A DNA stretch of 64,000 nucleotides from positions 930,001 through 994,000 of the forward strand of contig NZ_JACIJJ010000001.1 of assembly GCF_014199325.1 (NCBI RefSeq), in the 5' to 3' direction. The DNA comes from Sphingomonas yantingensis. Lineage in GTDB: Bacteria > Pseudomonadota > Alphaproteobacteria > Sphingomonadales > Sphingomonadaceae. Under the pieces are notes generated by a model, which saw only the letters and a program-made list of their open reading frames with translations, was not told the origin of the DNA and ran no database searches. Each line of letters opens with the position of its first letter. The stretch's first letter is position 1. Shown here in pieces: positions 1 to 64,000 of the stretch. Both the position numbers and the translations under genes were made by a program.

Positions 1-1
1 G

Positions 2-592
2 CCGGTACCGGGCCTCCCCGGCCACTTGCCGCCGGGCGAGACGATGCTGTGGCAGGGGCGGCCCGACCGGGCGAGCCTGGCGCGGCACGCGTTCCATACC
101 CGCGGCGTCGCGATCTACTTCGCGCTGTTGACCGCACTGGCGCTGGCGAGCGGCGGGCCGGTGGCGGCGGCGATGACCGCGGGGCTTGGGCTGACGGCGT
201 TCGCGCTGCTGCATGCTTTCGCATGGGGGGCCGCGAGGACGACGATCTACACGCTGACCGATCGCCGCGTCGTGCTGCGCATCGGAACGGCGGTGCCCAA
301 ATGCGTCAACCTGCCGCTGTCGCAGGTCGTCGCAGTCGACATGGCGGTGCGCCGTGACGGTACCGGCGACCTGCCGCTCACGCTCGCCAGCGGTTCTGGC
401 CTTGGCTATCTCGCGCTATGGCCACACGCCCGGCCGCTGAAGCTCGCGCGGCCGCAGCCGATGCTGCGCTCGCTAAAGGACCCGCAGGCGGTCGCCGCGC
501 TGCTCGCGCGCACCTGCCTCGCCGCCGGCGCGGCGCGAGCGGAGGTGCGGGCCGCGCCCGAGCCGATGTTCGCAGGAGCACAGGCGGCATGA
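2..592 (+). CDS. puhB: Photosynthetic complex assembly protein PuhB (5'-truncated by window edge)
   Basis: Assembly factor for the reaction-centre/LH1 core complex, an inner-membrane protein with a bacterial PH-like domain. The open frame runs to the left edge, and the residues before the first possible start (TTG at 26) read PVPGLPGHLPPGE, which fits the PuhB family's N-terminal region, so the gene begins upstream. A hydrophobic stretch (about residues 36-75 of the visible protein) holds the membrane segments, followed by a TIYTLTDRRVVLRIG stretch typical of PH-like membrane proteins. Its stop overlaps the puhC start (ATGA). The puhBC-acsF-puhE-hemA order supports the call; puhA presumably lies just outside the window. 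Confidence 0.9.
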   Translation, partial: PVPGLPGHLPPGETMLWQGRPDRASLARHAFHTRGVAIYFALLTALALASGGPVAAAMTAGLGLTAFALLHAFAWGAARTTIYTLTDRRVVLRIGTAVPKCVNLPLSQVVAVDMAVRRDGTGDLPLTLASGSGLGYLALWPHARPLKLARPQPMLRSLKDPQAVAALLARTCLAAGAARAEVRAAPEPMFAGAQAA

Positions 593-1065
593 GTCACGAC
601 CACGCCACGATGCTCCCGCGCGGGACGGTGGCAATGACCGGCGCGCTGATCCTGTTCGCGATCGGTGCGACGGCGGCGGTGCGGCTGACCGGAACACCGC
701 TCGCCGCCTCTCCCGCGGCGATGCGCGCCGAAAGCCATGTCGCCCCCGTCGCGACCCGAACGCTGCGCTTTGCCGACCGGGCCGACGGCGCCGTGGTAAT
801 CGAGGATGTCGATGCCGGCAGCGTCGCGCAGGTGATCGAACCCGGCGAGCAGACCGGCTTCATCCGCGGTGTGATGCGTGGGCTGGCCCGCGACCGGCGG
901 ATGCACGGCGTGGGCGAGGCGCCGCCCTTCAGCCTGACGCTGTGGCGCGACGGCGAATTGTCGCTCACCGATACCGTCACCGGCCGCTCGATCGAATTGA
1001 CCGCGTTCGGCGCGACCAACCGCGCCGCCTTCGCCGCGCTGCTGCCGCAGGAGAAACGCCCATGA
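589..1065 (+). CDS. puhC: Photosynthetic complex assembly protein PuhC
   Basis: 158-residue protein needed in related phototrophs for efficient assembly or reorganisation of the RC-LH1 core. It starts at the ATG that overlaps the puhB stop, reading MSHDHATMLPRG, followed by a single hydrophobic N-terminal anchor (about residues 16-33). The soluble part contains the family-typical run LRFADRADGAVVIEDVDAG and a GFIRGVMRGLARDRR segment. It overlaps the next gene by ATGA, so translation is probably coupled through the puh operon. The assignment rests on sequence character and on position between puhB and acsF. Confidence 0.9.
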   Translation: MSHDHATMLPRGTVAMTGALILFAIGATAAVRLTGTPLAASPAAMRAESHVAPVATRTLRFADRADGAVVIEDVDAGSVAQVIEPGEQTGFIRGVMRGLARDRRMHGVGEAPPFSLTLWRDGELSLTDTVTGRSIELTAFGATNRAAFAALLPQEKRP

Positions 1066-1358
1066 TCGCGCTGCGCCGAACCCGCTTCGACACCGAATGT
1101 CGTGTCGAGCTCGAGCATAGCGACGAGTTCCTGTGTGCGCATGTCGTGCTGGCCAACGACGTCGAACTCGGACCGGGCGACCGCGTTCGCGTCCACGGCG
1201 CGCCGATCGTCGTCGGCTTCGGCGAGCGCAAGGTGGTCGAACGGACCGCCACGGTCGAGCGCGCCTCCACCGCCGAGCGGCTGTGGACCAAGCTTGCCGG
1301 CCATTTCGAGATGACCGAGCTTTACGAAGTCAGTTTCAGCGATCGGACCCGGCTATGA
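1062..1358 (+). CDS. orf98, conserved photosynthesis-cluster protein of unknown function
   Basis: 98-residue protein, start ATG overlapping the puhC stop and its own stop overlapping the acsF start (ATGA at both ends), so it is firmly inside the operon. It has no signal peptide or membrane segment. It looks like a small beta-rich fold: [20 protein letters not shown], then [19 protein letters not shown], a pattern that could fit a small barrel. Small proteins between puhC and acsF occur in other phototrophic alphaproteobacteria. I know of no assigned biochemical function. Tight coupling to acsF and the puh genes suggests a role in pigment synthesis or core-complex assembly, which is inference. 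Confidence 0.75.
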
Positions 1359-2419
1359 ACGCGATCTCGCCTGTCAAGGCAGCCCCCGACACGATGGCCA
1401 TCGCGCGGGAGGATACGGTCCTCAGCCCGCGTTTCTACACCACCGATTTCGAGGCGCTGGACCGCATCGACGTGTCGGGCGTCCGCCACGAGTGGGACGC
1501 GCTGATCCAGGAGATGGCCGACGATCCCAACCGCCTGCATTTCAAGCGGACGGCGGCGTTCGACGGCGTGATCGAGAGCCTGCCCGACGGTCTGCGCGAG
1601 GAGTTCATCGACTTCCTCGTCAGCTCGCTGACCGCCGAGTTTTCGGGCTGCATCCTCTATGCCGAGATTGCCAAGCGGGTGAAGAATCCCGATATCAAGC
1701 AGCTGTTCAAGCTGATGAGCCGCGACGAGAGCCGGCACGCGGGCTTCATCAACGATACACTCAAGGACGCGGGGATCGGCATCGACCTCGGCTTCCTGAC
1801 GCGCACCAAGAAATACACCTATTTCAGACCAAAGTTCATCTTCTACGCGACGTATCTAAGTGAGAAGATCGGCTATGCGCGCTACATCACCATCTTCCGC
1901 CATCTGGCGCGGCACCCGGAGCTTCGCTTCCATCCGATCTTCGACTGGTTCGAATTGTGGTGCAACGACGAGTTCCGGCATGGCGACGCGTTCGCGATCC
2001 TGATGCGCACCGATCCGAAGCTGTTGACCGGCATCAACAAGCTGTGGATCCGCTTCTTCCTCGTCGCGGTCTATGCGACGATGTACGTGCGCGACCACAA
2101 CCGGCCGGCGTTCCACAAGGCGCTGGGCATCGACCCGACCGAGTATGACCGCCGCGTCTTCAACATCTGTTCGGAGATCACCCGGCAGGTCTTCCCCGTG
2201 GTCCTCGACACCGACTCGCCCCGCTTCCTCGCGCTGCTCGAACAGATGCGCCGCGTGGCGGTCGCGATCGACGCGGCCAAGGCGCGCGGCGGCATCGTCG
2301 GCGCGGTCAAGCGCGCCGGCCTGACGCTGGCGGCCGCCGCGACATTCGCGGGCCTCTACTTCACTCCGGTCAAGCGTAATGCGGCACCCGCCAACGTCCG
2401 GCTGGTGCCCGCCTGGTGA
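1355..2419 (+). CDS. acsF: Aerobic magnesium-protoporphyrin IX monomethyl ester (oxidative) cyclase
   Basis: Oxygen-dependent diiron enzyme that forms the fifth ring (ring E) of bacteriochlorophyll. The 354-residue protein carries the ferritin-like diiron ligand pattern: glutamates in [14 protein letters not shown], the DESRHAGF motif, and the later [13 protein letters not shown] motif. Start ATG overlaps the orf98 stop; the upstream extension of the open frame has no homology character. It is about the usual length for the alphaproteobacterial enzyme. Use of AcsF, with no anaerobic BchE in the window, fits an aerobic anoxygenic phototroph. The stop overlaps the GTG start of puhE. Confidence 0.97.
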
Positions 2420-3207
2420 CGGTGCCGCCGCTCCTCTTCGCGCTCCTGATGTGGTTCATCGGCACCGCCGCGGTGGTGTGGCTGTGCAGCCGCCCGCGCG
2501 CGACGTTCGGGCAGAGTTTGACGCTCGCCGGGGTTGTGGCGTTGGGTGCGGGCGGGGCGGTGTGGGCGACGGCGGGCGATACGAGTACCGGCGGCGCGTA
2601 CATCGCCTGCGCCGCGGCGATCGCGATCTGGGGCTGGCACGAGATGAGCTTCCTGATGGGCCATGTCGCTGGGCCCAACCGGGGTGAGTGCCCGGCGGGC
2701 GCCACCGGCTGGGCGCGGTTCCGGGCGGCGACAGCGACGGTGATCCATCACGAGCTGGCGATCGCGGCGACGCTGGTCGCGCTGGTCGCGCTGACCTGGG
2801 GCCAGCCCAATGCGGTCGCGCCACTTACCTTCGGCCTGCTCTTCGCGATGCGGCTGTCGGCCAAGTTCAACCTCTATCTCGGCGTCCCGAACCTGAGCGA
2901 CGAGGTGTTTCCGGTGCATCTGGCGCACCTGAAGAGCTATTTCCGCACCGCGCCGATGAACTGGTTGTTCCCGCTGTCGATCGCGGGCGGCGTCGGCGCG
3001 GCGGTAATGGCGTGGCGCGGAGCCGAACTGTCCGCGGGCGGCACGGCGGCGGGCATGACCCTTTTGGCCGGGCTTGCGGTCCTGGGCGTGACCGAGCATC
3101 TGTTTCTGGTACTTCCGCTGCGTGACGGGCGTCTGTTCGCCTGGGCGCTGCATGGCAACAAGGCGGTCCGAGCCGCCGGCATTGAGTTCGATGGGAGACG
3201 GCGATGA
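2416..3207 (+). CDS. puhE: Photosynthetic complex assembly protein 2, PuhE (DUF3623)
   Basis: 263-residue polytopic membrane protein with about six or seven hydrophobic segments. It matches the DUF3623/PuhE family, which has been linked to bacteriochlorophyll production and core-complex assembly. Visible landmarks are [45 protein letters not shown] and the histidine-rich [12 protein letters not shown]. The GTG start overlaps the acsF stop (GTGA), and its own stop overlaps the hemA ATG. Gene order acsF-puhE-hemA is usual for phototrophic alphaproteobacteria. Confidence 0.92.
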
Positions 3208-4427
3208 ATTACGACGCGGTATTCGCGCAGCAGCTCGACGGCCTGCGCGAGGCGGGGAATTACCGCGTCTTTGCCGAGATCGAGCGGCAGGCGGGCCAGT
3301 TCCCGCGTGCGCGCCGCTGGGTCGAGGGCAATCAGGTCGCTGACGTCACCGTCTGGTGCTCCAACGATTATCTGGGCATGGGCCAGCATCCCAAGGTGCT
3401 GGACGCGATGCATTCGGCGCTCGACCGCTGCGGCGCGGGTGCGGGGGGCACGCGCAACATCTCGGGCACCAACCACCAGCATGTGCTGCTCGAGGACGAA
3501 CTGGCCGACCTGCACGGCAAGGAAGCGGCGCTCATCTTCACCTCGGGCTATGTCTCGAACTGGGCGTCGCTGTCGACGCTCGCCTCGCGCCTGCCCGATT
3601 GCGTCATCCTGTCCGACGCGCTCAACCACGCCTCTATGATCGAGGGAATGCGCCACAGTCGCGCCGAGTGCCTGCGGTTCCGCCACAACGACGTCGCGCA
3701 CCTCGACGAGCTGCTCTCGGGCATCGCCCCCGGCCGGCCCAAGATCGTCGCGTTCGAGAGCGTTTATTCGATGGACGGCGACATCGCCCCGATCGAGGAG
3801 ATCATCGAGCTGTGCGAGAAGCACGGCGCGCTGTCCTACATCGACGAGGTGCACGCGGTCGGTCTCTACGGCCCGCGCGGCGGCGGCGTCGCCGAGGCGC
3901 GCGGGCTGATGCAACGCATCGACGTGATCGAGGGGACGCTGGGCAAGGCATTCGGCGTCATGGGCGGCTATATCGCCGCGTCGAAGACGCTGTGCGACTT
4001 CGTGCGCAGCTTCGCCAGCGGCTTCATCTTCTCGACCGCGCTGCCGCCGGCGATCGCCGCGGGGGCGGCGGCGTCGATCCGGCACCTGAAGGACAGTCAG
4101 ATCGAGCGGACGCGCCACCAGAACCGCGTCGCGATGGTGCGCGAGCGGCTGGACGCGATGGGCATCCCACACCTCCACAACGACAGCCACATCATCCCGG
4201 TGATGGTCGGCGATGCGCACCATGCCAAGATGATCTCCGACTGGCTGATGGAAAATCACGGCATCTACGTGCAGCCGATCAACTATCCGACCGTGCCCAA
4301 GGGGACCGAGCGGCTGCGCATCACCCCGTCGCCCGTCCACACCGACGGCGACATCGACCGTCTGGTCGAGGCGCTGAGCGAGATCTGGTCGCAATGCGCG
4401 CTGGCGCGGCGGGAGATGGCGGCCTGA
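3204..4427 (+). CDS. hemA: 5-aminolevulinate synthase
   Basis: PLP enzyme condensing glycine and succinyl-CoA to 5-aminolevulinate, the first committed tetrapyrrole step in alphaproteobacteria. The 407-residue protein opens with [23 protein letters not shown] and [13 protein letters not shown], both typical of ALAS. It has GGTRNISGT, the [11 protein letters not shown] segment, [15 protein letters not shown] with the cofactor aspartate, and [13 protein letters not shown] with the PLP-binding lysine. It is the last gene of the puh/acsF arm (ATGA overlap with puhE). A second housekeeping copy could exist elsewhere, as in other phototrophs. Here it couples precursor supply to bacteriochlorophyll synthesis. 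Confidence 0.97.
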
Positions 4428-4437
4428 GCCGCTTGGC

Positions 4438-4568
4438 GTGACCCCGGGCTTGAGCTTGGGGGGCGCTGCCTTTCTTCTAAAAGAACAAGGGGGACCCCGG
4501 ATCAAGTCCGGCGTGACGGATGATTTAGGAGTATGGCTTCGGCGTACCCCGGCCTCCGCCGGGGTACG
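4438..4568. repeat. Intergenic palindromic repeats (families A and B) between hemA and the DUF3422 gene
   Basis: The convergent gap after hemA holds two short interspersed repeats. Family A, around 4488-4518, reads GGACCCCGGATCAAGTCCGG...GTGACGG, with a degenerate inverted partner at 4438-4455. The same motif recurs near 37380, 44205 and, inverted, near 44270. Family B at 4543-4568 is a perfect hairpin: arms CGTACCCCGGC and GCCGGGGTACG, 4-nt loop. It recurs at 48470 and 48551. They lie between convergent genes, so they may act as bidirectional terminators, but there is no clear T-run. Confidence 0.75.
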
Positions 4569-4575
4569 ATCTAGA

Positions 4576-5829
4576 CTAACCGTGCAGCTTCTTCCGTACC
4601 CGCAGCATCGACAGCGCCACGCCGGCGACGACGAACGGTACCGCTGCCGCCATCGTCAGCTTCTTGTCCAGTCCCGGCACCGCCGCGGCGATATAGCCGA
4701 TCAACGCGACGAGGTAGTAGCTGATCGCCACCACCGACAGTCCCTCGACCGTCTGTTGCAGCCGTAGCTGCAGGTCGGTGCGCCGGTCCATCGAGGCGAG
4801 CAGGTCGCGGTTCTGCTTGGCCAGCGCGATGTCGATGCGCGTGCGCAGCAGTTCGCTGGTCCACGCCGCACGCTGCGACAGGTCCTCGAGCCGCGAGGTG
4901 AAGCTGTCGCAGGTGCGCACCGCGGGCATCAGCCGCCGCTCGGTGAAATCGTCGAGCGACTGGTGGCCCGCGACCGCACCGATCCGCAGCTTCTCCAGCC
5001 GCTCGATCGCAAGCTTGGCATAGGCCTGCGTCGCGCTCATGCGATAGCGCGTCTCGGTCGTCAGCTGGGCGAGCTTCGAGGAGAGATAGGTGAGTTCGCC
5101 CATCAGCGCGTCGTCCTCAGCCGTCCGCTCCGCGACCTGCGCAGTGAGGTCCGCGAGCCGCGCCTCGAGTTCGCCCACCGCGGGGGTCAGCCGCTGCGCC
5201 AGCGGCAGGCCCAGCAGCGCCATCTTGCGGTAATTGCCGAGTTCCTGAAGCCGGACGACGAGTTGCGACGGCTCGTCCCCCGCCAGCCCGCGGTCGAGGA
5301 TCGCCAGCCGGCCATAGCCGTCGGCATGCAGCCGGAAGTCGGAAACGATCCGGGCCGCTCCCCCGGCGACATCGCACTCGATGATCGCCTCGTCAGCGTC
5401 GAACCAGTCCTGCCGCTCGGCCGGGGTTGGGATGGGGGCACCGGGGGCGAGTACCGCGATATGGACGGCGCGGATGATCTCGCCTGGCATCCCCTCCAGG
5501 ATCGAGGCGAGGTGCGGCTCGAACGCGCGGCGGTCGAACGGCGCATCGAATGGCCCGGTGAGGAGCAGCGTATAGCTGGCAAATTCCGTATGCCGCTCCC
5601 AGACCAGGCAGAGGTCGCCCAGTTTGAGGACCGCATACTTGGCGGCGATCGGGATCACAATCTCGCCGCGTGCGGCGATTGCGGCGATATGGTCGCTCGC
5701 TGCGCCGCCGGTCGTCTCGCCCAGCAACGTCAGGATCTGGATCAGCCGCGCCGGCGCCGCAAAACGCGGCAACCGGCGGACGTGCATCTCCTCCGACAGC
5801 GAGGCGCGCAGCAGGTGGTTGCCGATCAC
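4576..5829 (-). CDS. DUF3422 family membrane-anchored protein
   Basis: 417-residue protein of the DUF3422 family, function unknown. The N-terminal half carries family-like stretches (HVRRLPRFAAPARLIQILTLLGE, FASYTLLLTGPFD, GYGRLAILDRGLAGDEPSQLVVRLQELGNYRKMALLGLPLAQ). The middle (about residues 225-340) is rich in heptad-like leucine and alanine and probably forms a long coiled coil. Two transmembrane segments lie near the C-terminus (about 362-384 and 389-407), ending in basic residues. It lies between the two arms of the photosynthesis cluster and is read in the same direction as puf, 46 bp downstream of pufC. It is not a known photosynthesis gene. An 11-bp hairpin sits just before its start. 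Confidence 0.85.
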   Translation of the reverse strand: MIGNHLLRASLSEEMHVRRLPRFAAPARLIQILTLLGETTGGAASDHIAAIAARGEIVIPIAAKYAVLKLGDLCLVWERHTEFASYTLLLTGPFDAPFDRRAFEPHLASILEGMPGEIIRAVHIAVLAPGAPIPTPAERQDWFDADEAIIECDVAGGAARIVSDFRLHADGYGRLAILDRGLAGDEPSQLVVRLQELGNYRKMALLGLPLAQRLTPAVGELEARLADLTAQVAERTAEDDALMGELTYLSSKLAQLTTETRYRMSATQAYAKLAIERLEKLRIGAVAGHQSLDDFTERRLMPAVRTCDSFTSRLEDLSQRAAWTSELLRTRIDIALAKQNRDLLASMDRRTDLQLRLQQTVEGLSVVAISYYLVALIGYIAAAVPGLDKKLTMAAAVPFVVAGVALSMLRVRKKLHG

Positions 5830-5831
5830 GG

Positions 5832-5856
5832 CGCCCGCCTTTCCGAAGGGCGGGCG
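5832..5856 (-). terminator. Perfect 11-bp stem-loop between pufC and the DUF3422 gene
   Basis: Arms CGCCCGCCTTT (5832-5842) and AAGGGCGGGCG (5846-5856) pair completely, counting one T-G wobble, around a 3-nt loop. The hairpin lies 19 nt downstream of the pufC stop and 2 nt upstream of the DUF3422 start codon on the minus strand. There is no T-run, so it is either a weak or factor-assisted terminator of the puf transcript or a structure protecting the mRNA 3' end. On a read-through transcript it would occlude the DUF3422 ribosome binding site. Confidence 0.6.
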
Positions 5857-5875
5857 ACCGTGACGGGCCGGGTTT

Positions 5876-6997
5876 TCACTGGCGCGCCGGGGTCGGCGCC
5901 GGTTCGTTCTTGCCGGTCATCGCGCCGGGATTGGCGAGCGCATCAGTGACGGCGTTGCTGCCCGCGGATCCTGCCTCGGTCGCGGCGGGGCGGACGAGCG
6001 GACCGGCGAGGACGGGCGCCTGATCGATCATGCTCTTGCCACCCAGCGGCTTGTTGATCCCCTGGTGACAGGTGGTGCAGTTGATCTTGTACGGGTCCCC
6101 GTGCGGCCCCTTGCGGTTGGCGGGGAACACTGACGCGAGCGACGTGATGTACTCGTCATTTGCCTGGCGGACCATGCGGATGCCGTAATAGGCAGTCGCG
6201 CGTTGCCCGCGGCTGAGGTTCCAGGCGCGGAACGACTGGCTGTTGTGGCAATAGGTGCAGTTGACGCCCAGCGCGGAGCTGACGTGCATCATCAGGCCGT
6301 AGCTTTTCTCCGCATCCTTGATCGACACGACATGGTCGGGCGAGGGCAGCGCCTTATCGGACGCCACACGGATGTTCGCCTTGCCCGCGAAATAGGCGGC
6401 GAACGGGTCCGAGGGGAGCGAGGCATAGCCGACATTGGGGTCGGGCGTGTTTTGCCCGCGCTTGTTGCCGAGGATCGAGCGGTCGTTGGGCGCGCCGTCG
6501 GACAGCGCCCATTTATAGTCGGGCACGGGCTTGCCGCGGTGACAGGTGTAGCAGGTGACCTTGGTGGCCTTCACATGGCTGGCCCAGGTCGAATTGATCC
6601 GCTGTGTCATCTGGATCATGCGCCGCGCGACGACCTTGGTGTATTTCTCGTCCGAGGCCATGTTCTCGGGATTGTGGCAGTAGTTGCAGCCGGCCTCGGG
6701 CGGGGCGACCCACTGGTTCATTTCCGCCATCAGGTGGTTGAACCGCTCGGTGCTGAGCCCGCCGAGCACCTGCACGTTCTGGTACGTCTCCGACGCGCGC
6801 GGCCCGGTGTCGGGCGGCAACGGATAGGGGGCGGGCGGGATGACCGCAGCGGCCGCGACCTTGCCGCGATCGACGATCTGGGCAAGGCCCGCGCCGCGAT
6901 AGCCAGTCTGGACGGAGTCCTTGGGGCCGAGGTCGCAGCCGCCGGTGAGGGTCACCGCGGCACCGCCGATCGCGAGGAGAGTAAGGCGTCGGATCAT
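5876..6997 (-). CDS. pufC: Photosynthetic reaction centre tetraheme cytochrome c subunit
   Basis: Membrane-tethered periplasmic cytochrome that re-reduces the photo-oxidised special pair. The 373-residue precursor has a lipoprotein signal ending LTGGC (Cys21). Four CXXCH haem-binding motifs are visible: CNYCH, CYTCH, CTYCH and CTTCH, with methionines available as axial ligands. The chosen ATG (6995-6997) overlaps the pufM stop; a longer open frame continuing upstream is a shadow of pufM/L. It is the last gene of pufBALMC. A proline/alanine-rich tail follows the last haem motif. A PufC-type donor is common in sphingomonad phototrophs. Confidence 0.97.
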
Positions 6998-7965
6998 CGC
7001 GGGGCTCCCGGCAGGATGGCAGGATCGAGAACGCCGGTGCTGGGATAATCGGGCGCAAAATGGTGGAGCACCGCCCACAGATACCAGTTGTCGACGACGG
7101 TTCCGGTCAACAGGATGCCGATGCCGCCGGTGATGGGGCAGAGGACCGCGAACCACCACGCCCAGCGGTGGATCGATTCCATCGTCGCGTTGAACCCCAT
7201 CGTCCAGCGCCAGAACAGCGCCGCGCGTTCGGAGGCCGTACCGCGATCGGTGATCTGTTCGATCTCGCGCTCGCCGCCATAGCGCCCCACCGCCAGGATC
7301 GTCGCGCCGTGCATCGCGAAGAGCAGCGTCGAGCCGTAGAGGAAGACGATCGAGAGGCAGTGAAAGGGGTTGTAGAAGAGGTTGCCGTACCGGATCGAAA
7401 AGGCCGCGGTCCAGTCGAGGTGCGGGAAAATCCCGAACGGCACCGCCTCTGCCCAGCTGCCCATCAGGAGCGGGCGGATGAAGCCGAGGACGAGAATGAG
7501 GAAGATGCCGGCGGCGAACGCCCAGGCGACATGCGTGCCCATCCCCATCTTCTTGGCGCGCAGATAGGTGCGCGCCCAGAAGAGCAGGAGCGAAGCGGTC
7601 ATGAAGAAGCCCGCCATCTGCCACCAGCCGCCCTGCGCCAATGGCACCGAGAGCGTGAAGCCCCATTCCGGCCCCGGCGGCTCGAGCGCGAGCCAGGGAA
7701 GCTGACGCACGAACTGGATCGGGCTCCAGTTGACGCTGGCGGCCATGTTGAGGCCGATGATCTCGATCGCGACGAACGCGCACAGCAGCGAGGCGAGGCC
7801 GAGCTTGCCGAGATAGAGGGGCCCAAGCTGCGCGTTGCCGAGCTTGCCAGCCCAATAGTTGTAGGTGGCAAGGTTGGTGCGCTGGAACGTGCTGTCCGGC
7901 ACCGGCGGGCCGGCCTCCAGCGGGCCGCGTAGCTGAACCTGGGTGAAGATGTTCTGGTATTGCAT
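6994..7965 (-). CDS. pufM: Photosynthetic reaction centre M subunit
   Basis: 323-residue core subunit of the type II reaction centre, five transmembrane helices. It binds the special-pair and accessory bacteriochlorophylls, the QA quinone and, with PufL, the non-haem iron. Visible landmarks are the N-terminal [34 protein letters not shown] with the helix D histidine, the [16 protein letters not shown] segment with iron and quinone ligands, and [12 protein letters not shown] near the C-terminus. It starts 14 bp after pufL ends and overlaps pufC by four bases. Length and order are standard. Confidence 0.98.
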
Positions 7966-7979
7966 CGTCTATACCCCCT

Positions 7980-8804
7980 TCACGACCAGATCGGCAGGTT
8001 GAGCCACCAGGTCCACCATTCGGGCCACCCGCGCGTCCAGAACGGGCCGGAGATGATGATGCAGATGGCGCTCCAGAAACCCGCCGAGAGGGCGAGGAGC
8101 AGGCCGACGCGGTGGATGCCGAGTGTACCCACCGAATAGCCGATCGAGTCGCGGAAGAACGCGTCCTCATATTCCGGCGACTTCACCTCCTCGCCCTTGC
8201 CCGGATTGACCGAGGAGAGGACGAGCGCGCCGTGGAAGGCGAGCGCACCGCCGGTCATGAAGAAGAAGCTGACCGCCAGCATGTGCGCCGGATTGTAGTG
8301 GAAATGGAGATACTGATAGCCGGTGTTCGACACCCAATCGAGATGGCTGAAGATGCCGTACGGGAAGCCGAAGCCCCAGGCACCCAGCATCAGCGGGCGG
8401 ATCACGACGAGGCTGACATAGGCGAAGATCGCAAAGCCGTAGGCGAAGGGGACGTGATATCCCATACCCAGCTTGCGGCAGATCTCGACCTCGCGCAGCG
8501 CCCACGAGGTGAAGGCGGCGATCGCGCAAATGGTGATGATCTGCCAGAACCCGCCCTCGCGCAGCGGCGCCAGGCCCAACCCGTAGTCGAGGTCCGGCGG
8601 CGCGATGCTGATGAGCCAGGGGTTCCAGGTCGGCCCGAGCGAGGCCGCGTAGAAGATGAGCGCGGTGCCTAGGATCGCGGTGATCGCACTGACCACGCCG
8701 AAGAAGCCGACATAGAAGGGGCCGACCCAGAAATCGAACAGGTCGCCGCCGATCAGCGTGCCGCCCCTGACCCGATATTTCCGCTCGAAGCTCAAGAGCG
8801 CCAT
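7980..8804 (-). CDS. pufL: Photosynthetic reaction centre L subunit
   Basis: 274-residue reaction-centre subunit with five transmembrane helices. It begins [36 protein letters not shown], an unmistakable PufL N-terminus. Helix C/D landmarks [31 protein letters not shown] and [14 protein letters not shown] carry the special-pair and accessory pigment histidines. FHGALVLSS and the IGTLGIHR-like segment ([11 protein letters not shown]) carry the non-haem iron and QB-site ligands. It follows pufA after a 126-bp gap that contains a strong stem-loop, as expected for differential stability of pufBA versus pufLM mRNA. Confidence 0.98.
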
Positions 8805-8864
8805 GTCTGCCTCTCCTCGCCGCTGCCAGGATGGAGCGGGTGGTCACGTCGATAGAAGTCGGTC

Positions 8865-8915
8865 TTTCGGGTGGGTCGGGCCGGCCGGAGGGAACCGGCG
8901 CCCGCCCACCCGAAA
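8865..8915 (-). other. pufA-pufL intercistronic mRNA stem-loop
   Basis: Arms TTTCGGGTGGG (8865-8875) and CCCACCCGAAA (8905-8915) form 11 perfect base pairs. They are extended inward by CGGG/CCCG and CCGG/CCGG helices after a 1-nt and a 2-nt bulge, leaving a 10-nt loop. It lies between pufA and pufL on the transcribed minus strand. In Rhodobacter a hairpin at this position protects the upstream pufBA segment from 3'-5' decay and so sets the LH1 to reaction-centre ratio. The same role here is inferred from position and strength. Confidence 0.85.
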
Positions 8916-8930
8916 TCGCGAGGATACGCG

Positions 8931-9107
8931 TCAGGTGCCGGGCATCGCCGGGGCCGCCGCCGCCGGGGGCGTGCGCGGGCCATCGAGCCAGTTGAACTTG
9001 TCGGTGCTGAGCAGGATGAAGTGAATCAACAGGGCCAGCACGAACAGGAATACGAACAGCGCGACCAGCGCACGGCGCGGGTCAAAGATTAGCCAGATTC
9101 TCCACAT
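8931..9107 (-). CDS. pufA: Light-harvesting 1 (core antenna) alpha polypeptide
   Basis: 58-residue single-span antenna peptide that binds bacteriochlorophyll and carotenoid in the LH1 ring. It reads [18 protein letters not shown] at the cytoplasmic side. One transmembrane helix holds the pigment-ligating histidine (His29 in LLIHFILLS), and the periplasmic WLDG is followed by a Pro/Ala tail. The ATG is preceded by AAAGGAAC on the minus strand. It lies 46 bp downstream of pufB, and pufL follows after the hairpin. The family signature is clear. Confidence 0.96.
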
Positions 9108-9153
9108 GGCGTGGGTTCCTTTCTATTGTCGCCGGATGAAGCGTCGGCCCGGC

Positions 9154-9306
9154 TCAGAGCCAGGGGCGCCAGTTCCAGACGAGGAAGTGCGCAACGGCCG
9201 CAACTGCCGTGAAGATCAGGAAGCTGGTGATGAAGAGCTTGTGAAACTCCTTGGCTTCTTCGGGGCTGAGGTAAGTTCCCGGCCCCATCCGTTCTGGATC
9301 GTTCAT
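9154..9306 (-). CDS. pufB: Light-harvesting 1 (core antenna) beta polypeptide
   Basis: 50-residue LH1 beta peptide. The N-terminus [20 protein letters not shown] is followed by the conserved EFHKLF segment (His22) and a transmembrane helix with [16 protein letters not shown]. His40 is the bacteriochlorophyll ligand and WRPWL the typical C-terminal aromatic cluster. A good ribosome site (GGAG, 10 nt from ATG) precedes it on the minus strand. It is the first puf gene, directly after bchZ; the 139-bp gap to bchZ is too short for a pufQ. Confidence 0.96.
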
Positions 9307-9445
9307 GTTCTACGTCTCCGTTGTTCCGACGATGACAGGAGCGTGGACCGGCCTGCCCGGCGGCATCCGCACCCGGGCGTCGCCCGCGTGAGGATCGTGG
9401 ATCCGCTGGTGCCCGGGGCACGCCGGCGGAGATGGCGGGGCGCCG

Positions 9446-10891
9446 TCATGGCACCCGACTTTCGGTGATCGCGAGCGCGAGGCGCGCGGGCGAGACGACA
9501 TCCTCGCCGGCGCGGCGCGCGGCGCGCTCGGCGGCGTCGCGGATGCGCTTGGCGGCGGAAATGCGGACCAGTACCGGCTCGCGCTCGACCGCGGCGTCGA
9601 GCTCGCGCTTGGCGAGGTCGTCCCACGCCAGCTCGCGATCGAGCCGCGAGGGCGTCGCCTCCACCCGGTCGAGCTGGCCGGCGAGCGGAATGATGTGGAA
9701 GAGCGCGTCGAACAGCGCGTTGCACACTTCCTGAACCAGATAGGTCGCGCCGGCATAGCCCATGAACGGCGTGCCGGTATGGCGGCGGATCACCGCGCCG
9801 GGGAAGCTCGCCGGGATGAACACGCCGCGTCCGCCGGCCTCGGCCATGTACATCCGTTCGTTGACGCTGCCGAACAGGATGAGCGGCGGGTTGGCCGCGA
9901 TCGTGGCGCGGATCGCTTCGTTGTCGGGCTTGGTCCCGGCCGTCCGCGACTCCGCGAGCGTGCATGGCAGGCCCATTTCCTCCTCGAGGAAACGGCGGAT
10001 GCCGCGGGTATAGGTGTCGGTGGCAACGATGCCGAAGCTCGCGGTGCCGAAGAAGTCCTGCGTGACCGAGCGCCAGAGGTCCCACAGCGGCTTGATCGTG
10101 GTATGCTTCTCGCGCTCGATGAACGGCTCGGGATCGAGGCCGGTGAGTTCGCCCAGTTTGCGCAGGAACAGCGTCGTGCTCTCCAGCCCGATCGGCGCCT
10201 GAAGGTACGGCCGTTCCAAGACCTCGCACAGCCCGCGGCCGAACTCACGGTACAGGCAGACATTGACCTCCGCGTTCGCCAGCTTGGCGACGTCGGCAAG
10301 GTGGCTGCCGAGTGGGAAGGTCATGTTGACCTCCGCACCGATGCCCTCGATTAACCGGCGGACCTCGGCGAGGTCGGAGGGCATGTTGAACGTGCCGTAC
10401 ATCGGCCCGATGATGTTGACGCGCGGGCGCTGCCCCTCCTTGCGCGGGCGCGGGGCGGGCACTTTCTTCGGCCCGAACTGCGTCCAGAGCCAGGTGAGTG
10501 CGCGGTCGCCCGACTGCCACTGATCCTCGTCGATCGTGCGGGGAAGGAAACGCTGGATGCTCGTCCCCTCCGGCGTGACGCCGCCGCCGATCATCTCGGC
10601 GATCGATCCGGTCACGACGACGGAGGGGAGGTCGGGGTCGAGCGTGCCCCAGGCGCGCTTCATCGCCCCCTCGGTCCCGTCCCGGCCGAGCTCCTGCTCA
10701 CCAAGGCCCGTCACCGTGATCGGCAGCTCGTGCGGCGGCAGCGCGTCGGTATAGTGAAGGACCGAGGTGACCGGCAGGTTCTCGCAGCCAACGGGGCCGT
10801 CGATGATGACCTGTAGGCCCTTGATCGCGGTGAACGCGTAGACTGCGCCCCAGTAGCCGCCGGCCCGATCATGGTCGATGACGAGGGTCAT
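9446..10891 (-). CDS. bchZ: Chlorophyllide a reductase subunit Z
   Basis: One half of the catalytic BchYZ component (nitrogenase MoFe-like) that reduces ring B to make bacteriochlorophyllide a. The 481-residue protein begins [20 protein letters not shown] and has the cluster-region cysteine in [26 protein letters not shown]. Also visible are [22 protein letters not shown] and the C-terminal PrcB-like region ([22 protein letters not shown]). Its ATG overlaps the bchY stop (TCAT on the plus strand), and the product must pair with BchY. Position bchY-bchZ-pufB is the standard superoperon arrangement. Confidence 0.97.
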
Positions 10892-12399
10892 GTCCCGACA
10901 TGCTCCTCTGCCTTCGCCGCGGCGATGCGGCGCGCGGCATACTTGGCCTTGAAGCCGGGGCGATCCTCGGGCGTGTCGGTCCAGACGCCGGTCGCATGAC
11001 CGGTGCCGACGCCCTCGAAGAACGCGCTCATCCGGTCAAAGCGGTGCTTGTTGGCAAGCGCCCCGCCGACGACGGCGGCGAGGCTGCCCGCACCCGCGGG
11101 CCCCATCAGCGGGCGCGCGGAAATGAGGTTGGTGAAGTAGAGCGCAGGGATCGACTTCTGCTTGGCGTGCTGGACGACGGGCGTGGTGCCGATCGCGAGG
11201 TCGGGCTGGAATGCGTCGACCGCGGCGATGTCCTGCTCCAGGCTGGCGCGATACTGGACGTGGGTCCCGCGTGCCTCCAGCCAGTCGCGGTCGGGATCGC
11301 TCCACTTCGTACGCGGACAGGCGGTGCCCACGTAAGGCACATCCGCCCCGCTTTCGATCAGCAGGCGCGCGACGAGCAGTTCGGAACCCTCGTAACCAGA
11401 GACGGTGATCCGCCCCTTGATCGGCCGCGCGGCGAGCGCGCCCCGAATCGCGGGCAGGATGCGGTCTTTGGCGGCGGCGACCTGTCGCTCGGCGATGCCG
11501 CAGGCCGCGCCGATCGCGTCGAGCCAGGCGGCGGTACCGTCGACGCCGACTGGCGCCGAGCCGACGACGGCGCGGCCCGCCGCCTCGAACTCGCGGACGC
11601 TGGCGGTATAGAAGGGGTGGATCGCACCGACCACGGCGCAGTCGAGTGCGGCGTAGAGTTCGCGCCATTCGCGTGTCGGCACGACGGGGCCAGCGGCAAG
11701 GCCCATCGGCTCGAGCATCAGGCCGATACCCGGCGGGTCGGCGGGGAACATCTCGCCCAGGAGCGTCACGGTCGGGCGGTCGGTCCGCGTCGCGGGGGCG
11801 GCGACGGGGCCGACCTCCGCCTCCGCCCGCGCATAGGCGAGCATCGCGCCCGCGAGCACGTCCTTCGCCTCGGCATGGGTGGGCACGCCGAAGCCCGGGA
11901 CGTCGATGCCGATCACCCGGACGCCGTTGATCGAGTCGGGTAGCAGCTGAAGCGGCACCCCGCTGGCGGTCGGGACGCACAGATTGGTGACGACGATCGT
12001 GTCGTAGAGCGCCGGATCGGCCAGCTCGTGCACCGCGTCGCGAATATCCTCGAACAGCTTGCCGGTGACGAGCGTTTCCGAGCTGAACGGCACATAGCCG
12101 ACGCTGCGCCGCGCGCCGTAGAAATGGCTGGTGAAGGTCAGGCCATAGACGCAGCACGCCGAGCCCGACAGCACCGTCGCCGTCCGCCGCATGCGCAGGC
12201 CCACGCGCAGCGAGCCGAAGGCGGGGCACATGGATTGCGGCTGGTCGTGCGGCCCCTTGGGATAGTCGGCGGCGTAGCGGTCGAGGATCTCGGCCTTGCC
12301 CGCCGCGTTCGCCGCCTCGCGCAGCGTCTCGCGCGAGCTGCAGCCGCCCTCGCCAAGGTCGATCCGGTCGCGGTCGCGGGGAGGGGCGTCGCCGTCCAC
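10888..12399 (-). CDS. bchY: Chlorophyllide a reductase subunit Y
   Basis: 503-residue partner of BchZ in the chlorophyllide a reductase catalytic tetramer. Cluster-ligand candidates are seen in [26 protein letters not shown] and VTNLCVP. Further family stretches are [60 protein letters not shown] and [33 protein letters not shown]. The start is GTG at 12397-12399, 3 bp after the bchX stop. Its own stop overlaps the bchZ ATG. No ATG in frame gives a better family fit. Confidence 0.96.
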
Positions 12400-12402
12400 C
12401 GA

Positions 12403-13380
12403 TCAGGTCCGATCGTACACGACTTCGAGGCTCGCCTTGGGCAGGTACGCCGCGCCGCGCATGTCCGCCTGGCTGGCGGGCTTCAGCGCGAAGTCGGCGC
12501 CCGTCACCTCGGCACTGAACAGGCCGAGCAGCCCGTCCTGGTCGAGCGGGGCGGGGCGCAGCGGCGGCGCTTCGGCGACGTTGATCGCCAGTTCCTCGAA
12601 CAAGGATGCCCATTCGCCGCCGGGCTTGCCAATGATCTGGTAGTTCGCGCTCTTCTTGCGGATATCCTCGTTCGCCGGGATCGCGGTCAGGACGGGGATG
12701 CCCACCGCCTCGGCAAAGGCATTGGCCTCGCCCGTGCCGTCGTCCTTGTTCAGGATCATGCCGGCGACGCCGACATTTCCGCCGAGGCGCCGGAAATACT
12801 CCACCGCCTTGCAGACGTTGTTCGCGACGTAGAGCGATTGAAGGTCGTTGGAGGCGACGACGATCACCTTCTGGCACATGTCGCGCGCGATCGGCAGGCC
12901 GAACCCGCCGCAGACCACGTCGCCCAGGAAGTCGAGCAGAACATAGTCGAAGCCCCATTCGTGGAAGCCCAGCTTCTCCAGCGTCTCGAACCCGTGGATG
13001 ATGCCGCGCCCGCCGCAGCCGCGGCCGACCTCCGGCCCGCCGAGTTCCATCGCGAACACGCCGTCGCGCTGGAAGCAGACGTCCTCGATGCCCACTTCCT
13101 CACCGGCCAGTTTCTTGGCGGCGGAGGTTTCGATGATCGTCGGGGTCGAGCGGCCGCCGAAGAGCAGGCTGGTCGTGTCGCTCTTGGGATCGCAGCCGAT
13201 CAGGAGGACGCGCTTGCCCTGCTGCGCCATCATGTAGCTCAGATTGGCGAGCGCAAAGGACTTGCCGCTCCCGCCCTTGCCATAGATGGCGATGATCTGC
13301 GTTTCCTTGGTCACCGGGCCGGTGGGCACGGGATCGGGCTCGAACGAGGCTTCCTCGCGCAGCTCGCCGGGGTCGAACAT
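12403..13380 (-). CDS. bchX: Chlorophyllide a reductase iron protein subunit X
   Basis: NifH-like ATPase that delivers electrons to BchYZ. The 325-residue protein has the P-loop YGKGGSGKSFALANLSYMMA, GCDPKSDTT, and the two 4Fe-4S ligand cysteines in GGPEVGRGCGGRG and DFLGDVVCGGFGLP. The open frame allows a start at 13419, but the ATG at 13378-13380 (MFDPGELREEASFEPD) gives the family-like N-terminus and follows the bchC stop by 2 bp, so it is preferred. It sits second in bchCXYZ. Confidence 0.97.
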   Translation of the reverse strand: MFDPGELREEASFEPDPVPTGPVTKETQIIAIYGKGGSGKSFALANLSYMMAQQGKRVLLIGCDPKSDTTSLLFGGRSTPTIIETSAAKKLAGEEVGIEDVCFQRDGVFAMELGGPEVGRGCGGRGIIHGFETLEKLGFHEWGFDYVLLDFLGDVVCGGFGLPIARDMCQKVIVVASNDLQSLYVANNVCKAVEYFRRLGGNVGVAGMILNKDDGTGEANAFAEAVGIPVLTAIPANEDIRKKSANYQIIGKPGGEWASLFEELAINVAEAPPLRPAPLDQDGLLGLFSAEVTGADFALKPASQADMRGAAYLPKASLEVVYDRT

Positions 13381-13382
13381 GC

Positions 13383-14309
13383 TCACATCGTTCTCCAGTC
13401 GAGCACCATTTTCAGGCACGCCGTGTCGGTGAAGGCCTGCGGATAGGCGTCGGCGGCCTCGCCCGCGGGGCGGGCGTGGGTAATGAGGCCCGACAGGTCG
13501 AGCAGGCCCGCGTCGATCAGCGCGAGCACGCCGGCGATGTCGCCGGGGGTGAACTCGGCCGAGATGTTGAGCCGCGCCTCGCGCATGAATGCCGGGGGGA
13601 AGGCGAAGGCGAGCCGGTCGTAGAAACCCGCCAGCGTCACCGACCCGCGTTTCGCGATCCGCGCAAAGGCGAGGTCGAGCACGTCCCCCGCGCCGCTGGC
13701 GTCGCAGATCGCGGCATAGTCGCGGCGCTCGTCACTCGCCGGGTCGATTACCGCATAGTCGAAGGAGTCGCGGCGGCTCGCGTCGGTTTCCCACACGGTC
13801 GGCGCGGTGCCGCCGCTGGCTATGGCGATGCGCGCGATCAGCCGGCCGAGGATCCCGTGGCCGATGACCAGTTCGGGCACGCCGCCCACCTCGATTGCGT
13901 GGAAGGCGGTGGCGGCAAGCGCCAGCAGGATGCCGTCGCGGCCCAGCGTCTCGCGGATCGGAATCGCGCGGGCAGCGGGCATGACCACGGTCGAGGCGGA
14001 GCCGCCGAACAGCCCGCGCGCGCCCTGGAAGCAGTTGGCGCCGGGGACGAACACCCATTCGCTGATCCGCGCGCGGGCGTCGCTGCCGGCATCGACGATA
14101 CGACCGACCGACTCGTAGCCGGGGACCAGCGGATAGCCCATGCCGGGGAAGCTCGGCATCCGGCCCGCCCACAGGAGCTTTTCGGTGCCGGAGGAAATGC
14201 CGCTCCATTCGATCGCCACCCGGACGTCGGCGGGGCCGATGGGGACGAGGGCCAGGGGACGCAACGAAAGCGTCTCCGGTGCCTCCAGTATGACCGCGAT
14301 CGCGTCCAT
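13383..14309 (-). CDS. bchC: Bacteriochlorophyllide a dehydrogenase (3-hydroxyethyl group oxidation)
   Basis: Medium-chain dehydrogenase/reductase-type enzyme that oxidises the C3 hydroxyethyl group to the acetyl group of bacteriochlorophyll a. The 308-residue protein has IEWSGISSGTEKLLWAGRMPSFPGMGYPLVPGYE, a BchC hallmark, and a nucleotide-binding region ELVIGHGILGRLIARIA. Two ATGs are possible; 14309 (MDAIAVILEAPETLSL) is preferred because AGGGG lies 9 nt upstream and the N-terminus matches the family, rather than ATG 14318. The gene heads the bchCXYZ-pufBALMC run and has its own promoter with a PpsR-type palindrome. Confidence 0.95.
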   Translation of the reverse strand: MDAIAVILEAPETLSLRPLALVPIGPADVRVAIEWSGISSGTEKLLWAGRMPSFPGMGYPLVPGYESVGRIVDAGSDARARISEWVFVPGANCFQGARGLFGGSASTVVMPAARAIPIRETLGRDGILLALAATAFHAIEVGGVPELVIGHGILGRLIARIAIASGGTAPTVWETDASRRDSFDYAVIDPASDERRDYAAICDASGAGDVLDLAFARIAKRGSVTLAGFYDRLAFAFPPAFMREARLNISAEFTPGDIAGVLALIDAGLLDLSGLITHARPAGEAADAYPQAFTDTACLKMVLDWRTM

Positions 14310-14349
14310 ACGATCCATCCCCTACCCGGCGTCGCAAGATAGCTCACCG

Positions 14350-14399
14350 TGTAAGCGTCATCCTACGCTGACGATTATGAATGTCAATTAATGTAGACA
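14350..14399 (-). promoter_or_regulatory. bchC promoter with PpsR/CrtJ-type operator
   Basis: On the minus strand a sigma70-like -35 TTGACA (complement of 14382-14387) is followed after 16 bp by TAGGAT (complement of 14360-14365). The perfect palindrome TGTCAATTAATGTAGACA (14382-14399, TGT-N12-ACA) overlaps the -35. A one-mismatch copy, TGTAAGCGTCATCCTACG (14350-14367), covers the -10. TGT-N12-ACA is the established binding motif of the aerobic repressor PpsR/CrtJ. The layout predicts repression of bchCXYZ-puf by blocking both core promoter elements. Confidence 0.85.
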
Positions 14400-14407
14400 C
14401 TCATTTG

Positions 14408-15502
14408 TTACGCCTGCGCGATGATCGCGCTAGCCACCAGCGGCAGGTGGGTACGCAAGGGACGGATCCGACCAAAGCCCGCCATGGCGAGCATGTCGCG
14501 GACCTCCGCCATCGAGCGGGGGCGGCCCGATCCCATGGCGAGCAGGTAGAGTTCGAAATAGCTGCCGACGCCCCGCGCGCCGGTCGTCTCCGCCATCGGC
14601 TCGGCGATCAGCAGCGCGCCGCCCGGGGGCAGCGCGGCACGGATCGCGCGCAGCAAGGTCATTGCGGGCGCATCGTCATGATCGTGCAGCACGCGGATCA
14701 GCGTGATGAGGTCGTATCCGGTCGGGAGCGCGTCGCGCAGGAAGTCGCCGCCATGGATCGTCACGCCCGCGCCGAGTCGCGTTCGCGCGCGCTCGCCCAC
14801 CGCCGGCAGGTCGAACAGGCCACGCTGAAGCTCGGGTACCGCCTGCGCGACGGCCGACAGGAACGCGCCTTCGCCGCCGCCGATGTCGAGGACGCGTGCG
14901 TGCCGGTCGAACTGATAGGCGGCGAGCGCCTGGGCGGCGACCATCGGCTGCGACGCGGCCATCAGCGCCGAATAGGGCGCGACCGCCGCGGCATCGCCGG
15001 TCCCCGACGCTTCGGCATAGTGCCAGTGCGCCGACAAAGCTCCGCCGCCACCCCCGCGCCTGAGAAGTGCCAGCGGATCGGCAAGGTCGGCGTAGAGCAG
15101 GCGGTGATGCGCCACCATCTCGGCAATGCCCGGATTGCCGAGCAGCGCGGCGCCCTCGCTCCCCAACGCCCAGCGGTCGTCCAGCCGCTCGACGAAGCCG
15201 AGCCCGGCGGCGGCGCGGAGCAGGCGTTCGGTCGCCTCGACCGGCAAATCGATCTTCGACGCAAGGTCGGCCGCACGCCGGGGCGTATCGCTGAGGTAGT
15301 CGAGCAGGCGGGTCTCGATACAGGCGGCCAGTGCCTGAGAGTAGGTGAAGCCCGCCACCAGATCGAACAGCGCCCGCGCGCGCCGCCGCGCCACCGGGCG
15401 CATGAACGGCGATCGCGCGGCGAACCGCTGGAATCGCGGCGATCCGATCATCGCGTTGCGCCACGCGATCCATCGCTCATGCAGGCTAGTGGACGATTTC
15501 AT
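14408..15502 (-). CDS. crtF: Demethylspheroidene/hydroxycarotenoid O-methyltransferase
   Basis: SAM-dependent methyltransferase of the spheroidene/spirilloxanthin-type pathway, methylating the 1-hydroxy group of acyclic carotenoids. The 364-residue protein has an N-terminal dimerisation/winged-helix region and the SAM motif VLDIGGGEGAFLSAVA, then LFDLPAV, GGDFLRDALPTGYDLITLIRVLHDHDD and GGALLIAEPMAE. It points the same way as bchC, whose promoter lies between the two genes, so read-through would give a crtF-bchCXYZ-puf superoperon. The ATG at 15500-15502 lies directly beside a PpsR-type palindrome, so a leaderless transcript or a start at an internal Met (15451) are both possible. Confidence 0.92.
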   Translation of the reverse strand: MKSSTSLHERWIAWRNAMIGSPRFQRFAARSPFMRPVARRRARALFDLVAGFTYSQALAACIETRLLDYLSDTPRRAADLASKIDLPVEATERLLRAAAGLGFVERLDDRWALGSEGAALLGNPGIAEMVAHHRLLYADLADPLALLRRGGGGGALSAHWHYAEASGTGDAAAVAPYSALMAASQPMVAAQALAAYQFDRHARVLDIGGGEGAFLSAVAQAVPELQRGLFDLPAVGERARTRLGAGVTIHGGDFLRDALPTGYDLITLIRVLHDHDDAPAMTLLRAIRAALPPGGALLIAEPMAETTGARGVGSYFELYLLAMGSGRPRSMAEVRDMLAMAGFGRIRPLRTHLPLVASAIIAQA

Positions 15503-15503
15503 A

Positions 15504-15521
15504 TGTCAAGCAATGTGGACA
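15504..15521. promoter_or_regulatory. PpsR/CrtJ-type operator between crtF and crtD
   Basis: Perfect TGT-N12-ACA palindrome, TGTCAAGCAATGTGGACA, in the 55-bp divergent gap between crtF (minus) and crtD (plus). It is nearly identical to the operator at bchC (TGTCAATTAATGTAGACA). Its position next to the crtF start codon and 36 bp before crtD suggests one repressor-bound site controls both carotenoid transcripts. Core promoter elements are weak: TTGACG (complement of 15535-15540) is a possible -35 for crtF. Confidence 0.8.
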
Positions 15522-15557
15522 TGTGTTAGCGTCGCCGTCAACGAGAGGAGCGGCGGA

Positions 15558-17111
15558 ATGGCCGACGCGCGCGTGATCGTCATCGGTGCCGGGGTGGGCG
15601 GCATGGTCGCCGCCGCGCTGCTGGCCGCGCGCGGACATGCCGTGACGCTGATCGAGGCGCAGCCAAGGCCCGGTGGCAAGCTACGCGCGATCCCGGTCGA
15701 CGGGCGGGCGATCGACGGTGGCCCCACCGTGTTCACGATGCGCGACGTGTTCGAGGGCGTGTTCGCCGATTGCGGCCAGCGCCTGTCCGATTTCGTGACG
15801 ATGCGGCCGGCGACGACGCTGGCGCGCCATGCGTGGGGCGAGGCGCGGCTGGACCTGTTCGCCGACCCCGCGCAAAGCGAGGCGGCGATCGGCGAGCTCG
15901 CGGGCGCGGCGGAGGCACGTGGTTATCGCGCCTTCCGGGCCGAGGCGAAGCGGTTGTTCGACGCGTGCGACGCGCCGTTCCTGCGCGCGCTGAAGCCCGA
16001 TCCGCTGACCCTCGGCTGGCGAATGGGGCTGCGCGGGCTGCCCGATTACATGAACCTGCGCGCATATACGTCGATGTGGCGAGCGCTCAGCGGTTATTTC
16101 GCCGATCCGCGGTTGCAGCAACTGTTCGGGCGCTACGCCACCTATTGCGGGTCATCGCCCTTTGCCGCGCCCGCCACGCTGATGCTGATCGCGCATGTTG
16201 AGGCGAGTGGTGTGTGGCTGGTCGACGGCGGGATGCATCGGCTGGCCGCGGCGCTGGCGACCCTGTGCGAGCGGATGGGCGTGATGCGGCGATACGGCGA
16301 GCGGGTGGCCGAGATCCGCGTCGAGCACGGCTGCGCGGCGGGCGTGACTCTCGAAAGCGGCGAGGTGCTCGAGGCACCGTGCACCGTCTGCGCCGCCGAT
16401 CCCGCCGCAATCGGCGCGGGCGCGTTCGGGCGCGCCGCATCGCGCGCGTCGTCGCGCGTCGGCCCGCGCCGTCGCTCGCTGAGTGCGATGGTGTGGACCG
16501 CCAATGCGGTCTGCACCGGCTTTCCGCTGGCACGGCACAACGTCATTTTCTCGAAGGACTATCGCGCCGAGTTCGATGCACTCCGCCACGGCCGGCTGGC
16601 CGATGTGCCCACCGTCTATCTGTGCGCGCAGGATCGCGGCGATGCGGGCGGGGCGCAGCCGGGGCCCGAGCGCATCCAGATTATCGTCAACGCGCCCGCC
16701 ACCGGCGACGGCGCCCCCCTCACACATCAGGAGATCGAGCGGTGCAGGCGGCAGATGCTGGACGGCGTTTCGCGGGCGGGGCTTTCGCTGGACCTGGGGG
16801 AATCGGCGGTGCTGACGACGCCGAGCGATTTCGCGCGCCTCTGTCCGTCGACGGGTGGAGCCCTTTATGGACCGGCCTCGCACGGATGGGCGGCGTCCTT
16901 CCGCCGGCAGGGCAGCCGGACGTCGATCCCTGGGCTCTATTGCGCGGGCGGGAGCACGCACCCGGGCGCCGGCGTCCCGATGGCGGCGCTCTCCGGCCGG
17001 CTAGCCGCCGAATGCTTGGCGCAGGACCGCGTTTCGACGTCGTGGTGGCACCGCAGGGCTATGCCTGGTGGTATGTCGACGCGACCAGCGACTGCGGGTG
17101 CTACGGGCTGA
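15558..17111 (+). CDS. crtD: Hydroxyneurosporene/methoxyneurosporene (C-3,4) desaturase
   Basis: FAD-dependent carotenoid desaturase introducing the C-3,4 double bond in the spheroidene/spirilloxanthin branch. The 517-residue protein begins with the dinucleotide-binding VIVIGAGVGGMVAAALLAARGHAV and ends with the FAD-binding GLYCAGGSTHPGAGVPMAALSGRLAA, both hallmarks of the CrtI/CrtD family. ATG 15558 is preceded by GAGAGGAG. The last ~27 residues run past the usual family end into the start of crtC, giving a 100-bp overlap. The family assignment is sure. CrtD rather than CrtI rests on pairing with crtC and crtF. Confidence 0.92.
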   Translation: MADARVIVIGAGVGGMVAAALLAARGHAVTLIEAQPRPGGKLRAIPVDGRAIDGGPTVFTMRDVFEGVFADCGQRLSDFVTMRPATTLARHAWGEARLDLFADPAQSEAAIGELAGAAEARGYRAFRAEAKRLFDACDAPFLRALKPDPLTLGWRMGLRGLPDYMNLRAYTSMWRALSGYFADPRLQQLFGRYATYCGSSPFAAPATLMLIAHVEASGVWLVDGGMHRLAAALATLCERMGVMRRYGERVAEIRVEHGCAAGVTLESGEVLEAPCTVCAADPAAIGAGAFGRAASRASSRVGPRRRSLSAMVWTANAVCTGFPLARHNVIFSKDYRAEFDALRHGRLADVPTVYLCAQDRGDAGGAQPGPERIQIIVNAPATGDGAPLTHQEIERCRRQMLDGVSRAGLSLDLGESAVLTTPSDFARLCPSTGGALYGPASHGWAASFRRQGSRTSIPGLYCAGGSTHPGAGVPMAALSGRLAAECLAQDRVSTSWWHRRAMPGGMSTRPATAGATG

Positions 17112-17944
17112 CAATCATCGCCTTCGTCGGCAGCGTGTTCTCGCCCTATTACAAGGTCACGGGGCGGGGGCGGCCGGACAATCACTGCGCGATCAACGTG
17201 TCGCTCACGGGCAAGGGTGCGGGCGCTTGGGCGATGACCGAGCGCGGACAAGCCAGAGTCGACCGAGGCCGCGATCATTTTCGGGTGGGGCCGAGCGGGC
17301 TGCGCTGGGACGGCGACGCGCTCACGATCGACATCGACGAATGGTCCGCGCCGCTCCCGTACCGCGTGAAGGGGCGGGTGCGAATCAGCCCAGAGATGAT
17401 CGGCACCACCGCCTTCATGCTCGACCCCGCCGGGCGGCACCGCTGGCACCCCGTCGCGCCGCGCGCGCGCGTGGAGGTGCAGATGAACCACCCCGGCACA
17501 AGCTGGTCGGGCGACGGCTATTTCGATTCGAACTTCGGCGACGAGGCGCTGGAGGCGGGGTTCGACGACTGGCACTGGTCGCGCGCGCACCTGAAGCAGG
17601 ACGTGGCGGTGCTGTACGAGGGGCGGCGGCGCGGCGGCGCGCCGTTCGAGCTGGCGCTGCGATTCGACCGACAGGGGCGCTGGCACGACTGCGTCCAGCC
17701 GCCCAAGGCGACGCTGCCGCGCACCGGCTGGCTGATCGAGCGGGCGACGCGCGCCGATGCCGATGCCTTCCCAAGGGTGCTCAAGACGTGGATCGACGCG
17801 CCCTTCTATGCGCGCAGCGCCTTATCGACGCGCCTGTTCGGCGAGCCGGCGCAGGCGGTGCACGAAAGCCTGTCACTCGGGCGGTTTCGGTCGCCCATCG
17901 TCCAGACCATGCTCCCCTACCGAATGCCCAGGGCGTTCTGGTGA
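17012..17944 (+). CDS. crtC: Carotenoid 1,2-hydratase (hydroxyneurosporene synthase)
   Basis: Adds water across the terminal 1,2 double bond of acyclic carotenoids, giving the hydroxyl group later methylated by CrtF. The 310-residue protein has the family signature GYAWWYVDATSDCGCYGLTIIAFVGSVFSPYY, then NHCAINVSL, and HPGTSWSGDGYFDSNFGDEALEAGFDDWHWSR. Start ATG 17012 lies 100 bp inside the end of crtD. Family members begin with a residue pattern like F-D before the GYAWWYVDA block, so a start further downstream is unlikely. The 3' end overlaps the small minus-strand gene orf60 by 72 bp. Confidence 0.93.
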   Translation: MLGAGPRFDVVVAPQGYAWWYVDATSDCGCYGLTIIAFVGSVFSPYYKVTGRGRPDNHCAINVSLTGKGAGAWAMTERGQARVDRGRDHFRVGPSGLRWDGDALTIDIDEWSAPLPYRVKGRVRISPEMIGTTAFMLDPAGRHRWHPVAPRARVEVQMNHPGTSWSGDGYFDSNFGDEALEAGFDDWHWSRAHLKQDVAVLYEGRRRGGAPFELALRFDRQGRWHDCVQPPKATLPRTGWLIERATRADADAFPRVLKTWIDAPFYARSALSTRLFGEPAQAVHESLSLGRFRSPIVQTMLPYRMPRAFW

Positions 17945-18055
17945 GCGGTCCTTCCTGATCTCGCGGTTGATCGAGACGAGCTGCCAGATCCCGAAGCCGA
18001 AGACGACGACGCCGACGACGGCCATGTCGAGCATGCCGAAGATGTGATCGCTCAT
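17873..18055 (-). CDS. orf60, small single-span membrane protein at the end of the bchIDO operon
   Basis: 60-residue protein with one transmembrane helix (about residues 9-29, MLDMAVVGVVVFGFGIWQLVSINREI) followed by a charged, proline-rich cytoplasmic tail. Its ATG overlaps the bchO stop (ATGA), so it appears to be translated as the fourth gene of bchI-bchD-bchO-orf60. Its 3' end overlaps the crtC 3' end on the other strand by 72 bp. I recognise no named family. The coupling argues that it is real. A role in the Mg-chelatase or membrane step of bacteriochlorophyll synthesis is inference. Confidence 0.65.
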   Translation of the reverse strand: MSDHIFGMLDMAVVGVVVFGFGIWQLVSINREIRKDRSPERPGHSVGEHGLDDGRPKPPE

Positions 18056-18924
18056 GCCGCCTCCTTGAGCGCGGCGAGGATCAGTGCCGCGACCTCGCCC
18101 GGTTGCTCTTCGTGCGCGAGATGGCCGAGCACGGGCAAGCCGGTCGTTCGGCCATCGGGCACCGTCGCCGCCGCTTCCCGCGCCGTCGCGATCGGGATCG
18201 CCGCGTCGCGCTCGCCATGGATCAGGCGGAGCGGCATGGTGAGGCGGGGAAGGTCGCGTTTCAGCGCCTCCAGATCCCAGTCGGCCATCATCGCGATCGC
18301 CGCGCCGACATGGCCAGAGTCGCGCAGCAGCCGTTCGTAGAGCACGATCCCCTCGGGCTCGATCGTCGAGCTGGTCGCGCGGACGACGAAACGCGCCGTC
18401 TCCCCCTGCATCCGCGCCATCTGTGCAAAGATGTGCGGCGCGAACGGGTTGACGAACAGGAGCTTCGCCAGCGTCGGAAACAGCGCGGCGGCCAGGCCGG
18501 GGAAGGGGAGAAGCGCGGCGCCCAGCCCGACGATCGTGCGCGGCGTGGCGATGCCGTCCAGCGCCATCCGCGCCGCCACCGCCGCGCCCGCCGAATGGCC
18601 GACGATCGCGTGCGGCTTCACCCCCATTGTGTCGAGCAGCCCGCCGATCGCACGCGCCATCGCCGGCATCGCCATGCCGCCGGGCGGGCGGCCGGTCGTG
18701 AAGCCGTGCCCGGGCAGGTCGGGCGCAACGATAGTGTAGTGTGCGGCCAGCAGCGGCGCGAGGTCGCGCCAGCTATGCGTCGCCGCGCCCGTGCCGTGGA
18801 GAAGGAGCAGCGGCGGGCCATCGCCCATCACTTGAACGTGCCAGCGCAAGCCCCCTCGCGTGACGAAGCGGCTATGCTCGCGATGCGGCCAGTCGCGGCC
18901 CTCGACCGACCAGCGCAGGGTCAC
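18052..18924 (-). CDS. bchO: Alpha/beta-hydrolase BchO, Mg-chelatase-associated
   Basis: Alpha/beta-hydrolase encoded in most bchID operons; proposed role in Mg insertion, not biochemically settled. The 290-residue protein begins with GTG overlapping the bchD stop (GTGA) and reads VTLRWSVEGRDWPHREHSRFV, the family N-terminus. It has an oxyanion-type PLLLLHGTGAATHSWRDLAPLL, the nucleophile elbow VGHSAGAAVAARMAL and a C-terminal histidine in LGHLAHEEQP. The upstream extension of the open frame is a shadow of bchD. Confidence 0.93.
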   Translation of the reverse strand: MTLRWSVEGRDWPHREHSRFVTRGGLRWHVQVMGDGPPLLLLHGTGAATHSWRDLAPLLAAHYTIVAPDLPGHGFTTGRPPGGMAMPAMARAIGGLLDTMGVKPHAIVGHSAGAAVAARMALDGIATPRTIVGLGAALLPFPGLAAALFPTLAKLLFVNPFAPHIFAQMARMQGETARFVVRATSSTIEPEGIVLYERLLRDSGHVGAAIAMMADWDLEALKRDLPRLTMPLRLIHGERDAAIPIATAREAAATVPDGRTTGLPVLGHLAHEEQPGEVAALILAALKEAA

Positions 18925-20564
18925 GCGGCCTGCACGGCGCTGATCGCGGCGTGCATCGCCGTGGCGTCGGCGCGCGGCAGCGCGAGGTAGCGCGCGCGCA
19001 TGGCTGCCGCGAGCATCGCGCCTTCGGGCCGCGGCCGAGCGGAAATGTCGACGAAAGCGGCGGCGATCCCCGCGACCCCGATCGCGCGAGCGGCGCTGGC
19101 GGCATCGCTTTCGGCGATCGCGCGGACGGTGCCGCCATCGGCGGCGATGTTGGCGCGGCCGTCGGTCAGGACGACGATGAAGGGCGTCCGCCCGCGTGCC
19201 CGCGCACTCTCGGCCAGCTCGCGCGCGGCGTTGAGGCCGGCGGCAAGCGGCGTGCCGCCGCCGCCGGGCAGGTCGGCGAGCGACCGGCGCGCGCGCGTCA
19301 GCGAGCGGGTGGGGGGCAGCAGCGGTTCCGCGCCCGTCCCCCGAAACGCGATCAGCGCAACCTCGGCCCGCTTCACATAGGCTTCGGCGAGCAGCAGCTC
19401 GACCGCGCCCTTCGCCTCGGCCAGCCGGGCGAGGGCCGACGAGCCCGAGGCATCGACCGCGAAGATCGTCAGCGCCTCCGCGCGAGCCTCGAACCGCCGG
19501 ATGCGCAGGTCGTCGCGGCGGATGAGGACGCGGCCGCCCCGCCCGCGGAGGCGCTGCCACGGCGCGGCCGCGCGCAGCGTGTCAATCAGCGAGAGGCGCT
19601 TGCCCCCGCCGGGCATCCCCGCCCGCGCGCCGAGCGGGCGACCGCGCGCATGACCCAGCCGTCGTTCCCCGGCGCCGTTTGCTCGCGCGCGCTGCCGGCT
19701 CTTCCCCGCGGCGACCTGTGCCAGCAGGTCGGGCGGCAGCGCGGCGAGCACGGCGGCGAGGACGAGATCGTCGAGCGGGGGCGTGTCCGATGCGGTCTCG
19801 TCCTGCCCGTCGCCGGGTTCGGGCGGCGGTGGCGGGGCTTCGGCGCCTTCCGGCTCGGCAGGCCATTGCGTCGCGCGGGGCGCGAGAACGAGGCGGGCGG
19901 CGAGGGCGAGGTCGGCGTCGGTGACTTGCGTACGTCCGTCCGCTCGCGCCGCTGCCCTTGCCGCCAGCATCGCGAACCGCGGCGCGCGTGCCGAGGCGAT
20001 GCCGAGCGCGGCGGCGGTGGTGACGAGCGCGTCGATGGCGCCGGGCGTGTCCTCCGCGTGATCGGCAACCGTTACCGGCGAGAGGGCCGCACCGGGCCGC
20101 GCCTCCGTCAGGTCGATGTGGAACGCCAGCCGCTCCATCAGCGCAGCGGGCGGGCGGGCGTCGGCCTCGACCCCGTCGTCGAACGCGATCGTCACGAATC
20201 GCGCGTCGCCCGTGTCGATCGCGGCGGCGATGCGGCCGGCGACGGCCTCGGACAGCCGCTCGGCCATCGGCAGCACGACGAACCCGCCCGCGGCTTCCGC
20301 CAGCAACCCATCGCGGCGCACGGGCCGCCCGGCGGCGAGCGTGGCGGTCAGGTCGATGCCGCCGAGCAGTCGGTCGTCATCCACGTTGACGGGGATGCGC
20401 CGCTCGGGCCCCAAGCCTTCGCGTAGGTCGGCGAGCACTGCCTCGCGCAGTATCTCGCCGCCCTTGAGGACGATGCCGCCCAGACGTGGGTCGATCGTGC
20501 AGAGGCGGGCGGCGATCAGCGCGTCGCGGTGCGCATCGGGCGCCGCGGCGCCCAGCGCGGTCAC
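18921..20564 (-). CDS. bchD: Magnesium chelatase subunit D
   Basis: AAA+/VWA subunit that, with BchI and BchH, inserts Mg2+ into protoporphyrin IX. The 547-residue protein has an AAA-like N-terminal domain without a normal Walker A, a proline/acidic linker (about residues 250-275) and a C-terminal von Willebrand A domain with the MIDAS motif FAVDASGSSALARL and later LTDGRANIA. GTG start overlaps the bchI stop (GTGA), and the stop overlaps the bchO GTG. Length is at the short end of the family. Confidence 0.95.
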   Translation of the reverse strand: MTALGAAAPDAHRDALIAARLCTIDPRLGGIVLKGGEILREAVLADLREGLGPERRIPVNVDDDRLLGGIDLTATLAAGRPVRRDGLLAEAAGGFVVLPMAERLSEAVAGRIAAAIDTGDARFVTIAFDDGVEADARPPAALMERLAFHIDLTEARPGAALSPVTVADHAEDTPGAIDALVTTAAALGIASARAPRFAMLAARAAARADGRTQVTDADLALAARLVLAPRATQWPAEPEGAEAPPPPPEPGDGQDETASDTPPLDDLVLAAVLAALPPDLLAQVAAGKSRQRARANGAGERRLGHARGRPLGARAGMPGGGKRLSLIDTLRAAAPWQRLRGRGGRVLIRRDDLRIRRFEARAEALTIFAVDASGSSALARLAEAKGAVELLLAEAYVKRAEVALIAFRGTGAEPLLPPTRSLTRARRSLADLPGGGGTPLAAGLNAARELAESARARGRTPFIVVLTDGRANIAADGGTVRAIAESDAASAARAIGVAGIAAAFVDISARPRPEGAMLAAAMRARYLALPRADATAMHAAISAVQAA

Positions 20565-21559
20565 GCGGCCTGCGCCAGATCGGCGAGCGCGCGTTCGATG
20601 CGGACGGTGGAGCCGGTTTCGTCGAGCACGTTGCGGCGCAGGCGATGGCGTAGCGCCATCGGCGCGACCGCGGCGACATGCGCGGGCGTCGCTTCGGCCA
20701 CGCCCTCCAGCGCCGCGATCGCACGGGCGGCGCGCATCAACGTCAGTTCGCCGCGAAGGCCATCGGCGCCGACCGCCATGCAGAGCTGCGCCGCATAGCC
20801 CAGCACCTCGTCGGGCACCGCAACGCCGGGCAGCGCGTCTCGCGCGCGAGCAAGCTGACGCAGCGTCTTTCGCTCGGTCTTTTCCCAGGTCGCGGCAAAA
20901 CCGTCGGGATCGCGCTCGAACGCATCGCAGCGTTTCAGGATCTCGATCCGGTCGGGCAGGTGGCCGGGCGTGCGCACCTCCACCGACAGGCCGAAGCGGT
21001 CGAGCAATTGCGGGCGAAGCTCGCCCTCCTCCGGATTGCCGCTGCCGACCAGCACGAACCGCGCCGGGTGGCGAACGCTCAGCCCCTCGCGCTCGACGAC
21101 GTTCTCGCCCGAGGCGGCGACGTCGAGCAGCAGGTCGACGATGTGATCCTCGAGCAGGTTGATCTCGTCGATATAGAGAAAGCCACCATTGGCGCGCGCG
21201 AGCAGGCCCGGCTCGAACGCCTTTTCGCCGGCACCCAATGCGCGTTCGAGGTCGAGCGCGCCGACGACGCGATCCTCGGTGGCGCCCAATGGCAGGTCGA
21301 CGAAGGGCACGGGCACCTTGCCCTTGCGGGCCGAACCATCCTGATAGCCGGCCGAGGCGGCGGGAACGGGAGGCAGGAGCGCGGCGAGCGCGCGGACCGC
21401 GGTCGACTTGCCGGTGCCGCGGTCGCCGAAGACCATCACGCCGCCAATCCGGGCGTCGACCGCCGCGATCAGCAGCGCGCGCTTCATCTCGTCCTGGCCG
21501 ACGATCGCCGAGAAGGGGAACGATCTGCGCACGAACGGCTTGTAACACACACTGGACAC
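20561..21559 (-). CDS. bchI: Magnesium chelatase ATPase subunit I
   Basis: AAA+ ATPase of magnesium chelatase. 332 residues with Walker A GDRGTGKSTAVRALAALLP, Walker B GGFLYIDEINLLEDHIVDLLLD, the PRFVLVGSGNPEEGELRPQLLDRFG sensor region (here ARFVLVGSGNPEEGELRP), and the C-terminal helical domain. The GTG at 21557-21559 is the longest start but lies inside a PpsR-type palindrome (21541-21558). A start at one of the downstream GTG codons (for example at VCYKPFVRRSFPF or VRRSFPFSAIVGQ) is therefore quite possible. First gene of bchI-bchD-bchO-orf60. Confidence 0.94.
   Translation of the reverse strand: MSSVCYKPFVRRSFPFSAIVGQDEMKRALLIAAVDARIGGVMVFGDRGTGKSTAVRALAALLPPVPAASAGYQDGSARKGKVPVPFVDLPLGATEDRVVGALDLERALGAGEKAFEPGLLARANGGFLYIDEINLLEDHIVDLLLDVAASGENVVEREGLSVRHPARFVLVGSGNPEEGELRPQLLDRFGLSVEVRTPGHLPDRIEILKRCDAFERDPDGFAATWEKTERKTLRQLARARDALPGVAVPDEVLGYAAQLCMAVGADGLRGELTLMRAARAIAALEGVAEATPAHVAAVAPMALRHRLRRNVLDETGSTVRIERALADLAQAA
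21541..21558. promoter_or_regulatory. PpsR/CrtJ-type operator between bchI and tspO
   Basis: Perfect TGT-N12-ACA palindrome, TGTAACACACACTGGACA, overlapping the 5' end of bchI and 20 bp upstream of tspO. It is the third such site in the cluster. Its place in a divergent gap predicts shared repression of the Mg-chelatase operon (minus) and tspO (plus). In Rhodobacter, TspO modulates the PpsR regulon, which makes the pairing biologically sensible. No convincing -35/-10 pair could be read for either direction. Confidence 0.7.
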
Positions 21560-21577
21560 GCGGCAAGACAGGCAAAG

Positions 21578-22075
21578 ATGACAAACTGGACCCCGATCCT
21601 GATCGCCGGCGGCGGCGCGCTGTTTCTCGGGCTGGCGGGCGGGCTGCTGACGCCGATCGGGGCGTGGTATCGAGGCCTGCGCAAGCCGGGCTTCCAGCCG
21701 CCCGACTGGCTGTTCGGCCCCGCCTGGACGATCATCCTCGGCCTAGCCGCCTGGTCGGCGGTCATTGCCTGGGAAGCGACGGCGGGCGATTCGGGCGCGC
21801 GCCGCGACGTCGCTATCCTGTTCGTCGTCAACGCGGTCTACCACTTCCTGTGGAGCCCGCTGTTCTTCAAGCTCAGGCGGCCCGACTGGGCATTGATCGA
21901 GGTGGTGTTTCTCTGGGCCTCGCTCGTCGCGCTGATCGTCGGGCTCTGGCCGATCTCCAGCTTCGCCAGCCTGTTGATCCTGCCCTATTTTCTGTGGGTC
22001 AGTTTCGCTGCCGTTCTGAACCGCGCGATCGTGCGGTTGAACGGCCCGTTCGCGGGGGCTGGCGCGCCCGCGTAA
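21578..22075 (+). CDS. tspO: TspO/MBR family protein (tryptophan-rich sensory protein)
   Basis: 165-residue integral membrane protein with five predicted helices. It binds tetrapyrroles and, in Rhodobacter, negatively affects photosynthesis gene expression in oxygen. Family motifs are visible: WYRGLRKPGFQPPDWLFGPAWTIILGLAAW and NAVYHFLWSPLFFKLRRPDWALIEV, then the last helix FLWVSFAAVLNRAIVRLN. ATG 21578 lies just past the divergent PpsR-type operator. The efflux operon that follows starts 20 bp downstream on the same strand, so co-transcription is possible. Confidence 0.95.
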   Translation: MTNWTPILIAGGGALFLGLAGGLLTPIGAWYRGLRKPGFQPPDWLFGPAWTIILGLAAWSAVIAWEATAGDSGARRDVAILFVVNAVYHFLWSPLFFKLRRPDWALIEVVFLWASLVALIVGLWPISSFASLLILPYFLWVSFAAVLNRAIVRLNGPFAGAGAPA

Positions 22076-22094
22076 AAGGGTGCAGCGGGCGATC

Positions 22095-23747
22095 ATGTCG
22101 ATCGCCGCCCGCATAGGACGTGTCCTTGCCGAAGAGCGGTGGAACTATGCCCCGCACGAGGCGCCGGTCATGCCCGGATCGCCCGGATCGCCTGCGCATT
22201 CGGGGCGGCGCAAGCTCGCCTATGTGCTCTGTGCGATCCTGCTGGGGTTGGCGGGCGGGTTCGGCAACGCGCTGGTCGCGGTCAACACGACCACGCTGGC
22301 GGGATCGCTGGGGCTTGATCCCGTAGAAATCGCATGGCTGCCGACGGTCTATGTGATGACCAATGTCAGCATCAACCTGCTGCTCATCAAGTTTCGCCAG
22401 CAGTTCGGCCTTCGCCCCTTCGCGCTGATCTTCATCGGCCTCTATTCGCTGCTCGCCTTCGCGCATCTGTTCGTCAGCGACTTCACCTCGGCGATCCTCG
22501 TGCGTGCCGCCAGCGGCCTCGCCGCGGCGCCGCTCAGTACCTTTGCGCTCTATTACATCATGCAGGCGATGCCGCCGGCCGCGCGACTTCGCGGCGTCGT
22601 GCTCGGCATCGGCATCCCGCAATGCGCGACGCCGCTCGCGCGCCTGTTCTCGCCCGAACTCCTCGCGATGAGCCAGTGGCGGGCGCTCTATCTGTTCGAG
22701 CTGGGGCTGTCGGTGCTGAGCCTTGCCGCCGTCCTCGCGTTCCGCCTGCCGCCGACGGTGCGGCAAAAGGCATTCGAGCGGCTGGATTTCGTCACCTTCG
22801 CGCTGTTCGCGACGAGCATGGCGCTGTTCGCCGCGGTGCTGGGGCTCGGCCGTGTCGTCTGGTGGACGCAGGCGGCGTGGATCGGCTGGGCGCTGCTCGC
22901 GGCGATCCCGATGCTCGCGGCGGCGCTGCTGATCGAGCATGGCCGCGCCAATCCGCTTCTCAACACCCGCTGGCTGGCGAGCGCCGACATCGTCCGCTTC
23001 GCCGTGGTGACGGTGATGGCGCGCATCGTCCTGTCCGAACAGACGCTGGGCGCGGTGGGTCTGCTCAACCTGCTCGGCCAGAACAACGACGAGCTCCAGA
23101 CCTTCTTCTCGATCATCGCCGTCGCGTCGGTCGCGGGCGTGCTTTTGAGCGCGGCGACGCTCAATCTCGAAAAGCCCGCGCATCCGGTGATGCTGGCGGT
23201 GGGGATCGTCGCGGTCGCCGCTTGGGTCGATTCCTATTCAACGAACCTCACGCGCGCGCCGCAGCTCTACGTGACGCAGGCGCTGATCGCGTTCGCCGGC
23301 ACCTTCTTCCTCGGTCCGGCGCTGCTGTTCGGCATGACCCGCGCACTCAAGCAGGGGAGCGGGCACATCATCAGCTTCATCGCGCTGTTCGGGATCATCA
23401 ACTCGCTGGGTGGTCTGGCCGGCTCGGCGATCCTCGGCACCTATCAGGTGGTGCGCGAGAAGGCGAACAGCGCCGCGCTGGTGCAGGCGATCGATCCCAC
23501 CGACCCCTTGGTACAGGCGCGGCTACAGGCGGGTGCGGCCGGGATCGGCCGCGTCGTCGGCGATCCGGCGCTGCGCAGCGCAAAGGGCGGCGCGCTCCTG
23601 TCGCAGACCGCGACGCGGGAGGCCAATGTCCTTGCCTATGACGACGTGTTCCGCTTCGTCGCGGTGCTTGCCGCCCTGACGTTCCTCTATCTCTTCTTCC
23701 TTCTGGTGCGCCGCCGGGTCCGTGAGCGGCGCGGGAACCCCGCATGA
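22095..23747 (+). CDS. MFS transporter, DHA2/EmrB-like inner-membrane pump
   Basis: 550-residue drug:H+ antiporter-2 type permease with about 14 transmembrane helices. An early SLGLDPVEIAWLPTVYVMTNVSINLLL segment resembles EmrB-type motif regions. ATG 22095 is preferred over GTG 22080 on start-codon type. The stop overlaps the ATG of the membrane fusion gene (ATGA), and a NodT-type outer-membrane factor follows, so the three proteins should form an EmrAB-TolC-like tripartite exporter. Substrate is unknown. It sits directly after tspO beside bacteriochlorophyll genes; export of a tetrapyrrole or other hydrophobic compound is speculation. Confidence 0.88.
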   Translation: MSIAARIGRVLAEERWNYAPHEAPVMPGSPGSPAHSGRRKLAYVLCAILLGLAGGFGNALVAVNTTTLAGSLGLDPVEIAWLPTVYVMTNVSINLLLIKFRQQFGLRPFALIFIGLYSLLAFAHLFVSDFTSAILVRAASGLAAAPLSTFALYYIMQAMPPAARLRGVVLGIGIPQCATPLARLFSPELLAMSQWRALYLFELGLSVLSLAAVLAFRLPPTVRQKAFERLDFVTFALFATSMALFAAVLGLGRVVWWTQAAWIGWALLAAIPMLAAALLIEHGRANPLLNTRWLASADIVRFAVVTVMARIVLSEQTLGAVGLLNLLGQNNDELQTFFSIIAVASVAGVLLSAATLNLEKPAHPVMLAVGIVAVAAWVDSYSTNLTRAPQLYVTQALIAFAGTFFLGPALLFGMTRALKQGSGHIISFIALFGIINSLGGLAGSAILGTYQVVREKANSAALVQAIDPTDPLVQARLQAGAAGIGRVVGDPALRSAKGGALLSQTATREANVLAYDDVFRFVAVLAALTFLYLFFLLVRRRVRERRGNPA

Positions 23748-24877
23748 CCGACAACCGAACCGCCGCACCGCCCACCGACGAGCGCATCGCCGAACAGGGC
23801 GCCGCGCCCACGGCACCGACCGGCTCGGGCTGGCGGCCGCCGAAGCTGTCGCCCCTCGCGCTGATCGTCATTGCGGTCCTCACGGTGGCGGGCATGGCGG
23901 CGGTGATGGCGGGGTGGCGGATCGGGCCGTTCGCCAGCGCGATCGAGAATACCGACAACGCCTATGTCCGCGGCCGCGTGACGGTGATCGCGCCGCAGGT
24001 GTCGGGCTACGTCACCCGCGTCCTTGTCCGCGATTTTGAGACGGTGAAGCCCGGCGAGCCGCTCGTCGAGATCGACCGGCGCATCTACGCGCAAAAGGTC
24101 GCGCAGGCAGAGGCGCAGGTACAGGCGCAGCAGGCGACGCTCGCCAACAACCGACAGGCTGCCGCCAGCCGCGCCGCCTCCGTCCAGGCGCAGGAAGCCG
24201 CTGTCGCCAACGCGCAGGCGCAGTTGATGCGGGCGCAGGCGGACATGGCACGCGTCAACGACCTTGTATCCGACGGATCGGTCTCGCTGCGCGAGCGCGA
24301 CCAGACGCGCGCCGCGCTTCGCCAAGCCGAAGCCGCGGTGAAACAGGCCGAGGCCGCACGCCGGATCGCCGTCGAGGACGTGCGCACGGTCGAGGTCGGC
24401 CGCGGCGGACAGGAAGCCGGCGTCTCCGGCGCGGAGGCCGCGCTGCGACTCGCGCGGATCGACCTGTCGAACACGCTCATTCGCGCGCCGGAGGGCGGGC
24501 GCGTGAGCGAAGTGGGCGTGCGTGTCGGGCAATATGTGACCGCCGGATCGCAGCTCCTGTTCCTCGTCCCCACCGACGTCTGGGTCATCGCCAATTACAA
24601 GGAGGCGCAGACCGCGCGCATTGCGGTTGGCCAGCCGGCGAGCTTCACCGTCGATGCACTCGCCAACACCAGGCTGACCGGCCGGGTCGAGCGTATTTCG
24701 CCCGCTACGGGTAGCGAGTTCGCGGTGCTCAAGTCCGACAATGCGACGGGCAATTTCACCAAGGTGCCGCAGCGGATCGCCGTGCGCATCCGCATCGATC
24801 CCGGCCAGCGCGCGGCCGAGCGGCTGCGCCCCGGCATGTCGGTCGTCGCCCGCGTCGATACGAGCGGCGCGCGGTGA
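23744..24877 (+). CDS. HlyD/EmrA family membrane fusion protein
   Basis: 377-residue periplasmic adaptor: one N-terminal transmembrane anchor (about 36-57), then IENTDNAYVRGRVTVIAPQVSGYVTRVLV, the biotinyl-lipoyl domain start typical of EmrA. A long alanine/glutamine-rich coiled-coil hairpin (about 115-235) follows, then the second lipoyl half (LSNTLIRAPEGGRVSEVGVRVGQYVTAGSQLLFLVP) and a beta-barrel ending. Overlaps the MFS gene (ATGA) and the NodT gene (GTGA). It links the pump to the outer-membrane factor. Confidence 0.94.
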   Translation: MTDNRTAAPPTDERIAEQGAAPTAPTGSGWRPPKLSPLALIVIAVLTVAGMAAVMAGWRIGPFASAIENTDNAYVRGRVTVIAPQVSGYVTRVLVRDFETVKPGEPLVEIDRRIYAQKVAQAEAQVQAQQATLANNRQAAASRAASVQAQEAAVANAQAQLMRAQADMARVNDLVSDGSVSLRERDQTRAALRQAEAAVKQAEAARRIAVEDVRTVEVGRGGQEAGVSGAEAALRLARIDLSNTLIRAPEGGRVSEVGVRVGQYVTAGSQLLFLVPTDVWVIANYKEAQTARIAVGQPASFTVDALANTRLTGRVERISPATGSEFAVLKSDNATGNFTKVPQRIAVRIRIDPGQRAAERLRPGMSVVARVDTSGAR

Positions 24878-26235
24878 AGCGGGCGGCGCTCCTTGCGCTG
24901 GCGGCGCTCGGCGGCTGCGTGTCGGCGGGCGAGCGGGCGGACGCGCCGCCGGCCGCCGCGGTCGTGCCGCCGCCCGCTTGGCGGACCGCGCTGAACGGCG
25001 CCGATCCCGTCACCGCCGACTGGTGGCGCAAGTTCGGCGACCCCGCGCTTGCGGCGCTGGTCGAACGCGCGCTGGCCAACAACGTCGACATTGCCATCGC
25101 CGCTGCCCGTGTCGAGGAAGCGCGCGCGGCCGAGGCGCTGTCACGCGCACAGCTCCTGCCGCAGGTCGGCGGCACGCTGCCCGAGACGCAGGGCCAGTCG
25201 GTGAGCGCGCTCGGCCAGCCGTCGCGCGCGATCTCTGCGCAGCCGAGCATCAGCGCGAGCTTCGACCTCGACCTGTTCGGGCGGCTCAGGCTCGCCAGCC
25301 GGGCGGCGCGCGCGCAGTTGCTGGCGAGCGAGGGGGCGCGCGATACCGTTCGGCTCGCCACCGCCGCGACGGCCGCCAGCGGCTACATCACGCTGCGCGC
25401 GCTCGACCAGCGGCTGTCGATCGCCGAGGCGACGCTGGCGGCGCGCAACGACGCGCTGCGGATCGCGCGGCGGCGGTATGAGACGGGCTATTCCTCGCGC
25501 CTCGAATACCGGCAGGCGCAGGCCGAATATGCCGCTACCGAACAGCTCGTGCCCGCCGCGCGGCTGGCGATCGCGCGACAGGAAAATGCGCTGTCGCTGC
25601 TCGTCGGCGACTCGCCGGGGCCGATCGCGCGGGGCCTGTCGCTCGACCGGATCGCGCTGCCGCCGATTCCAGCCGGGCTGCCCGCCGACCTGCTGCGCCG
25701 CCGGCCCGACCTCTATCAGGCCGAGCAGACGCTGGTCGCCGCCGACCTGTCGCTCGACAGCCAGCGGGCGGCGTTCCTGCCCAACCTGTTGCTCACCGGC
25801 TCGGCGGGGCTCGTCCTTTCGAGCGCGCTCAAGGAGCCGATCGGCATCTTCTCGCTCGGCGCCAGCGTGCTCGCGCCGATCTTCGACGGCGGGCGGCTGG
25901 CGGCACAGGAGGATGCGGCGACCGCGCGGCGCGACCAGGCGGCGTTCGCCTATCGCCGCACCGCGCTCACCGCCTTCCGTGAGGTCGACGACGCGCTGGC
26001 GGGCGTCGCGCGCACCGCGGAGCAGGCGCGGGCGCTGCGCGATCAGGTGGCGGCGACGCGCGGCGCGGTCAGCAATGCGACCAACCGCTACCGCGCGGGC
26101 TATTCGGGTTATCTGGAGCAACTCGATGCCCAGCGCAGCCAGCTTTCGGCCGAACTGTCGCTGGTGCAGGTCGAGGCGGACCGGCTGACGAGCTTCGTCT
26201 CGCTCTATCAGGCGATGGGCGGCGGCTGGCGCTAA
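24874..26235 (+). CDS. NodT-family outer-membrane factor lipoprotein
   Basis: 453-residue TolC-like outer-membrane channel of the NodT/OprM lipoprotein group. The GTG start overlaps the hlyD stop. The signal peptide MKRAALLALAALGGC ends in a lipobox. Two tandem OEP domains follow with typical starts (DWWRKFGDPALAALVERALANN; LRRRPDLYQAEQTLVAADL). Each carries long alpha-helical hairpins and GRLAAQEDAATARRDQAAFAYR-like repeats. It completes the MFS-HlyD-NodT export system; last gene of the operon. Confidence 0.94.
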   Translation: MKRAALLALAALGGCVSAGERADAPPAAAVVPPPAWRTALNGADPVTADWWRKFGDPALAALVERALANNVDIAIAAARVEEARAAEALSRAQLLPQVGGTLPETQGQSVSALGQPSRAISAQPSISASFDLDLFGRLRLASRAARAQLLASEGARDTVRLATAATAASGYITLRALDQRLSIAEATLAARNDALRIARRRYETGYSSRLEYRQAQAEYAATEQLVPAARLAIARQENALSLLVGDSPGPIARGLSLDRIALPPIPAGLPADLLRRRPDLYQAEQTLVAADLSLDSQRAAFLPNLLLTGSAGLVLSSALKEPIGIFSLGASVLAPIFDGGRLAAQEDAATARRDQAAFAYRRTALTAFREVDDALAGVARTAEQARALRDQVAATRGAVSNATNRYRAGYSGYLEQLDAQRSQLSAELSLVQVEADRLTSFVSLYQAMGGGWR

Positions 26236-26261
26236 CCGGCGGGAGGGGGCGGCGGCCGGCG

Positions 26262-27995
26262 CTAACCGGCCGGGGCCGCCTTTTCGCGCGCGATGAAGCG
26301 GTTCATCTCGTCCTCGAAGGTCGACAGCGGCACCGATCCCATGCCCAGCACCGCATCGTGAAAGCGGCGAATGTCGAAGCGGGGGCCAAGCTCGCGCTCG
26401 GCCTTTGCCCGCATCCGACGGATCGTCAGCTCGCCGAGTTTGTAGGCGAGCGCCTGTCCCGGCCAACTGATGTAGCGATCGACCTCGTTGGCGATGTCGA
26501 GCGGGGCGAGCGCGGTGTGCGCCGCGAAATAGTCGATCGCCTGCTGCCGCGACCAGCCCTTGGCATGGATGCCGGTGTCGACGACCAGCCGCGCGGCGCG
26601 CCACATCTCGAACGTCTGGCGGCCGAACTCTTCGTACGGCCCCTCATAGATGCCGAGCTCCTTCCCTAGATATTCGGTGTAGAGCCCCCAGCCTTCGCCA
26701 TAGCCCGAGAAATAGGTCTCCTGCCGGAAGCGCGGGCGCGCCGGCGCCTCGAGCGCCACCGCGGCCTGGAAGCTGTGGCCCGGGCTGCATTCGTGGAGCG
26801 TCAGCGCGGGGATGTTGTAGAGCGGCCGCTGGGCGAGGTCGTAGGTGTTCATGAGGCAGCTATCGAGCCCGCCGCGGCCGGAGGTATAGATCGGCGCGAT
26901 CTCGTCCGGCACGGGCAGGATGGTGAAGCGATAGCGCGGCAGCAGGCCGAAATTGTCCTTGAGCTTGCCGTCCATCTTCTTGACCACATAGGCCGAGAGC
27001 GAGAGCAGTTCCTTCGGCGTCTTGGCATAGAATCGCGGGTCGGTGCGCAGGAACGTCAGAAACGCGGGGAACGTCCCCTTGAAGCCCGTCTCTTTCATCG
27101 TCGCCTGCATGTCGGCGTCGATCCGCGCGACTTCCCTGAGACCGATCTCGTGGATCTGGTCGGGCGTCAGGTCCAGCGTCGTGTGCTCGCGGATGCGGTC
27201 CTGATAGAAACGGCGCCCGTCGGGCAGCGACGCCGCGTCGATCGTCCGCCGCGTTTTGGGCAGATACTCCGTCCGCATGAACGACAGGAGCCGGGCATAG
27301 GCGGGGGCGACCTGCCCGGCGATGACGCGCTCCGCTTCGGCGCGGAGGGCGGCCTGTTCGGCGGCGGGAATCGTCGCGGGCATCGCGGCGAACGCGGCGT
27401 AGAAGGGGTTGGCGGTGCCGGGCGCCGCGAACGGCTCGATCGTCCTGTCGCGCCCCACCAGCGACGGGGCGGGGACGCTGTAGCCGCGTTTCAGCCCGGA
27501 TCCCATATTGGCGATCTGCTCGTCGAAATAGCGCGGCACGTCGCGCATCCGGCCGAGATAGCGGCGATAGTCGATCGCGCGCGCATAGCCCCGGCGGGGG
27601 CTGAGGCCGGCCCAGAAGAAGCTGTCGCTGTTGAACGGCGCCTCATAGGTGCGCCATTCGATATTGTTGACCTGTTCCCAGAGGTAAGTTCGGAAGACCG
27701 CGTGATTCATCCGATCCTCGTCGCCGAGGGACGCGACCGGGATCGCATCGACGCGCGCGAGCATGTCGCGCCACGTCGCAAGCCGGCGGTGCCACGCGGC
27801 GGGAGTGACGCTCGGCAGATGGTCGTCGGCGGACGGTTCGCCCGGCGCCGCGTCGGCGATCTCGGCGAACTCGCGCGCGCGGAACGCCCATTCGGCGTCG
27901 TAGATCGCCTTCAGCCGTGCGTCCGGCGCCTGCGCGGCGGCGATCGCGGGGCTGCAAATCGCGACGGTAACCGCCGGGATGATCGTCGAGCGCAT
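26262..27995 (-). CDS. DUF885 family secreted protein (putative metallopeptidase)
   Basis: 577-residue DUF885 protein, predicted periplasmic. The N-terminal signal peptide MRSTIIPAVTVAICSPAIAAAQA supports the start at 27995, where GGGGGG lies 7 nt upstream; an upstream start adds only nine untypical residues. The sequence TLHECSPGHSFQ contains an HExxxxH-like arrangement, and SGYGEGWGLYTEYLGKELGIYEGPYEEFG supplies a downstream glutamate region, as in DUF885 proteins thought to be zinc peptidases. Enzymatic activity is inference. It converges on the NodT gene, leaving only 26 bp, and is divergent from the chemoreceptor. Confidence 0.85.
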   Translation of the reverse strand: MRSTIIPAVTVAICSPAIAAAQAPDARLKAIYDAEWAFRAREFAEIADAAPGEPSADDHLPSVTPAAWHRRLATWRDMLARVDAIPVASLGDEDRMNHAVFRTYLWEQVNNIEWRTYEAPFNSDSFFWAGLSPRRGYARAIDYRRYLGRMRDVPRYFDEQIANMGSGLKRGYSVPAPSLVGRDRTIEPFAAPGTANPFYAAFAAMPATIPAAEQAALRAEAERVIAGQVAPAYARLLSFMRTEYLPKTRRTIDAASLPDGRRFYQDRIREHTTLDLTPDQIHEIGLREVARIDADMQATMKETGFKGTFPAFLTFLRTDPRFYAKTPKELLSLSAYVVKKMDGKLKDNFGLLPRYRFTILPVPDEIAPIYTSGRGGLDSCLMNTYDLAQRPLYNIPALTLHECSPGHSFQAAVALEAPARPRFRQETYFSGYGEGWGLYTEYLGKELGIYEGPYEEFGRQTFEMWRAARLVVDTGIHAKGWSRQQAIDYFAAHTALAPLDIANEVDRYISWPGQALAYKLGELTIRRMRAKAERELGPRFDIRRFHDAVLGMGSVPLSTFEDEMNRFIAREKAAPAG

Positions 27996-28152
27996 CGTAA
28001 TTCCCCCCAATTGCCTTTCCACAAGGCGTAGTTTTGCGCGGCTTCGGCCATTCGCCGCCCGATCCCGTGACCCGAAGGGATGTAGGTCGATAGCCTCTTG
28101 TTAGGCGAGCGATTGATAGCGCCACGGCCACATCCGGGAGGGGTTGGGTCCA

Positions 28153-29529
28153 ATGATCGACACGTTCCAGAAGCACGCACCGATCCGCAAGAAGTTCGAT
28201 ATCCTGACCGCCGTGTCCGGCGCGATCGCCGCTTTTCAGACGTTGATGACGTTGCTGGCCGGCGGCTTCACATTGCCGTTCTGGATCACGGCGGGCGCGG
28301 CGATCGTGGTCGTGGTGGTGATGCGCCAGGCCAAGCGGCTGATCTGCGATCCATACGTGGACACCGTGGTTCGGATGGAGGGGCTGGCAGCCGGCAATCT
28401 CGACGGGCCGATCTACTATACCGAACATACCGATTGCGTCGGTCGCCTGACCAAGGCGATGGCGGTGTTCCGCGACAACGCGCTGGCGATGCAGCAATCC
28501 GACGTGGTGCTGAAGATCGTCGTGCCCGAGCTGACGGTGGCGCTGCGCCATCTGAAGCAGGGTGACCTCACCTATCGCATCGGCACGACGTTCGGTGAGA
28601 CGCACGATGTGCTGCGCGACGATTTCAATTCGACGATGACCGAGCTTCAGGACCTGCTTCGCCGCGTGTCCGAAGCTGCGGGGAACGTTCATAGCGGCGC
28701 GTCGGAAATCCGCCTCGCGTCCGACGACCTGTCGGTTCGGACCGAGCAGCAGGCAGCCCGGCTGGAGGACGGCGCCGCCGCGATGCGCGACGTGACCGCG
28801 ATCGTCGAGGCGACGGCGCAGAACGCCGCCGCCGTCGGCGTGCAGATCGCCGAGACCAATGTCGCCGCGAACGAGGGCGGCGCCGTCGTTCGCCGCGCGA
28901 TCGACGCGATGGGCGAGATCGAAAGCTCGGCGCAGGAGATCACCAAAATCATCAACGTGATCGACGGCATCGCCTTCCAGACCAACCTCTTGGCGCTGAA
29001 CGCCGGGGTCGAGGCGGCGCGCGCGGGCGACGCGGGCAAGGGGTTCGCCGTCGTCGCCAACGAGGTGCGCGCGCTCGCCCAGCGATCGGCGGAGGCGGCC
29101 AAGGAGATTAGCGGCCTCATCACCGCGTCGACCACCGGCGTCGCCAACGGCGCGGCGCTGGTCGGCGAGACCGGCCGGATGCTCGACCGGATCAGCGCGC
29201 GCGTCAGCGAGATCAACGAGCGGATCGGCGAAATCTCGATCTCGGCCAAGGCGCAGGCCGAGCAGCTGGTCCAGGTCAACACCTCGGTCGGCGAGATGGA
29301 CAAGATGACGCAGCAGAACGCCGCGATGGTCGAGGAATCGACCGCGGCGGCGCGCAGCCTGGCCGAAGAGGCGAATGCGCTGTCGGCGCTCGTCCAGCGG
29401 TTCCAGACCGGCACGCCGCCGATCGTGATCGAGCAGCGCACCCGCGCGCCCAGACCCGCGCGCACGATGGCGCCGACGCAGGGCAACGCCGCGCTCAAGA
29501 TGCTCGAGGACGAGTGGTCCGCCTTCTGA
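28153..29529 (+). CDS. Methyl-accepting chemotaxis protein
   Basis: 458-residue chemoreceptor. Two closely spaced transmembrane helices (about 19-40 and 43-58) with almost no periplasmic loop are followed by HAMP-like sequence, then the conserved signalling tip (IDGIAFQTNLLALNAGVEAARAGDAGKGFAVVANEVR). With no external sensor domain it probably senses membrane or cytoplasmic signals. ATG 28153 has AGGGG 10 nt upstream; a TTG three codons earlier is an alternative. No chemotaxis kinase genes are nearby, so it is an orphan receptor locus. Confidence 0.93.
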   Translation: MIDTFQKHAPIRKKFDILTAVSGAIAAFQTLMTLLAGGFTLPFWITAGAAIVVVVVMRQAKRLICDPYVDTVVRMEGLAAGNLDGPIYYTEHTDCVGRLTKAMAVFRDNALAMQQSDVVLKIVVPELTVALRHLKQGDLTYRIGTTFGETHDVLRDDFNSTMTELQDLLRRVSEAAGNVHSGASEIRLASDDLSVRTEQQAARLEDGAAAMRDVTAIVEATAQNAAAVGVQIAETNVAANEGGAVVRRAIDAMGEIESSAQEITKIINVIDGIAFQTNLLALNAGVEAARAGDAGKGFAVVANEVRALAQRSAEAAKEISGLITASTTGVANGAALVGETGRMLDRISARVSEINERIGEISISAKAQAEQLVQVNTSVGEMDKMTQQNAAMVEESTAAARSLAEEANALSALVQRFQTGTPPIVIEQRTRAPRPARTMAPTQGNAALKMLEDEWSAF

Positions 29530-29639
29530 GGGGTTGAGGGACGCCGGGTGTCCGTCGGGGGGCGGGCATCCGGCACAGGACGGCAACGGATGCGACCGGC
29601 CGTGCATCGCCCTCCACCACTTGCTAACCGACTTGGGCT

Positions 29640-30755
29640 ATGCCGCCCCCGATGACCAAGCCGATGTCCCTTGCCGAGTTCGATCGTCTGCCGCCCGCGC
29701 ATGGCGTGGATGCCGTTGTCGGCCTGTCGGCGGCGATCGACGCGGTGGCCGAGCGGGCGCGGCCGACGCATCGATTTTTGCGCTATGGCTGGTTCGCGGC
29801 GGCGCTGGCGGCCTATGGCGGGTCGGCGCGAACGCTGACCGTAACGCGCGAGGGGCAGGCGGTCGCCGCGCTGCCGGCCGTGACGGCGGGGCCGTCGCTG
29901 CTCGGGCTGGTCGCGGTGCCCGGCTGTTACTGGCCGATGCGCAGCTTCCCGGTGGCCGAGGATGCGGGCGTCGAGGCGGGCGAGGCGCTGCTCGATGCGC
30001 TGGGGCGAGAGGCGCGGGCGCTGCGGATCGGTCCGGTCTATGACGACGATCCGGCGCTGTCGCTGCTGTGCGCGGCCGCCGTCTCGCGCGGCTGGCGGGC
30101 GATGCCGCGCGACTTGGCGCCGAGCTTCCTCCTCGACATGGCCGCCAAGGATGCCGAGGGGCCGTTTCCGCGGCTGTCAACGCTCAAAAAGAACCGCTTT
30201 CACGAAAAGCATCTGGGCGCGCACGGCACGCTCGACTGGTCGTTCGTCAGCGGCGCGGATTGGGACGAGGGCGCATTCCACGCGCTGGCAGAAGTCGAGC
30301 AGGCAAGCTGGATCGCCGACCGCACCGACGGTAGCGACGCGAAGTTCACCGCGGCCGGCCACGGCGCCTTCTGGCGCGCCGCCGCCGCCGATCCGGTGTT
30401 GGCGCAGATGATGTGGGCGGCGGTGCTGCGTGTCGACGGGCGGCCCGCTGCGTTCAGCTTCGACATGAATGTCGGCGACCTCAAATACGCGATCGCCAAC
30501 AGCTATATCCCTGATTATTCAAAGCATTCGCCGGGGAAGCTCCTCTACTATCGCAACCTCGTGCGCGCGCGGGAGGACGGGATCGCCCGCGTCGACTGGG
30601 GGGCGGGCGACAGCGGGTACAAGCGGGTGATCGGGGCCGAACCGGGGCCGATGATCCGCGACTGGCTGTTCGTTCGGCCGGGCCTCGCTTCCGCCGTCGC
30701 GCGGCTGATCGAGCGCCGCTGGACGGGGAGCGGGCAGGGCTCAACAGCCGTCTAG
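29640..30755 (+). CDS. FemAB-like/GNAT-fold acyltransferase, function unknown
   Basis: 371-residue protein resembling the FemAB/CelD-type acetyltransferase-fold family seen next to polysaccharide or peptidoglycan genes. Landmarks are RFLRYGWFAAALAAYGG, the LKKNRFHEKHLGAHG basic segment, the AAFSFDMNVGDLKYAIANSYIPDYSKHSPGKLLYYRNLVRA block typical of the C-terminal GNAT-like half, and RVDWGAGDSGYKRVIGAEPG. No signal peptide. Start may be ATG 29640, 29652 or 29664; no clear ribosome site discriminates. Substrate cannot be stated. Confidence 0.75.
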   Translation: MPPPMTKPMSLAEFDRLPPAHGVDAVVGLSAAIDAVAERARPTHRFLRYGWFAAALAAYGGSARTLTVTREGQAVAALPAVTAGPSLLGLVAVPGCYWPMRSFPVAEDAGVEAGEALLDALGREARALRIGPVYDDDPALSLLCAAAVSRGWRAMPRDLAPSFLLDMAAKDAEGPFPRLSTLKKNRFHEKHLGAHGTLDWSFVSGADWDEGAFHALAEVEQASWIADRTDGSDAKFTAAGHGAFWRAAAADPVLAQMMWAAVLRVDGRPAAFSFDMNVGDLKYAIANSYIPDYSKHSPGKLLYYRNLVRAREDGIARVDWGAGDSGYKRVIGAEPGPMIRDWLFVRPGLASAVARLIERRWTGSGQGSTAV

Positions 30756-30802
30756 CCGTCGTCACAAACCCCCGTTACCATGGCCTCGAAAAGGAGAGGC
30801 GC

Positions 30803-31312
30803 ATGGCATTGATCGTCAACGGGATCGAGGCGCCGCCGCCCGCCGATCCGCGCGTATCGCTGCTCGATTTCCTGCGTGAACACAGGGGCCTGACCGGCAC
30901 CAAGGTCGGCTGCAATCAGGGTGCGTGCGGGGCCTGTACGGTAATCGTCGATGGTCGCCGGGTGCTGTCCTGCCTGACGCTCGCCGTACAGGTCGACGGG
31001 CTGGAAGTGACGACGATCGAGGGGCTGGGGACGCCGGGCAGTCTCCACCCGCTTCAGGCCGCGTTCGTCGAGCATGACGGGCTGCAATGCGGCTATTGCA
31101 CGCCGGGTCAGATCTGTTCGGCGGTGGCGATGATCGAGGAACTACGCCGCGGCCTGCCGAGCAACGTGACCGCGGACCTGACCGCCGGGACGATCGCCGC
31201 CACGCGCGAGGAACTGCGCGAGCGGATGAGCGGCAACCTCTGCCGCTGCGGCGCGCACAACGGCATCATCGCCGCGATCGAGGATGCGTTCGGGCTGGAG
31301 AACGCGGCATGA
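30803..31312 (+). CDS. Molybdenum hydroxylase 2Fe-2S subunit (PaoA/xanthine dehydrogenase small-subunit type)
   Basis: 169-residue iron-sulfur subunit of a heterotrimeric aldehyde oxidoreductase/xanthine dehydrogenase-family enzyme. The N-terminal plant-ferredoxin-type cluster motif is GCNQGACGACTVIVDGRRVLSC; the second cluster is bound by CGYCTPGQ and CRCG. Unlike E. coli PaoA there is no Tat signal (MALIVNGIEAPPPADPRVS), so the enzyme is predicted cytoplasmic. A ribosome site AAGGAGAGGC lies just before ATG. It is coupled by ATGA to the FAD subunit. Confidence 0.93.
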   Translation: MALIVNGIEAPPPADPRVSLLDFLREHRGLTGTKVGCNQGACGACTVIVDGRRVLSCLTLAVQVDGLEVTTIEGLGTPGSLHPLQAAFVEHDGLQCGYCTPGQICSAVAMIEELRRGLPSNVTADLTAGTIAATREELRERMSGNLCRCGAHNGIIAAIEDAFGLENAA

Positions 31313-32292
31313 CGCCCTTCACCTATGCGCGCGCGGATGCCGCCGAACAGGCGCTCGAACTGGCGGGCGGCGGCGCGCGGTTTCTGGGCGGCGGCACCAA
31401 CCTCATCGACCTGATGCGCGAGCGGATCGAGGCGCCCGCCGCGCTGGTCGACGTAAGCGGCATCGGCCGCACGATCGAGGAGACGGCGGACGGCGGGCTC
31501 CTGATCGGTGCCGGCGTGCGCAACACCGATCTGGCCGAGCATCCGCTGGTCCGCACCCGCTATCCGCTCGTCACTCGCGCGATCGTGGCGGGGGCGTCGG
31601 CGCAGATTCGCAACATGGCGACGGTGGGCGGCAACCTGCTCCAGCGAACGCGCTGCACCTATTTCTACGACGTCGAGGGTTCGCGCTGCAACAAGCGGGT
31701 GCCGGGCGAGGGCTGCGACGCGCAGGGCGGGTTCAACCGCATTCATGCGATCCTGGGCGCGAGCGAGGCGTGCGTCGCGACGCATCCCTCGGACCTGTGC
31801 GTCGCGCTGGCCGCGCTCGATGCCACCGTGCATGTCGAGGGGCCGCAGGGGGCGCGGGAAATCGCGTTCGGCGACTTTCACCTTCTACCCGGTGACACGC
31901 CCAAACGCGAGACGGCGCTGGCCCCGGGTGAACTCGTCACTGCCATCGAACTGCCGCCGCTGCCGGTCGCCGCGCACTCGCGCTATCGGAAGGTGCGCGA
32001 CCGGGCGAGCTATGCCTTCGCGCTGATCTCCGTCGCCGCGGCGCTCCGCGTCGAGGACGGCCGGGTGGCCGAGGTCCGGCTGGCGCTGGGCGGCGTCGCG
32101 CATCGGCCGTGGCGTGCGCACGCGGCCGAAGCCGCACTGGTGGGCGCGGCGGCGAACGAGGCGAGCTTCCTTGCGGCGGCCGATGCCGAACTGTCGGCGG
32201 CGGTGCCGCTGCGCGACAACGGCTTCAAGATCGACCTTGCCCGGCGAACCATCGCCGCGGTCCTTTCCGACCTTTCAGGGGTAGGCGCATGA
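31309..32292 (+). CDS. Molybdenum hydroxylase FAD-binding subunit (PaoB-like, with extra FeS cysteines)
   Basis: 327-residue FAD subunit. The FAD-binding ARFLGGGTNLIDLMRERIEAP and ASAQIRNMATVGGNLLQRTRC are canonical. The insert RCTYFYDVEGSRCNKRVPGEGCDAQGG, followed by HAILGASEACVATHPSDLC, matches the cysteine-rich loop that binds an additional 4Fe-4S cluster in PaoB-type proteins. It overlaps both neighbours by ATGA. With the other two subunits it forms an alpha-beta-gamma enzyme, probably acting on aldehydes or N-heterocycles; the substrate is not readable from sequence. Confidence 0.92.
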   Translation: MTPFTYARADAAEQALELAGGGARFLGGGTNLIDLMRERIEAPAALVDVSGIGRTIEETADGGLLIGAGVRNTDLAEHPLVRTRYPLVTRAIVAGASAQIRNMATVGGNLLQRTRCTYFYDVEGSRCNKRVPGEGCDAQGGFNRIHAILGASEACVATHPSDLCVALAALDATVHVEGPQGAREIAFGDFHLLPGDTPKRETALAPGELVTAIELPPLPVAAHSRYRKVRDRASYAFALISVAAALRVEDGRVAEVRLALGGVAHRPWRAHAAEAALVGAAANEASFLAAADAELSAAVPLRDNGFKIDLARRTIAAVLSDLSGVGA

Positions 32293-34622
32293 GCATCCTC
32301 GACAATGCCAAGTCGCGCGCACAGGGGCTGGCGATGGCCGCGCTGACCAAGGCGGTGGCGCTCGCCCCCGACAAATGGATTCCCGGCAGCACGCCCGATC
32401 CGCTGATCCGCAAGCAGAACGGCCATGTCGGCAAGCCGCTGTCGCGCCTCGACGGGCCGCTCAAGGTGGCGGGGCAGGCGCGGTTTTCGGCGGAGGTGGC
32501 GCTCCCGAACATGGCCTATGCCGCGATCGTCCACGCCGACACGCCCAAGGGCCGGATCGCGTCGCTCGACACGGCGGCGGCGGAGGCGGTGCCGGGCGTC
32601 GTGCTCGTCATGACCCACCGCAACGCGCCGCGGATGAACCCGATGCCGGTGTTCATGTCGGCGGCCAAGGCGGCGGGGCCGGACGCGCTCCCGATCCTTC
32701 AGGACGACCGCATCCACTGGAGCGGCCAGCCGGTCGCGGTCGTGGTGGCCGAGACGCAGGAGATTGCCGACGAGGCCGCGGGGCTGATTGCGGCGACGTT
32801 CAAGGAAGAGCCTGCCGTCACCGCCTTCGCCGCCGCGCGGGCGAAGGGGACGCAGCAGGGCAGCTTCATGGCCCAGCCGCTGCGCAACGAGATCGGCGAC
32901 GCGGAGAAAACGCTGGCCGCCGCGCATTTCCGCATCGATGCGCGCTACACGACGCCGCGGCATAATCACAATGCGATCGAGCTTCACGCGCTCACCTGCG
33001 AATGGCAGGACGACGGCGTGCTGCGCATCCACGACACGACGCAGATGGTCGCGCAGGAAGCGTGGACGATCGGCCGCGTGTTCGGTTTGAGCGAGGACAA
33101 GGTCGTCGTCACCTCGCCCTTCGTCGGCGGCGGGTTCGGCGGCAAGGGGCTGTGGCAGCATCAGGCCTGCGCCGCCGCCGCCGCGAAGCTGGCGAAGCGC
33201 CCCGTCCGGCTGATGCTGTCGCGCGAGAGCGTCTATCGCATCGTCGGCGGCCGCGCGCCGACCGATCAGCGCGTGGCACTGGGCGCGACGGCGGAGGGGA
33301 AGCTGACCGCGCTCATCCACACCGGCCTGACCGCCAAGTCGCCGGCCAGCCCGATGCCAGAGCCGTTCATCCTGCCGACGCGCAGCGCCTATGCGGCGGA
33401 GACGATGCTGCTTGACGTGAAGACGGTCGAGATCGAATCGCTGTCCAACACCTTCATGCGCGCGCCGGGCGAGGCGGTGGGCACCTTCGCGCTCGAATGC
33501 GCGATCGATGAGCTGGCGGAGGTTGCGGGCATCGACCCGATCGAGCTGCGGCTGCGCAACGAACCGGAGAAGGATCCGGTGTCCGGCCTGCCCTTTTCCG
33601 GCCGGCACCTCGACGCCGCCTACCGGATGGCCGCGGAGAAGTTCGGCTGGGATCGCCGCTCGCCCACCCCGCGAGCGCAGCGTGAGGGGGAGTGGTGGGT
33701 CGGCATGGGCTGTGCCACCGGCACCTATCCCTATTACCGGATGCCCGGCGGCGCGGCGCGGATCACGCTGACGGCGGAAGGCGCGAAGATCGACATCGCC
33801 GCGCATGAAATGGGGATGGGCACCGCCACCGCCGCGACGCAGGTGGCGGCGGACCGGCTAGGCCTGTCGCCCGAGGCGATCGCCTTCAACTATGGCGACT
33901 CGACGCTGCCCGGCACGGTGATGGCGGGCGGGTCGCAGCAGACCGCCTCGATCGGTGCGTCGATCGTCGCCGCGCACCGGGCGCTGGTGGCCGAGCTCGT
34001 CAAGCTCGCGGGCAACGACTCGCCGATCGCTGGGGCCAAGCCCGACGAGCTCTCCTGCCGTGACGCGGGCCTGTGCCGCGCCGATGACGAGGCGGCATAT
34101 GAAAGCTACGCCTCGATCCTCGCACGCGCGAACCGACCGTCGGTGAGCGCGGAAGCGTCGCCGCCGCTGCCGCTCGAGATGATGCACTGGTCGATGCACA
34201 GCCATGCGGCGATGTTCGCCGAGGTGCGGGTGAACGCCGTCACCGGCGAAGTGCGCGTCAGCCGCTTCCTCGGCAGCTTCGATTGCGGGCGCATCCTCAA
34301 TCCCAAGACGGCGGCCAGCCAGTTCAGGGGCGGCATCATCATGGGCCTGGGCCTCGCCCTCATGGAAGAGACGCAGTTCGACGAGCGCAAGGGCCGGGTG
34401 ATGAACGCGAGCCTGGCCGAATATCACCTCCCCGTGCATCTCGACGTGCCGGATATCGAGGTGATCTGGACCGACATTCCCGACCCGCACACGCCGATGG
34501 GGGCGCGCGGGATCGGCGAGATCGGCATCACGGGAACTGGCGCGGCGGTCGCCAACGCGATCTACAACGCCATCGGCAAGCGCGTCCGCGACCTGCCGAT
34601 CACGCTCGACAAGCTGCTGTAA
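32289..34622 (+). CDS. Molybdenum hydroxylase molybdopterin-binding subunit (PaoC-like)
   Basis: 777-residue catalytic subunit of the xanthine oxidase family. Seen are HNHNAIELHALTCEW, the cofactor loops PFVGGGFGGKGLWQHQ and TFMRAPGEAVGTFALECAIDELA, MAGGSQQTASIGASIVAAH, and the C-terminal GARGIGEIGITGTGAAVANAIYNA with the catalytic glutamate. A DUF-like extension at the N-terminus (about 1-40) precedes the GKPLSRLDGPLKVAGQARFSAEV start of the typical domain. No XdhC/PaoD insertion chaperone follows, so cofactor sulfuration must be encoded elsewhere. GH16 begins 4 bp downstream. Confidence 0.93.
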   Translation: MSILDNAKSRAQGLAMAALTKAVALAPDKWIPGSTPDPLIRKQNGHVGKPLSRLDGPLKVAGQARFSAEVALPNMAYAAIVHADTPKGRIASLDTAAAEAVPGVVLVMTHRNAPRMNPMPVFMSAAKAAGPDALPILQDDRIHWSGQPVAVVVAETQEIADEAAGLIAATFKEEPAVTAFAAARAKGTQQGSFMAQPLRNEIGDAEKTLAAAHFRIDARYTTPRHNHNAIELHALTCEWQDDGVLRIHDTTQMVAQEAWTIGRVFGLSEDKVVVTSPFVGGGFGGKGLWQHQACAAAAAKLAKRPVRLMLSRESVYRIVGGRAPTDQRVALGATAEGKLTALIHTGLTAKSPASPMPEPFILPTRSAYAAETMLLDVKTVEIESLSNTFMRAPGEAVGTFALECAIDELAEVAGIDPIELRLRNEPEKDPVSGLPFSGRHLDAAYRMAAEKFGWDRRSPTPRAQREGEWWVGMGCATGTYPYYRMPGGAARITLTAEGAKIDIAAHEMGMGTATAATQVAADRLGLSPEAIAFNYGDSTLPGTVMAGGSQQTASIGASIVAAHRALVAELVKLAGNDSPIAGAKPDELSCRDAGLCRADDEAAYESYASILARANRPSVSAEASPPLPLEMMHWSMHSHAAMFAEVRVNAVTGEVRVSRFLGSFDCGRILNPKTAASQFRGGIIMGLGLALMEETQFDERKGRVMNASLAEYHLPVHLDVPDIEVIWTDIPDPHTPMGARGIGEIGITGTGAAVANAIYNAIGKRVRDLPITLDKLL

Positions 34623-34626
34623 GGGC

Positions 34627-35451
34627 ATGGCAATGATGCTGTTGGCGATGGCGCTACAGACCGCGACGCTCGGCGCGACCAATTACGGCGTCGATGCAGC
34701 CATGGCCGCGCCCGCGACGAAGCCCGACTTCGCCGATGAGTTCGATGACCCGCGCGTCGATACGAAGGCGTGGCGCTACGACACCTCGCGCAATGCCGAG
34801 GGGTGGGCGAACAACGAGAAGCAGTACTACGCCGCGGACCGGCGCGAGAATGCGCGGATCGAGAAAGGCGCGCTGTTGATCGAGGCGCGGCGGGAGACCC
34901 TGTCGAAGGATCGCTTCGCCGACTGGGGCGGGCAGGGGTACAGCTCGGCCAAGCTGGTGACGAGGCAACCGCTCGGCTACGGCTTCTACTCGGTGCGCGC
35001 CAAGCTGCCGTGCGAGCGCGGAAGCTGGCCGGCGGTCTGGCTGCTCCCAACGGGCGGAAAATGGCCTGAAATGGGCGAGATCGACATCATGGAGATGGTC
35101 GGCTGGGACGCGGGCGTCGTTCACGCGACGCTTCATTCGGGCGACTACAACCATGTGAAGGGGACGCAGCGCGGCGCGCAGAAGCGGGTGCCCGACGCCT
35201 GCACCGCGTATCACGATTATCAGCTCGACTGGCGGCCCGACGCGATCACCATCGGCATGGACGGCCGCGCCTATATGCGGGTGCCGAATACGAAGCCCGG
35301 CGACCAAGGCGCTTGGCCATTCGACCGGCCCTATCATTTGATCCTCAACCTGGCGGTCGGCGGCGACTGGGGCGGCAAGATGGGGATCGACGACACGGCA
35401 TTCCCGATGCGCTTCTCGATCGATCACGTCCGCTACTGGAAGGCGAAATAG
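34627..35451 (+). CDS. Glycoside hydrolase family 16 protein (beta-glucanase-like)
   Basis: 274-residue GH16 enzyme with the catalytic signature GEIDIMEMVG, containing the nucleophile and acid/base glutamates, and the surrounding CERGSWPAVWLLPTGGKWPEM. DFADEFDDPRVDTKAWRYDTS is the usual start of the domain. It ends in LNLAVGGDWGGKMGIDDTAFPMRFSIDHVRYWK. The N-terminus is weakly hydrophobic (MAMMLLAMALQTATLGATNYG, then AMAAPATKPD) and may be a signal peptide. Probable role is hydrolysis of laminarin-like or related beta-glucans. It starts 4 bp after the molybdenum subunit, probably by chance co-transcription. Confidence 0.93.
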   Translation: MAMMLLAMALQTATLGATNYGVDAAMAAPATKPDFADEFDDPRVDTKAWRYDTSRNAEGWANNEKQYYAADRRENARIEKGALLIEARRETLSKDRFADWGGQGYSSAKLVTRQPLGYGFYSVRAKLPCERGSWPAVWLLPTGGKWPEMGEIDIMEMVGWDAGVVHATLHSGDYNHVKGTQRGAQKRVPDACTAYHDYQLDWRPDAITIGMDGRAYMRVPNTKPGDQGAWPFDRPYHLILNLAVGGDWGGKMGIDDTAFPMRFSIDHVRYWKAK

Positions 35452-35493
35452 CCGCACGTCGCACCCTTTCGGCGGTGGTGCGTTAGGGACGCC

Positions 35494-37074
35494 ATGCGCG
35501 CCTTTGCCGATCTGCTCGACCGCCTGATCTATACCCGGTCGCGCAATGCCAAGCTGAAGCTGATCGCCGACTATCTGCGCGCGACGCCAGATCCCGATCG
35601 CGGCTGGGCGCTCGCCGCGCTGACCGGTGAAGTCGATCTCCCTGCGGTGAAGCCTGCGCTGATCCGTGCGCTGATCGCCGAGCGGGTCGATCCGGTGCTG
35701 TTTGCGATGAGCCGCGATTTCGTCGGCGATACGGCCGAGACGGTGGCGCTGCTCTGGCCCGAGCCGGCGGAGAAGCGCGCGCACAACGCCGAGCCGCTGA
35801 CGGTGGCGCAGGTTATCGACCGGCTGGCGGCGCTCACTCGTTCCGACGCGCCCGCGGTGCTGGCCGACATGCTCGACCGGCTGGAGGCGGACGAGCGCTA
35901 CGCGCTTTTGAAGCTCGCGACCGGCGGTTTGCGGGTGGGCGTGTCGGCGCGGCTCGCAAAGACCGCGCTGGCGCAGGCGTTCGGGCTCGACGTCGATGCG
36001 GTAGAGGAGGTGTGGCACGGCATCGACGCGCCGTACCCCGAACTGTTCGACTGGGCCGAGGGGCGGGGCGCACAGCCGACCGCCGCCGACGTGCCGGTGT
36101 TCCGCCCGTTCATGCTCGCGCATCCGCTGGAGGACGGGACGGTCGATCTCGCCGACTATGCCGCCGAATGGAAATGGGACGGCATCCGCGTCCAGCTTGT
36201 CCATGTCGCGGGGCAGACGCGCCTATACAGCCGCGCGGGCGACGACGTGACGGGCAGTTTTCCGGAGGTGGCCGCCGCGTTTCAGACGCCGGGCGTGCTC
36301 GACGGCGAGTTGCTGGTGCGCGGCGATGCGCAGGGCGGGGAGGCGGCGAGCTTCAACGCGCTGCAACAGCGGTTGGGGCGCAAGGTCGTGTCCGCGAAGA
36401 TGCTGGCCGATTACCCCGCCTTCGTTAGGCTCTACGACATCCTGTTCGACGGACCGGAGGATTTGCGCACGCTGCCGTGGACCGAGCGGCGCGCGCGGCT
36501 GGAGGCGTTCGTGGGCCGGCTCGATCCCGAGACCTTCGACCTCAGCCGCGTGATCGACTCGATCGACTTTGCGGCGCTGGGGGAGGTGCGGGCGGGCGCC
36601 CGCGACTCGGCGATCGAGGGGGTGATGCTCAAGCGGCGCGACAGCCCCTATGTCGCCGGGCGGCGCGTCGGTCTCTGGTACAAGTGGAAGCGCGATCCGC
36701 TGACCGCCGATTGCGTGATGATGTACGCGCAGCGCGGCAGCGGCAAGCGGTCGAGCTTCTACAGCGACTATACCTTCGGCTGCTGGACCGAGGACGGCGA
36801 ACTGCTGCCCGTCGGTAAGGCCTATTCGGGGTTCACCGACGAGGAGCTAAAATGGCTCGACCGGTTCGTGCGCAATCACACTATCCAGCGCTTCGGCCCG
36901 GTGCGAGAGGTCGAGAAGACGCTGGTGCTGGAGGTCGCGTTCGACTCGATCCACGAATCGAAGCGGCACAAGTCGGGGCTCGCCATGCGCTTCCCCCGCA
37001 TCGCGCGGATCCGGCGTGACAAGCCTGCGGGCGAAGCCGACCGGATCGAGACGCTGCGGCGGATGGTGACGTGA
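35494..37074 (+). CDS. ATP-dependent DNA ligase (cisplatin damage response type)
   Basis: 526-residue ATP-dependent DNA ligase. It begins MRAFADLLDRLIYTRSRNAKLKLIADYLR, characteristic of the family annotated as cisplatin damage response ligases. The nucleotidyltransferase motif I is WKWDGIRVQL with the adenylated lysine at position 227. Further motifs: RLYSRAGDDVTGSFPEV, LDGELLV, IEGVMLKRRDSPY and WYKWKRDPLTADCVMMYA. In many alphaproteobacteria it is paired with an exonuclease and a DEXH helicase; those partners are not adjacent here. Probably acts in DNA repair beside the NAD-dependent replicative ligase. Confidence 0.93.
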   Translation: MRAFADLLDRLIYTRSRNAKLKLIADYLRATPDPDRGWALAALTGEVDLPAVKPALIRALIAERVDPVLFAMSRDFVGDTAETVALLWPEPAEKRAHNAEPLTVAQVIDRLAALTRSDAPAVLADMLDRLEADERYALLKLATGGLRVGVSARLAKTALAQAFGLDVDAVEEVWHGIDAPYPELFDWAEGRGAQPTAADVPVFRPFMLAHPLEDGTVDLADYAAEWKWDGIRVQLVHVAGQTRLYSRAGDDVTGSFPEVAAAFQTPGVLDGELLVRGDAQGGEAASFNALQQRLGRKVVSAKMLADYPAFVRLYDILFDGPEDLRTLPWTERRARLEAFVGRLDPETFDLSRVIDSIDFAALGEVRAGARDSAIEGVMLKRRDSPYVAGRRVGLWYKWKRDPLTADCVMMYAQRGSGKRSSFYSDYTFGCWTEDGELLPVGKAYSGFTDEELKWLDRFVRNHTIQRFGPVREVEKTLVLEVAFDSIHESKRHKSGLAMRFPRIARIRRDKPAGEADRIETLRRMVT

Positions 37075-37394
37075 GGGCGCTGCTTGCGGCGGTGCTCGGG
37101 CTGGTGCTGGCGCTGGGGTCGAGCTTCGTCGCGGCGGGGACGGCGGTGGTGGTCTATCCCGACATCCTGGTGTGCGAGCGGGGATGCACCGTCGTCGCGA
37201 GCGGCTGGCCGCTTCGCTACGCGCGCGATTATCCCGGGCTGTCGGTGGTGGGCCGCACCGACGCGTTCGAGGCGTGGCTGGGCGGCGACCGGCTGGATTT
37301 GGTGCCATTCGCCGTTGATTGGGGCCTGTGGATCGCGATCGCAGGCGCCCTGCTAGCGCTCATCGGAAGAAGGAAGAAGCGGGACCCGGATTAA
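37071..37394 (+). CDS. Hypothetical membrane protein, two transmembrane segments
   Basis: 107-residue protein. GTG start overlaps the ligase stop. An N-terminal hydrophobic segment (about 3-30, possibly a signal anchor), a middle part with two cysteines (VCERGCTVVASGWPLRYARDYPG), and a C-terminal helix (WGLWIAIAGALLALIG) are followed by RRKKRDPD. It looks like a small inner-membrane protein with an external loop. The last codons run into a family A palindromic repeat (from about 37375), so the C-terminus is partly repeat-derived. I recognise no family. Confidence 0.7.
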   Translation: MRALLAAVLGLVLALGSSFVAAGTAVVVYPDILVCERGCTVVASGWPLRYARDYPGLSVVGRTDAFEAWLGGDRLDLVPFAVDWGLWIAIAGALLALIGRRKKRDPD

Positions 37395-37408
37395 GTCCGG
37401 AGTGACGG
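37375..37408. repeat. Family A palindromic repeat between convergent genes
   Basis: Contains GAAGCGGGACCCGGATTAAG followed by TCCGGAGTGACGG, the same motif as at about 4488, 44197 and 44264. It spans the end of the small membrane gene and the 22-bp gap before the stop of the convergent LOV-HTH gene. It could act as a transcription stop or mRNA 3'-end structure. No T-run follows. Confidence 0.65.
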
Positions 37409-37416
37409 TGCGTGGC

Positions 37417-38043
37417 TTAAAGCCCCGCCTCGACCGCCAGCCGCACCATTTCGGCCGAGCGGCTGATGCCGAGCCGTTCCATCACGATCGCTCGGTGCAT
37501 CTTCACCGTCTTTTCCGACAGGCCCAGCACGCCGGCGATCTGTTTGTTGAGCAGCCCCTTCGCGACGAGCATCAGCACCTGGCGCTGCCGCTCGGACAAG
37601 GCCTTAATGCTCTCGGCGGCGCGGATGCGGCGGCTGGTGGAGGGGCCGGGCACACCTTCCGCCAGTTCGACCTGCGAGCCGACAAAATAGGCGAGGTCAC
37701 CCCTTTCGTCGAACATCGGCGCCACGACGACGGCGTTGCGGAACGGCGTGCCGCACTTCTTGTAGTTGAGGATCTCGACCAGCACCGGCCGCTGTTCACG
37801 CACGCCAGCCCGGATTTCCTCAGTGAGCCAGGGCTCGGTCCCCTTGCCGGCAAGGAAGCGGCAGTTGCGGCCGACGATCTCGTCGCGGTTGTAGCCGGTC
37901 AGCGTGCAGAACGACTGATTACACGCAACGATCGGATTGTCCTGAATGCGCGGGTTGGAAATCACCGACGCAATCGGGCTGTCAGCGATCATCGCCTCGA
38001 CCCAAGGCTCGATGGTCAGGACCGGTTCAGGGAATGGCGACAT
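37417..38043 (-). CDS. LOV-HTH blue-light-regulated transcription factor (EL222-like)
   Basis: 208-residue regulator with an N-terminal LOV (flavin-binding PAS) domain (about 20-125) and a LuxR-type helix-turn-helix (about 146-205). The LOV signature GRNCRFLAG contains the adduct-forming cysteine (Cys61), and YFVGSQVE has the flavin-contacting glutamine (Gln124). It strongly resembles EL222 of Erythrobacter: [37 protein letters not shown] and [11 protein letters not shown] are shared, as I recall that protein. EL222 is released to dimerise and bind DNA in blue light. Cys98 replaces the usual aspartate of KKDGTPF. Start ATG 38043; an upstream extension would run into lptA. Confidence 0.93.
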
Positions 38044-38110
38044 GACCGTACAATAAACAATCCGGCCAAGTTGTTCCAGTAGCGTTACGCCTTTCGCGAT
38101 GAACCGCGTG

Positions 38111-38656
38111 CTACTGTCGTTCCGGTACCGTGAATCGCCCAGTGACCCGGCCGCTCTGGCGCACGACACCGTTGTCGGTCGAGGTGCCGGCGGCGGCGCC
38201 GCCGACCGAGGAGCCGTCGATCACTGCGCGTCCGGTGTCGAGGTTGATCGACAGCCGCCCGCCGGTGACGGTGTTCGTCCCCTGCGTCAGCGACACCGCG
38301 CCCAGCATCGTAATGACCCGGCGGTTGAGGTCGTAGACGCCGTATTGCGCGCGCGCCTTCTGCTGCGGCCGCACGACGGTCACCCCGCCCGACGCGTCGA
38401 GGCGCGACACCTGCGGGCTGTCGCCGATCACCTGGCCGGTATAGGCGACGGTCACGCGGTCGGCGGTCAGCGTCATGTTCGACTGGCGGATATTGACCCC
38501 GCCGGACAGGACGGCGCGGTTGGCCTTGTCCTGAAGCTCGATCGCATTGGCGGCGAAGTCGATCGGCGCGCTGGTGTCGTGGCGCTGCGCACGTGCGGCA
38601 CTGGGAAACGCCGTGCCGGCAAGCACGAGAGCGAGAAGGGCTGGGGCGCGAAGCAT
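38111..38656 (-). CDS. lptA: LptA/OstA-like periplasmic lipopolysaccharide transport protein
   Basis: 181-residue periplasmic OstA-domain protein: signal peptide [23 protein letters not shown], then a beta-rich body ([41 protein letters not shown]). It forms the bridge carrying lipopolysaccharide, or in sphingomonads probably the glycosphingolipid or residual LPS-type outer-leaflet lipid, across the periplasm. The ATG overlaps the lptC stop (TGATG). GTG one codon earlier is an alternative. lptB was not seen downstream; the next gene is the LOV regulator. Confidence 0.88.
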
Positions 38657-39300
38657 CACTGCCTATTTGCGCGCTTCGGCACGATCCGCAAGCGGGCGTC
38701 GCCGACGATTCGCACCGTTCGGGCCTCCAGATCGGCTTCAAGGCGCTTTCCGCTGAAATTACCCTGCGGCGTCGACCCCGTCACCGCCCCGCCCGAGGCG
38801 AGCTTTTTCGAGCGCAGATCCACCGTCGCGTCGCGCGTGTCGAGCTGGTAGCCATTGGCGGCGCGCACCGCGATCGGGCCGTCGATTGCCACGCGGTCGG
38901 TGTCCATGAAATAGCGGCCCTGATTGGCGTTGATCGTCGCGGGGCCGTCGGTCAGCTCGATCCCGGCGGCAAGCTGATTGAGCCGCACGATCCGCTCGGC
39001 CGAGCTTTTCTGCACCGCCGAGCCGGCGTCGAGTTCGAATGCGCGGCCCTTGTCATCGGCGCCGCGGTATTTTGCCGACTGGCTGCGCATCCGCTCGGCG
39101 GCGATATCGACCTTGTTCTTGTCGAGCACGAACGACACGTCGCCACCGGTGAACAGCGGCGCCATGACGAGGAAGGCGGCAAGGATGCCGATCCCCATCG
39201 GCAGCGCAACCTGAAGCAGCCTGATCAGCGCATCGTGACGGCTGCCGGGCGCCGCCCAGCGCTGGCGTTCGGTGCGGACGCGGACGGCGGTCTCTGACAA
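38656..39300 (-). CDS. lptC: LPS export ABC transporter periplasmic protein LptC
   Basis: 214-residue LptC: one N-terminal transmembrane helix (about residues 29-48, LLQVALPMGIGILAAFLVMAPLF) and a periplasmic beta-jellyroll (VSFVLDKNKVDIAAERMRSQSAKYRGADDKGRAFELDAG...GRYFMDTDRVAIDGPI). The start is probably TTG 39298-39300 with GGGAG six nt upstream; no ATG fits the family N-terminus. Downstream lptA is coupled through TGATG. The RNase D-like gene lies 26 bp upstream on the same strand, so an rnd-lptC-lptA transcript is likely. Confidence 0.88.
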   Translation of the reverse strand: MSETAVRVRTERQRWAAPGSRHDALIRLLQVALPMGIGILAAFLVMAPLFTGGDVSFVLDKNKVDIAAERMRSQSAKYRGADDKGRAFELDAGSAVQKSSAERIVRLNQLAAGIELTDGPATINANQGRYFMDTDRVAIDGPIAVRAANGYQLDTRDATVDLRSKKLASGGAVTGSTPQGNFSGKRLEADLEARTVRIVGDARLRIVPKRANRQ

Positions 39301-39326
39301 GGGCGGCTCCCGGCGGGTAAGGGGGG

Positions 39327-39947
39327 TCAGGCGTGGGCGAAGATGTCGGTTTCGGGCCAGCCGGCAAGGTCGAGCGCGGCCCGCGTCGGCAGGAAGTCGA
39401 AGCACGCCCGCGCCAGCGGCATCCGCCCCTCGCGCGTCAGCCGCTTGTCGAACTCGCTCTTGAGCGCGTGAAGGAAGCGCACGTCGGAAGCGGCATAGTC
39501 CTTTTGCGCGTCGGACAGAACAGGCCCGCCCCAGTCGGAAGACTGCTGCTGCTTGGAAATGTCCTGGCCGAGCAATTCGCGCACCAGCTCCTTGAGGCCG
39601 TGGCGGTCGGTATAGGTCCGCACCAGCCGCGAGGCGATCTTGGTGCAATAGACGGGCGCCGCCACAACGCCGAGATAATGCTGGATCGCCGCCAGGTCGA
39701 AGCGCGCGAAGTGATAGAGCTTCAGCCGCTCGGGATCGGCGAGCACGGCGCGCAGGTTGGGCGCGGCATAGTCGCTGTCGGGGCCGAAGCGGACCAGATG
39801 CTCGTCGCCGCCGCCGTCCGACAGCTGGACGACGCATAGGCGGTCGCGCGGGGTGATAAGGCCCATCGTCTCGGTATCGACGGCGATCGAGGCGCCGGGG
39901 GCGAAGACGCCCGCGGGCAGGTCTTCCTCATGAAAATGAACGGTCAT
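39327..39947 (-). CDS. RNase D-like 3'-5' exonuclease
   Basis: 206-residue DEDD-family exonuclease consisting of the catalytic domain alone; full-length RNase D with HRDC domains is about 370-390 residues. The metal-binding residues are seen in SIAVDTETMGLITPRDRLCVVQLSD (DxE), YHFARFDLAAIQHYLG (FxxD) and KDYAASDVRFLHAL (YxxxD). Short forms like this are common in sphingomonads upstream of lptC. Likely role is RNA 3'-end processing or turnover. Start ATG 39947 comes right after FHEED-type family N-terminus (MTVHFHEEDLPAGVF). Confidence 0.9.
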   Translation of the reverse strand: MTVHFHEEDLPAGVFAPGASIAVDTETMGLITPRDRLCVVQLSDGGGDEHLVRFGPDSDYAAPNLRAVLADPERLKLYHFARFDLAAIQHYLGVVAAPVYCTKIASRLVRTYTDRHGLKELVRELLGQDISKQQQSSDWGGPVLSDAQKDYAASDVRFLHALKSEFDKRLTREGRMPLARACFDFLPTRAALDLAGWPETDIFAHA

Positions 39948-39978
39948 CGCCGCGCCATAGGGAAAGGCGGGCGCTTGC

Positions 39979-40770
39979 TCAATGCCCGCCCTTCGCCCGC
40001 TCGCGCCGCCGCCGGGCGAAGATGTTGAGCAACTCGACACCGGCGGAAAACGCCATCGCGGTGTAGATATAGCCCTTGGGAATATGCGCGCCGAACCCCT
40101 CGGCGATCAGCACCATGCCGATCATCAGGAGGAAGCCGAGCGCGAGCATCACCACGGTCGGATTGCGGTTGATGAAGTTGGCGAGCGGATCGGCGGCGAT
40201 CAGCATCACCGACACCGCGACGACGACCGCCACGTACATGATCTCGACATGCTCGGTCATGCCGACCGCGGTCAGGATCGAATCGATCGAGAAGACGATG
40301 TCGAGCAGGATGATCTGGACGATCGCGGCGGCAAAGCCGATCTCGATCGTGCTCTTCGTTTTGTCGAGCAGGTCGTCGCTTTCGTGCCCGTCGAGCGTGC
40401 CGTGGATTTCCTTCGTCGCCTTCCACATCAGGAAGAGGCCGCCAGCGATCAGGATTAGGTCGCGCCACGAGAACTGCGTTTCGAAGCTCGGCTCGCCATG
40501 CGCGCCCGGCGGCCCGGTGATGCCGAGGTCGAAGACCGGCGCGGTCAGCGCGACGATCCACGCGATCGCGGTCAGGAGGAGCAGGCGCATGACGAGCGCG
40601 AGGCCGATGCCGATTCGCCGGACCTTCTGTCGCTGTGCTTCGGGCAGCTTGTTCGACAGGATCGAGATGAAGATCAGATTGTCGATGCCGAGCACAACTT
40701 CCATCACGATCAACGTGACGAGCGCGGCCCAGGCGGCGGGATCGGTGAGAAGAGCGGTTATATTGTCCAT
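39979..40770 (-). CDS. TerC family integral membrane protein
   Basis: 263-residue TerC/Alx-type membrane protein with about seven helices; the family is linked to metal (often Mn2+) homeostasis and tellurite resistance. Landmarks are [36 protein letters not shown] and [22 protein letters not shown], both with the conserved acidic residues within helices. The gene has an EcfG-like promoter 24-47 bp upstream, suggesting membership of the general stress regulon. I saw no yybP-ykoY riboswitch in the leader. Confidence 0.92.
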
Positions 40771-40793
40771 GACCTGTGCTTTCGCCGCGACGA

Positions 40794-40817
40794 AACCCCC
40801 GTGCGTCGCTTGGTTCC
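40794..40817 (-). promoter_or_regulatory. EcfG-type (general stress sigma factor) promoter for terC
   Basis: On the minus strand GGAAC (complement of 40813-40817) is followed after exactly 16 bp by GTT (complement of 40794-40796). GGAAC-N16/17-GTT is the established consensus of the alphaproteobacterial general stress sigma factor EcfG. The predicted transcript would have a leader of roughly 15-20 nt before the TerC ATG at 40770. Position, spacing and orientation all fit. Confidence 0.7.
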
Positions 40818-40980
40818 GCCAAGCCGCCTTTTGCGCGACGATTTCGTTCGCGGTGATCGTTTTTATCGGCTATGCCTTGATTGGAAGTGTGTGGGTTCCA
40901 CGCGCTCAGACACCTGCGTTGTTCGTCCGGCGCTTGGGGTTAAGGGATTGCAACGGGCGAAGCGGGAAGACGAACAGGGC

Positions 40981-41802
40981 ATGAGTTTCGATCGAGGACG
41001 CGGCGGTGGCCGCGGTGGCCGTGGCGGCAAGGACAAGCGCGACTTTTTCGGCGGCGATGATTTCGGCGGCGGCGGTGGCGGCTTCGGCGATCGCGGCGGC
41101 TTTGGCGGCGGTGACCGCTTCGGCGGTGGCGGCGGCTATGGCGGCGGCGGCGGTGGTTTCGGCGGCGGCGGCGGCGGTGGTTACCGCGGCGGTGGCGGCG
41201 GTGGCTTCGGCGGCGGCGGTGGCGGCTTTGGTGGTGGCGGCGGCGGTGGCCGCGGCATGCCCCCCCAGGTCGTCGGCGAGGGCAAGGGCGTCGTCAAGTT
41301 TTTCAACGGCCAGAAGGGCTTCGGCTTCATCGTCCGTGACGATGGCGGCGAGGACGTGTTCGTGCACATCTCGGCCGTCGAGCAGGCGGGTCTGTCGGGT
41401 CTGGCCGAGGGTCAGCCGCTCGGCTTCACGCTCGTCGACCGTGGTGGCCGCATCTCGGCGACCGAGCTCAAGATCGATGGCGAGCCCATGCCCGTCACCG
41501 GTGGCGGCGCGGCAGCGCCCCGCGGCGATCGCGATGCCGGTCCGCGTGGCGGTGCCGGCGCGGGTGGTCCGCAGCGTCAGCTGACCGGCGAGCGTTCGTC
41601 GGGTACGGTTAAGTTCTTCAACGCGATGAAGGGCTTCGGCTTCATTCAGCGCGACGACGGCCAGCCCGATGCGTTCGTGCACATTTCGGCGGTCGAGCGT
41701 GCGGGCCTCCCGACGCTCAACGAGGGTGACCGGCTCGAGTTCGAGCTCGAGGTCGATCGTCGCGGCAAGTACGCCGCGGTGAACCTCAACCCCGTCCAGT
41801 AA
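40981..41802 (+). CDS. Glycine-rich protein with two cold-shock domains
   Basis: 273-residue RNA-binding protein of unusual layout. Residues 1-95 are a low-complexity Gly/Arg/Phe/Tyr region (RGG and GGGF/GGGY repeats). Then come cold-shock domain 1 (about 98-165, GVVKFFNGQKGFGFIVRDDG, DVFVHISAVE), a Gly/Pro/Arg linker, and cold-shock domain 2 (about 206-273, GTVKFFNAMKGFGFIQRDDG, AFVHISAVE). Both domains keep the RNP1-like KGFGFI and RNP2-like FVHIS nucleic-acid contacts. Typical bacterial Csp proteins are about 70 residues. Start ATG 40981 gives the whole repeat region; the longer upstream frame is a shadow. Likely an RNA chaperone, possibly phase-separating. Confidence 0.9.
   Translation: MSFDRGRGGGRGGRGGKDKRDFFGGDDFGGGGGGFGDRGGFGGGDRFGGGGGYGGGGGGFGGGGGGGYRGGGGGGFGGGGGGFGGGGGGGRGMPPQVVGEGKGVVKFFNGQKGFGFIVRDDGGEDVFVHISAVEQAGLSGLAEGQPLGFTLVDRGGRISATELKIDGEPMPVTGGGAAAPRGDRDAGPRGGAGAGGPQRQLTGERSSGTVKFFNAMKGFGFIQRDDGQPDAFVHISAVERAGLPTLNEGDRLEFELEVDRRGKYAAVNLNPVQ
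41060..41260. repeat. GGC/GGT trinucleotide-rich coding repeat
   Basis: The glycine-rich segment of the double cold-shock protein is encoded by nearly uninterrupted GGCGGCGGTGGC-type repeats about 200 bp long. Such DNA is prone to replication slippage, so repeat number may vary between strains without breaking the frame. It also creates a 311-codon open frame on the opposite strand that has no protein character. Confidence 0.8.
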
Positions 41803-41828
41803 CCGACGGATCGAGGGGGCACGCCCGC

Positions 41829-42635
41829 GTGCGCGCCGCAACGATCCTGAAAATCGTCGCGTCGGCTCTCGCCGGCGCGGCGTTTTCGTGTCCGCTTCTG
41901 GCGCAGGAGGCGGTCCCCGCCGTCACCTGTCCCGCGCCGGCGATGGAGCAGGTGCGCGTGGTCGCGCGGATGACGCATGATCCCCGCGCCTTTACGCAGG
42001 GGCTGATCTTCCATTCGGGCGCGCTCCTTGAAACCACGGGCCAGTACGGTCAGTCGCAGTTACGCCGGCTCGATGCGCGGACGGGCAAGGTGCTGGTGCG
42101 CCGCACGCTGCCCGTCGACCAGTTCGGCGAAGGCCTGGGTCGGATCGGCAACGAACTGGTCGCGCTTACTTGGACCAACGGTGTCGCGCACCGCTTTGCC
42201 GCCGACACGCTGAAGCCGCTCGGCAGCTTTCGTTATCAGGGTGAGGGTTGGGGCCTGACCAGCGACGGGAAACGCTGGATCCGGTCGGACGGCAGCGACA
42301 ACCTGATCTTTCACGACGCGGCGACCTTCAAGGAAACCGGCCGCGTTCGAGTGACGCTGGCCGGCACGCCGCTGCCCGAGCTCAACGAGCTCGAATGGAT
42401 CGGCGGACTGGTCTTCGCCAATGTCTGGCACAGCGACGTGATCGTCGCGATCGACCCAAAGACGGGCTGCGTCGCGCGCCGCTTCGACCTGTCGCCGCTG
42501 TCGCGCGAAGTTGCCGCCGGCGATCCCGAAGCCGTCCTCAACGGCATTGCCTGGGACGAGAAGGGCAAGCGCCTTTACGTCACGGGCAAGGACTGGCCGC
42601 GGCTGTTCGAGATCGCGCTTCCCGAGCGGAAATAG
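41829..42635 (+). CDS. Glutaminyl-peptide cyclotransferase (glutamine cyclotransferase family)
   Basis: 268-residue periplasmic enzyme converting N-terminal glutamine to pyroglutamate, five-bladed propeller type. The signal peptide MRAATILKIVASALAGAAFSCPLLAQ is followed by the family signatures AFTQGLIFHSGALLETTGQYGQSQLRRLD, QFGEGLGRIGNELVALTW and ELNELEWIGGLVFANVWHSDVIVAIDPKTG. GTG 41829 is the only start giving an intact signal peptide. It lies 26 bp after the cold-shock gene on the same strand. Confidence 0.93.
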   Translation: MRAATILKIVASALAGAAFSCPLLAQEAVPAVTCPAPAMEQVRVVARMTHDPRAFTQGLIFHSGALLETTGQYGQSQLRRLDARTGKVLVRRTLPVDQFGEGLGRIGNELVALTWTNGVAHRFAADTLKPLGSFRYQGEGWGLTSDGKRWIRSDGSDNLIFHDAATFKETGRVRVTLAGTPLPELNELEWIGGLVFANVWHSDVIVAIDPKTGCVARRFDLSPLSREVAAGDPEAVLNGIAWDEKGKRLYVTGKDWPRLFEIALPERK

Positions 42636-42670
42636 CCTGAACGAAAACCGCTGCCCGGCGTTGGGGGCGG

Positions 42671-43645
42671 ATGGGCAAGCTGATTGACGGCAAGTGGACG
42701 AGCGGCGACGCGGTCGCGCCGACCAACGACAAGGGTGAGTTCGAACGCGCCGACAGCGGCTTTCGCGGCTGGCTGACCGCGGATGGCAGTCCGGGGCTGG
42801 ACGGTCAGCAGGGCTGGCGTGCTGAGCCGGGGCGCTATCGTCTGTACGTCAGCCTTGCCTGCCCCTGGGCGCATCGGACGCTGGTCGTGCGCGCGCTCAA
42901 GCGGCTCGACGACCTGATCCCCGTCACCGTCGTCGGCCCGATCATGGGCAAGGACGGCTGGAGCTTCGCCGAGGCTTATGGCGGGACGGGTGAGCCGCTC
43001 TACGGCCTCGACCATCTGCACCAGCTTTACACCCGCGCACGACCCGACATGACGGGGAAAGTGACGGTCCCGGTGCTCTGGGACGAGGCCGAGCAGACGA
43101 TCGTCAGCAACGAGTCGGCCGATATCCTGCGGATGCTGTCGACCGCCTATGACGGGCTTGGCGCGGCGCCGGGGGACTATTACCCGGCCGATCTGCGCGC
43201 CGAGATCGATGCGGTGAACGACCGCGTCTATCCGGGGCTCAACAACGGCGTCTACCGCGCGGGCTTCGCGACCAGGCAGGACGCGTATGAGGCGGCGGCG
43301 CGCGAGGTTTTCGCGACCCTCGACTGGCTGGAGGAGCGGCTGGCGGATCGTGAATGGCTGGTCGGCGAGCGGCTGACCGAGGCGGACATTCGGACGTTCA
43401 CCACGCTCGTCCGGTTCGACCCGGTCTATCACGGGCATTTCAAGTGCAACTGGCGGCGGCTTATCGACTATCCTCGGCTGTCGGACTTTGCGGCGCGGAT
43501 CGCCGAACTGCCGGGTGTGGCGGCGACGATCGACCTCGATCACATCAAGACGCATTATTATCGCAGCCATCCCGACATAAACCCGACCGGCATCGTGCCG
43601 ATCGGCCCGGCGCACGGCGTGGTCGGCGAGGCGGACGGCGGTTGA
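42671..43645 (+). CDS. Xi-class glutathione S-transferase / glutathionyl-hydroquinone reductase-like
   Basis: 324-residue protein of the ECM4/YqjG family that reduces glutathionyl-hydroquinones. The catalytic cysteine is in YVSLACPWAHRTLVVRALK. Also present are the family blocks FRGWLTADG, GPIMGKDGWSF, VPVLWDEAEQTIVSNESADILRMLS, YPGLNNGVYRAGFATRQDAYEAA and TFTTLVRFDPVYHGHFKCNWRRL. Cytoplasmic, no signal. Length is normal for the group. Probable role is detoxification of quinone adducts. Confidence 0.93.
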   Translation: MGKLIDGKWTSGDAVAPTNDKGEFERADSGFRGWLTADGSPGLDGQQGWRAEPGRYRLYVSLACPWAHRTLVVRALKRLDDLIPVTVVGPIMGKDGWSFAEAYGGTGEPLYGLDHLHQLYTRARPDMTGKVTVPVLWDEAEQTIVSNESADILRMLSTAYDGLGAAPGDYYPADLRAEIDAVNDRVYPGLNNGVYRAGFATRQDAYEAAAREVFATLDWLEERLADREWLVGERLTEADIRTFTTLVRFDPVYHGHFKCNWRRLIDYPRLSDFAARIAELPGVAATIDLDHIKTHYYRSHPDINPTGIVPIGPAHGVVGEADGG

Positions 43646-43677
43646 ACGCGGGGGCCATGGCCCGCATAAGGCGCACC

Positions 43678-44190
43678 ATGTCGCGTAAGCTCCTTCTTGC
43701 CGCCCTGCCACTCCTCGCCGTCGCGGGCTGCGTTGCGCCTTCGCGCCCGCTGCCGAGCCCCGAACCCGCACCGCGGCCGATGCCTGCGCCGCGACCGATG
43801 CCGGCGCCGGCCCCACCGCCGGCGTCGAGTGACTGGCGCGACTGGGCGCTGACGCCCGGCGACTGGCGCTATAACGCGACGGCGGGCGGATCGGTCGCGC
43901 GGTTCGGGGCGGGGCTCGCCACCCTGGCCTGCGACCGCGGGGCGGGCACCGTCACCTTCACGGTGCAGGGCAGCGGTACCCGCGCGATCGTGCGCACCAG
44001 CAGCACTGCGCGGACGCTGTCGATGGCCCCCGAGGCGGCCGGCGTGTCGGTGCGGCTGCCCGCGCGCGACAGTCTGCTCGACGCGATGGGATTCAGCCGT
44101 GGTCGGTTCGTGGTCGAGGGCGTGACGCCGCGGCCGCTGGTCATTCCCGCCTGGCCCGAGATTTTGCGCGTGGCTGAGGATTGCCGGTAG
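43678..44190 (+). CDS. Hypothetical proline-rich lipoprotein
   Basis: 170-residue protein with a lipoprotein signal (MSRKLLLAALPLLAVAGC) followed by a Pro/Ala/Met-rich spacer (about 20-50), then a globular part with two further cysteines (LATLACDRGAG and VAEDCR) that could form a disulfide. SSDWRDWALTPGDWRYNATAGGSVARFG resembles small sphingomonad periplasmic proteins. No functional family is recognised. The ATG is 32 bp after the GST stop. The gene ends next to a large inverted repeat that may terminate it. Confidence 0.75.
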   Translation: MSRKLLLAALPLLAVAGCVAPSRPLPSPEPAPRPMPAPRPMPAPAPPPASSDWRDWALTPGDWRYNATAGGSVARFGAGLATLACDRGAGTVTFTVQGSGTRAIVRTSSTARTLSMAPEAAGVSVRLPARDSLLDAMGFSRGRFVVEGVTPRPLVIPAWPEILRVAEDCR

Positions 44191-44196
44191 GAAGTA

Positions 44197-44297
44197 AAGA
44201 AGCGGGACCCCGGATCAAGTCCGCGATGACGGTTTGCGGGAAGGGATCGACCTATCCAAAATCGTCATCCTGGACTTGATCCGGGATCCCGCTTCTT
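44197..44297. terminator. Long inverted pair of family A repeats between convergent genes
   Basis: Left arm 44197-44230 (AAGAAGCGGGACCCCGGATC, continuing AAGTCCGCGATGAC) and right arm 44264-44297 are reverse complements at 31 of 34 positions, separated by 33 bp. The two arms are inverted copies of the family A repeat. It fills the gap between the convergent lipoprotein gene and saccharopine dehydrogenase-like gene and ends in TTCTTCTT or AAGAA on either side. It is a good candidate bidirectional terminator as well as an interspersed repeat. Confidence 0.7.
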
Positions 44298-44300
44298 CTT

Positions 44301-45458
44301 CTACCCCGCCCGGAAGGTCAGCCCCGCCCGTGCCGTCAGCCGGTCTCGCAACGCTGCGCCAAGCAGCGCGGTCGGCGTCCAGACGCCGCCCTCGCTCTCC
44401 GTCTCGCCCAGCAGCAGCGCGGTCTCCGCGATCATCTTTGAGGTCGAGCCGTAGCCCGGATCGCGATCGCCGGTCACGACCGCCTCGGCACGGTCGCCGT
44501 CCGGCATCTCGGCGATGAAGAGGATGTCGTAGAACCCCGCCTCGCGCTCCTCGCGGCTCGGCCCCTCGCCGGGGGCGGGGCCCTTGTTGCCGCCGATCGG
44601 GTTCATCTTGGCGATCGCCTCGGCCGCCGCCTTGCCGAGTTCGCCCAGGCCCGGCGCGATCATCATCTCGTCATAGACGAAGTCGGTGCCATAGGCGTGG
44701 CCGGTCAGCGCGTTGGTGCGGTGGACGTTCTTGGTGTTGATCGTCGCCATGACGAACGGCGCGACCCAGCCGCCGACCGCCGCGTCATATTCGGGGATCA
44801 TGCCGGTGGGCTGCGACGGCCCCTGGAAACCGGGGGTCAGCGCGAAGGGGTTGATCATCAGTTTCAGGATGCCCGGATCGCGGGCGGCGGCGGCCATCGT
44901 CGCCTTGGCACTGGCGAAGGTGCCGCCCGAGAAAGTGCCCTGCATCTTACGGATGCGGCCCTTCACGCGCGGGGCGGGGCGGCCGAACTTGGCCTTGGCG
45001 CACTGCTGCACTTCCCAGACGCCAAGGTCGAAGGGGATCGAGTCGAACCCGCAGGAAAAGACGATGCGCGCGCCCGACGCCTTTGCATCGGCGTCGTACT
45101 TGTCGATCATCGCGCGCATCCACGCCGGCTCGCCGCACAGGTCGACATAGCCGGTGCCGGTATGCGCGCAGGCGGCGACCAGCGGCTCGCCATAAAGCTG
45201 GTAAGGGCCGACCGTGGTCAGGACGACCTTCGTCCGCCCGCACATCGCCTTCAGCGCGGAAGGATCATCGGCATCCGCGACGATCAGGGGCGTGTCGGCC
45301 GGTGCGCCGACCTCCGCCCGCGCGGCCTCCAGCTTGGTCAGCGATCGGCCCGCCATCGCCCAACGGGGAGCGGGATCGCGCTGCGCCAGATATTCGGCGA
45401 CAAGCTTGCCCGTATAGCCGGTGGCGCCATAGACGATGACGTCGAATTCGCGATCCAT
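44301..45458 (-). CDS. Saccharopine dehydrogenase-like trans-acting enoyl reductase family protein
   Basis: 385-residue NAD(P)-binding protein of the saccharopine dehydrogenase-like family. The Rossmann motif VIVYGATGYTGKLVAEYLAQ lies at the N-terminus, followed by TTVGPYQLYGEPLVAACAHTGTGYVDLCGE and SCGFDSIPFDLGVW, which are shared with the trans-acting enoyl reductases of lipid synthesis. No true lysine-pathway role is implied. Start ATG 45458; the longer open frame upstream is a shadow of the ABC transporter. It lies 22 bp downstream of the ABC transporter and on the same strand, so both may be one operon. Confidence 0.88.
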   Translation of the reverse strand: MDREFDVIVYGATGYTGKLVAEYLAQRDPAPRWAMAGRSLTKLEAARAEVGAPADTPLIVADADDPSALKAMCGRTKVVLTTVGPYQLYGEPLVAACAHTGTGYVDLCGEPAWMRAMIDKYDADAKASGARIVFSCGFDSIPFDLGVWEVQQCAKAKFGRPAPRVKGRIRKMQGTFSGGTFASAKATMAAAARDPGILKLMINPFALTPGFQGPSQPTGMIPEYDAAVGGWVAPFVMATINTKNVHRTNALTGHAYGTDFVYDEMMIAPGLGELGKAAAEAIAKMNPIGGNKGPAPGEGPSREEREAGFYDILFIAEMPDGDRAEAVVTGDRDPGYGSTSKMIAETALLLGETESEGGVWTPTALLGAALRDRLTARAGLTFRAG

Positions 45459-45480
45459 GTTCCGCTCCCGATCGGTTTCG

Positions 45481-47259
45481 TTATGCAACCTCATTGAATT
45501 GCAGCGCCGCGAGCCGCGCGTAAAGCCCGCTGTTCGCCGCCAGCGCCGAATGCGTGCCGGTTTCGACGATCCGGCCGTTTTCCATGACGACGATGCGGTC
45601 GGCATTGCGGACGGTCGCAAGGCGATGCGCGATCACCAGCGTCGTGCGCGTCGCCATCAGTCGCTCGAGCGCGTCCTGCACCAGCCGCTCGCTCTCGGCA
45701 TCGAGTGCGGAGGTCGCCTCGTCGAGGAGCAGGATCGGCGCGTCGCGCAGCAGCGCGCGGGCGATCGCGATCCGTTGGCGCTGCCCGCCCGACAGGCGCG
45801 CGCCGCCTTCGCCAAGGAAGGTGTCGAGGCCCTGGGGCAGGGTGCGCAGGAACTCGGCGGCGTTGGCCGCTTGGGCCGCTTCCCAGATCGCCTCGTCGCT
45901 CGCGTCCCAGCGGCCGTAGCGCAAGTTGTCGCGCGCGGAGGAGGCGAAGATCACCGTCTCCTGCGGCACCATCGCGATGCGCGCGCGGAGCTCGGCGGGG
46001 TCGGCCTCCGCCACCGGCACGCCGTCGATGCGGACGGTGCCCGCCTGCGGGTCGTAGAAACGCTCGGCAAGCTGGAACAGCGTCGACTTGCCCGCGCCGG
46101 AGGGGCCGACGACGGCGATCGTCTCGCCCGGCGCCACGTCGAGCGTGAAGTCGTCGAGCGCGGCATGCTCGGGCCGGGTGGGATAGCGAAACGTCACACC
46201 CTCGAACGCGATGCTGCCCCGCGCCGGCGTCGGCAGCGCGCGCGGGTTGGCGGGCGGGGCGATGTCGGGCTGTTCGGCGAGAAGTTCGGCTAGCCGCGCG
46301 GCGGCGCCGGAGGCGCGCAGCAGGTCGCCGTAAACCTCGATCAGCGCCCCGAACGCGCCGGTGACGAGGCCGGCGGTCAGCACGAACGCGGTGATCGACC
46401 CGCCGGTGGTCCGACCCGACGCGACGTCGGCGACCGCTTCCCAGATGATGAGTGTCACCGCACCGAAGAGCAGGAGGATGACGAGCGCGGTCATCAGCGC
46501 GCGCGTGCCGAAGCGCGCCTTGGCGGTGGCGAAGCCGCGATCGACCGCGGCGGCGAAGCGATCGGCCTCGCGCCCTTCTTGGCCGAACGCCTGGACGATC
46601 TTCATCGCGCCCAGCGTCTCGTTCGCGGTCGCGCCGATATCGGCCACGCGGTCCTGGCTGGAGCGCGACAGCCGGCGGACGCGGGCGCCCAATAGGAAGA
46701 TCGGCAGCACGATCAGCGGCAGGCCGAGCAGCAGGTAGCCGGCGATCTTCGGACTGAGTGCGAAGAGATAAATGAGGCCACCGACGCCAACGAGCAGGTT
46801 GCGCAGCGCCACCGACACGGTCGAGCCGACGATCTGTTCGACGATCGCGGTGTCGGCGGTCAGGCGGCTGGCGATCTCCGACGGGCGGTTCTCCTCGAAC
46901 CAGCGCGGCGCGAGGCGCAGGAGATTGCGCTGCACCGCGACGCGCATGTCGGCGACCGTCCGCTCCGCCAGCCACGACACGAACCAGAAGCGTGCGGCGG
47001 TGGCGACCGCGAGCACCACGACCACCATCAGCAGCCGGTGAAAATAGGGCGCGATCGCCGCCGCGCTGCCGCCCGCGAACCCGTTGTCGACAACAAGCTG
47101 GAAGGTGCGCGGGATGTAGAGCGTCGCCGTCGCCGCCACGATCAGCGCCAGCACCGCACAGGCAAGTTGGAGCGGATAGCTGCGCGTGAATCGCCAGACG
47201 ACGAGGAGGTTCGACAGCTTGCGGGACGGGGCGGGCGGGACGGGGGCTTCGGTTGCCAT
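45481..47259 (-). CDS. ABC exporter, fused transmembrane and ATPase domains (MsbA-like)
   Basis: 592-residue half-transporter. Six helices (about 20-315) precede an ATP-binding domain with Walker A GPSGAGKSTLFQL, signature GGARLSGGQRQRIAIARALL, Walker B PILLLDEATSALD and switch histidine IAHRLATVR. The transmembrane part has TADTAIVEQIVGSTVSVALRNLL, typical of MsbA/lipid-type exporters of alphaproteobacteria. It should homodimerise. Substrate is not evident. ATG 47259 chosen; the longer upstream frame is a shadow of cysK. Divergent from cysK. Confidence 0.93.
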   Translation of the reverse strand: MATEAPVPPAPSRKLSNLLVVWRFTRSYPLQLACAVLALIVAATATLYIPRTFQLVVDNGFAGGSAAAIAPYFHRLLMVVVVLAVATAARFWFVSWLAERTVADMRVAVQRNLLRLAPRWFEENRPSEIASRLTADTAIVEQIVGSTVSVALRNLLVGVGGLIYLFALSPKIAGYLLLGLPLIVLPIFLLGARVRRLSRSSQDRVADIGATANETLGAMKIVQAFGQEGREADRFAAAVDRGFATAKARFGTRALMTALVILLLFGAVTLIIWEAVADVASGRTTGGSITAFVLTAGLVTGAFGALIEVYGDLLRASGAAARLAELLAEQPDIAPPANPRALPTPARGSIAFEGVTFRYPTRPEHAALDDFTLDVAPGETIAVVGPSGAGKSTLFQLAERFYDPQAGTVRIDGVPVAEADPAELRARIAMVPQETVIFASSARDNLRYGRWDASDEAIWEAAQAANAAEFLRTLPQGLDTFLGEGGARLSGGQRQRIAIARALLRDAPILLLDEATSALDAESERLVQDALERLMATRTTLVIAHRLATVRNADRIVVMENGRIVETGTHSALAANSGLYARLAALQFNEVA

Positions 47260-47364
47260 GGGCGCGGGCGTAGCGCGAAGCGCGGGGCGGGGAAAGGCGG
47301 GCGATTGTCGGTCCCCAAGCGATGCTTGCTTGGCGGGGAGGGGGGCACGCCCTATCTCCCGCCG

Positions 47365-48333
47365 ATGCATATCGCCGCAGATACCATCGCGCTCATCGGC
47401 AACACTCCGCTCGTCCGGCTGAAGGGGCCAAGCGAGGCCGCGAACGCCGAAATCTTCGCCAAGTGCGAGTTCGCCAATCCGGGCGCCAGCGTGAAGGACC
47501 GCGCCGCCCGCTTCATCGTCGAGGATGCCGAGGAAAAGGGGCTGATCCAGCCCGGCGGTACCTTCGTCGAGGGGACGGCGGGCAATACCGGCATCGGCCT
47601 GGCGCTGGTCGCCAATGCCAAGGGCTATAAGACGATCATCGTCATGCCCGAGACGCAGAGCCGGGAAAAGATGGACACGCTTCGCGCGCTGGGCGCCGAG
47701 CTCGTCCTCGTCCCCGCCGCGCCCTATTCCAACCCCGGCCATTTCGTGCACACCAGCCGCCGCATCGCCGAGGAGACGCAGAACGCCGTCTGGGCGAACC
47801 AGTTCGACAATATCGCCAATCGCCGCGCGCACATCGTCGGCACCGCGCCCGAAATCTGGGAGCAGATGGACGGGCGCATCGACGGCTTTACCTGTGCGGT
47901 GGGCACCGGGGGGACGCTGGCGGGCGTCGGCCTCGGGCTCAAGGAAAAGGACGCGAACGTTCGCATCGCCTTGAGCGACCCGCATGGCGCGGCGCTCTAC
48001 GAATATTACGCGCATGGCGAGCTGAAGGCCGAAGGGTCTTCGGTCGCCGAGGGGATCGGGCAGGGGCGGATCACCGCAAATCTGGAGGGCGCGCCGATCG
48101 ACACCCAGTTCCGCATCTCGGACGCCGAAGGCTATGAATGGGTCCGCCGCCTGCTCGACGAAGAGGGGCTGTGCCTGGGCCTGTCGTCGGGCATTAACGT
48201 CGCGGGCGCGGTGCGGCTGGCGCGCGAGATCGGGCCGGGCGCGCGCGTTGCGACGATCCTGTGCGATACCGGATTCCGGTATCTGTCGACGCTGTACAAT
48301 GATGAGTGGCTGGCGGCGAAGGGGTTAGCTTGA
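47365..48333 (+). CDS. cysK: Cysteine synthase
   Basis: PLP enzyme making cysteine from O-acetylserine and sulfide. 322 residues with the PLP lysine in NPGASVKDRAARF (Lys44), the substrate loop EGTAGNTGIGLALVANAKGYKTIIVMP and phosphate-binding GTGGTLAGVGLGL. Start ATG 47365 (MHIAADTIALIGNTPLVRL) matches the family N-terminus. No ribosome site is evident directly upstream, so the message may be near-leaderless. Close relatives use either O-acetylserine or other activated serines; the sequence cannot decide. Confidence 0.94.
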   Translation: MHIAADTIALIGNTPLVRLKGPSEAANAEIFAKCEFANPGASVKDRAARFIVEDAEEKGLIQPGGTFVEGTAGNTGIGLALVANAKGYKTIIVMPETQSREKMDTLRALGAELVLVPAAPYSNPGHFVHTSRRIAEETQNAVWANQFDNIANRRAHIVGTAPEIWEQMDGRIDGFTCAVGTGGTLAGVGLGLKEKDANVRIALSDPHGAALYEYYAHGELKAEGSSVAEGIGQGRITANLEGAPIDTQFRISDAEGYEWVRRLLDEEGLCLGLSSGINVAGAVRLAREIGPGARVATILCDTGFRYLSTLYNDEWLAAKGLA

Positions 48334-48338
48334 GTCCA

Positions 48339-48573
48339 CCCTGCCCGTCAGGGCGAGGTGGTGCGCGTAGTGCGACGAAGGGGGCAGGCCACGAGCGTTT
48401 CGTCTGCGGTCCGCCCCCTCCACCGCCTGCGGCGGTCCCCCTCCCCCTGACGGGGCAGGATTAAGCGTTCGTACCCGGCGAAGGCCGGGGGCCAGTTACG
48501 GGCCGGCGGTGATCTGGAGGTGCGCCCGCCAAACAGCGTCGCCCTACTGGACCCCCGCCTTCGCCGGGGTACG
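48339..48573. repeat. Nested inverted repeats (families B and C) between convergent genes
   Basis: The 249-bp gap between cysK and the NTF2-like gene is filled by two nested structures. Outer pair: CCCTGCCCGTCAGGG (48339-48353) with CCCTGACGGGGCAGG (48445-48459), enclosing a perfect hairpin ACCGCC-TGC-GGCGGT (48422-48436) inside a CCCCCTCCACCGCC tract. Second pair (family B): CGTACCCGGCGAAGGCCGGG (from 48470) and its near-exact inverted copy ending CGCCGGGGTACG (48573). Family B also occurs at 4543. These look like interspersed palindromic units that may double as terminators. Confidence 0.75.
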
Positions 48574-48582
48574 CTGAGCCGA

Positions 48583-49038
48583 TCAATGGACTCGTGTTTC
48601 GCTCTCACTCGCCGCCGGGCGGGGCAGGCCGGCGCCCTTGCAAACCGACACCGCCTCGAACCCGGCGATGCGCCAGTGATCGGTTCGGCGCATCAGGATG
48701 ACGCAGTCGGCCGAGGCGACGGGGGCGCAGTCCATGCAGTCGCGCACGGTCAGGAACGCGCGGACCTTCATCTCGCGGCCGCTTGCCGCGCGGTCGACGA
48801 TGATGTTGGTGAAATGGTGCCGCCAGTTGCCGCCGCTCTTCGCTCGGAGGTCGCCGGGGATGCGCATGATGCCGGCGCGCCCCTCGATCGGGTCCATGCC
48901 CGACTTGGCGTAACGCGCGTCGATCGTGAAGAGCTGTTCCCATTCACCCGTATCGTCGTGATCGATCGCCCAGCAGAACCGGCTGAGTACTTCGTGCAGC
49001 TCGAGCTTGGTGACGGGATCGACGCTCGACAGGCCCAT
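48583..49038 (-). CDS. SnoaL/NTF2-like fold protein
   Basis: 151-residue protein of the nuclear transport factor 2-like superfamily: KLELHEVLSRFCWAIDHDDTGEWEQLFTIDARY at the N-terminus, GRAGIMRIPGDLRAKSGGNWRHHFTNIIVD in the middle, and a beta-rich C-terminal half. Related proteins are dehydratases, isomerases or small-subunit dioxygenases; no catalytic residues can be assigned. Start ATG 49038 with GGAGAG just upstream on the minus strand. Four cysteines cluster at FCWAID, RDCMDC and SADCV. Stand-alone gene. Confidence 0.8.
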   Translation of the reverse strand: MGLSSVDPVTKLELHEVLSRFCWAIDHDDTGEWEQLFTIDARYAKSGMDPIEGRAGIMRIPGDLRAKSGGNWRHHFTNIIVDRAASGREMKVRAFLTVRDCMDCAPVASADCVILMRRTDHWRIAGFEAVSVCKGAGLPRPAASESETRVH

Positions 49039-49105
49039 GGCAACTCTCCGACGCTTTTGTTTGTCATAACAAACCATGTGCGCCGGAGAGGTGCAAGACT
49101 GGAGT

Positions 49106-49330
49106 CTAGCTTTCTGTTCCGCGGCCGGTTTTCGCCTGCAGGGCGTCGATCGCCTTCGATGCGTTGGCCTTGGTCAGCGAGTCGTCGAACGGCGCGCCCG
49201 CTTCCTCGCTCAGCGTCTTGAGATAGCTCGCCTGCGCACCGGTCATCGGCTCGTCGCCGGTCGTCCAGTCGTCGGGGTCCTTCTCGGCATTGGAGAAGGG
49301 TTCGGTCTTGGGATTGTGCGGTTCGGCCAC
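49106..49330 (-). CDS. DUF3072 domain small protein
   Basis: 74-residue hydrophilic protein matching DUF3072: NAEKDPDDWTTGDEPMTGAQASYLKTLSEEAG, then a predicted helix ANASKAIDALQAKTG. The MTGAQASYLKTLSEEAG stretch resembles helical segments in small DNA-related proteins, but function is unknown. Ribosome site AGGAGAC lies 7 nt before ATG. A possible EcfG-type promoter with one extra spacer base (49355-49380) precedes it, which would make it a stress-induced small protein. Confidence 0.85.
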   Translation of the reverse strand: MAEPHNPKTEPFSNAEKDPDDWTTGDEPMTGAQASYLKTLSEEAGAPFDDSLTKANASKAIDALQAKTGRGTES

Positions 49331-49354
49331 GGCAAAGTCTCCTTCGCCGCGGCC

Positions 49355-49380
49355 AACGCATCATGTTCTCAATGTGTTCC
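49355..49380 (-). promoter_or_regulatory. Possible EcfG-type promoter for the DUF3072 gene (atypical spacing)
   Basis: Minus-strand GGAAC (complement of 49376-49380) and GTT within CGTT (complement of 49355-49357) are separated by 18 bp, one more than the usual 16-17. It sits 25 bp upstream of the ATG. Orientation and distance fit, but spacing does not, so this is a weak call. Confidence 0.35.
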
Positions 49381-49382
49381 GA

Positions 49383-50489
49383 TCAGGCGGTCCAGGCCTG
49401 ATAGGGCAGACCCAGATCGTCGGCGACCGCCTTGAACGCGATGTTGCCCTTGTAGACGTTGAGGCCGTTGGCGAGATGGCGGTCCGCCTTCATCGCCGCT
49501 TCCGCACCCAGGTTGGCGAGGCGGAGGGCGAAGGGCAACGTCGCGTTGTTGAGCGCGAACGCGCTGGTACGCGCGACCGCGCCCGGCATGTTGGCGACGC
49601 AATAATGGATCACGCCGTCGACCTCGAACACCGGGTCTTCGTGCGTCGTCGCGTGGCTCGTCTCGAAGCAGCCGCCCTGGTCGATGGCGATGTCGACCAT
49701 CACCGAACCGCGCTTCATCGTCTTGACCATCTCGCGCGTGACGAGCTTCGGCGCGGCCGCGCCGGGGACGAGCACCGCGCCGATGACGAGGTGCGCGTTC
49801 TTCACCGCCGCCGCGATCGCCGCCTTCGACGCGTACGCGGTCTTGATCTGGCTCGAGAAGAACATGTCGAGCTCGGCCAAGCGATCGTTGTTGATGTCGT
49901 AGATCGTCACGTCGGCGCGCATGCCGACCGCCATCTGCGCGGCGTTGACGCCCGAGACGCCGCCGCCGAGGATCGCGACCCGCGCCGGCGCCACGCCCGG
50001 CACGCCGCCGAGCAGCACGCCGCGGCCGCCCTGCTCCTTTTCAAGGTAATGCGCGCCGACCTGGACCGACATGCGGCCCGCGACCTCGCTCATCGGCTTG
50101 AGCAGCGGCAGGCTGCGCGAGTCGCTGGTGACGGTCTCGTACGCGATGCAGGTCGCGCCCGACTTCATCAACCCCTCGGCCTGCGGCTTGTCGGCGGCGA
50201 GGTGAAGGTAGGTGAACAGCGTGTGGCGCGGCTCCAGCAGCGCGATCTCGCTCGCCTGCGGCTCCTTCACCTTCACGATCATGTCGCTCTGCGCGAACAC
50301 TTCGGCCGCGGTGACGACGATGCGCGCGCCCGCGGCGACATAATCCTGATCCTCGAAATCGATGCCGCCGCCCGCCTTGGTCTCGACGACGACCTCGTGC
50401 CCGGCGGCGACGAGTTCGGCGACCGACGGCGGGGTCAGGCCGACGCGATATTCGTGGTTCTTGATTTCCTTGGGGACGCCGATCCGCAT
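49383..50489 (-). CDS. ald: Alanine dehydrogenase
   Basis: NAD-dependent enzyme interconverting L-alanine with pyruvate and ammonia. 368 residues; MRIGVPKEIKNHEYRVGLTPPSVAELVAAGHEVVVE at the start, substrate lysine/histidine region KVKEPQASEIALLEPRHTLFTYLHLAAD, and the Rossmann motif VAILGGGVSGVNAAQMAVGMRADVTIYD. Ends with VANMPGAVARTSAFALNNATLPF. Strong ribosome site AGGAGATAG before ATG 50489. It is transcribed divergently from an Lrp/AsnC regulator, a common arrangement in which the regulator activates ald in response to alanine. Confidence 0.97.
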   Translation of the reverse strand: MRIGVPKEIKNHEYRVGLTPPSVAELVAAGHEVVVETKAGGGIDFEDQDYVAAGARIVVTAAEVFAQSDMIVKVKEPQASEIALLEPRHTLFTYLHLAADKPQAEGLMKSGATCIAYETVTSDSRSLPLLKPMSEVAGRMSVQVGAHYLEKEQGGRGVLLGGVPGVAPARVAILGGGVSGVNAAQMAVGMRADVTIYDINNDRLAELDMFFSSQIKTAYASKAAIAAAVKNAHLVIGAVLVPGAAAPKLVTREMVKTMKRGSVMVDIAIDQGGCFETSHATTHEDPVFEVDGVIHYCVANMPGAVARTSAFALNNATLPFALRLANLGAEAAMKADRHLANGLNVYKGNIAFKAVADDLGLPYQAWTA

Positions 50490-50509
50490 CACTCTATCTC
50501 CTGTCGAGT

Positions 50510-50584
50510 TATTTGCGCGGCAAATAGCATCGGGACGGGAGCGGCGTCCTTGCAAAGACACGCGCCTTGGAAGCGTTCTTTGCA
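50510..50584. promoter_or_regulatory. Palindromic operator candidates in the ald-lrp intergenic region
   Basis: Two symmetric elements lie in the 132-bp divergent gap. One is TATTTGC-GCG-GCAAATA (50510-50526). The other is an inverted pair TGCAAAGA (50551-50558) and TCTTTGCA (50577-50584) with an 18-bp spacer. Both share a TTTGC/GCAAA core. They are good candidates for binding the Lrp/AsnC-type regulator encoded next door, whose family binds degenerate palindromes upstream of ald and its own gene. Confidence 0.6.
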
Positions 50585-50621
50585 TGGATGCCGCGCTAGG
50601 ATCCGTTTATATGGCGTATCC

Positions 50622-51089
50622 ATGCAGATCGATCGCATCGACCGAGTTATCCTGCGCGCGTTGGCCGACGATGCACGCGCGCCTGTCGCACGCGTGGCCG
50701 ACCAGTGCGGGTTGTCGCAATCGGCCTGCTCGCGTCGCATCGCCGCGTTGGAGGCGGCGGGCGCGATCCGAGGATACGGCGCGCGGCTGGGCGCGCGGCG
50801 ACTCGGCGTGCACGTCACCGCACTTGTCGACATCACGCTGTCGACTCAGGTCGAGGAGGATCTGGCCGCGTTCGAGCGGGCGGTGGGCGCGATCCCCGGC
50901 GTCGTCGGCTGCGCGCTCGTTTCCGGCCAGCAGGATTACCGGCTGACGATCCTTGCCCGCGATCTCGATGATTATGAACGGCTTCACCGCGAGCATCTGG
51001 GCCGGTTGCCGGGCGTGACGACGATCAATTCGAGCTTCGTCCTGCGCGAGGTGCCCACCTTGGGCGAGGCGGAGGCGATGCTCGGATGA
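50622..51089 (+). CDS. Lrp/AsnC family transcriptional regulator
   Basis: 155-residue feast/famine regulator: N-terminal winged helix-turn-helix (IDRVILRALADDARAPVARVADQCGLSQSACSRRIAALEAAGAIRGYGARL) and a C-terminal RAM/ligand domain (VEEDLAAFERAVGAIPGVVGCALVSGQQDYRLTILARDLDDYERLHREHLGRLPGV). Start ATG 50622; the very long open frame upstream is a shadow of ald. Divergence from ald suggests it controls alanine catabolism (AldR-like). The ligand is inferred to be an amino acid. Confidence 0.94.
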   Translation: MQIDRIDRVILRALADDARAPVARVADQCGLSQSACSRRIAALEAAGAIRGYGARLGARRLGVHVTALVDITLSTQVEEDLAAFERAVGAIPGVVGCALVSGQQDYRLTILARDLDDYERLHREHLGRLPGVTTINSSFVLREVPTLGEAEAMLG

Positions 51090-51213
51090 GCCGGCTTACC
51101 CGCCCCGCATTGCGGGCCGCATCGCGCGGTGCTAACGGCGCGCCGATCATGGACCGGACCGTCGCCACCGCGCTGACCTCGCCCCCACCGGCCGCCCGGA
51201 AAGCCGCGCGCCC

Positions 51214-53154
51214 GTGACCCCTCCCGCAGGCGCGACCGCCGCCGCCGAAGGCGCCCCCACCGACCCGACGGCCGAAACCGTTGCCGCCCCGCATCACAAG
51301 AGCCAGCCGATGTGGCGACTCGTCGTGGGCGCGATCGGCATCGTGTTCGGCGACATCGGCACCAGCCCGCTCTACGCGATGAAGGAGACCTTCATCGGCC
51401 ACCACCGGCTGCCGGTGGAGAGCTTCTTCATCTACGGCGTCGTCAGCCTCGTCTTCTGGACGATGGTGATGATCGTCACGGTCAAATATGTCGGCTTCAT
51501 CATGCGCGCCGACAACAATGGCGAGGGGGGCAGCATGTCGCTCCTCGCGCTCATCACGCGGCGCAGCGGCGGGGCGGGGTGGACCGCCAGCCTCGTCATG
51601 CTCGGCGTGTTCGCGACCGCGCTTTTCTATGGCGACAGCGTCATCACGCCGGCGATCTCGGTGCTGTCGGCGGTGGAGGGCCTGACGACGGTCAGCCCCG
51701 GCTTCGGCCCGTGGGTGCTGCCGATCGCGACGGCGATCCTCGTCTTCCTGTTCGTGCTTCAGGCGCGGGGGACGGAGACGATGGGCAAGCTGTTCGGCCC
51801 GATCGTGCTCGTCTATTTCGCGACGCTGGCGGTGCTCGGCGTGATGCAGATCGTCACCCGGCCCGAGGTCCTTTTCGCGCTTTCGCCGCATTATGCGGCC
51901 GAATTCTTCGCGCAGCGGCCGATGCTCGCCTTCCTGGCGCTGGGCTCGGTCGTGCTCGCGGTGACCGGGGCGGAAGCGCTTTATGCCGATATGGGCCATT
52001 TCGGCCGCCGGCCGATCTCGATCGCGTGGCTGTATCTCGTCTTTCCGGCGCTGATCCTCAACTATCTGGGACAGGCGGCGCTGCTGCTCAACGACCCCAG
52101 CGCGGTGTCCAATCCGTTCTTCCGCATGGCCCCGGACGAATGGCGCCTGCCGCTGGTCATCCTGGCGACGATGGCGACGGTGATCGCCAGCCAGGCGGTG
52201 ATCTCGGGCGCCTTCTCGATCACGCAGCAGGCGATCCAGCTCGGCTTCATCCCGCGGATGCGGATCACGCACACCAGCGCGACGACCGTGGGGCAGATCT
52301 ATATCCCGACGGTCAACTGGACGCTGCTCGTCATGGTGCTGCTGCTGGTGTTCACCTTCGGTAATTCGACCGACCTTGCCGCCGCCTATGGCATCGCGGT
52401 GACGGGGACGATGTTCATCACCGCCTGCATGCTCGGCGTGCTGATGTTCCGGGTTTGGAAGTTCAACCGGATCCTTGCGGGCATCCTGTTCGCCGCCTTC
52501 ATCATCATCGATGGCGCGTATCTGGCGTCCAACATGCTCAAGGTAACCGATGGCGGCTGGTTCCCGCTGCTCGTCGGGATCGTCATCTTCACGCTGCTCA
52601 CGACCTGGTCGAAGGGGCGCAAGCTGATGATGGAGCGGCTGCGCGAGAGCGCGATGCCGATCAAGGTGTTCATTCAGTCCGCCGCCAATTCGGCGACCCG
52701 CGTGCCCGGCACCGCGGTCTTCATGACCTCGACGCCAGAGGGGGTGCCGCATGCGCTTCTCCACAACCTCAAGCACAACAAGGTGCTGCACGAGCGCGTG
52801 ATCCTCCTGACCGTCAAGGTCATCGACGAGCCCTATGTGGCTGAGCCCAATCGCGTGCGGCTGGAGCATCTGGAAAGCGGCTTCCACCGCATGGTGCTGT
52901 GCTACGGCTTCATGGAGGAAGTCGACGTGCCCGCCGCCTTGAAGCGCATCCACAATTGCGAGGGCGAGTTCCGGATGATGGAGACGAGCTTCTTCCTCGC
53001 GCGCCAGACGCTGCTCCCCTCGGCCCGGCCGGGCATGATGCTGTGGCGCGAAAAGCTGTTCGCCTGGATGCTTCGCAACGCCGAAAGCGCGATGGAGTTC
53101 TTCCGCCTGCCCACCAACCGCGTGGTCGAACTGGGCAGCCAGGTGGAGATTTGA
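51214..53154 (+). CDS. kup: Kup-type potassium uptake transporter
   Basis: 646-residue K+:H+ symporter of the Kup/HAK family with about 12 transmembrane helices and a C-terminal cytosolic domain. Signature [22 protein letters not shown] lies near the N-terminus, followed by [20 protein letters not shown] and [26 protein letters not shown] start 51214 is the most suitable; the Ala/Thr-rich first 35 residues are variable in the family. The stop overlaps the TTG start of the next gene. Confidence 0.95.
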
Positions 53155-53663
53155 GCGCGGTCGACGCGCCCATCATCGTGACGGCGCTGTTGGGGGCCGA
53201 GGATGCGGCCTGGCTAACGGACCTGCGCCGCGCGTACTTCCCGCCCGAGCGCAACCACCTCGACGCGCATCTGACGCTGTTCCACCACATCGCGCCGAGC
53301 CTCGCGCCGGAGCTCAAGCAGCGCCTCGTCGCCGAGACTCGCGGCGTGCCCATGCCGCCGGCGCGCGTCGGCGGCGTCATGTCGCTGGGGCGGGGGACAG
53401 CGTTTCGTATCGAGAGTCCCGAGCTGGAGGCGATCCGTGCTCGCCTGGCCGATGCGTTCCGGGGCATGCTGATGCCGCAGGATCAGGCCGGCTGGCGCCC
53501 GCACGTGACGATCCAGAACAAGGTCGAGCCCGCCGCGGCGAAGGTGCTGAAGGCCGAGCTGGAGGCGGGGTTCACGCCCCGCCCGCTCGCCGTCGCCGGC
53601 CTTGCCGCGTGGTGGTATCGCGGCGGCCCGTGGGAATTGATGAGCCGCCATATGTTCGCTTGA
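53151..53663 (+). CDS. 2'-5' RNA ligase/cyclic phosphodiesterase (2H phosphoesterase) family protein
   Basis: 170-residue 2H phosphoesterase-type protein. The two catalytic HxT motifs are DAHLTLFHH and PHVTIQNK, 80 residues apart, as in ThpR/LigT proteins. The start is probably TTG 53151, overlapping the kup stop and preceded by AGGTGGAG; no ATG occurs before the first catalytic block. Family members hydrolyse or ligate 2',5' or cyclic phosphates in RNA; cellular role is uncertain. Confidence 0.88.
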
Positions 53664-53722
53664 CCGGGGGGCGGGCGGCCGATATGTGGCCCGCCTCGCC
53701 GCCATGCGGCGCGGCCCCTTGG

Positions 53723-53799
53723 GGCGGAGTAGCTCAGTTGGTTAGAGCAGCGGAATCATAATCCGCGTGTCGGGGGTTCAAGTCCCTCCTCCGCTACCA
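53723..53799 (+). tRNA. tRNA-Met (anticodon CAT)
   Basis: Seventy-seven-nucleotide tRNA with encoded CCA. Acceptor arm GGCGGAG pairs with CTCCGCT (G1-U72 wobble), the D-arm is GCTCAGTTGGTTAGAGC, anticodon stem-loop GCGGA-ATCATAA-TCCGC with anticodon CAT, T-arm GGGGG-TTCAAGT-CCCTC type. The sequence resembles alphaproteobacterial elongator tRNA-Met. A CAT anticodon also occurs in initiator and in lysidine-modified tRNA-Ile; the G1-U72 pair and lack of the initiator GGG stem argue against initiator. Confidence 0.93.
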
Positions 53800-53808
53800 T
53801 CCCTTCAG

Positions 53809-54702
53809 TCAGTCGATCTGCGCTGCCCGCCGGGCCAGCATCAGCGCGCCGAGCAGGCCGGCATCGCCGTCGAGCGCGGTCGGGGCGACCACGCTGTCGA
53901 TCATCTCGTCGGGCAGCAGATATCCGTTGTTGAGCCGCCGTGCCTCGCGCCGGATCCGGTCAATCAGCCCGGGCGTGTGCAGCACGCCGCCGCCCAGCGC
54001 GATGCGGCGCGGTGACAGCGTCGCGATCAGCGTGATCGACAGATGGGCGAGCGCTTGGGCGACGATCTCATGCCCCACATGATCGTCCGGCAGGTCGGAG
54101 AGCGAGCAACCCCAGCGGTCGACGATCGCCGGCCCGGATGCGATCCCCTCCAGGCAGTCGCCATGATAAGGGCAGCGGCCGGCAAAGCCCGTGTCGGCGG
54201 GATGGCGGGGCACGCGGAAATGGCCCATCTCGGCATGACGCTCGCCGTCGAGCGGCACGCCGTCCGCGACCACGCCGCCGCCGATGCCGGTACCGACGGT
54301 CACGTAGACGACGATCCCGCCGATCGCGCCCACCGTGGCTTCCGCCATCGCCGCCGCGGCGACGTCGGTGTCGAAGCCGGTCGGCACGTCGGCGTCGCCG
54401 ACGATCCCGGCGACTAGCGCGGCATCGCTCCAGTGCGGCTTCGGTGTTTTCAGGATGCTGCCCCAGCCGGGCGAGCCGCGGTCGCGGTCGATCGGGCCGA
54501 AACTGCCGATGCCATAGGCGTCGATCGGGCCGTGGCGGTCAGCGGCAGCGGCGAAGAAGGCGCGAACCTCGGCCAACGTCTGCTCCGGCCTCGTCGTCGC
54601 AATCCGCGCCCGCTCGCCGATCAGCCCCTCGTCGTTGCCGAGCGAACAGACGAACTTTGTACCCCCGGCCTCGACGCAGCCGTACAATCGATTTCCGCTC
54701 AT
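53809..54702 (-). CDS. ROK family fructokinase-like sugar kinase
   Basis: 297-residue ROK kinase. The phosphate loop YGCVEAGGTKFVCSLGNDEG is at the N-terminus. VYVTVGTGIGGGVVADG binds ATP, and the zinc-binding motif GHFRVPRHPADTGFAGRCPYHGDCLEGIASGPA carries the conserved histidine and cysteines. The PHWSDAALVAGI and SFGPIDRD stretches fit the fructokinase branch. Ribosome site GGAG, 7 nt before ATG 54702. It stands alone downstream of tRNA-Met on the opposite strand. Confidence 0.93.
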   Translation of the reverse strand: MSGNRLYGCVEAGGTKFVCSLGNDEGLIGERARIATTRPEQTLAEVRAFFAAAADRHGPIDAYGIGSFGPIDRDRGSPGWGSILKTPKPHWSDAALVAGIVGDADVPTGFDTDVAAAAMAEATVGAIGGIVVYVTVGTGIGGGVVADGVPLDGERHAEMGHFRVPRHPADTGFAGRCPYHGDCLEGIASGPAIVDRWGCSLSDLPDDHVGHEIVAQALAHLSITLIATLSPRRIALGGGVLHTPGLIDRIRREARRLNNGYLLPDEMIDSVVAPTALDGDAGLLGALMLARRAAQID

Positions 54703-54860
54703 ACAAATCTCCGCAGCCCTGCTGCAAAGCGCATGGCCCGCGATGCGCGTCAAGCCACCCGAACGGACGCGGGGCTTGCACTAGGCGGGGGGTCGGTCCG
54801 CACCATTCCGCCCTCCTGAACGCTCGGATATGCGTGGGCCTTCAGACCAAGGATGTTCCG

Positions 54861-55025
54861 ATGAGCCGCAGCGCCAGCGAAGAGCGTGACTATTTCCTGC
54901 GCCGCAGCGCGGATCATCGCGACCTAGCAGCGCGCACCGCCGAGGCGGGAAATCGCGTGCTGCATGAACGGTTTGCGACGCTCTATACCGAGCGTGCGGC
55001 GTCGGTCATGGTAGATGACCACTAA
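54861..55025 (+). CDS. Small hydrophilic protein, 54 residues
   Basis: Short, charged, helix-prone protein (MSRSASEERDYFLRRSADHR, then DLAARTAEAGNRVLHERFATLYTERAASVM). Similar small proteins are familiar from sphingomonads as far as I can recall. It has no cysteine, signal or membrane segment. An AAGGA-type ribosome site lies about 8 nt before ATG 54861. It precedes the EcfG-type stress cluster by about 20 bp. Function unknown. Confidence 0.65.
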   Translation: MSRSASEERDYFLRRSADHRDLAARTAEAGNRVLHERFATLYTERAASVMVDDH

Positions 55026-55046
55026 GGATCAGGCGCAAAGATACCA

Positions 55047-55071
55047 GGAACGCCCTAACCTATCATAGGTT
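55047..55071 (+). promoter_or_regulatory. EcfG-type (general stress) promoter for the stress cluster
   Basis: GGAAC (55047-55051) and GTT (55069-55071) are separated by 17 bp, matching the GGAAC-N16/17-GTT consensus of alphaproteobacterial EcfG sigma factors, in the correct orientation about 50 bp upstream of the gene at 55122. The -10 part overlaps a small hairpin AACCTA-TCA-TAGGTT followed by T residues (55057-55074), which might also act as a weak terminator for the gene before it. Confidence 0.75.
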
Positions 55072-55121
55072 TTTCCGCCCGAACCCGCCGATGTGGGCGT
55101 GTTCGCGTTGCGGAGACGGCC

Positions 55122-55445
55122 ATGAAGAAGACGCTTTCGATCATCACCGTCGCTGCGGGCGGGCTTGCCGCCTGCGCCGCGCCGTCGATGCGCATCTCCG
55201 ACGGGCTCCAGCGCTACGGCCTCGACCAGGCACGGTCGCAGTGTGTCGGCGACCGGCTGGGGCGCGAGCTTTCGTTCGGCCAGCTTCAGCAACTGGGCAA
55301 GGCGGCGGCGGCCTATCGCCGCGACGACCCGAACCCCGGTCAGCTGACGGGCGGCGACCTCGTCCGCGTGGCGGGCGAGATCAAGGATCCCAAGGTGGCG
55401 CTCGAAGTGGGCAAGGCGGCCGCGACATGCGGCGTCGTGCTCTGA
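55122..55445 (+). CDS. Small putative lipoprotein of the stress cluster
   Basis: 107-residue protein with a lipoprotein-type signal (MKKTLSIITVAAGGLAAC, Cys18). The mature part MRISDGLQRYGLDQARSQCVGDRLGRELSFGQLQQLGKAAAAYRRDDPNPGQLTGGDLVRVAGEIKDPKVALEVGKAAATCG contains two cysteines that could form a disulfide, and looks entirely helical. Similar proteins are known only as hypothetical. First gene behind the EcfG-type promoter, 25 bp before the CsbD-like gene. Confidence 0.75.
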   Translation: MKKTLSIITVAAGGLAACAAPSMRISDGLQRYGLDQARSQCVGDRLGRELSFGQLQQLGKAAAAYRRDDPNPGQLTGGDLVRVAGEIKDPKVALEVGKAAATCGVVL

Positions 55446-55470
55446 TCCCGAGCCAGACAGGAGATTTCAG

Positions 55471-55938
55471 ATGAACAAGCATGAACTGGGCGGCGACGTC
55501 TGCTATGCCGGCGGCAAGGTGGAGGAAGCGGTCGGCGACCTGATCGGCAATCGCGAAATGCAGGCCAACGGCGTCAAGAACCAGCTCGCCGGTGGGGCAG
55601 AAAACTTGCTCGGCCGCGCCCAGTCGGTGGCGGGCGACGTCGCCGATGCAACCGCTTCGCTGATCGAGCGCGCGCGCGACCGTGCGGCCGATCTGGTCGG
55701 CCGCTCGGGCAAGGATTTGGGCCACGAGGCCGACAAGGCAGAGCGCGACCTGCGCCGCGGGGCCAAGCATGCCGAGCACGAGCTGCGCCACGGGGCGAAT
55801 CGCGCCGAGAAGGAACTGCGCCGCGGTGTGAGGCGTGCCGAGGCGGCGGTGCGCCGCGACGCGCCGGTCTGGGCGGTGATCGCGGCGCTGGCCGGCGGCT
55901 ATGCGATCGGCGCGCTGATCCACGGGCGCCGCGCCTGA
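55471..55938 (+). CDS. CsbD-like stress protein with long helical extension and C-terminal membrane helix
   Basis: 155-residue protein. The first 55 residues follow the CsbD pattern (GKVEEAVGDLIGNREMQANGVKNQLAGGAENLLG). CsbD proteins are general-stress proteins of unknown mechanism. A long amphipathic helix rich in Asp-Arg/Ala-Glu heptads follows (about 60-128, repeated R.AE.ELR.GA..AE units), then a transmembrane segment (APVWAVIAALAGGYAIGALIHG) and basic end. The layout resembles ElaB/DUF883-type inner-membrane stress proteins. AGGAG precedes the ATG. Downstream of the EcfG-type promoter. Confidence 0.85.
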   Translation: MNKHELGGDVCYAGGKVEEAVGDLIGNREMQANGVKNQLAGGAENLLGRAQSVAGDVADATASLIERARDRAADLVGRSGKDLGHEADKAERDLRRGAKHAEHELRHGANRAEKELRRGVRRAEAAVRRDAPVWAVIAALAGGYAIGALIHGRRA

Positions 55939-55949
55939 GCGAGACGCGC

Positions 55950-57461
55950 ATGGCGAGCCAGCTCAAGCCCCTTCGCGAGTCCGTCGACCTGCGCCATCTC
56001 CGCCAGATCATCGCCGGGCTCGACGAGGGCGTGATCCTGATCGACCCCGACGAGACGCTGCTCTGGGCGAACGATGCCGCGCTTTCGATGCACGGGGTCG
56101 AGCGTCTGGAGGAGCTCGGCCGGACGGTCGACGAGTATCGCGAGCGGTTCCGCCTGCGCTATCGCAACAACCACCGGCTCGCCGCCGATGACTATCCGAT
56201 CGAGCGGGTGGTCGCCGGCGACAGCTTTTCCGAAGTGGTGGTGGAGGTGTCGGTCGGCGACGACGATACGCCCCGCTGGGTGCATCAGGTCCGCAGCCTC
56301 GTCCTCAACGACGATGACGAGGGCGAGCCAGCGATGGTCGTGCTCGTCATCCAGGACGTGACCGCGCGGTTCGAGGCGGAGGATCGCTTCGAACAGTCGT
56401 TCAACGCCAATCCCGCGCCCGCGGTCATCACGCGGCTGGCGGACCTTCGCTACGTCAAGGTCAACCAGGGCTTTCTCGACATGACCGGGCACGCGCGCGA
56501 CCAAGTGATGGCGCACACGGTTTACGAGATCGACGTGCTGCGCGAGGCGACCGACCGCGAGCTTGCCAAGTCGCGCCTGGCCGAGGGGCGCACGATTCCC
56601 CAGATGGAGGCCGAACTCGAACTGCCGGGCGGCGGGACCAAGCTGGTCATCGTCGCCGGGCAACCGATCGAGATGAGCGGCGAGCCGTGCATGCTGTTCA
56701 CCTTCGCGGATCTCGAGCCGCGCCGCTCGGCCGAGGCGGCGCTGCGCCATAGCGAGGAGCGGTTCACCCGGACCTTCCAGATGGCGCCGGTGCCGATGGC
56801 GATCGGCGCGCGCGACGGCCATCGCCTGTGCGAGATCAACGAGAGCTTCTCAGGCCTGACAGGGCATGAGGAGGCGACGATCATCGGCCGCTCGCTGGCC
56901 GAGGCGGGCCTCTGGGCCGACGAGCGGACCCGGCGGGAGGTCGAACAGGCGATCGCCGACGGCCGCGACCTGCGCGGGCATGAGGTGCGCATCGCCGCGC
57001 GGGAGGGCGGGCATATCGACTGCCTCGTCTCCACCGTCTCGATCCGGATCGGCGGCGACGACTGCGTGCTCTGGGCGTTCCAGGACATCACCCAGCGCAA
57101 GGCGACCGAAATCGAGCTCGTAGAGGCGATCGAGGCGGTGATGAAGGACACGCGCTGGTTCAGCCGGTCGATCATGGACAAGCTCGCCCGGCTGCGCGCG
57201 CCGCAGCCCGACGAGAACGGGGCGGGGATCGATGACCTGACCCCGCGCGAGCGCGAGGTGCTGGCGCAGATCTGTCGCGGGCTCGACGACAAGAGCATCG
57301 CGCGGGCGCTGGGCGTTTCGGGCAACACCGTGCGCAATCATGTCGCGCGCATCTATTCCAAGATTGGCGTCAATCGCCGCACCGCCGCCGCCGCCTGGGC
57401 GCGCGCGCGCGGTTTCGACGGCGAGGCGCTGATCGCCGGACGACTGGAGAATGGCGGATGA
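55950..57461 (+). CDS. Triple-PAS LuxR-type transcriptional regulator
   Basis: 503-residue regulator: three PAS domains (about 15-140, 145-265, 268-390) and a C-terminal LuxR helix-turn-helix (DLTPREREVLAQICRGLDDKSIARALGVSGNTVRNHVARIYSKIGVNRRTAAAAWARARG). No kinase or receiver domain is present. The PAS domains lack the GRNCRFLQ LOV signature, so light sensing by flavin-cysteine adduct is not indicated. The likely role is direct conversion of a redox or small-molecule signal into transcription. It lies within the stress cluster and its stop overlaps the next ATG. Confidence 0.9.
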   Translation: MASQLKPLRESVDLRHLRQIIAGLDEGVILIDPDETLLWANDAALSMHGVERLEELGRTVDEYRERFRLRYRNNHRLAADDYPIERVVAGDSFSEVVVEVSVGDDDTPRWVHQVRSLVLNDDDEGEPAMVVLVIQDVTARFEAEDRFEQSFNANPAPAVITRLADLRYVKVNQGFLDMTGHARDQVMAHTVYEIDVLREATDRELAKSRLAEGRTIPQMEAELELPGGGTKLVIVAGQPIEMSGEPCMLFTFADLEPRRSAEAALRHSEERFTRTFQMAPVPMAIGARDGHRLCEINESFSGLTGHEEATIIGRSLAEAGLWADERTRREVEQAIADGRDLRGHEVRIAAREGGHIDCLVSTVSIRIGGDDCVLWAFQDITQRKATEIELVEAIEAVMKDTRWFSRSIMDKLARLRAPQPDENGAGIDDLTPREREVLAQICRGLDDKSIARALGVSGNTVRNHVARIYSKIGVNRRTAAAAWARARGFDGEALIAGRLENGG

Positions 57462-57604
57462 CCGACAAGCCGAAGGACGAAGCCAAGGCCGCGAAAGGCG
57501 CGGCAAGCGCGGCGATCGGCAAGCTGATCGGCGACGACGCCGCGGTGCGCCGCGGCGAGGCCGAAAAGGCGGAGGCGAAGGCCGACGCCAACCCGAAGAA
57601 ATAG
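57458..57604 (+). CDS. CsbD-like mini-protein
   Basis: 48-residue charged protein, MTDKPKDEAKAAKGAASAAI, then GKLIGDDAAVRRGEAEKAEAKADANPKK. The IGKLIGDDAAVRRGEAEKAE part follows the core CsbD pattern (IG-x-GD-x-G-x-AE). ATG overlaps the LuxR-type regulator stop, so it is translationally coupled. It is too short for many gene finders. Likely a stress-response accessory; function unknown. Confidence 0.7.
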   Translation: MTDKPKDEAKAAKGAASAAIGKLIGDDAAVRRGEAEKAEAKADANPKK

Positions 57605-57663
57605 CTTCCCCCGGCGCTCGCAGCTTGGCCGCGGGCGATGATCCCATGAAGAGGAGACTATCG

Positions 57664-57807
57664 ATGAAGACGAAGATTGCCGCGATGGCCGGCCTGGCCG
57701 CGATGATGACGCTCGGCGCCTGCAACACTGTGGGCGGCGCGGGCAAGGACCTGAAGTCGGCGGGCAGTGCCGTCGAGAAAGCGTCGGGCCAGAAGAGCAA
57801 GAACTAA
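57664..57807 (+). CDS. Entericidin A/B family lipoprotein
   Basis: 47-residue entericidin-like lipoprotein: signal MKTKIAAMAGLAAMMTLGAC (Cys20), mature CNTVGGAGKDLKSAGSAVEKASGQKSKN. Entericidins are small stress-induced membrane lipoproteins, in E. coli part of a toxin/antidote pair under RpoS control. AAGAGGAGA lies 6 nt before ATG 57664, which makes this start better than ATG 57646. No second entericidin partner is visible. A strong terminator follows. Confidence 0.92.
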   Translation: MKTKIAAMAGLAAMMTLGACNTVGGAGKDLKSAGSAVEKASGQKSKN

Positions 57808-57864
57808 ACGGGTTTCGCCGCGGCGGCGTTTCGGCCGCCCAGTCGGCGGCTTGCCGCGGCGAAT

Positions 57865-57899
57865 GGACGGCCGGCGCCCCTACCGCCGGCCGTCCTTTT
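57865..57899 (+). terminator. Rho-independent terminator after the entericidin gene
   Basis: Perfect 11-bp GC-rich stem, GGACGGCCGGC (57865-57875) with GCCGGCCGTCC (57885-57895), 9-nt loop, directly followed by TTTT on the plus strand. It ends the stress cluster transcript 58 bp after the entericidin stop and just before the convergent yciB stop at 57905. A second GC-rich imperfect inverted repeat lies just upstream (about 57817-57860). Confidence 0.88.
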
Positions 57900-57904
57900 G
57901 CTTG

Positions 57905-58525
57905 TCAGCCCTCGGGTGGCGGGACGGCGGCTTCCTCGCGCTTTTCGAGTTGCAGGCCGTTTTTCAGCAGCATGGGAATGTTGGCGAAGGTGAAGATCAG
58001 CGTCGCCGGGATCATCCCCCATGTCTTGAACGTCACCCACTGATCCCAGTCGAGGCTCGCGCGGGCGACCTCGTTTGCGACGGCCGCCACCGCGAAGAAG
58101 CCGGCCCAGTTGATCGTCAGTTGCCGCCACCCCTTTGCCGACAATCCGGGATAGGCGCTCTCGAGCAGGTTCTGGAGCAGCGGCTTGCCGGTCGCGAGGC
58201 CATAGGCGAGCAGTACCGCGAACATCGCATAGACGAAGGTCGGCTTCACCTGAATGAAGGTGCGGTCGTGGAAATAGAGCGTCAGGCTGCCGAACACGAG
58301 GACGAGCCCGCCCGACAGCCACAGCATCGGCGAGATGTGCCCCGCCTTCACCCACGAAAAGATCAGCGCCGCGGCGATCGCGACCATGAAGGCGGCGGTG
58401 GCGGCGAGGATGCGGCCGATCTCGTTCCCTGGCGCCAGCGCGTTGACCGCGAAAAAGACCGCGAGCGGGCCATAGTCGACCGCCATGCGGAGGGCCGGGG
58501 AGAGGGGGGGCTTGGCCGTGCTCAC
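57905..58525 (-). CDS. YciB/IspZ-type inner-membrane septation protein
   Basis: 206-residue integral membrane protein with about five or six helices of the YciB (IspZ) family, implicated in cell envelope and division. Landmarks: DYGPLAVFFAVNALAPGNEI, LTLYFHDRTFIQVKPTFVYAMFA and LTINWAGFFAVAAVANEVARASLDWDQWVTFKTWGMIPATLIFTFANIPML. The GTG start overlaps the ftsY stop (GTGA), forming mtaB-ftsY-yciB. Start and length fit the family. Confidence 0.92.
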   Translation of the reverse strand: MSTAKPPLSPALRMAVDYGPLAVFFAVNALAPGNEIGRILAATAAFMVAIAAALIFSWVKAGHISPMLWLSGGLVLVFGSLTLYFHDRTFIQVKPTFVYAMFAVLLAYGLATGKPLLQNLLESAYPGLSAKGWRQLTINWAGFFAVAAVANEVARASLDWDQWVTFKTWGMIPATLIFTFANIPMLLKNGLQLEKREEAAVPPPEG

Positions 58526-59451
58526 AGCAGTTCCTCCACCCCGGCGATGATCCGCGACACTTCGCGCGCGTCGAACGGGCGCAGGTCGTCGGCCTTTTCG
58601 CCGACGCCGATCGCGTGGATCGGCAGGCCGTATTTCTCCGCCGCCGCCACGAGCACGCCGCCCCGCGCAGTGCCGTCGAGCTTGGTCATGACGAGGCCGG
58701 TGACGCCGGCGACTTCCTTGAACACCTCGATCTGGCTGAGCGCATTCTGCCCCGTCGTCGCGTCGAGGACGAGCACCACGTCATGCGGCGCGGCGGGATT
58801 GAGGCGACCGAGGACGCGGCGGATCTTCGCCAGCTCGTCCATCAGCTCACGCTTGTTCTGGAGGCGGCCGGCGGTGTCGACGATCAGCACGTCGATGCCG
58901 GTCGCGGTCGCTTGCTTCACCGCCTCATAGACGATGCCGGCCGCGTCGCCGCCCTCGGCGCCCGAGACGATCGGCACGCCGATGCGGTCGGCCCAGGTGC
59001 GAAGCTGGCCGATCGCGGCGGCGCGGAAGGTGTCGCCTGCCGCGAGCATCACGCCGTAATCCTGATCGACCAGCGTCTTGGCGAGCTTGGCGATCGTCGT
59101 CGTCTTGCCGGAACCGTTGACGCCGATGACGAGGATCACCTGCGGCCGCGGAAAGGCCTCGATCTCCAGCGGCTTGGCGACCTTTTGCAGCGCCTTTTCC
59201 ACTTCCTCGGCGACGACCAGGCGGATGCCGAGTTCCTCCATGTTGCGCTCATACTGCCCCTCGGCCAGCCGCTGGCGGACACGCGCGGCGGTTTCGGGGC
59301 CGAGGTCGGAGGCGATCAGCGCCTCCTCGATCTCGTCGAGCGTCGCGTCGTCCAGTCGCGCGAGCGAGAGGCCGGCCAGATTGCCCATCAGCCGGTCGGA
59401 GGTCTTGCGAAAGCCCCCGAGCAGCTTTTCATGCCAGCTTGGGCCGTTCAT
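58522..59451 (-). CDS. ftsY: Signal recognition particle receptor FtsY
   Basis: GTPase receptor that pairs with Ffh to deliver nascent membrane proteins to the translocon. 309 residues: a short N domain (LDDATLDEIEEALIASDLGPETAARV), then G motifs GVNGSGKTTTIAKLAK (G1), AGDTFRAAAIGQL, DVLIVDTAGRLQNKRELMDELAK (G3) and TKLDGTARGG (G4), ending GVGEKADDLRPFDAREVSRIIAG. No acidic A domain, as common in alphaproteobacteria. ATG 59451 overlaps the mtaB stop (ATGA); the longer frame upstream is an mtaB shadow. Confidence 0.97.
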   Translation of the reverse strand: MNGPSWHEKLLGGFRKTSDRLMGNLAGLSLARLDDATLDEIEEALIASDLGPETAARVRQRLAEGQYERNMEELGIRLVVAEEVEKALQKVAKPLEIEAFPRPQVILVIGVNGSGKTTTIAKLAKTLVDQDYGVMLAAGDTFRAAAIGQLRTWADRIGVPIVSGAEGGDAAGIVYEAVKQATATGIDVLIVDTAGRLQNKRELMDELAKIRRVLGRLNPAAPHDVVLVLDATTGQNALSQIEVFKEVAGVTGLVMTKLDGTARGGVLVAAAEKYGLPIHAIGVGEKADDLRPFDAREVSRIIAGVEELL

Positions 59452-60629
59452 TCGATGTCTCCGATCAGATGGTCGTCGGCGGCTGCCGTGATGCGCGCCG
59501 GGATAAGGGTGCCGGGCTCGCGCCGCGCGGCGAAGCGGACCTCGGCGAAGTTCTCGGCATGGCCGGTATCGCCGGGGCGTTCGACCAGCACCGACTGAGC
59601 GGTGCCGACAAGGCTGGTAAGCCAGTCGCGGCGGACACGGGCGGCAGTATCGCGCAGGATCGCGGCGCGCTCGCGCACCGTCACCGGATCGACCTCTGGC
59701 ATCCGCGCAGCGGGGGTGCCTTCGCGTGGGGAGAAGGGGAAGATGTGCGCGTGGACGATCCCGCATTCCTCGATCAGCGCGCGGCCGTTCTCGAATGCCG
59801 CCTCGCTCTCGGTCGGGAAGCCGGCGATCAGGTCGGCACCGACGGCGAGGTCGGGTCTCGCCTCGCGCAGCCGGTCGACCAGCGAGACGGCTTGTGCGCG
59901 GCTGTGGCGGCGCTTCATCCGCTTGAGGATCAGGTCGTCGCCTGCCTGCATCGATAGGTGGAGGTGCGGCATCACCCGCGGTTCGTGCGCAAGCAGCGCG
60001 AACAGCCGGTCGTCGACCTCGGCCGGGTCGATCGAGGACAGGCGCAGGCGAGGAAGATCGGGAATCAGCCGCAGGATGCGCTCGACCAGATGGCCGAGCG
60101 TCGGCACGCCGGGGAGGTCGGCGCCGTAGCTCGTCAGGTCGACGCCGGTCAGCACCACCTCCAGATGGCCCGCCGCGACCAGCGCCGCGATACGCTCGAC
60201 CACGCCGCCGGCGGGCAGCGACCGGCTGGGACCGCGGCCGGCGGGGATGATGCAGAAGGTGCAGCTGTGGTCGCAGCCATTCTGCACCTCGACCAGCGCG
60301 CGGGCGTGGGGTGAGGGGGGCAGGGCGGCGGGCGCCGAAGCGCCCCATGCCTCGGGCGCCAGCTTCAAAGGGTTGGCGACGACGCGGGTGACGCCGGGCA
60401 ACGCGGCGAATGCCGTCGGGTCGATCGTCGCGGCACAACCGGTGACGACGAGCTCCGCGCCGGGATTTTCGCGCGCCAGTCGCCGCACCGCACGGCGCGA
60501 GCGGCGCACGGCTTCGCCCGTCACCGCGCACGAATTGACGACCGCGACGGGACGATCGCCCAGCATCGACCGGATCGTTTCGCTTTCGGAGAGGTTGAGG
60601 CGGCAGCCCAGCGTGACGATCTCGGCCAT
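59448..60629 (-). CDS. mtaB: tRNA t6A37 methylthiotransferase MtaB
   Basis: Radical-SAM methylthiotransferase that converts t6A37 to ms2t6A37 in ANN-decoding tRNAs. 393 residues: the N-terminal UPF0004 domain with cluster cysteines in TLGCRLN, VNSCAVT and VTGCAAT; the radical-SAM motif CDHSCTFC; and family stretches RLRLSSIDPAEVDDRL, MPHLHLSMQAGDDLILKRMKRRHSR and FPFSPREGTPAARMP. Start ATG 60629. First gene of the mtaB-ftsY-yciB operon. The family context matches other sphingomonads. Confidence 0.95.
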   Translation of the reverse strand: MAEIVTLGCRLNLSESETIRSMLGDRPVAVVNSCAVTGEAVRRSRRAVRRLARENPGAELVVTGCAATIDPTAFAALPGVTRVVANPLKLAPEAWGASAPAALPPSPHARALVEVQNGCDHSCTFCIIPAGRGPSRSLPAGGVVERIAALVAAGHLEVVLTGVDLTSYGADLPGVPTLGHLVERILRLIPDLPRLRLSSIDPAEVDDRLFALLAHEPRVMPHLHLSMQAGDDLILKRMKRRHSRAQAVSLVDRLREARPDLAVGADLIAGFPTESEAAFENGRALIEECGIVHAHIFPFSPREGTPAARMPEVDPVTVRERAAILRDTAARVRRDWLTSLVGTAQSVLVERPGDTGHAENFAEVRFAARREPGTLIPARITAAADDHLIGDIE

Positions 60630-60712
60630 GTCAGCCCGGGCGCTTGGCGGCGAACATGGGCCGGGACTTAGGAGCGATGGCCCCGGAAGTCCATCACCGC
60701 GAAAGGGGACTG

Positions 60713-61258
60713 ATGCACAAGGATGCCGCCGCCATTCTCGATTTCTGGTTCGGCGAATGCACGCCCGAACAGCATTTCGCCAAGGACGACGCGCTCGATG
60801 CCGAAATCGCGCGGCGTTTCGGCGAGCTTCGCGGGGTGGTGGTGGCGGGCGGAGCGGCGGGCTGGCGCGACGATGCCGACAGCCTGCTCGCCGCGATCGT
60901 CCTGATCGACCAGTTCGGCCGCAACCTCCATCGCGGGTCGGGGGAGGCGTTCGCCGCCGACCCGCTGGCGCTGCAACTGGCGCGAGAGGGCGTGGCGAAG
61001 GGGTATGACGGGCAACTGCCGCCCGCCCGCGCGAAGTTCCTCTACATGCCGTTCATGCACGCAGAGGATGCCGGCGCGCAGGCCGAATGCGTGCGGCTGT
61101 TCGAGGCGCTGGGCGATGCCGACTCGCTCGATTTCGCGAGGGCGCATCGCGAAGTGATCGAGGAGTATGGCCGCTTCCCGTCGCGAAACGCGGCGCTGGG
61201 GCGGGAGAGTACGCCCGCCGAGCAGGCCTATCTCAGCCGGCCCGACGCCGGCTGGTGA
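60713..61258 (+). CDS. DUF924 family protein
   Basis: 181-residue protein of DUF924 (TPR-like helical fold, function unknown). It begins MHKDAAAILDFWFGECTPEQHFAKDDALDAEIARRF, contains LIDQFGRNLHRGSGEAFAADPLALQLAREG, and ends ALGRESTPAEQAYLSRPDAGW, all typical of the family. AAAGGGGAC precedes ATG 60713; an upstream TTG/ATG start is less likely. Its 3' end overlaps the convergent GGDEF/EAL gene by 26 bp. Confidence 0.9.
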   Translation: MHKDAAAILDFWFGECTPEQHFAKDDALDAEIARRFGELRGVVVAGGAAGWRDDADSLLAAIVLIDQFGRNLHRGSGEAFAADPLALQLAREGVAKGYDGQLPPARAKFLYMPFMHAEDAGAQAECVRLFEALGDADSLDFARAHREVIEEYGRFPSRNAALGRESTPAEQAYLSRPDAGW

Positions 61259-62867
61259 TCGGCTCGACATTGCTGGTCGCGGGCGCGGCGCCGACGATCA
61301 GGTGGCGCTCGGCAAGTAGCGACCGCACGCCCACTGGCGACAGCGGCTTGCCATAATGCCAGCCCTGCGCCTTCGCACAGCCCATTGCGATCAGGCGCGC
61401 GGCGATCGCGCCGTCCTCGACCCCTTCGGCCGTCACCGGCAGGTTGAGGCTCTCGCCCAGCCGGACGATCGCGGTGACGATCGCCGCCGAATCAGGCGCC
61501 TCGTTGATCGAGGTGACGAACGACTTGTCGATCTTGATCCGGTCGAACGGCAGCGCGCGCAGGTGCGCGAGGCTCGAATAGCCCGTGCCGAAATCGTCGA
61601 GCGCGAGGCGAACGCCCTGGTTCTTCAGGCTGCCGGCGATCGACTGCGCGAGCGCGAGGTTGTCGAACAGCGCGCTCTCGGTGATCTCGATCTCGAGCCG
61701 GCTGGCGGGGAAACCCGTCTCGGTCAGCGTCTTGATGATCTTCTGCGCCAGCCACGCATCGCGAAGCTGCCATGGCGAGATGTTGACCGAGAGCGTCAGC
61801 GCCTGGTCCCAGTCGCGCGCCGCGGTGAACGCCTGTCGCATGATCGACAGCGACAGGTCGGCGATCATGCCGGTTTCCTCGGCGATCGGGATGAAGCGGT
61901 CGGGGCCGATCACGCCGCGCGTCGGGTGCTCCCAGCGGGCCAGCACCTCGAACCCCGTTAGCGCGCCAGTCGCAAGGTCGATCTGCTGCTCGAAATAGGG
62001 GACGATCTGGCCGCCCGGAATGGCGATGCGCAGACCCTGTTCCAGGTCGTTGCGCGCCTTGAGCTCGCGCTCCATCGATTCGTCGAACCAGGCGAAGCGG
62101 TTGCGGCCCGATTTCTTGGCCGCATACATCGCGATGTCGCCCGCGCGCATCAGCGCCTCGATCGACCGCGATCCGAAATCGGATCGGGCGAGGCCCAGCG
62201 AGCAACTGATGTGCAGCTTCTGCCCCTCGGCATCGAAGGGCTGGGCCAGGCGCGCGACGAGGCGTTCGGCCACGCGTTCGACGACCTCGGGTGCGCTCGA
62301 ATCGAACACCATCGCGATCGCGAACTCGTCACCGCCGAGGCGCGCGTGCAGCGCGCTGGTCGGCGTGATCGCTGTCACTTCCTGCGCGACGATGCGCAGC
62401 AAAGTGTCGCCGACGGCATGGCCATGCATGTCGTTGACGCTCTTGAAGTGGTCGAGGTCGAGCATCATCAGCGCGGTCGCCTTGCCCCGCCGCTCCGCAT
62501 CCACGAGCATCGCCGCGCCCTCGTCGGCCAGGCTGCGGCGGTTGTGGAAGCCCGTCAGCGGATCGCGCGCGGCAAGTGCGCGGGCGCGCGCCTCCGCCTC
62601 GGCATGGCCACGCACCTGGCCGACAAGCCCCGCATGGCGCCGCCATCCGATCAGGATCAGCGCGGTGTTGAGGAGGAGCGCGATGACGAGGATCTCGTCC
62701 GCGCCGTCACGCGTGCCCAGCTGCTGGCCGACAAGCTGCGACAGGACGGTCGAACCGATGCCGACGAACAGCAGGATCGCTGCGACGCTGATCGCGCCGG
62801 TCAGGCGCTGGCTGTCGCCGGAATCGGCCCGTTCGGTCTTCCGCATGGCGTGTCGATCGCTCCCCAT
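61233..62867 (-). CDS. Bifunctional GGDEF/EAL cyclic-di-GMP protein
   Basis: 544-residue membrane protein: two N-terminal transmembrane helices (about 23-45 and 58-75), no separate sensor domain, then a GGDEF domain with intact RLGGDEFAIAM and an EAL domain in which the motif reads EVL (GFEVLARWEHP). Other EAL catalytic landmarks (SVNISPWQLRD, EIEITESAL, LDDFGTGYSS, KIDKSF, TAEGVE) are present. It may make or degrade cyclic-di-GMP; the direction cannot be settled from sequence. Start ATG 62867. Divergent from ffh. Confidence 0.93.
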   Translation of the reverse strand: MGSDRHAMRKTERADSGDSQRLTGAISVAAILLFVGIGSTVLSQLVGQQLGTRDGADEILVIALLLNTALILIGWRRHAGLVGQVRGHAEAEARARALAARDPLTGFHNRRSLADEGAAMLVDAERRGKATALMMLDLDHFKSVNDMHGHAVGDTLLRIVAQEVTAITPTSALHARLGGDEFAIAMVFDSSAPEVVERVAERLVARLAQPFDAEGQKLHISCSLGLARSDFGSRSIEALMRAGDIAMYAAKKSGRNRFAWFDESMERELKARNDLEQGLRIAIPGGQIVPYFEQQIDLATGALTGFEVLARWEHPTRGVIGPDRFIPIAEETGMIADLSLSIMRQAFTAARDWDQALTLSVNISPWQLRDAWLAQKIIKTLTETGFPASRLEIEITESALFDNLALAQSIAGSLKNQGVRLALDDFGTGYSSLAHLRALPFDRIKIDKSFVTSINEAPDSAAIVTAIVRLGESLNLPVTAEGVEDGAIAARLIAMGCAKAQGWHYGKPLSPVGVRSLLAERHLIVGAAPATSNVEPITSRRRAG

Positions 62868-62999
62868 CGAACGCCGGGTGCCACAGGTCGCGTCAAGAAG
62901 CCGTTAATCGCGACGCGGCGTTGCGTCGGCGCGGGTGTTGCGCTATGCGCCGCGGCCAACGCTCCGAACGGATCGTGATGCAGAGCGCCCCGAGGGGTA

Positions 63000-63029
63000 C
63001 GCCGGCCGACGAGGTTTCGTCCGCCGGCG
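63000..63029 (+). other. Stem-loop in the ffh leader
   Basis: CGCCGGCCGACGA (63000-63012) and TCGTCCGCCGGCG (63017-63029) pair except for one C-C mismatch, with a 4-nt loop, followed by CATTTT. It lies 48 bp upstream of the ffh start, in a gap between divergent genes, so it is not needed to end any known gene. It could be an attenuator or structured leader for ffh, or the 3' end of an unannotated small RNA. Confidence 0.5.
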
Positions 63030-63076
63030 CATTTTGCGTTACGCCGGTCGGGTCGCGGAAACGGAGTTGAAAGCGC

Positions 63077-64000
63077 ATGTTCGACAGTCTCAGCGATCGG
63101 CTTGGCGGCGTCTTCGACCGTCTGCGCGGCCGCGGCGCGCTGACCGAAGCCGATGTGCGCGGCGCGATGCGCGAGGTGCGGATCGCCCTGCTCGAGGCGG
63201 ACGTGGCGCTGCCTGTCGCGCGTGCATTTGTCGACAAGGTGACCGAGGAAGCGGTCGGCCAGAACGTCCTTCGCTCGGTCACGCCGGGGCAGCAGGTCGT
63301 TAAGATCGTCAACGACGCGCTGGTCGAGATGCTAGGGTCGGACAGCGCCGACCTGAACCTCGACGTGACGCCGCCCGCGGTCGTGATGATGGTCGGGCTT
63401 CAGGGCTCGGGCAAGACGACGACGACGGCCAAGCTCTCGCGCCTCGTCAAGAAGCGCGGCAAGAAGGTGCTGATGGCGTCGCTCGACGTCAATCGCCCGG
63501 CTGCGCAAGAGCAGCTGGCGGTACTCGGCACGCAGATCGAGGTCGCGACGCTGCCGATCGTCGCGGGCCAGCAGCCCGTCGATATCGCCCGGCGCGCGAT
63601 GCAGTCGGCGAAGCTCCAGGGCTTCGACGTGGTGATGCTCGACACCGCGGGTCGCCTGCACGTCGATCAGGCGCTGATGGACGAGATGAAGGCGGTTGCC
63701 GACATCTCGAAGCCGGACGAAATCCTGCTCGTCGTCGATTCGCTGACCGGCCAGGACGCGGTCAACGTCGCCACCAACTTTTCTCAGCAGGTGCCGCTGA
63801 CCGGCGTCGTGCTGACGCGGATGGACGGCGATGCGCGCGGCGGCGCTGCGCTGTCGATGCGCGCCGTCACCGGCAAGCCGATCAAGTTCGCGGGCGTCGG
63901 CGAAAAGCTCGACGCGATCGAGCCGTTCCACCCCAAGCGCGTCGCCGGCCGCATCCTCGGCATGGGCGACGTGGTGTCGCTGGTCGAGCGCGCGGCGGAG
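63077..64000 (+). CDS. ffh: Signal recognition particle protein Ffh (3'-truncated by window edge)
   Basis: GTPase of the signal recognition particle. 308 residues are visible: N domain MFDSLSDRLGGVFDRLRGRGALTEADVRGAMREVRIALLEADVAL, G1 GLQGSGKTTTTAKL, SLDVNRPAAQEQL, G3 VVMLDTAGRLHVD, G4-type TRMDGDARGGAALS, and GVGEKLDAIEPFHP. The RNA-binding M domain lies beyond the window. ATG 63077 gives the family N-terminus. Its partner FtsY is encoded about 4 kb upstream on the other strand. Confidence 0.97.
   Translation, partial: MFDSLSDRLGGVFDRLRGRGALTEADVRGAMREVRIALLEADVALPVARAFVDKVTEEAVGQNVLRSVTPGQQVVKIVNDALVEMLGSDSADLNLDVTPPAVVMMVGLQGSGKTTTTAKLSRLVKKRGKKVLMASLDVNRPAAQEQLAVLGTQIEVATLPIVAGQQPVDIARRAMQSAKLQGFDVVMLDTAGRLHVDQALMDEMKAVADISKPDEILLVVDSLTGQDAVNVATNFSQQVPLTGVVLTRMDGDARGGAALSMRAVTGKPIKFAGVGEKLDAIEPFHPKRVAGRILGMGDVVSLVERAAE

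Follow-up and report, generated by a model that had tools for sequence, protein, structure and literature searches.

The question that this locus raises is what a blue-light switch of the EL222 type controls in its own cell. EL222 underlies several optogenetic systems (PMC9614035), and in those parts of the literature that were examined no native target operon is named for it. An ortholog is encoded in the 64,000-nucleotide stretch of Sphingomonas yantingensis DNA that we analyzed, referred to in what follows as the window, and comparison with relatives, in many of which a putative binding site and a folded RNA lie behind the regulator gene, suggests what such switches naturally control.

The open reading frame in question (37417-38043, minus strand) starts with ATG and encodes 208 amino acids followed by a stop codon, including the adduct motif GRNCRFLAG and a C-terminal LuxR-type HTH. 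Its best solved relative is EL222 (PDB 8a5r, E 7.9e-80; 3p7n, E 1.6e-79), to which 124 of 196 residues are identical (63%) in a gapless alignment that covers residues 13-208 and runs through both domains (78/115 in the LOV part, 39/62 in the HTH). The LOV (PAS) domain comprises residues 22-128 or thereabouts (37660-37980, minus strand), as judged from the Pfam PAS_9 match at 34-125, the PDB LOV matches and an AlphaFold model (mean pLDDT 87.8), and the LuxR/GerE DNA-binding domain extends over residues 148-203 (37435-37602, minus strand; PF00196, 61.2 bits). The model contains the LOV strands, a linker helix at 134-147 and four HTH helices. An alternative in-frame GTG start would give a protein of 250 residues, reaching into the lptA-like gene upstream; the ATG is preferred because in one of the three nearest species (L040) 10 extra bases between the lptA-like gene and the regulator would shift the longer frame. 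The nearest named relatives are Sphingomonas spermidinifaciens, whose protein is 95% identical, and two uncultured Sphingomonas (97-98%). Judged from these alignments, the gene encodes an EL222 ortholog, a member of a known and laboratory-used type of blue-light switch. The first-pass annotation had described an EL222-like LOV-HTH regulator that keeps both adduct cysteine and LuxR HTH, in a phototroph, and this description is borne out, the genome also containing PF00124 genes and PpsR (see below).

Relatives were found by way of short peptide patterns (80 of 94 kept), and the loci of the best 30 matches in a genome sample were added; matches below 47% identity were left out, as were L002 and L003. 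The resulting 110 ortholog loci, which include the window and hold 108 distinct ORFs, form a biased sample in which kinship and the way of finding loci inflate the counts, so that none of the counts given here are independent. The adduct cysteine, Cys61 (37861-37863, minus strand), aligned to EL222 and taken by us to be its Cys75, is a cysteine at all 110 loci. Equally invariant are N93, N103 and Q124, which from general knowledge of LOV domains we take to be flavin contacts, and E177, T179, K181 and H183 in the recognition helix, whose region we delimit from conservation and the model as residues 177-191 (37471-37515, minus strand). Among 11 EL222 positions compared all are kept except two, L52, replaced by Ile here (I38) and in 103 of the 110 loci, and D111, replaced by Cys97. 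Candidate positions for a slower turn-off of EL222 are Val71, Ala79 and Glu84, with Glu84Asp having been tested (PMC10300134), and in our alignment their equivalents are unchanged in the window's regulator. A cysteine at residue 41 occurs in 95 of the 110 orthologs and is absent from EL222; it is more constant than Cys97.

It had been proposed that a cysteine in the stretch KKCGTPF, given as Cys98 in place of the usual Asp, might change dark recovery or redox sensitivity. The residue is number 97 (37753-37755, minus strand), it does align with the Asp of EL222, and in the AlphaFold model it is located in a turn, loop 95-99, between strands 87-94 and 100-111. Asp is the commonest residue at this position, as the proposal had it, but the position is variable, with D at 70 of the 110 loci, N at 19, S at 14, G at 4 and C at 3 (D/N/S/G/C = 69/19/13/4/3 over the 108 distinct ORFs). 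The three nearest species, 95-98% identical, have C (L038), N (L039) and D (L040), and Cys recurs in the distant ortholog L082 (63%). Cysteines can be redox active, and a photoreceptor with altered dark recovery or redox sensing could be imagined from this general property and from the preference for Asp at the site; with a turn that differs among species so closely related, and with the pocket positions compared with EL222 unchanged, we regard such a role as extremely improbable. Because Asn, Cys and Asp alternate here in a variable turn, the cysteine is probably an unimportant, near-neutral change.

The regulator might instead be tied to photosynthesis. The window contains two photosynthetic reaction-centre genes (PF00124; pufLM) at 7057-7818 and 7986-8717, both on the minus strand, and PpsR is found elsewhere in the same 3.56-Mb genome at C1:916824-918134, about 12 kb outside the window; the presence of both in one genome speaks for the suggestion of light control of photosynthesis genes alongside PpsR. 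In a sample of 149 genomes of the family 33 have a full-length ortholog (of 38 genomes with a match, 5 were excluded because the match was confined to a LOV domain within a longer protein), 26 have pufLM above the cut-off (a sub-threshold PF00124 fragment in G118 was not counted) and 7 have both. The ortholog is thus present in 7 of 26 pufLM genomes and in 26 of 123 others (Fisher p 0.60), with no association over the 149 genomes, and the EL222-type regulator is distributed independently of the photosynthesis genes. Nor is there any surplus in the 64-kb window of the 12-bp EL222 binding consensus, RGNCYWWRGNCY (PMC10521638), for which one match was found and 1.45 are expected by chance. The suggestion therefore finds no support, and control of photosynthesis genes next to PpsR in the window's species appears quite improbable to us. 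The genome has, in addition, one BLUF match and two more matches to the LOV part (C1:545721 and C5:141020), and a second PAS-LuxR regulator, with two PAS regions, lies in the window at 55950-57461.

The genes that surround the regulator were considered next to those of its relatives. Upstream, on the same strand, lie rnd-like, lptC-like and lptA-like genes, the last at 38111-38659 (minus strand), separated from the regulator by an intergenic region (38044-38110, minus strand) that is well conserved in L038-L040; downstream is a convergent small gene of 107 amino acids (37071-37394, plus strand) with no Pfam family. The rnd-lptC-lptA order is seen at only 4 of 111 loci, the window included (48% identity cut for this count), and these neighbors are therefore not general partners of the EL222 family. 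A folE gene (GTP cyclohydrolase I) adjoins the ortholog at 16 loci (e.g. L025, L027, L036, L085, L116), on the opposite strand in 15 and in sequences named Novosphingobium in 11; one-mismatch sites occur at 7 of the 16 in scattered positions, with no exact site within 300 nt before the start. At 21 loci (e.g. L012, L060, L065, L088) the neighbor is a conserved protein of up to about 350 amino acids (cluster g96), presumably resembling FAD-dependent oxidoreductases; a 152-residue piece of it gave no Pfam match. A microbial rhodopsin is placed by neighbor clustering within about 2 kb at 29 of the 110 loci, with a blh-like gene at 28, and tblastn raises the rhodopsin count to 31 by adding L069 and L080, whose rhodopsins gene calling had missed. 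In 26 cases (27 with L069) the gene that directly follows the regulator in the same direction is the rhodopsin, and 24 of these 26 then continue with blh. In the 149-genome sample rhodopsin adjoins the ortholog in 7 of 33 genomes (G029, G051, G057, G090, G112, G132, G137).

What distinguishes many of the ortholog loci is the DNA directly behind the regulator's stop codon. Within the 60-nt 3' flank the EL222 consensus is present exactly at 17 of 110 loci and with one mismatch at 24, leaving 69 without a site of at most one mismatch; the same test at other gene 3' ends of these loci gave 0 of 285 exact and 14 of 285 with one mismatch. The rate of exact matches in the ortholog 3' flank is 104 times that elsewhere in the loci (18/5390 versus 17/530601 positions), and of 719 letter-permuted palindromes not one reaches 17 loci, the best reaching 12. 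Upstream of the orthologs there is at most a mild excess, with 1 exact and 26 one-mismatch sites at 109 loci versus 2 and 14 at 109 controls. At the rhodopsin-type loci 25 sites have the form of a 24-bp palindrome, roughly CGATAC-GGnnCAAGGTCC-GTATCG. The sites are followed, moreover, by an A at +39, counted as nucleotides behind the first base of the site, at 22 of 22 rhodopsin loci and 17 of 22 other loci having a site of at most one mismatch, in counts that leave L069, a tandem locus, among the others; with L069 moved the values become 23/23 and 16/21. Where the best site has three or more mismatches this A is seen at 8 of 28 loci. A T directly precedes it in 21 of the 22 rhodopsin loci, and the locus whose regulator is 92% identical to EL222 itself (L018) carries the exact palindrome, GGACCAAGGTCC, together with TAATTA at +38. 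If TA at +38/39 is the start of a -10 element, the center of the operator would be near -44, about the layout of a class II activator. We predict from this arrangement that the candidate site behind its own gene is a direct natural target of EL222-type regulators.

The predicted promoter is followed by what appears to be a structured RNA, located, in loci such as L049, L055, L012 and L018, some 45-170 nt past the ortholog operator. After the -10-like element a long basal stem closes inner hairpins and C-rich unpaired segments, often CCCTCC; CCTCC is found in many, not all, loops across loci, the anti-Shine-Dalgarno loop motif used for comparison being CCUCCUCCC. Strong stems (score 30 or more) occur in 30 of 110 ortholog 3' flanks; among the flanks of other genes they number 7 of 277, and among shuffled flanks 1 of 110. 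Operator, A at +39 and stem are found together at 19 of the 26 loci with tandem rhodopsin and at 11 of the remaining 84 (20/27 and 10/83 with L069 moved). Where the best operator match has more than one mismatch, the A is present in 4/4 tandem-rhodopsin loci and 21/62 others and the stem in 1/4 and 6/62, respectively; at random positions a stem of that strength turns up in 18 of 400 cases. In 15 Sphingomonas-type sequences 15 of 25 base pairs are changed on both sides, giving 42 double-changed cells; 500 shuffles average 11.7 and never reach 42, and the signal is destroyed when the pairing partners are slid. A second set of six sequences has 14 pairs, 4 of them changed on both sides, and stems of still other lineages are made of different letters in a similar place and layout. 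A search of Rfam (4227 families) with 11 loci, 51489 bases, returned no match at E up to 1. Each of two RNA models, R1 and R2, picks up mostly its own type at the loci, and the models miss diverged forms: applied to whole genomes, R1 recovers the two in which its type was already known to occur (one of them a training sequence) and R2 three of four (all three training sequences), missing that of L018. In the sister genome G152, R1 also gives a weak match (E 0.005); no exact operator precedes this match or five other weak RNA-model matches, and before one of them (L203) a one-mismatch site stands at a different spacing.

A palindrome and stem-loop placed directly after a stop codon, in some copies between convergent genes, could of course be no more than the regulator's transcription terminator, with neither operator nor RNA gene involved. 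Four or more T follow shortly after the palindrome at 5 of 26 non-rhodopsin sites (a count that leaves L069 among these), and a T run lies behind the stem in 4 of 16 non-rhodopsin stems (L012, L015, L019, L045), as would fit such a reading. At the rhodopsin-type loci, however, a T run comes right after the palindrome at only one of 25 sites (L023), and no stem among 14 is directly followed by four consecutive T. The exact sequence is, furthermore, missing from every one of the 285 other gene 3' ends, is identical to the consensus published for EL222 binding, and is followed by an A at a fixed spacing. A terminator as the whole explanation is thus unlikely in our estimation, though part of the element could double as one at the loci with T runs. 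Without a T run behind the rhodopsin-type stems, transcription from the predicted promoter could run on into the rhodopsin gene.

The target under selection may be either the RNA or the rhodopsin. In Sphingomonas the operator and RNA region leads into xanthorhodopsin and blh, while at the other loci no rhodopsin is seen within the 0.9-2.5 kb of downstream sequence, twelve of these loci having been checked separately. We have examined 20 rhodopsin regions outside the main set, 19 of them non-tandem (five in genomes with an unlinked EL222) and one tandem (L191), and in none is TA present at +38/39 behind a site with no more than one mismatch, the sites of L180 and L186 being too near the sequence end for these positions to be read. 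L185 has an exact site with no A at +39, and of several one-mismatch sites that of L179 has the A with no T at +38. Because rhodopsins elsewhere are found without the operator-promoter arrangement, the operator goes with the EL222 3' end and not with rhodopsin as such. G091, of the same genus, has three EL222-like genes (C1:2325660, 2548368 and 1152317), and its rhodopsin, elsewhere in the genome, has only a distant one-mismatch site with no A at +39.

The window's own regulator departs from this pattern. In its 60-nt 3' flank the best site has two mismatches, no A is present at +39 and no long stem is found; the two-mismatch 12-mer (3' flank at 37359-37416, minus strand) is inside a palindrome, CCGGACTTAATCCGG, that holds the stop codon of the convergent small gene. 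Sites of at most one mismatch are also absent from the ortholog 3' flanks of L038-L040, L041, L042 and L009. The genome has no PF01036 (rhodopsin) match, and the best scores of the RNA models, which miss diverged forms, are E 0.22 for R1 (150 of 3835 first-look candidates scored) and 4.7 for R2 (150 of 593). Probably the module has been lost in this lineage, has diverged beyond the RNA models or was never present. With no module found and no rhodopsin in the genome, the regulator of the window's species probably acts elsewhere.

One place to look is among general stress genes. A perfect match to the 12-mer is situated about 70 nt ahead of rpoH here and in the genomes of L038, L039 and L040, in the last with one changed base that still fits. 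Of the 13 sequences compared, the remaining 9 have no exact match, and the extended motif through which the site was found occurs 24 times in the whole genome, with 45 occurrences of its reversed control, no excess; action on rpoH and the like is on this evidence unlikely. Photolyase was tried as a target and rejected, its site being inside the coding region of an upstream gene; with one mismatch the site persists in this genome and three sister species, 4 of the 14 sequences, and not in the other 10. Prior to this work the targets had been called unknown; for the family, though not for the window's species, the 3' site in relatives now predicts one. In the portion of the open literature that was searched we saw neither an operator nor an RNA described downstream of EL222 genes; an earlier mention may exist.

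Taken together, and by analogy with the work on EL222, blue light would lead to a Cys61-flavin adduct, whereupon the LOV domain would release the HTH and the released protein would dimerize, bind RGNCYWWRGNCY-like sites and activate transcription. In many relatives such a site is found directly behind the regulator's stop codon, before a -10-like element at fixed spacing, a combination consistent with activation of the class II type. The promoter would start the structured RNA and, in Sphingomonas, run into xanthorhodopsin-blh, with no rhodopsin nearby elsewhere. That the window encodes an EL222 ortholog, that many of its relatives have a putative 3' operator, a -10-like element and a structured RNA, that its own module is not found and that Cys97 is near-neutral is, as a whole, a reading from sequence that we hold with considerable confidence. 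We lean more cautiously toward the combined proposal that EL222-family proteins drive a light-induced RNA behind their own gene, which would be the leader of xanthorhodopsin-blh in Sphingomonas and a small RNA elsewhere, and that this was lost in the window's lineage while the regulator was kept. If true, a single protein would let blue light switch on a C-rich regulatory RNA and, in Sphingomonas, a second light-harvesting system. The pattern in relatives would then be a specific EL222 target, comprising a promoter behind the gene, a non-Rfam RNA and, in Sphingomonas, a rhodopsin operon.

How does this compare with known systems? EL222 of Erythrobacter litoralis HTCC2594 (3p7n, 8a5r) and the window's protein have in common the LOV and GerE architecture, the adduct Cys, pocket positions and the recognition helix, and differ by I38 for L52 and Cys97 for Asp111; the 92% identical EL222 relative L018 has the operator-RNA module behind its gene, whereas the window gene is without it. 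On the RNA side, C-rich unpaired segments are a possible point of contact with those small RNAs of alphaproteobacteria that have C-rich anti-Shine-Dalgarno loops, CcsR1-4 presumably among them. Such loops are known from SmelA075/A099 (PMC3927594), and the RNAs described here likewise combine hairpins whose stems vary with unpaired stretches that are C-rich and CCUCC-like. CcsR1-4 function in photooxidative stress (PMC7074977). Unlike SmelA075/A099 and CcsR1-4, the present RNAs have no Rfam match and are built on a single long basal stem that follows an operator of the EL222 type. As to the rhodopsin, Sphingomonas sp. AAP5 has a xanthorhodopsin-blh cluster, in contrast to the window's genome with no rhodopsin match. 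A paper later than the one describing the cluster is said to have found light-dependent xanthorhodopsin in AAP5. In the original description the rhodopsin is almost silent under the discoverers' conditions, and the gene beside it is labeled a histidine kinase (PMC7762795). In S. glacialis (L049 and L070, about 2390-5045) a LOV-HTH gene, rhodopsin and blh lie in a row, with the LOV-HTH gene occupying the place of this "histidine kinase", and from that position the label in AAP5 is probably a misannotation of a LOV-HTH factor.
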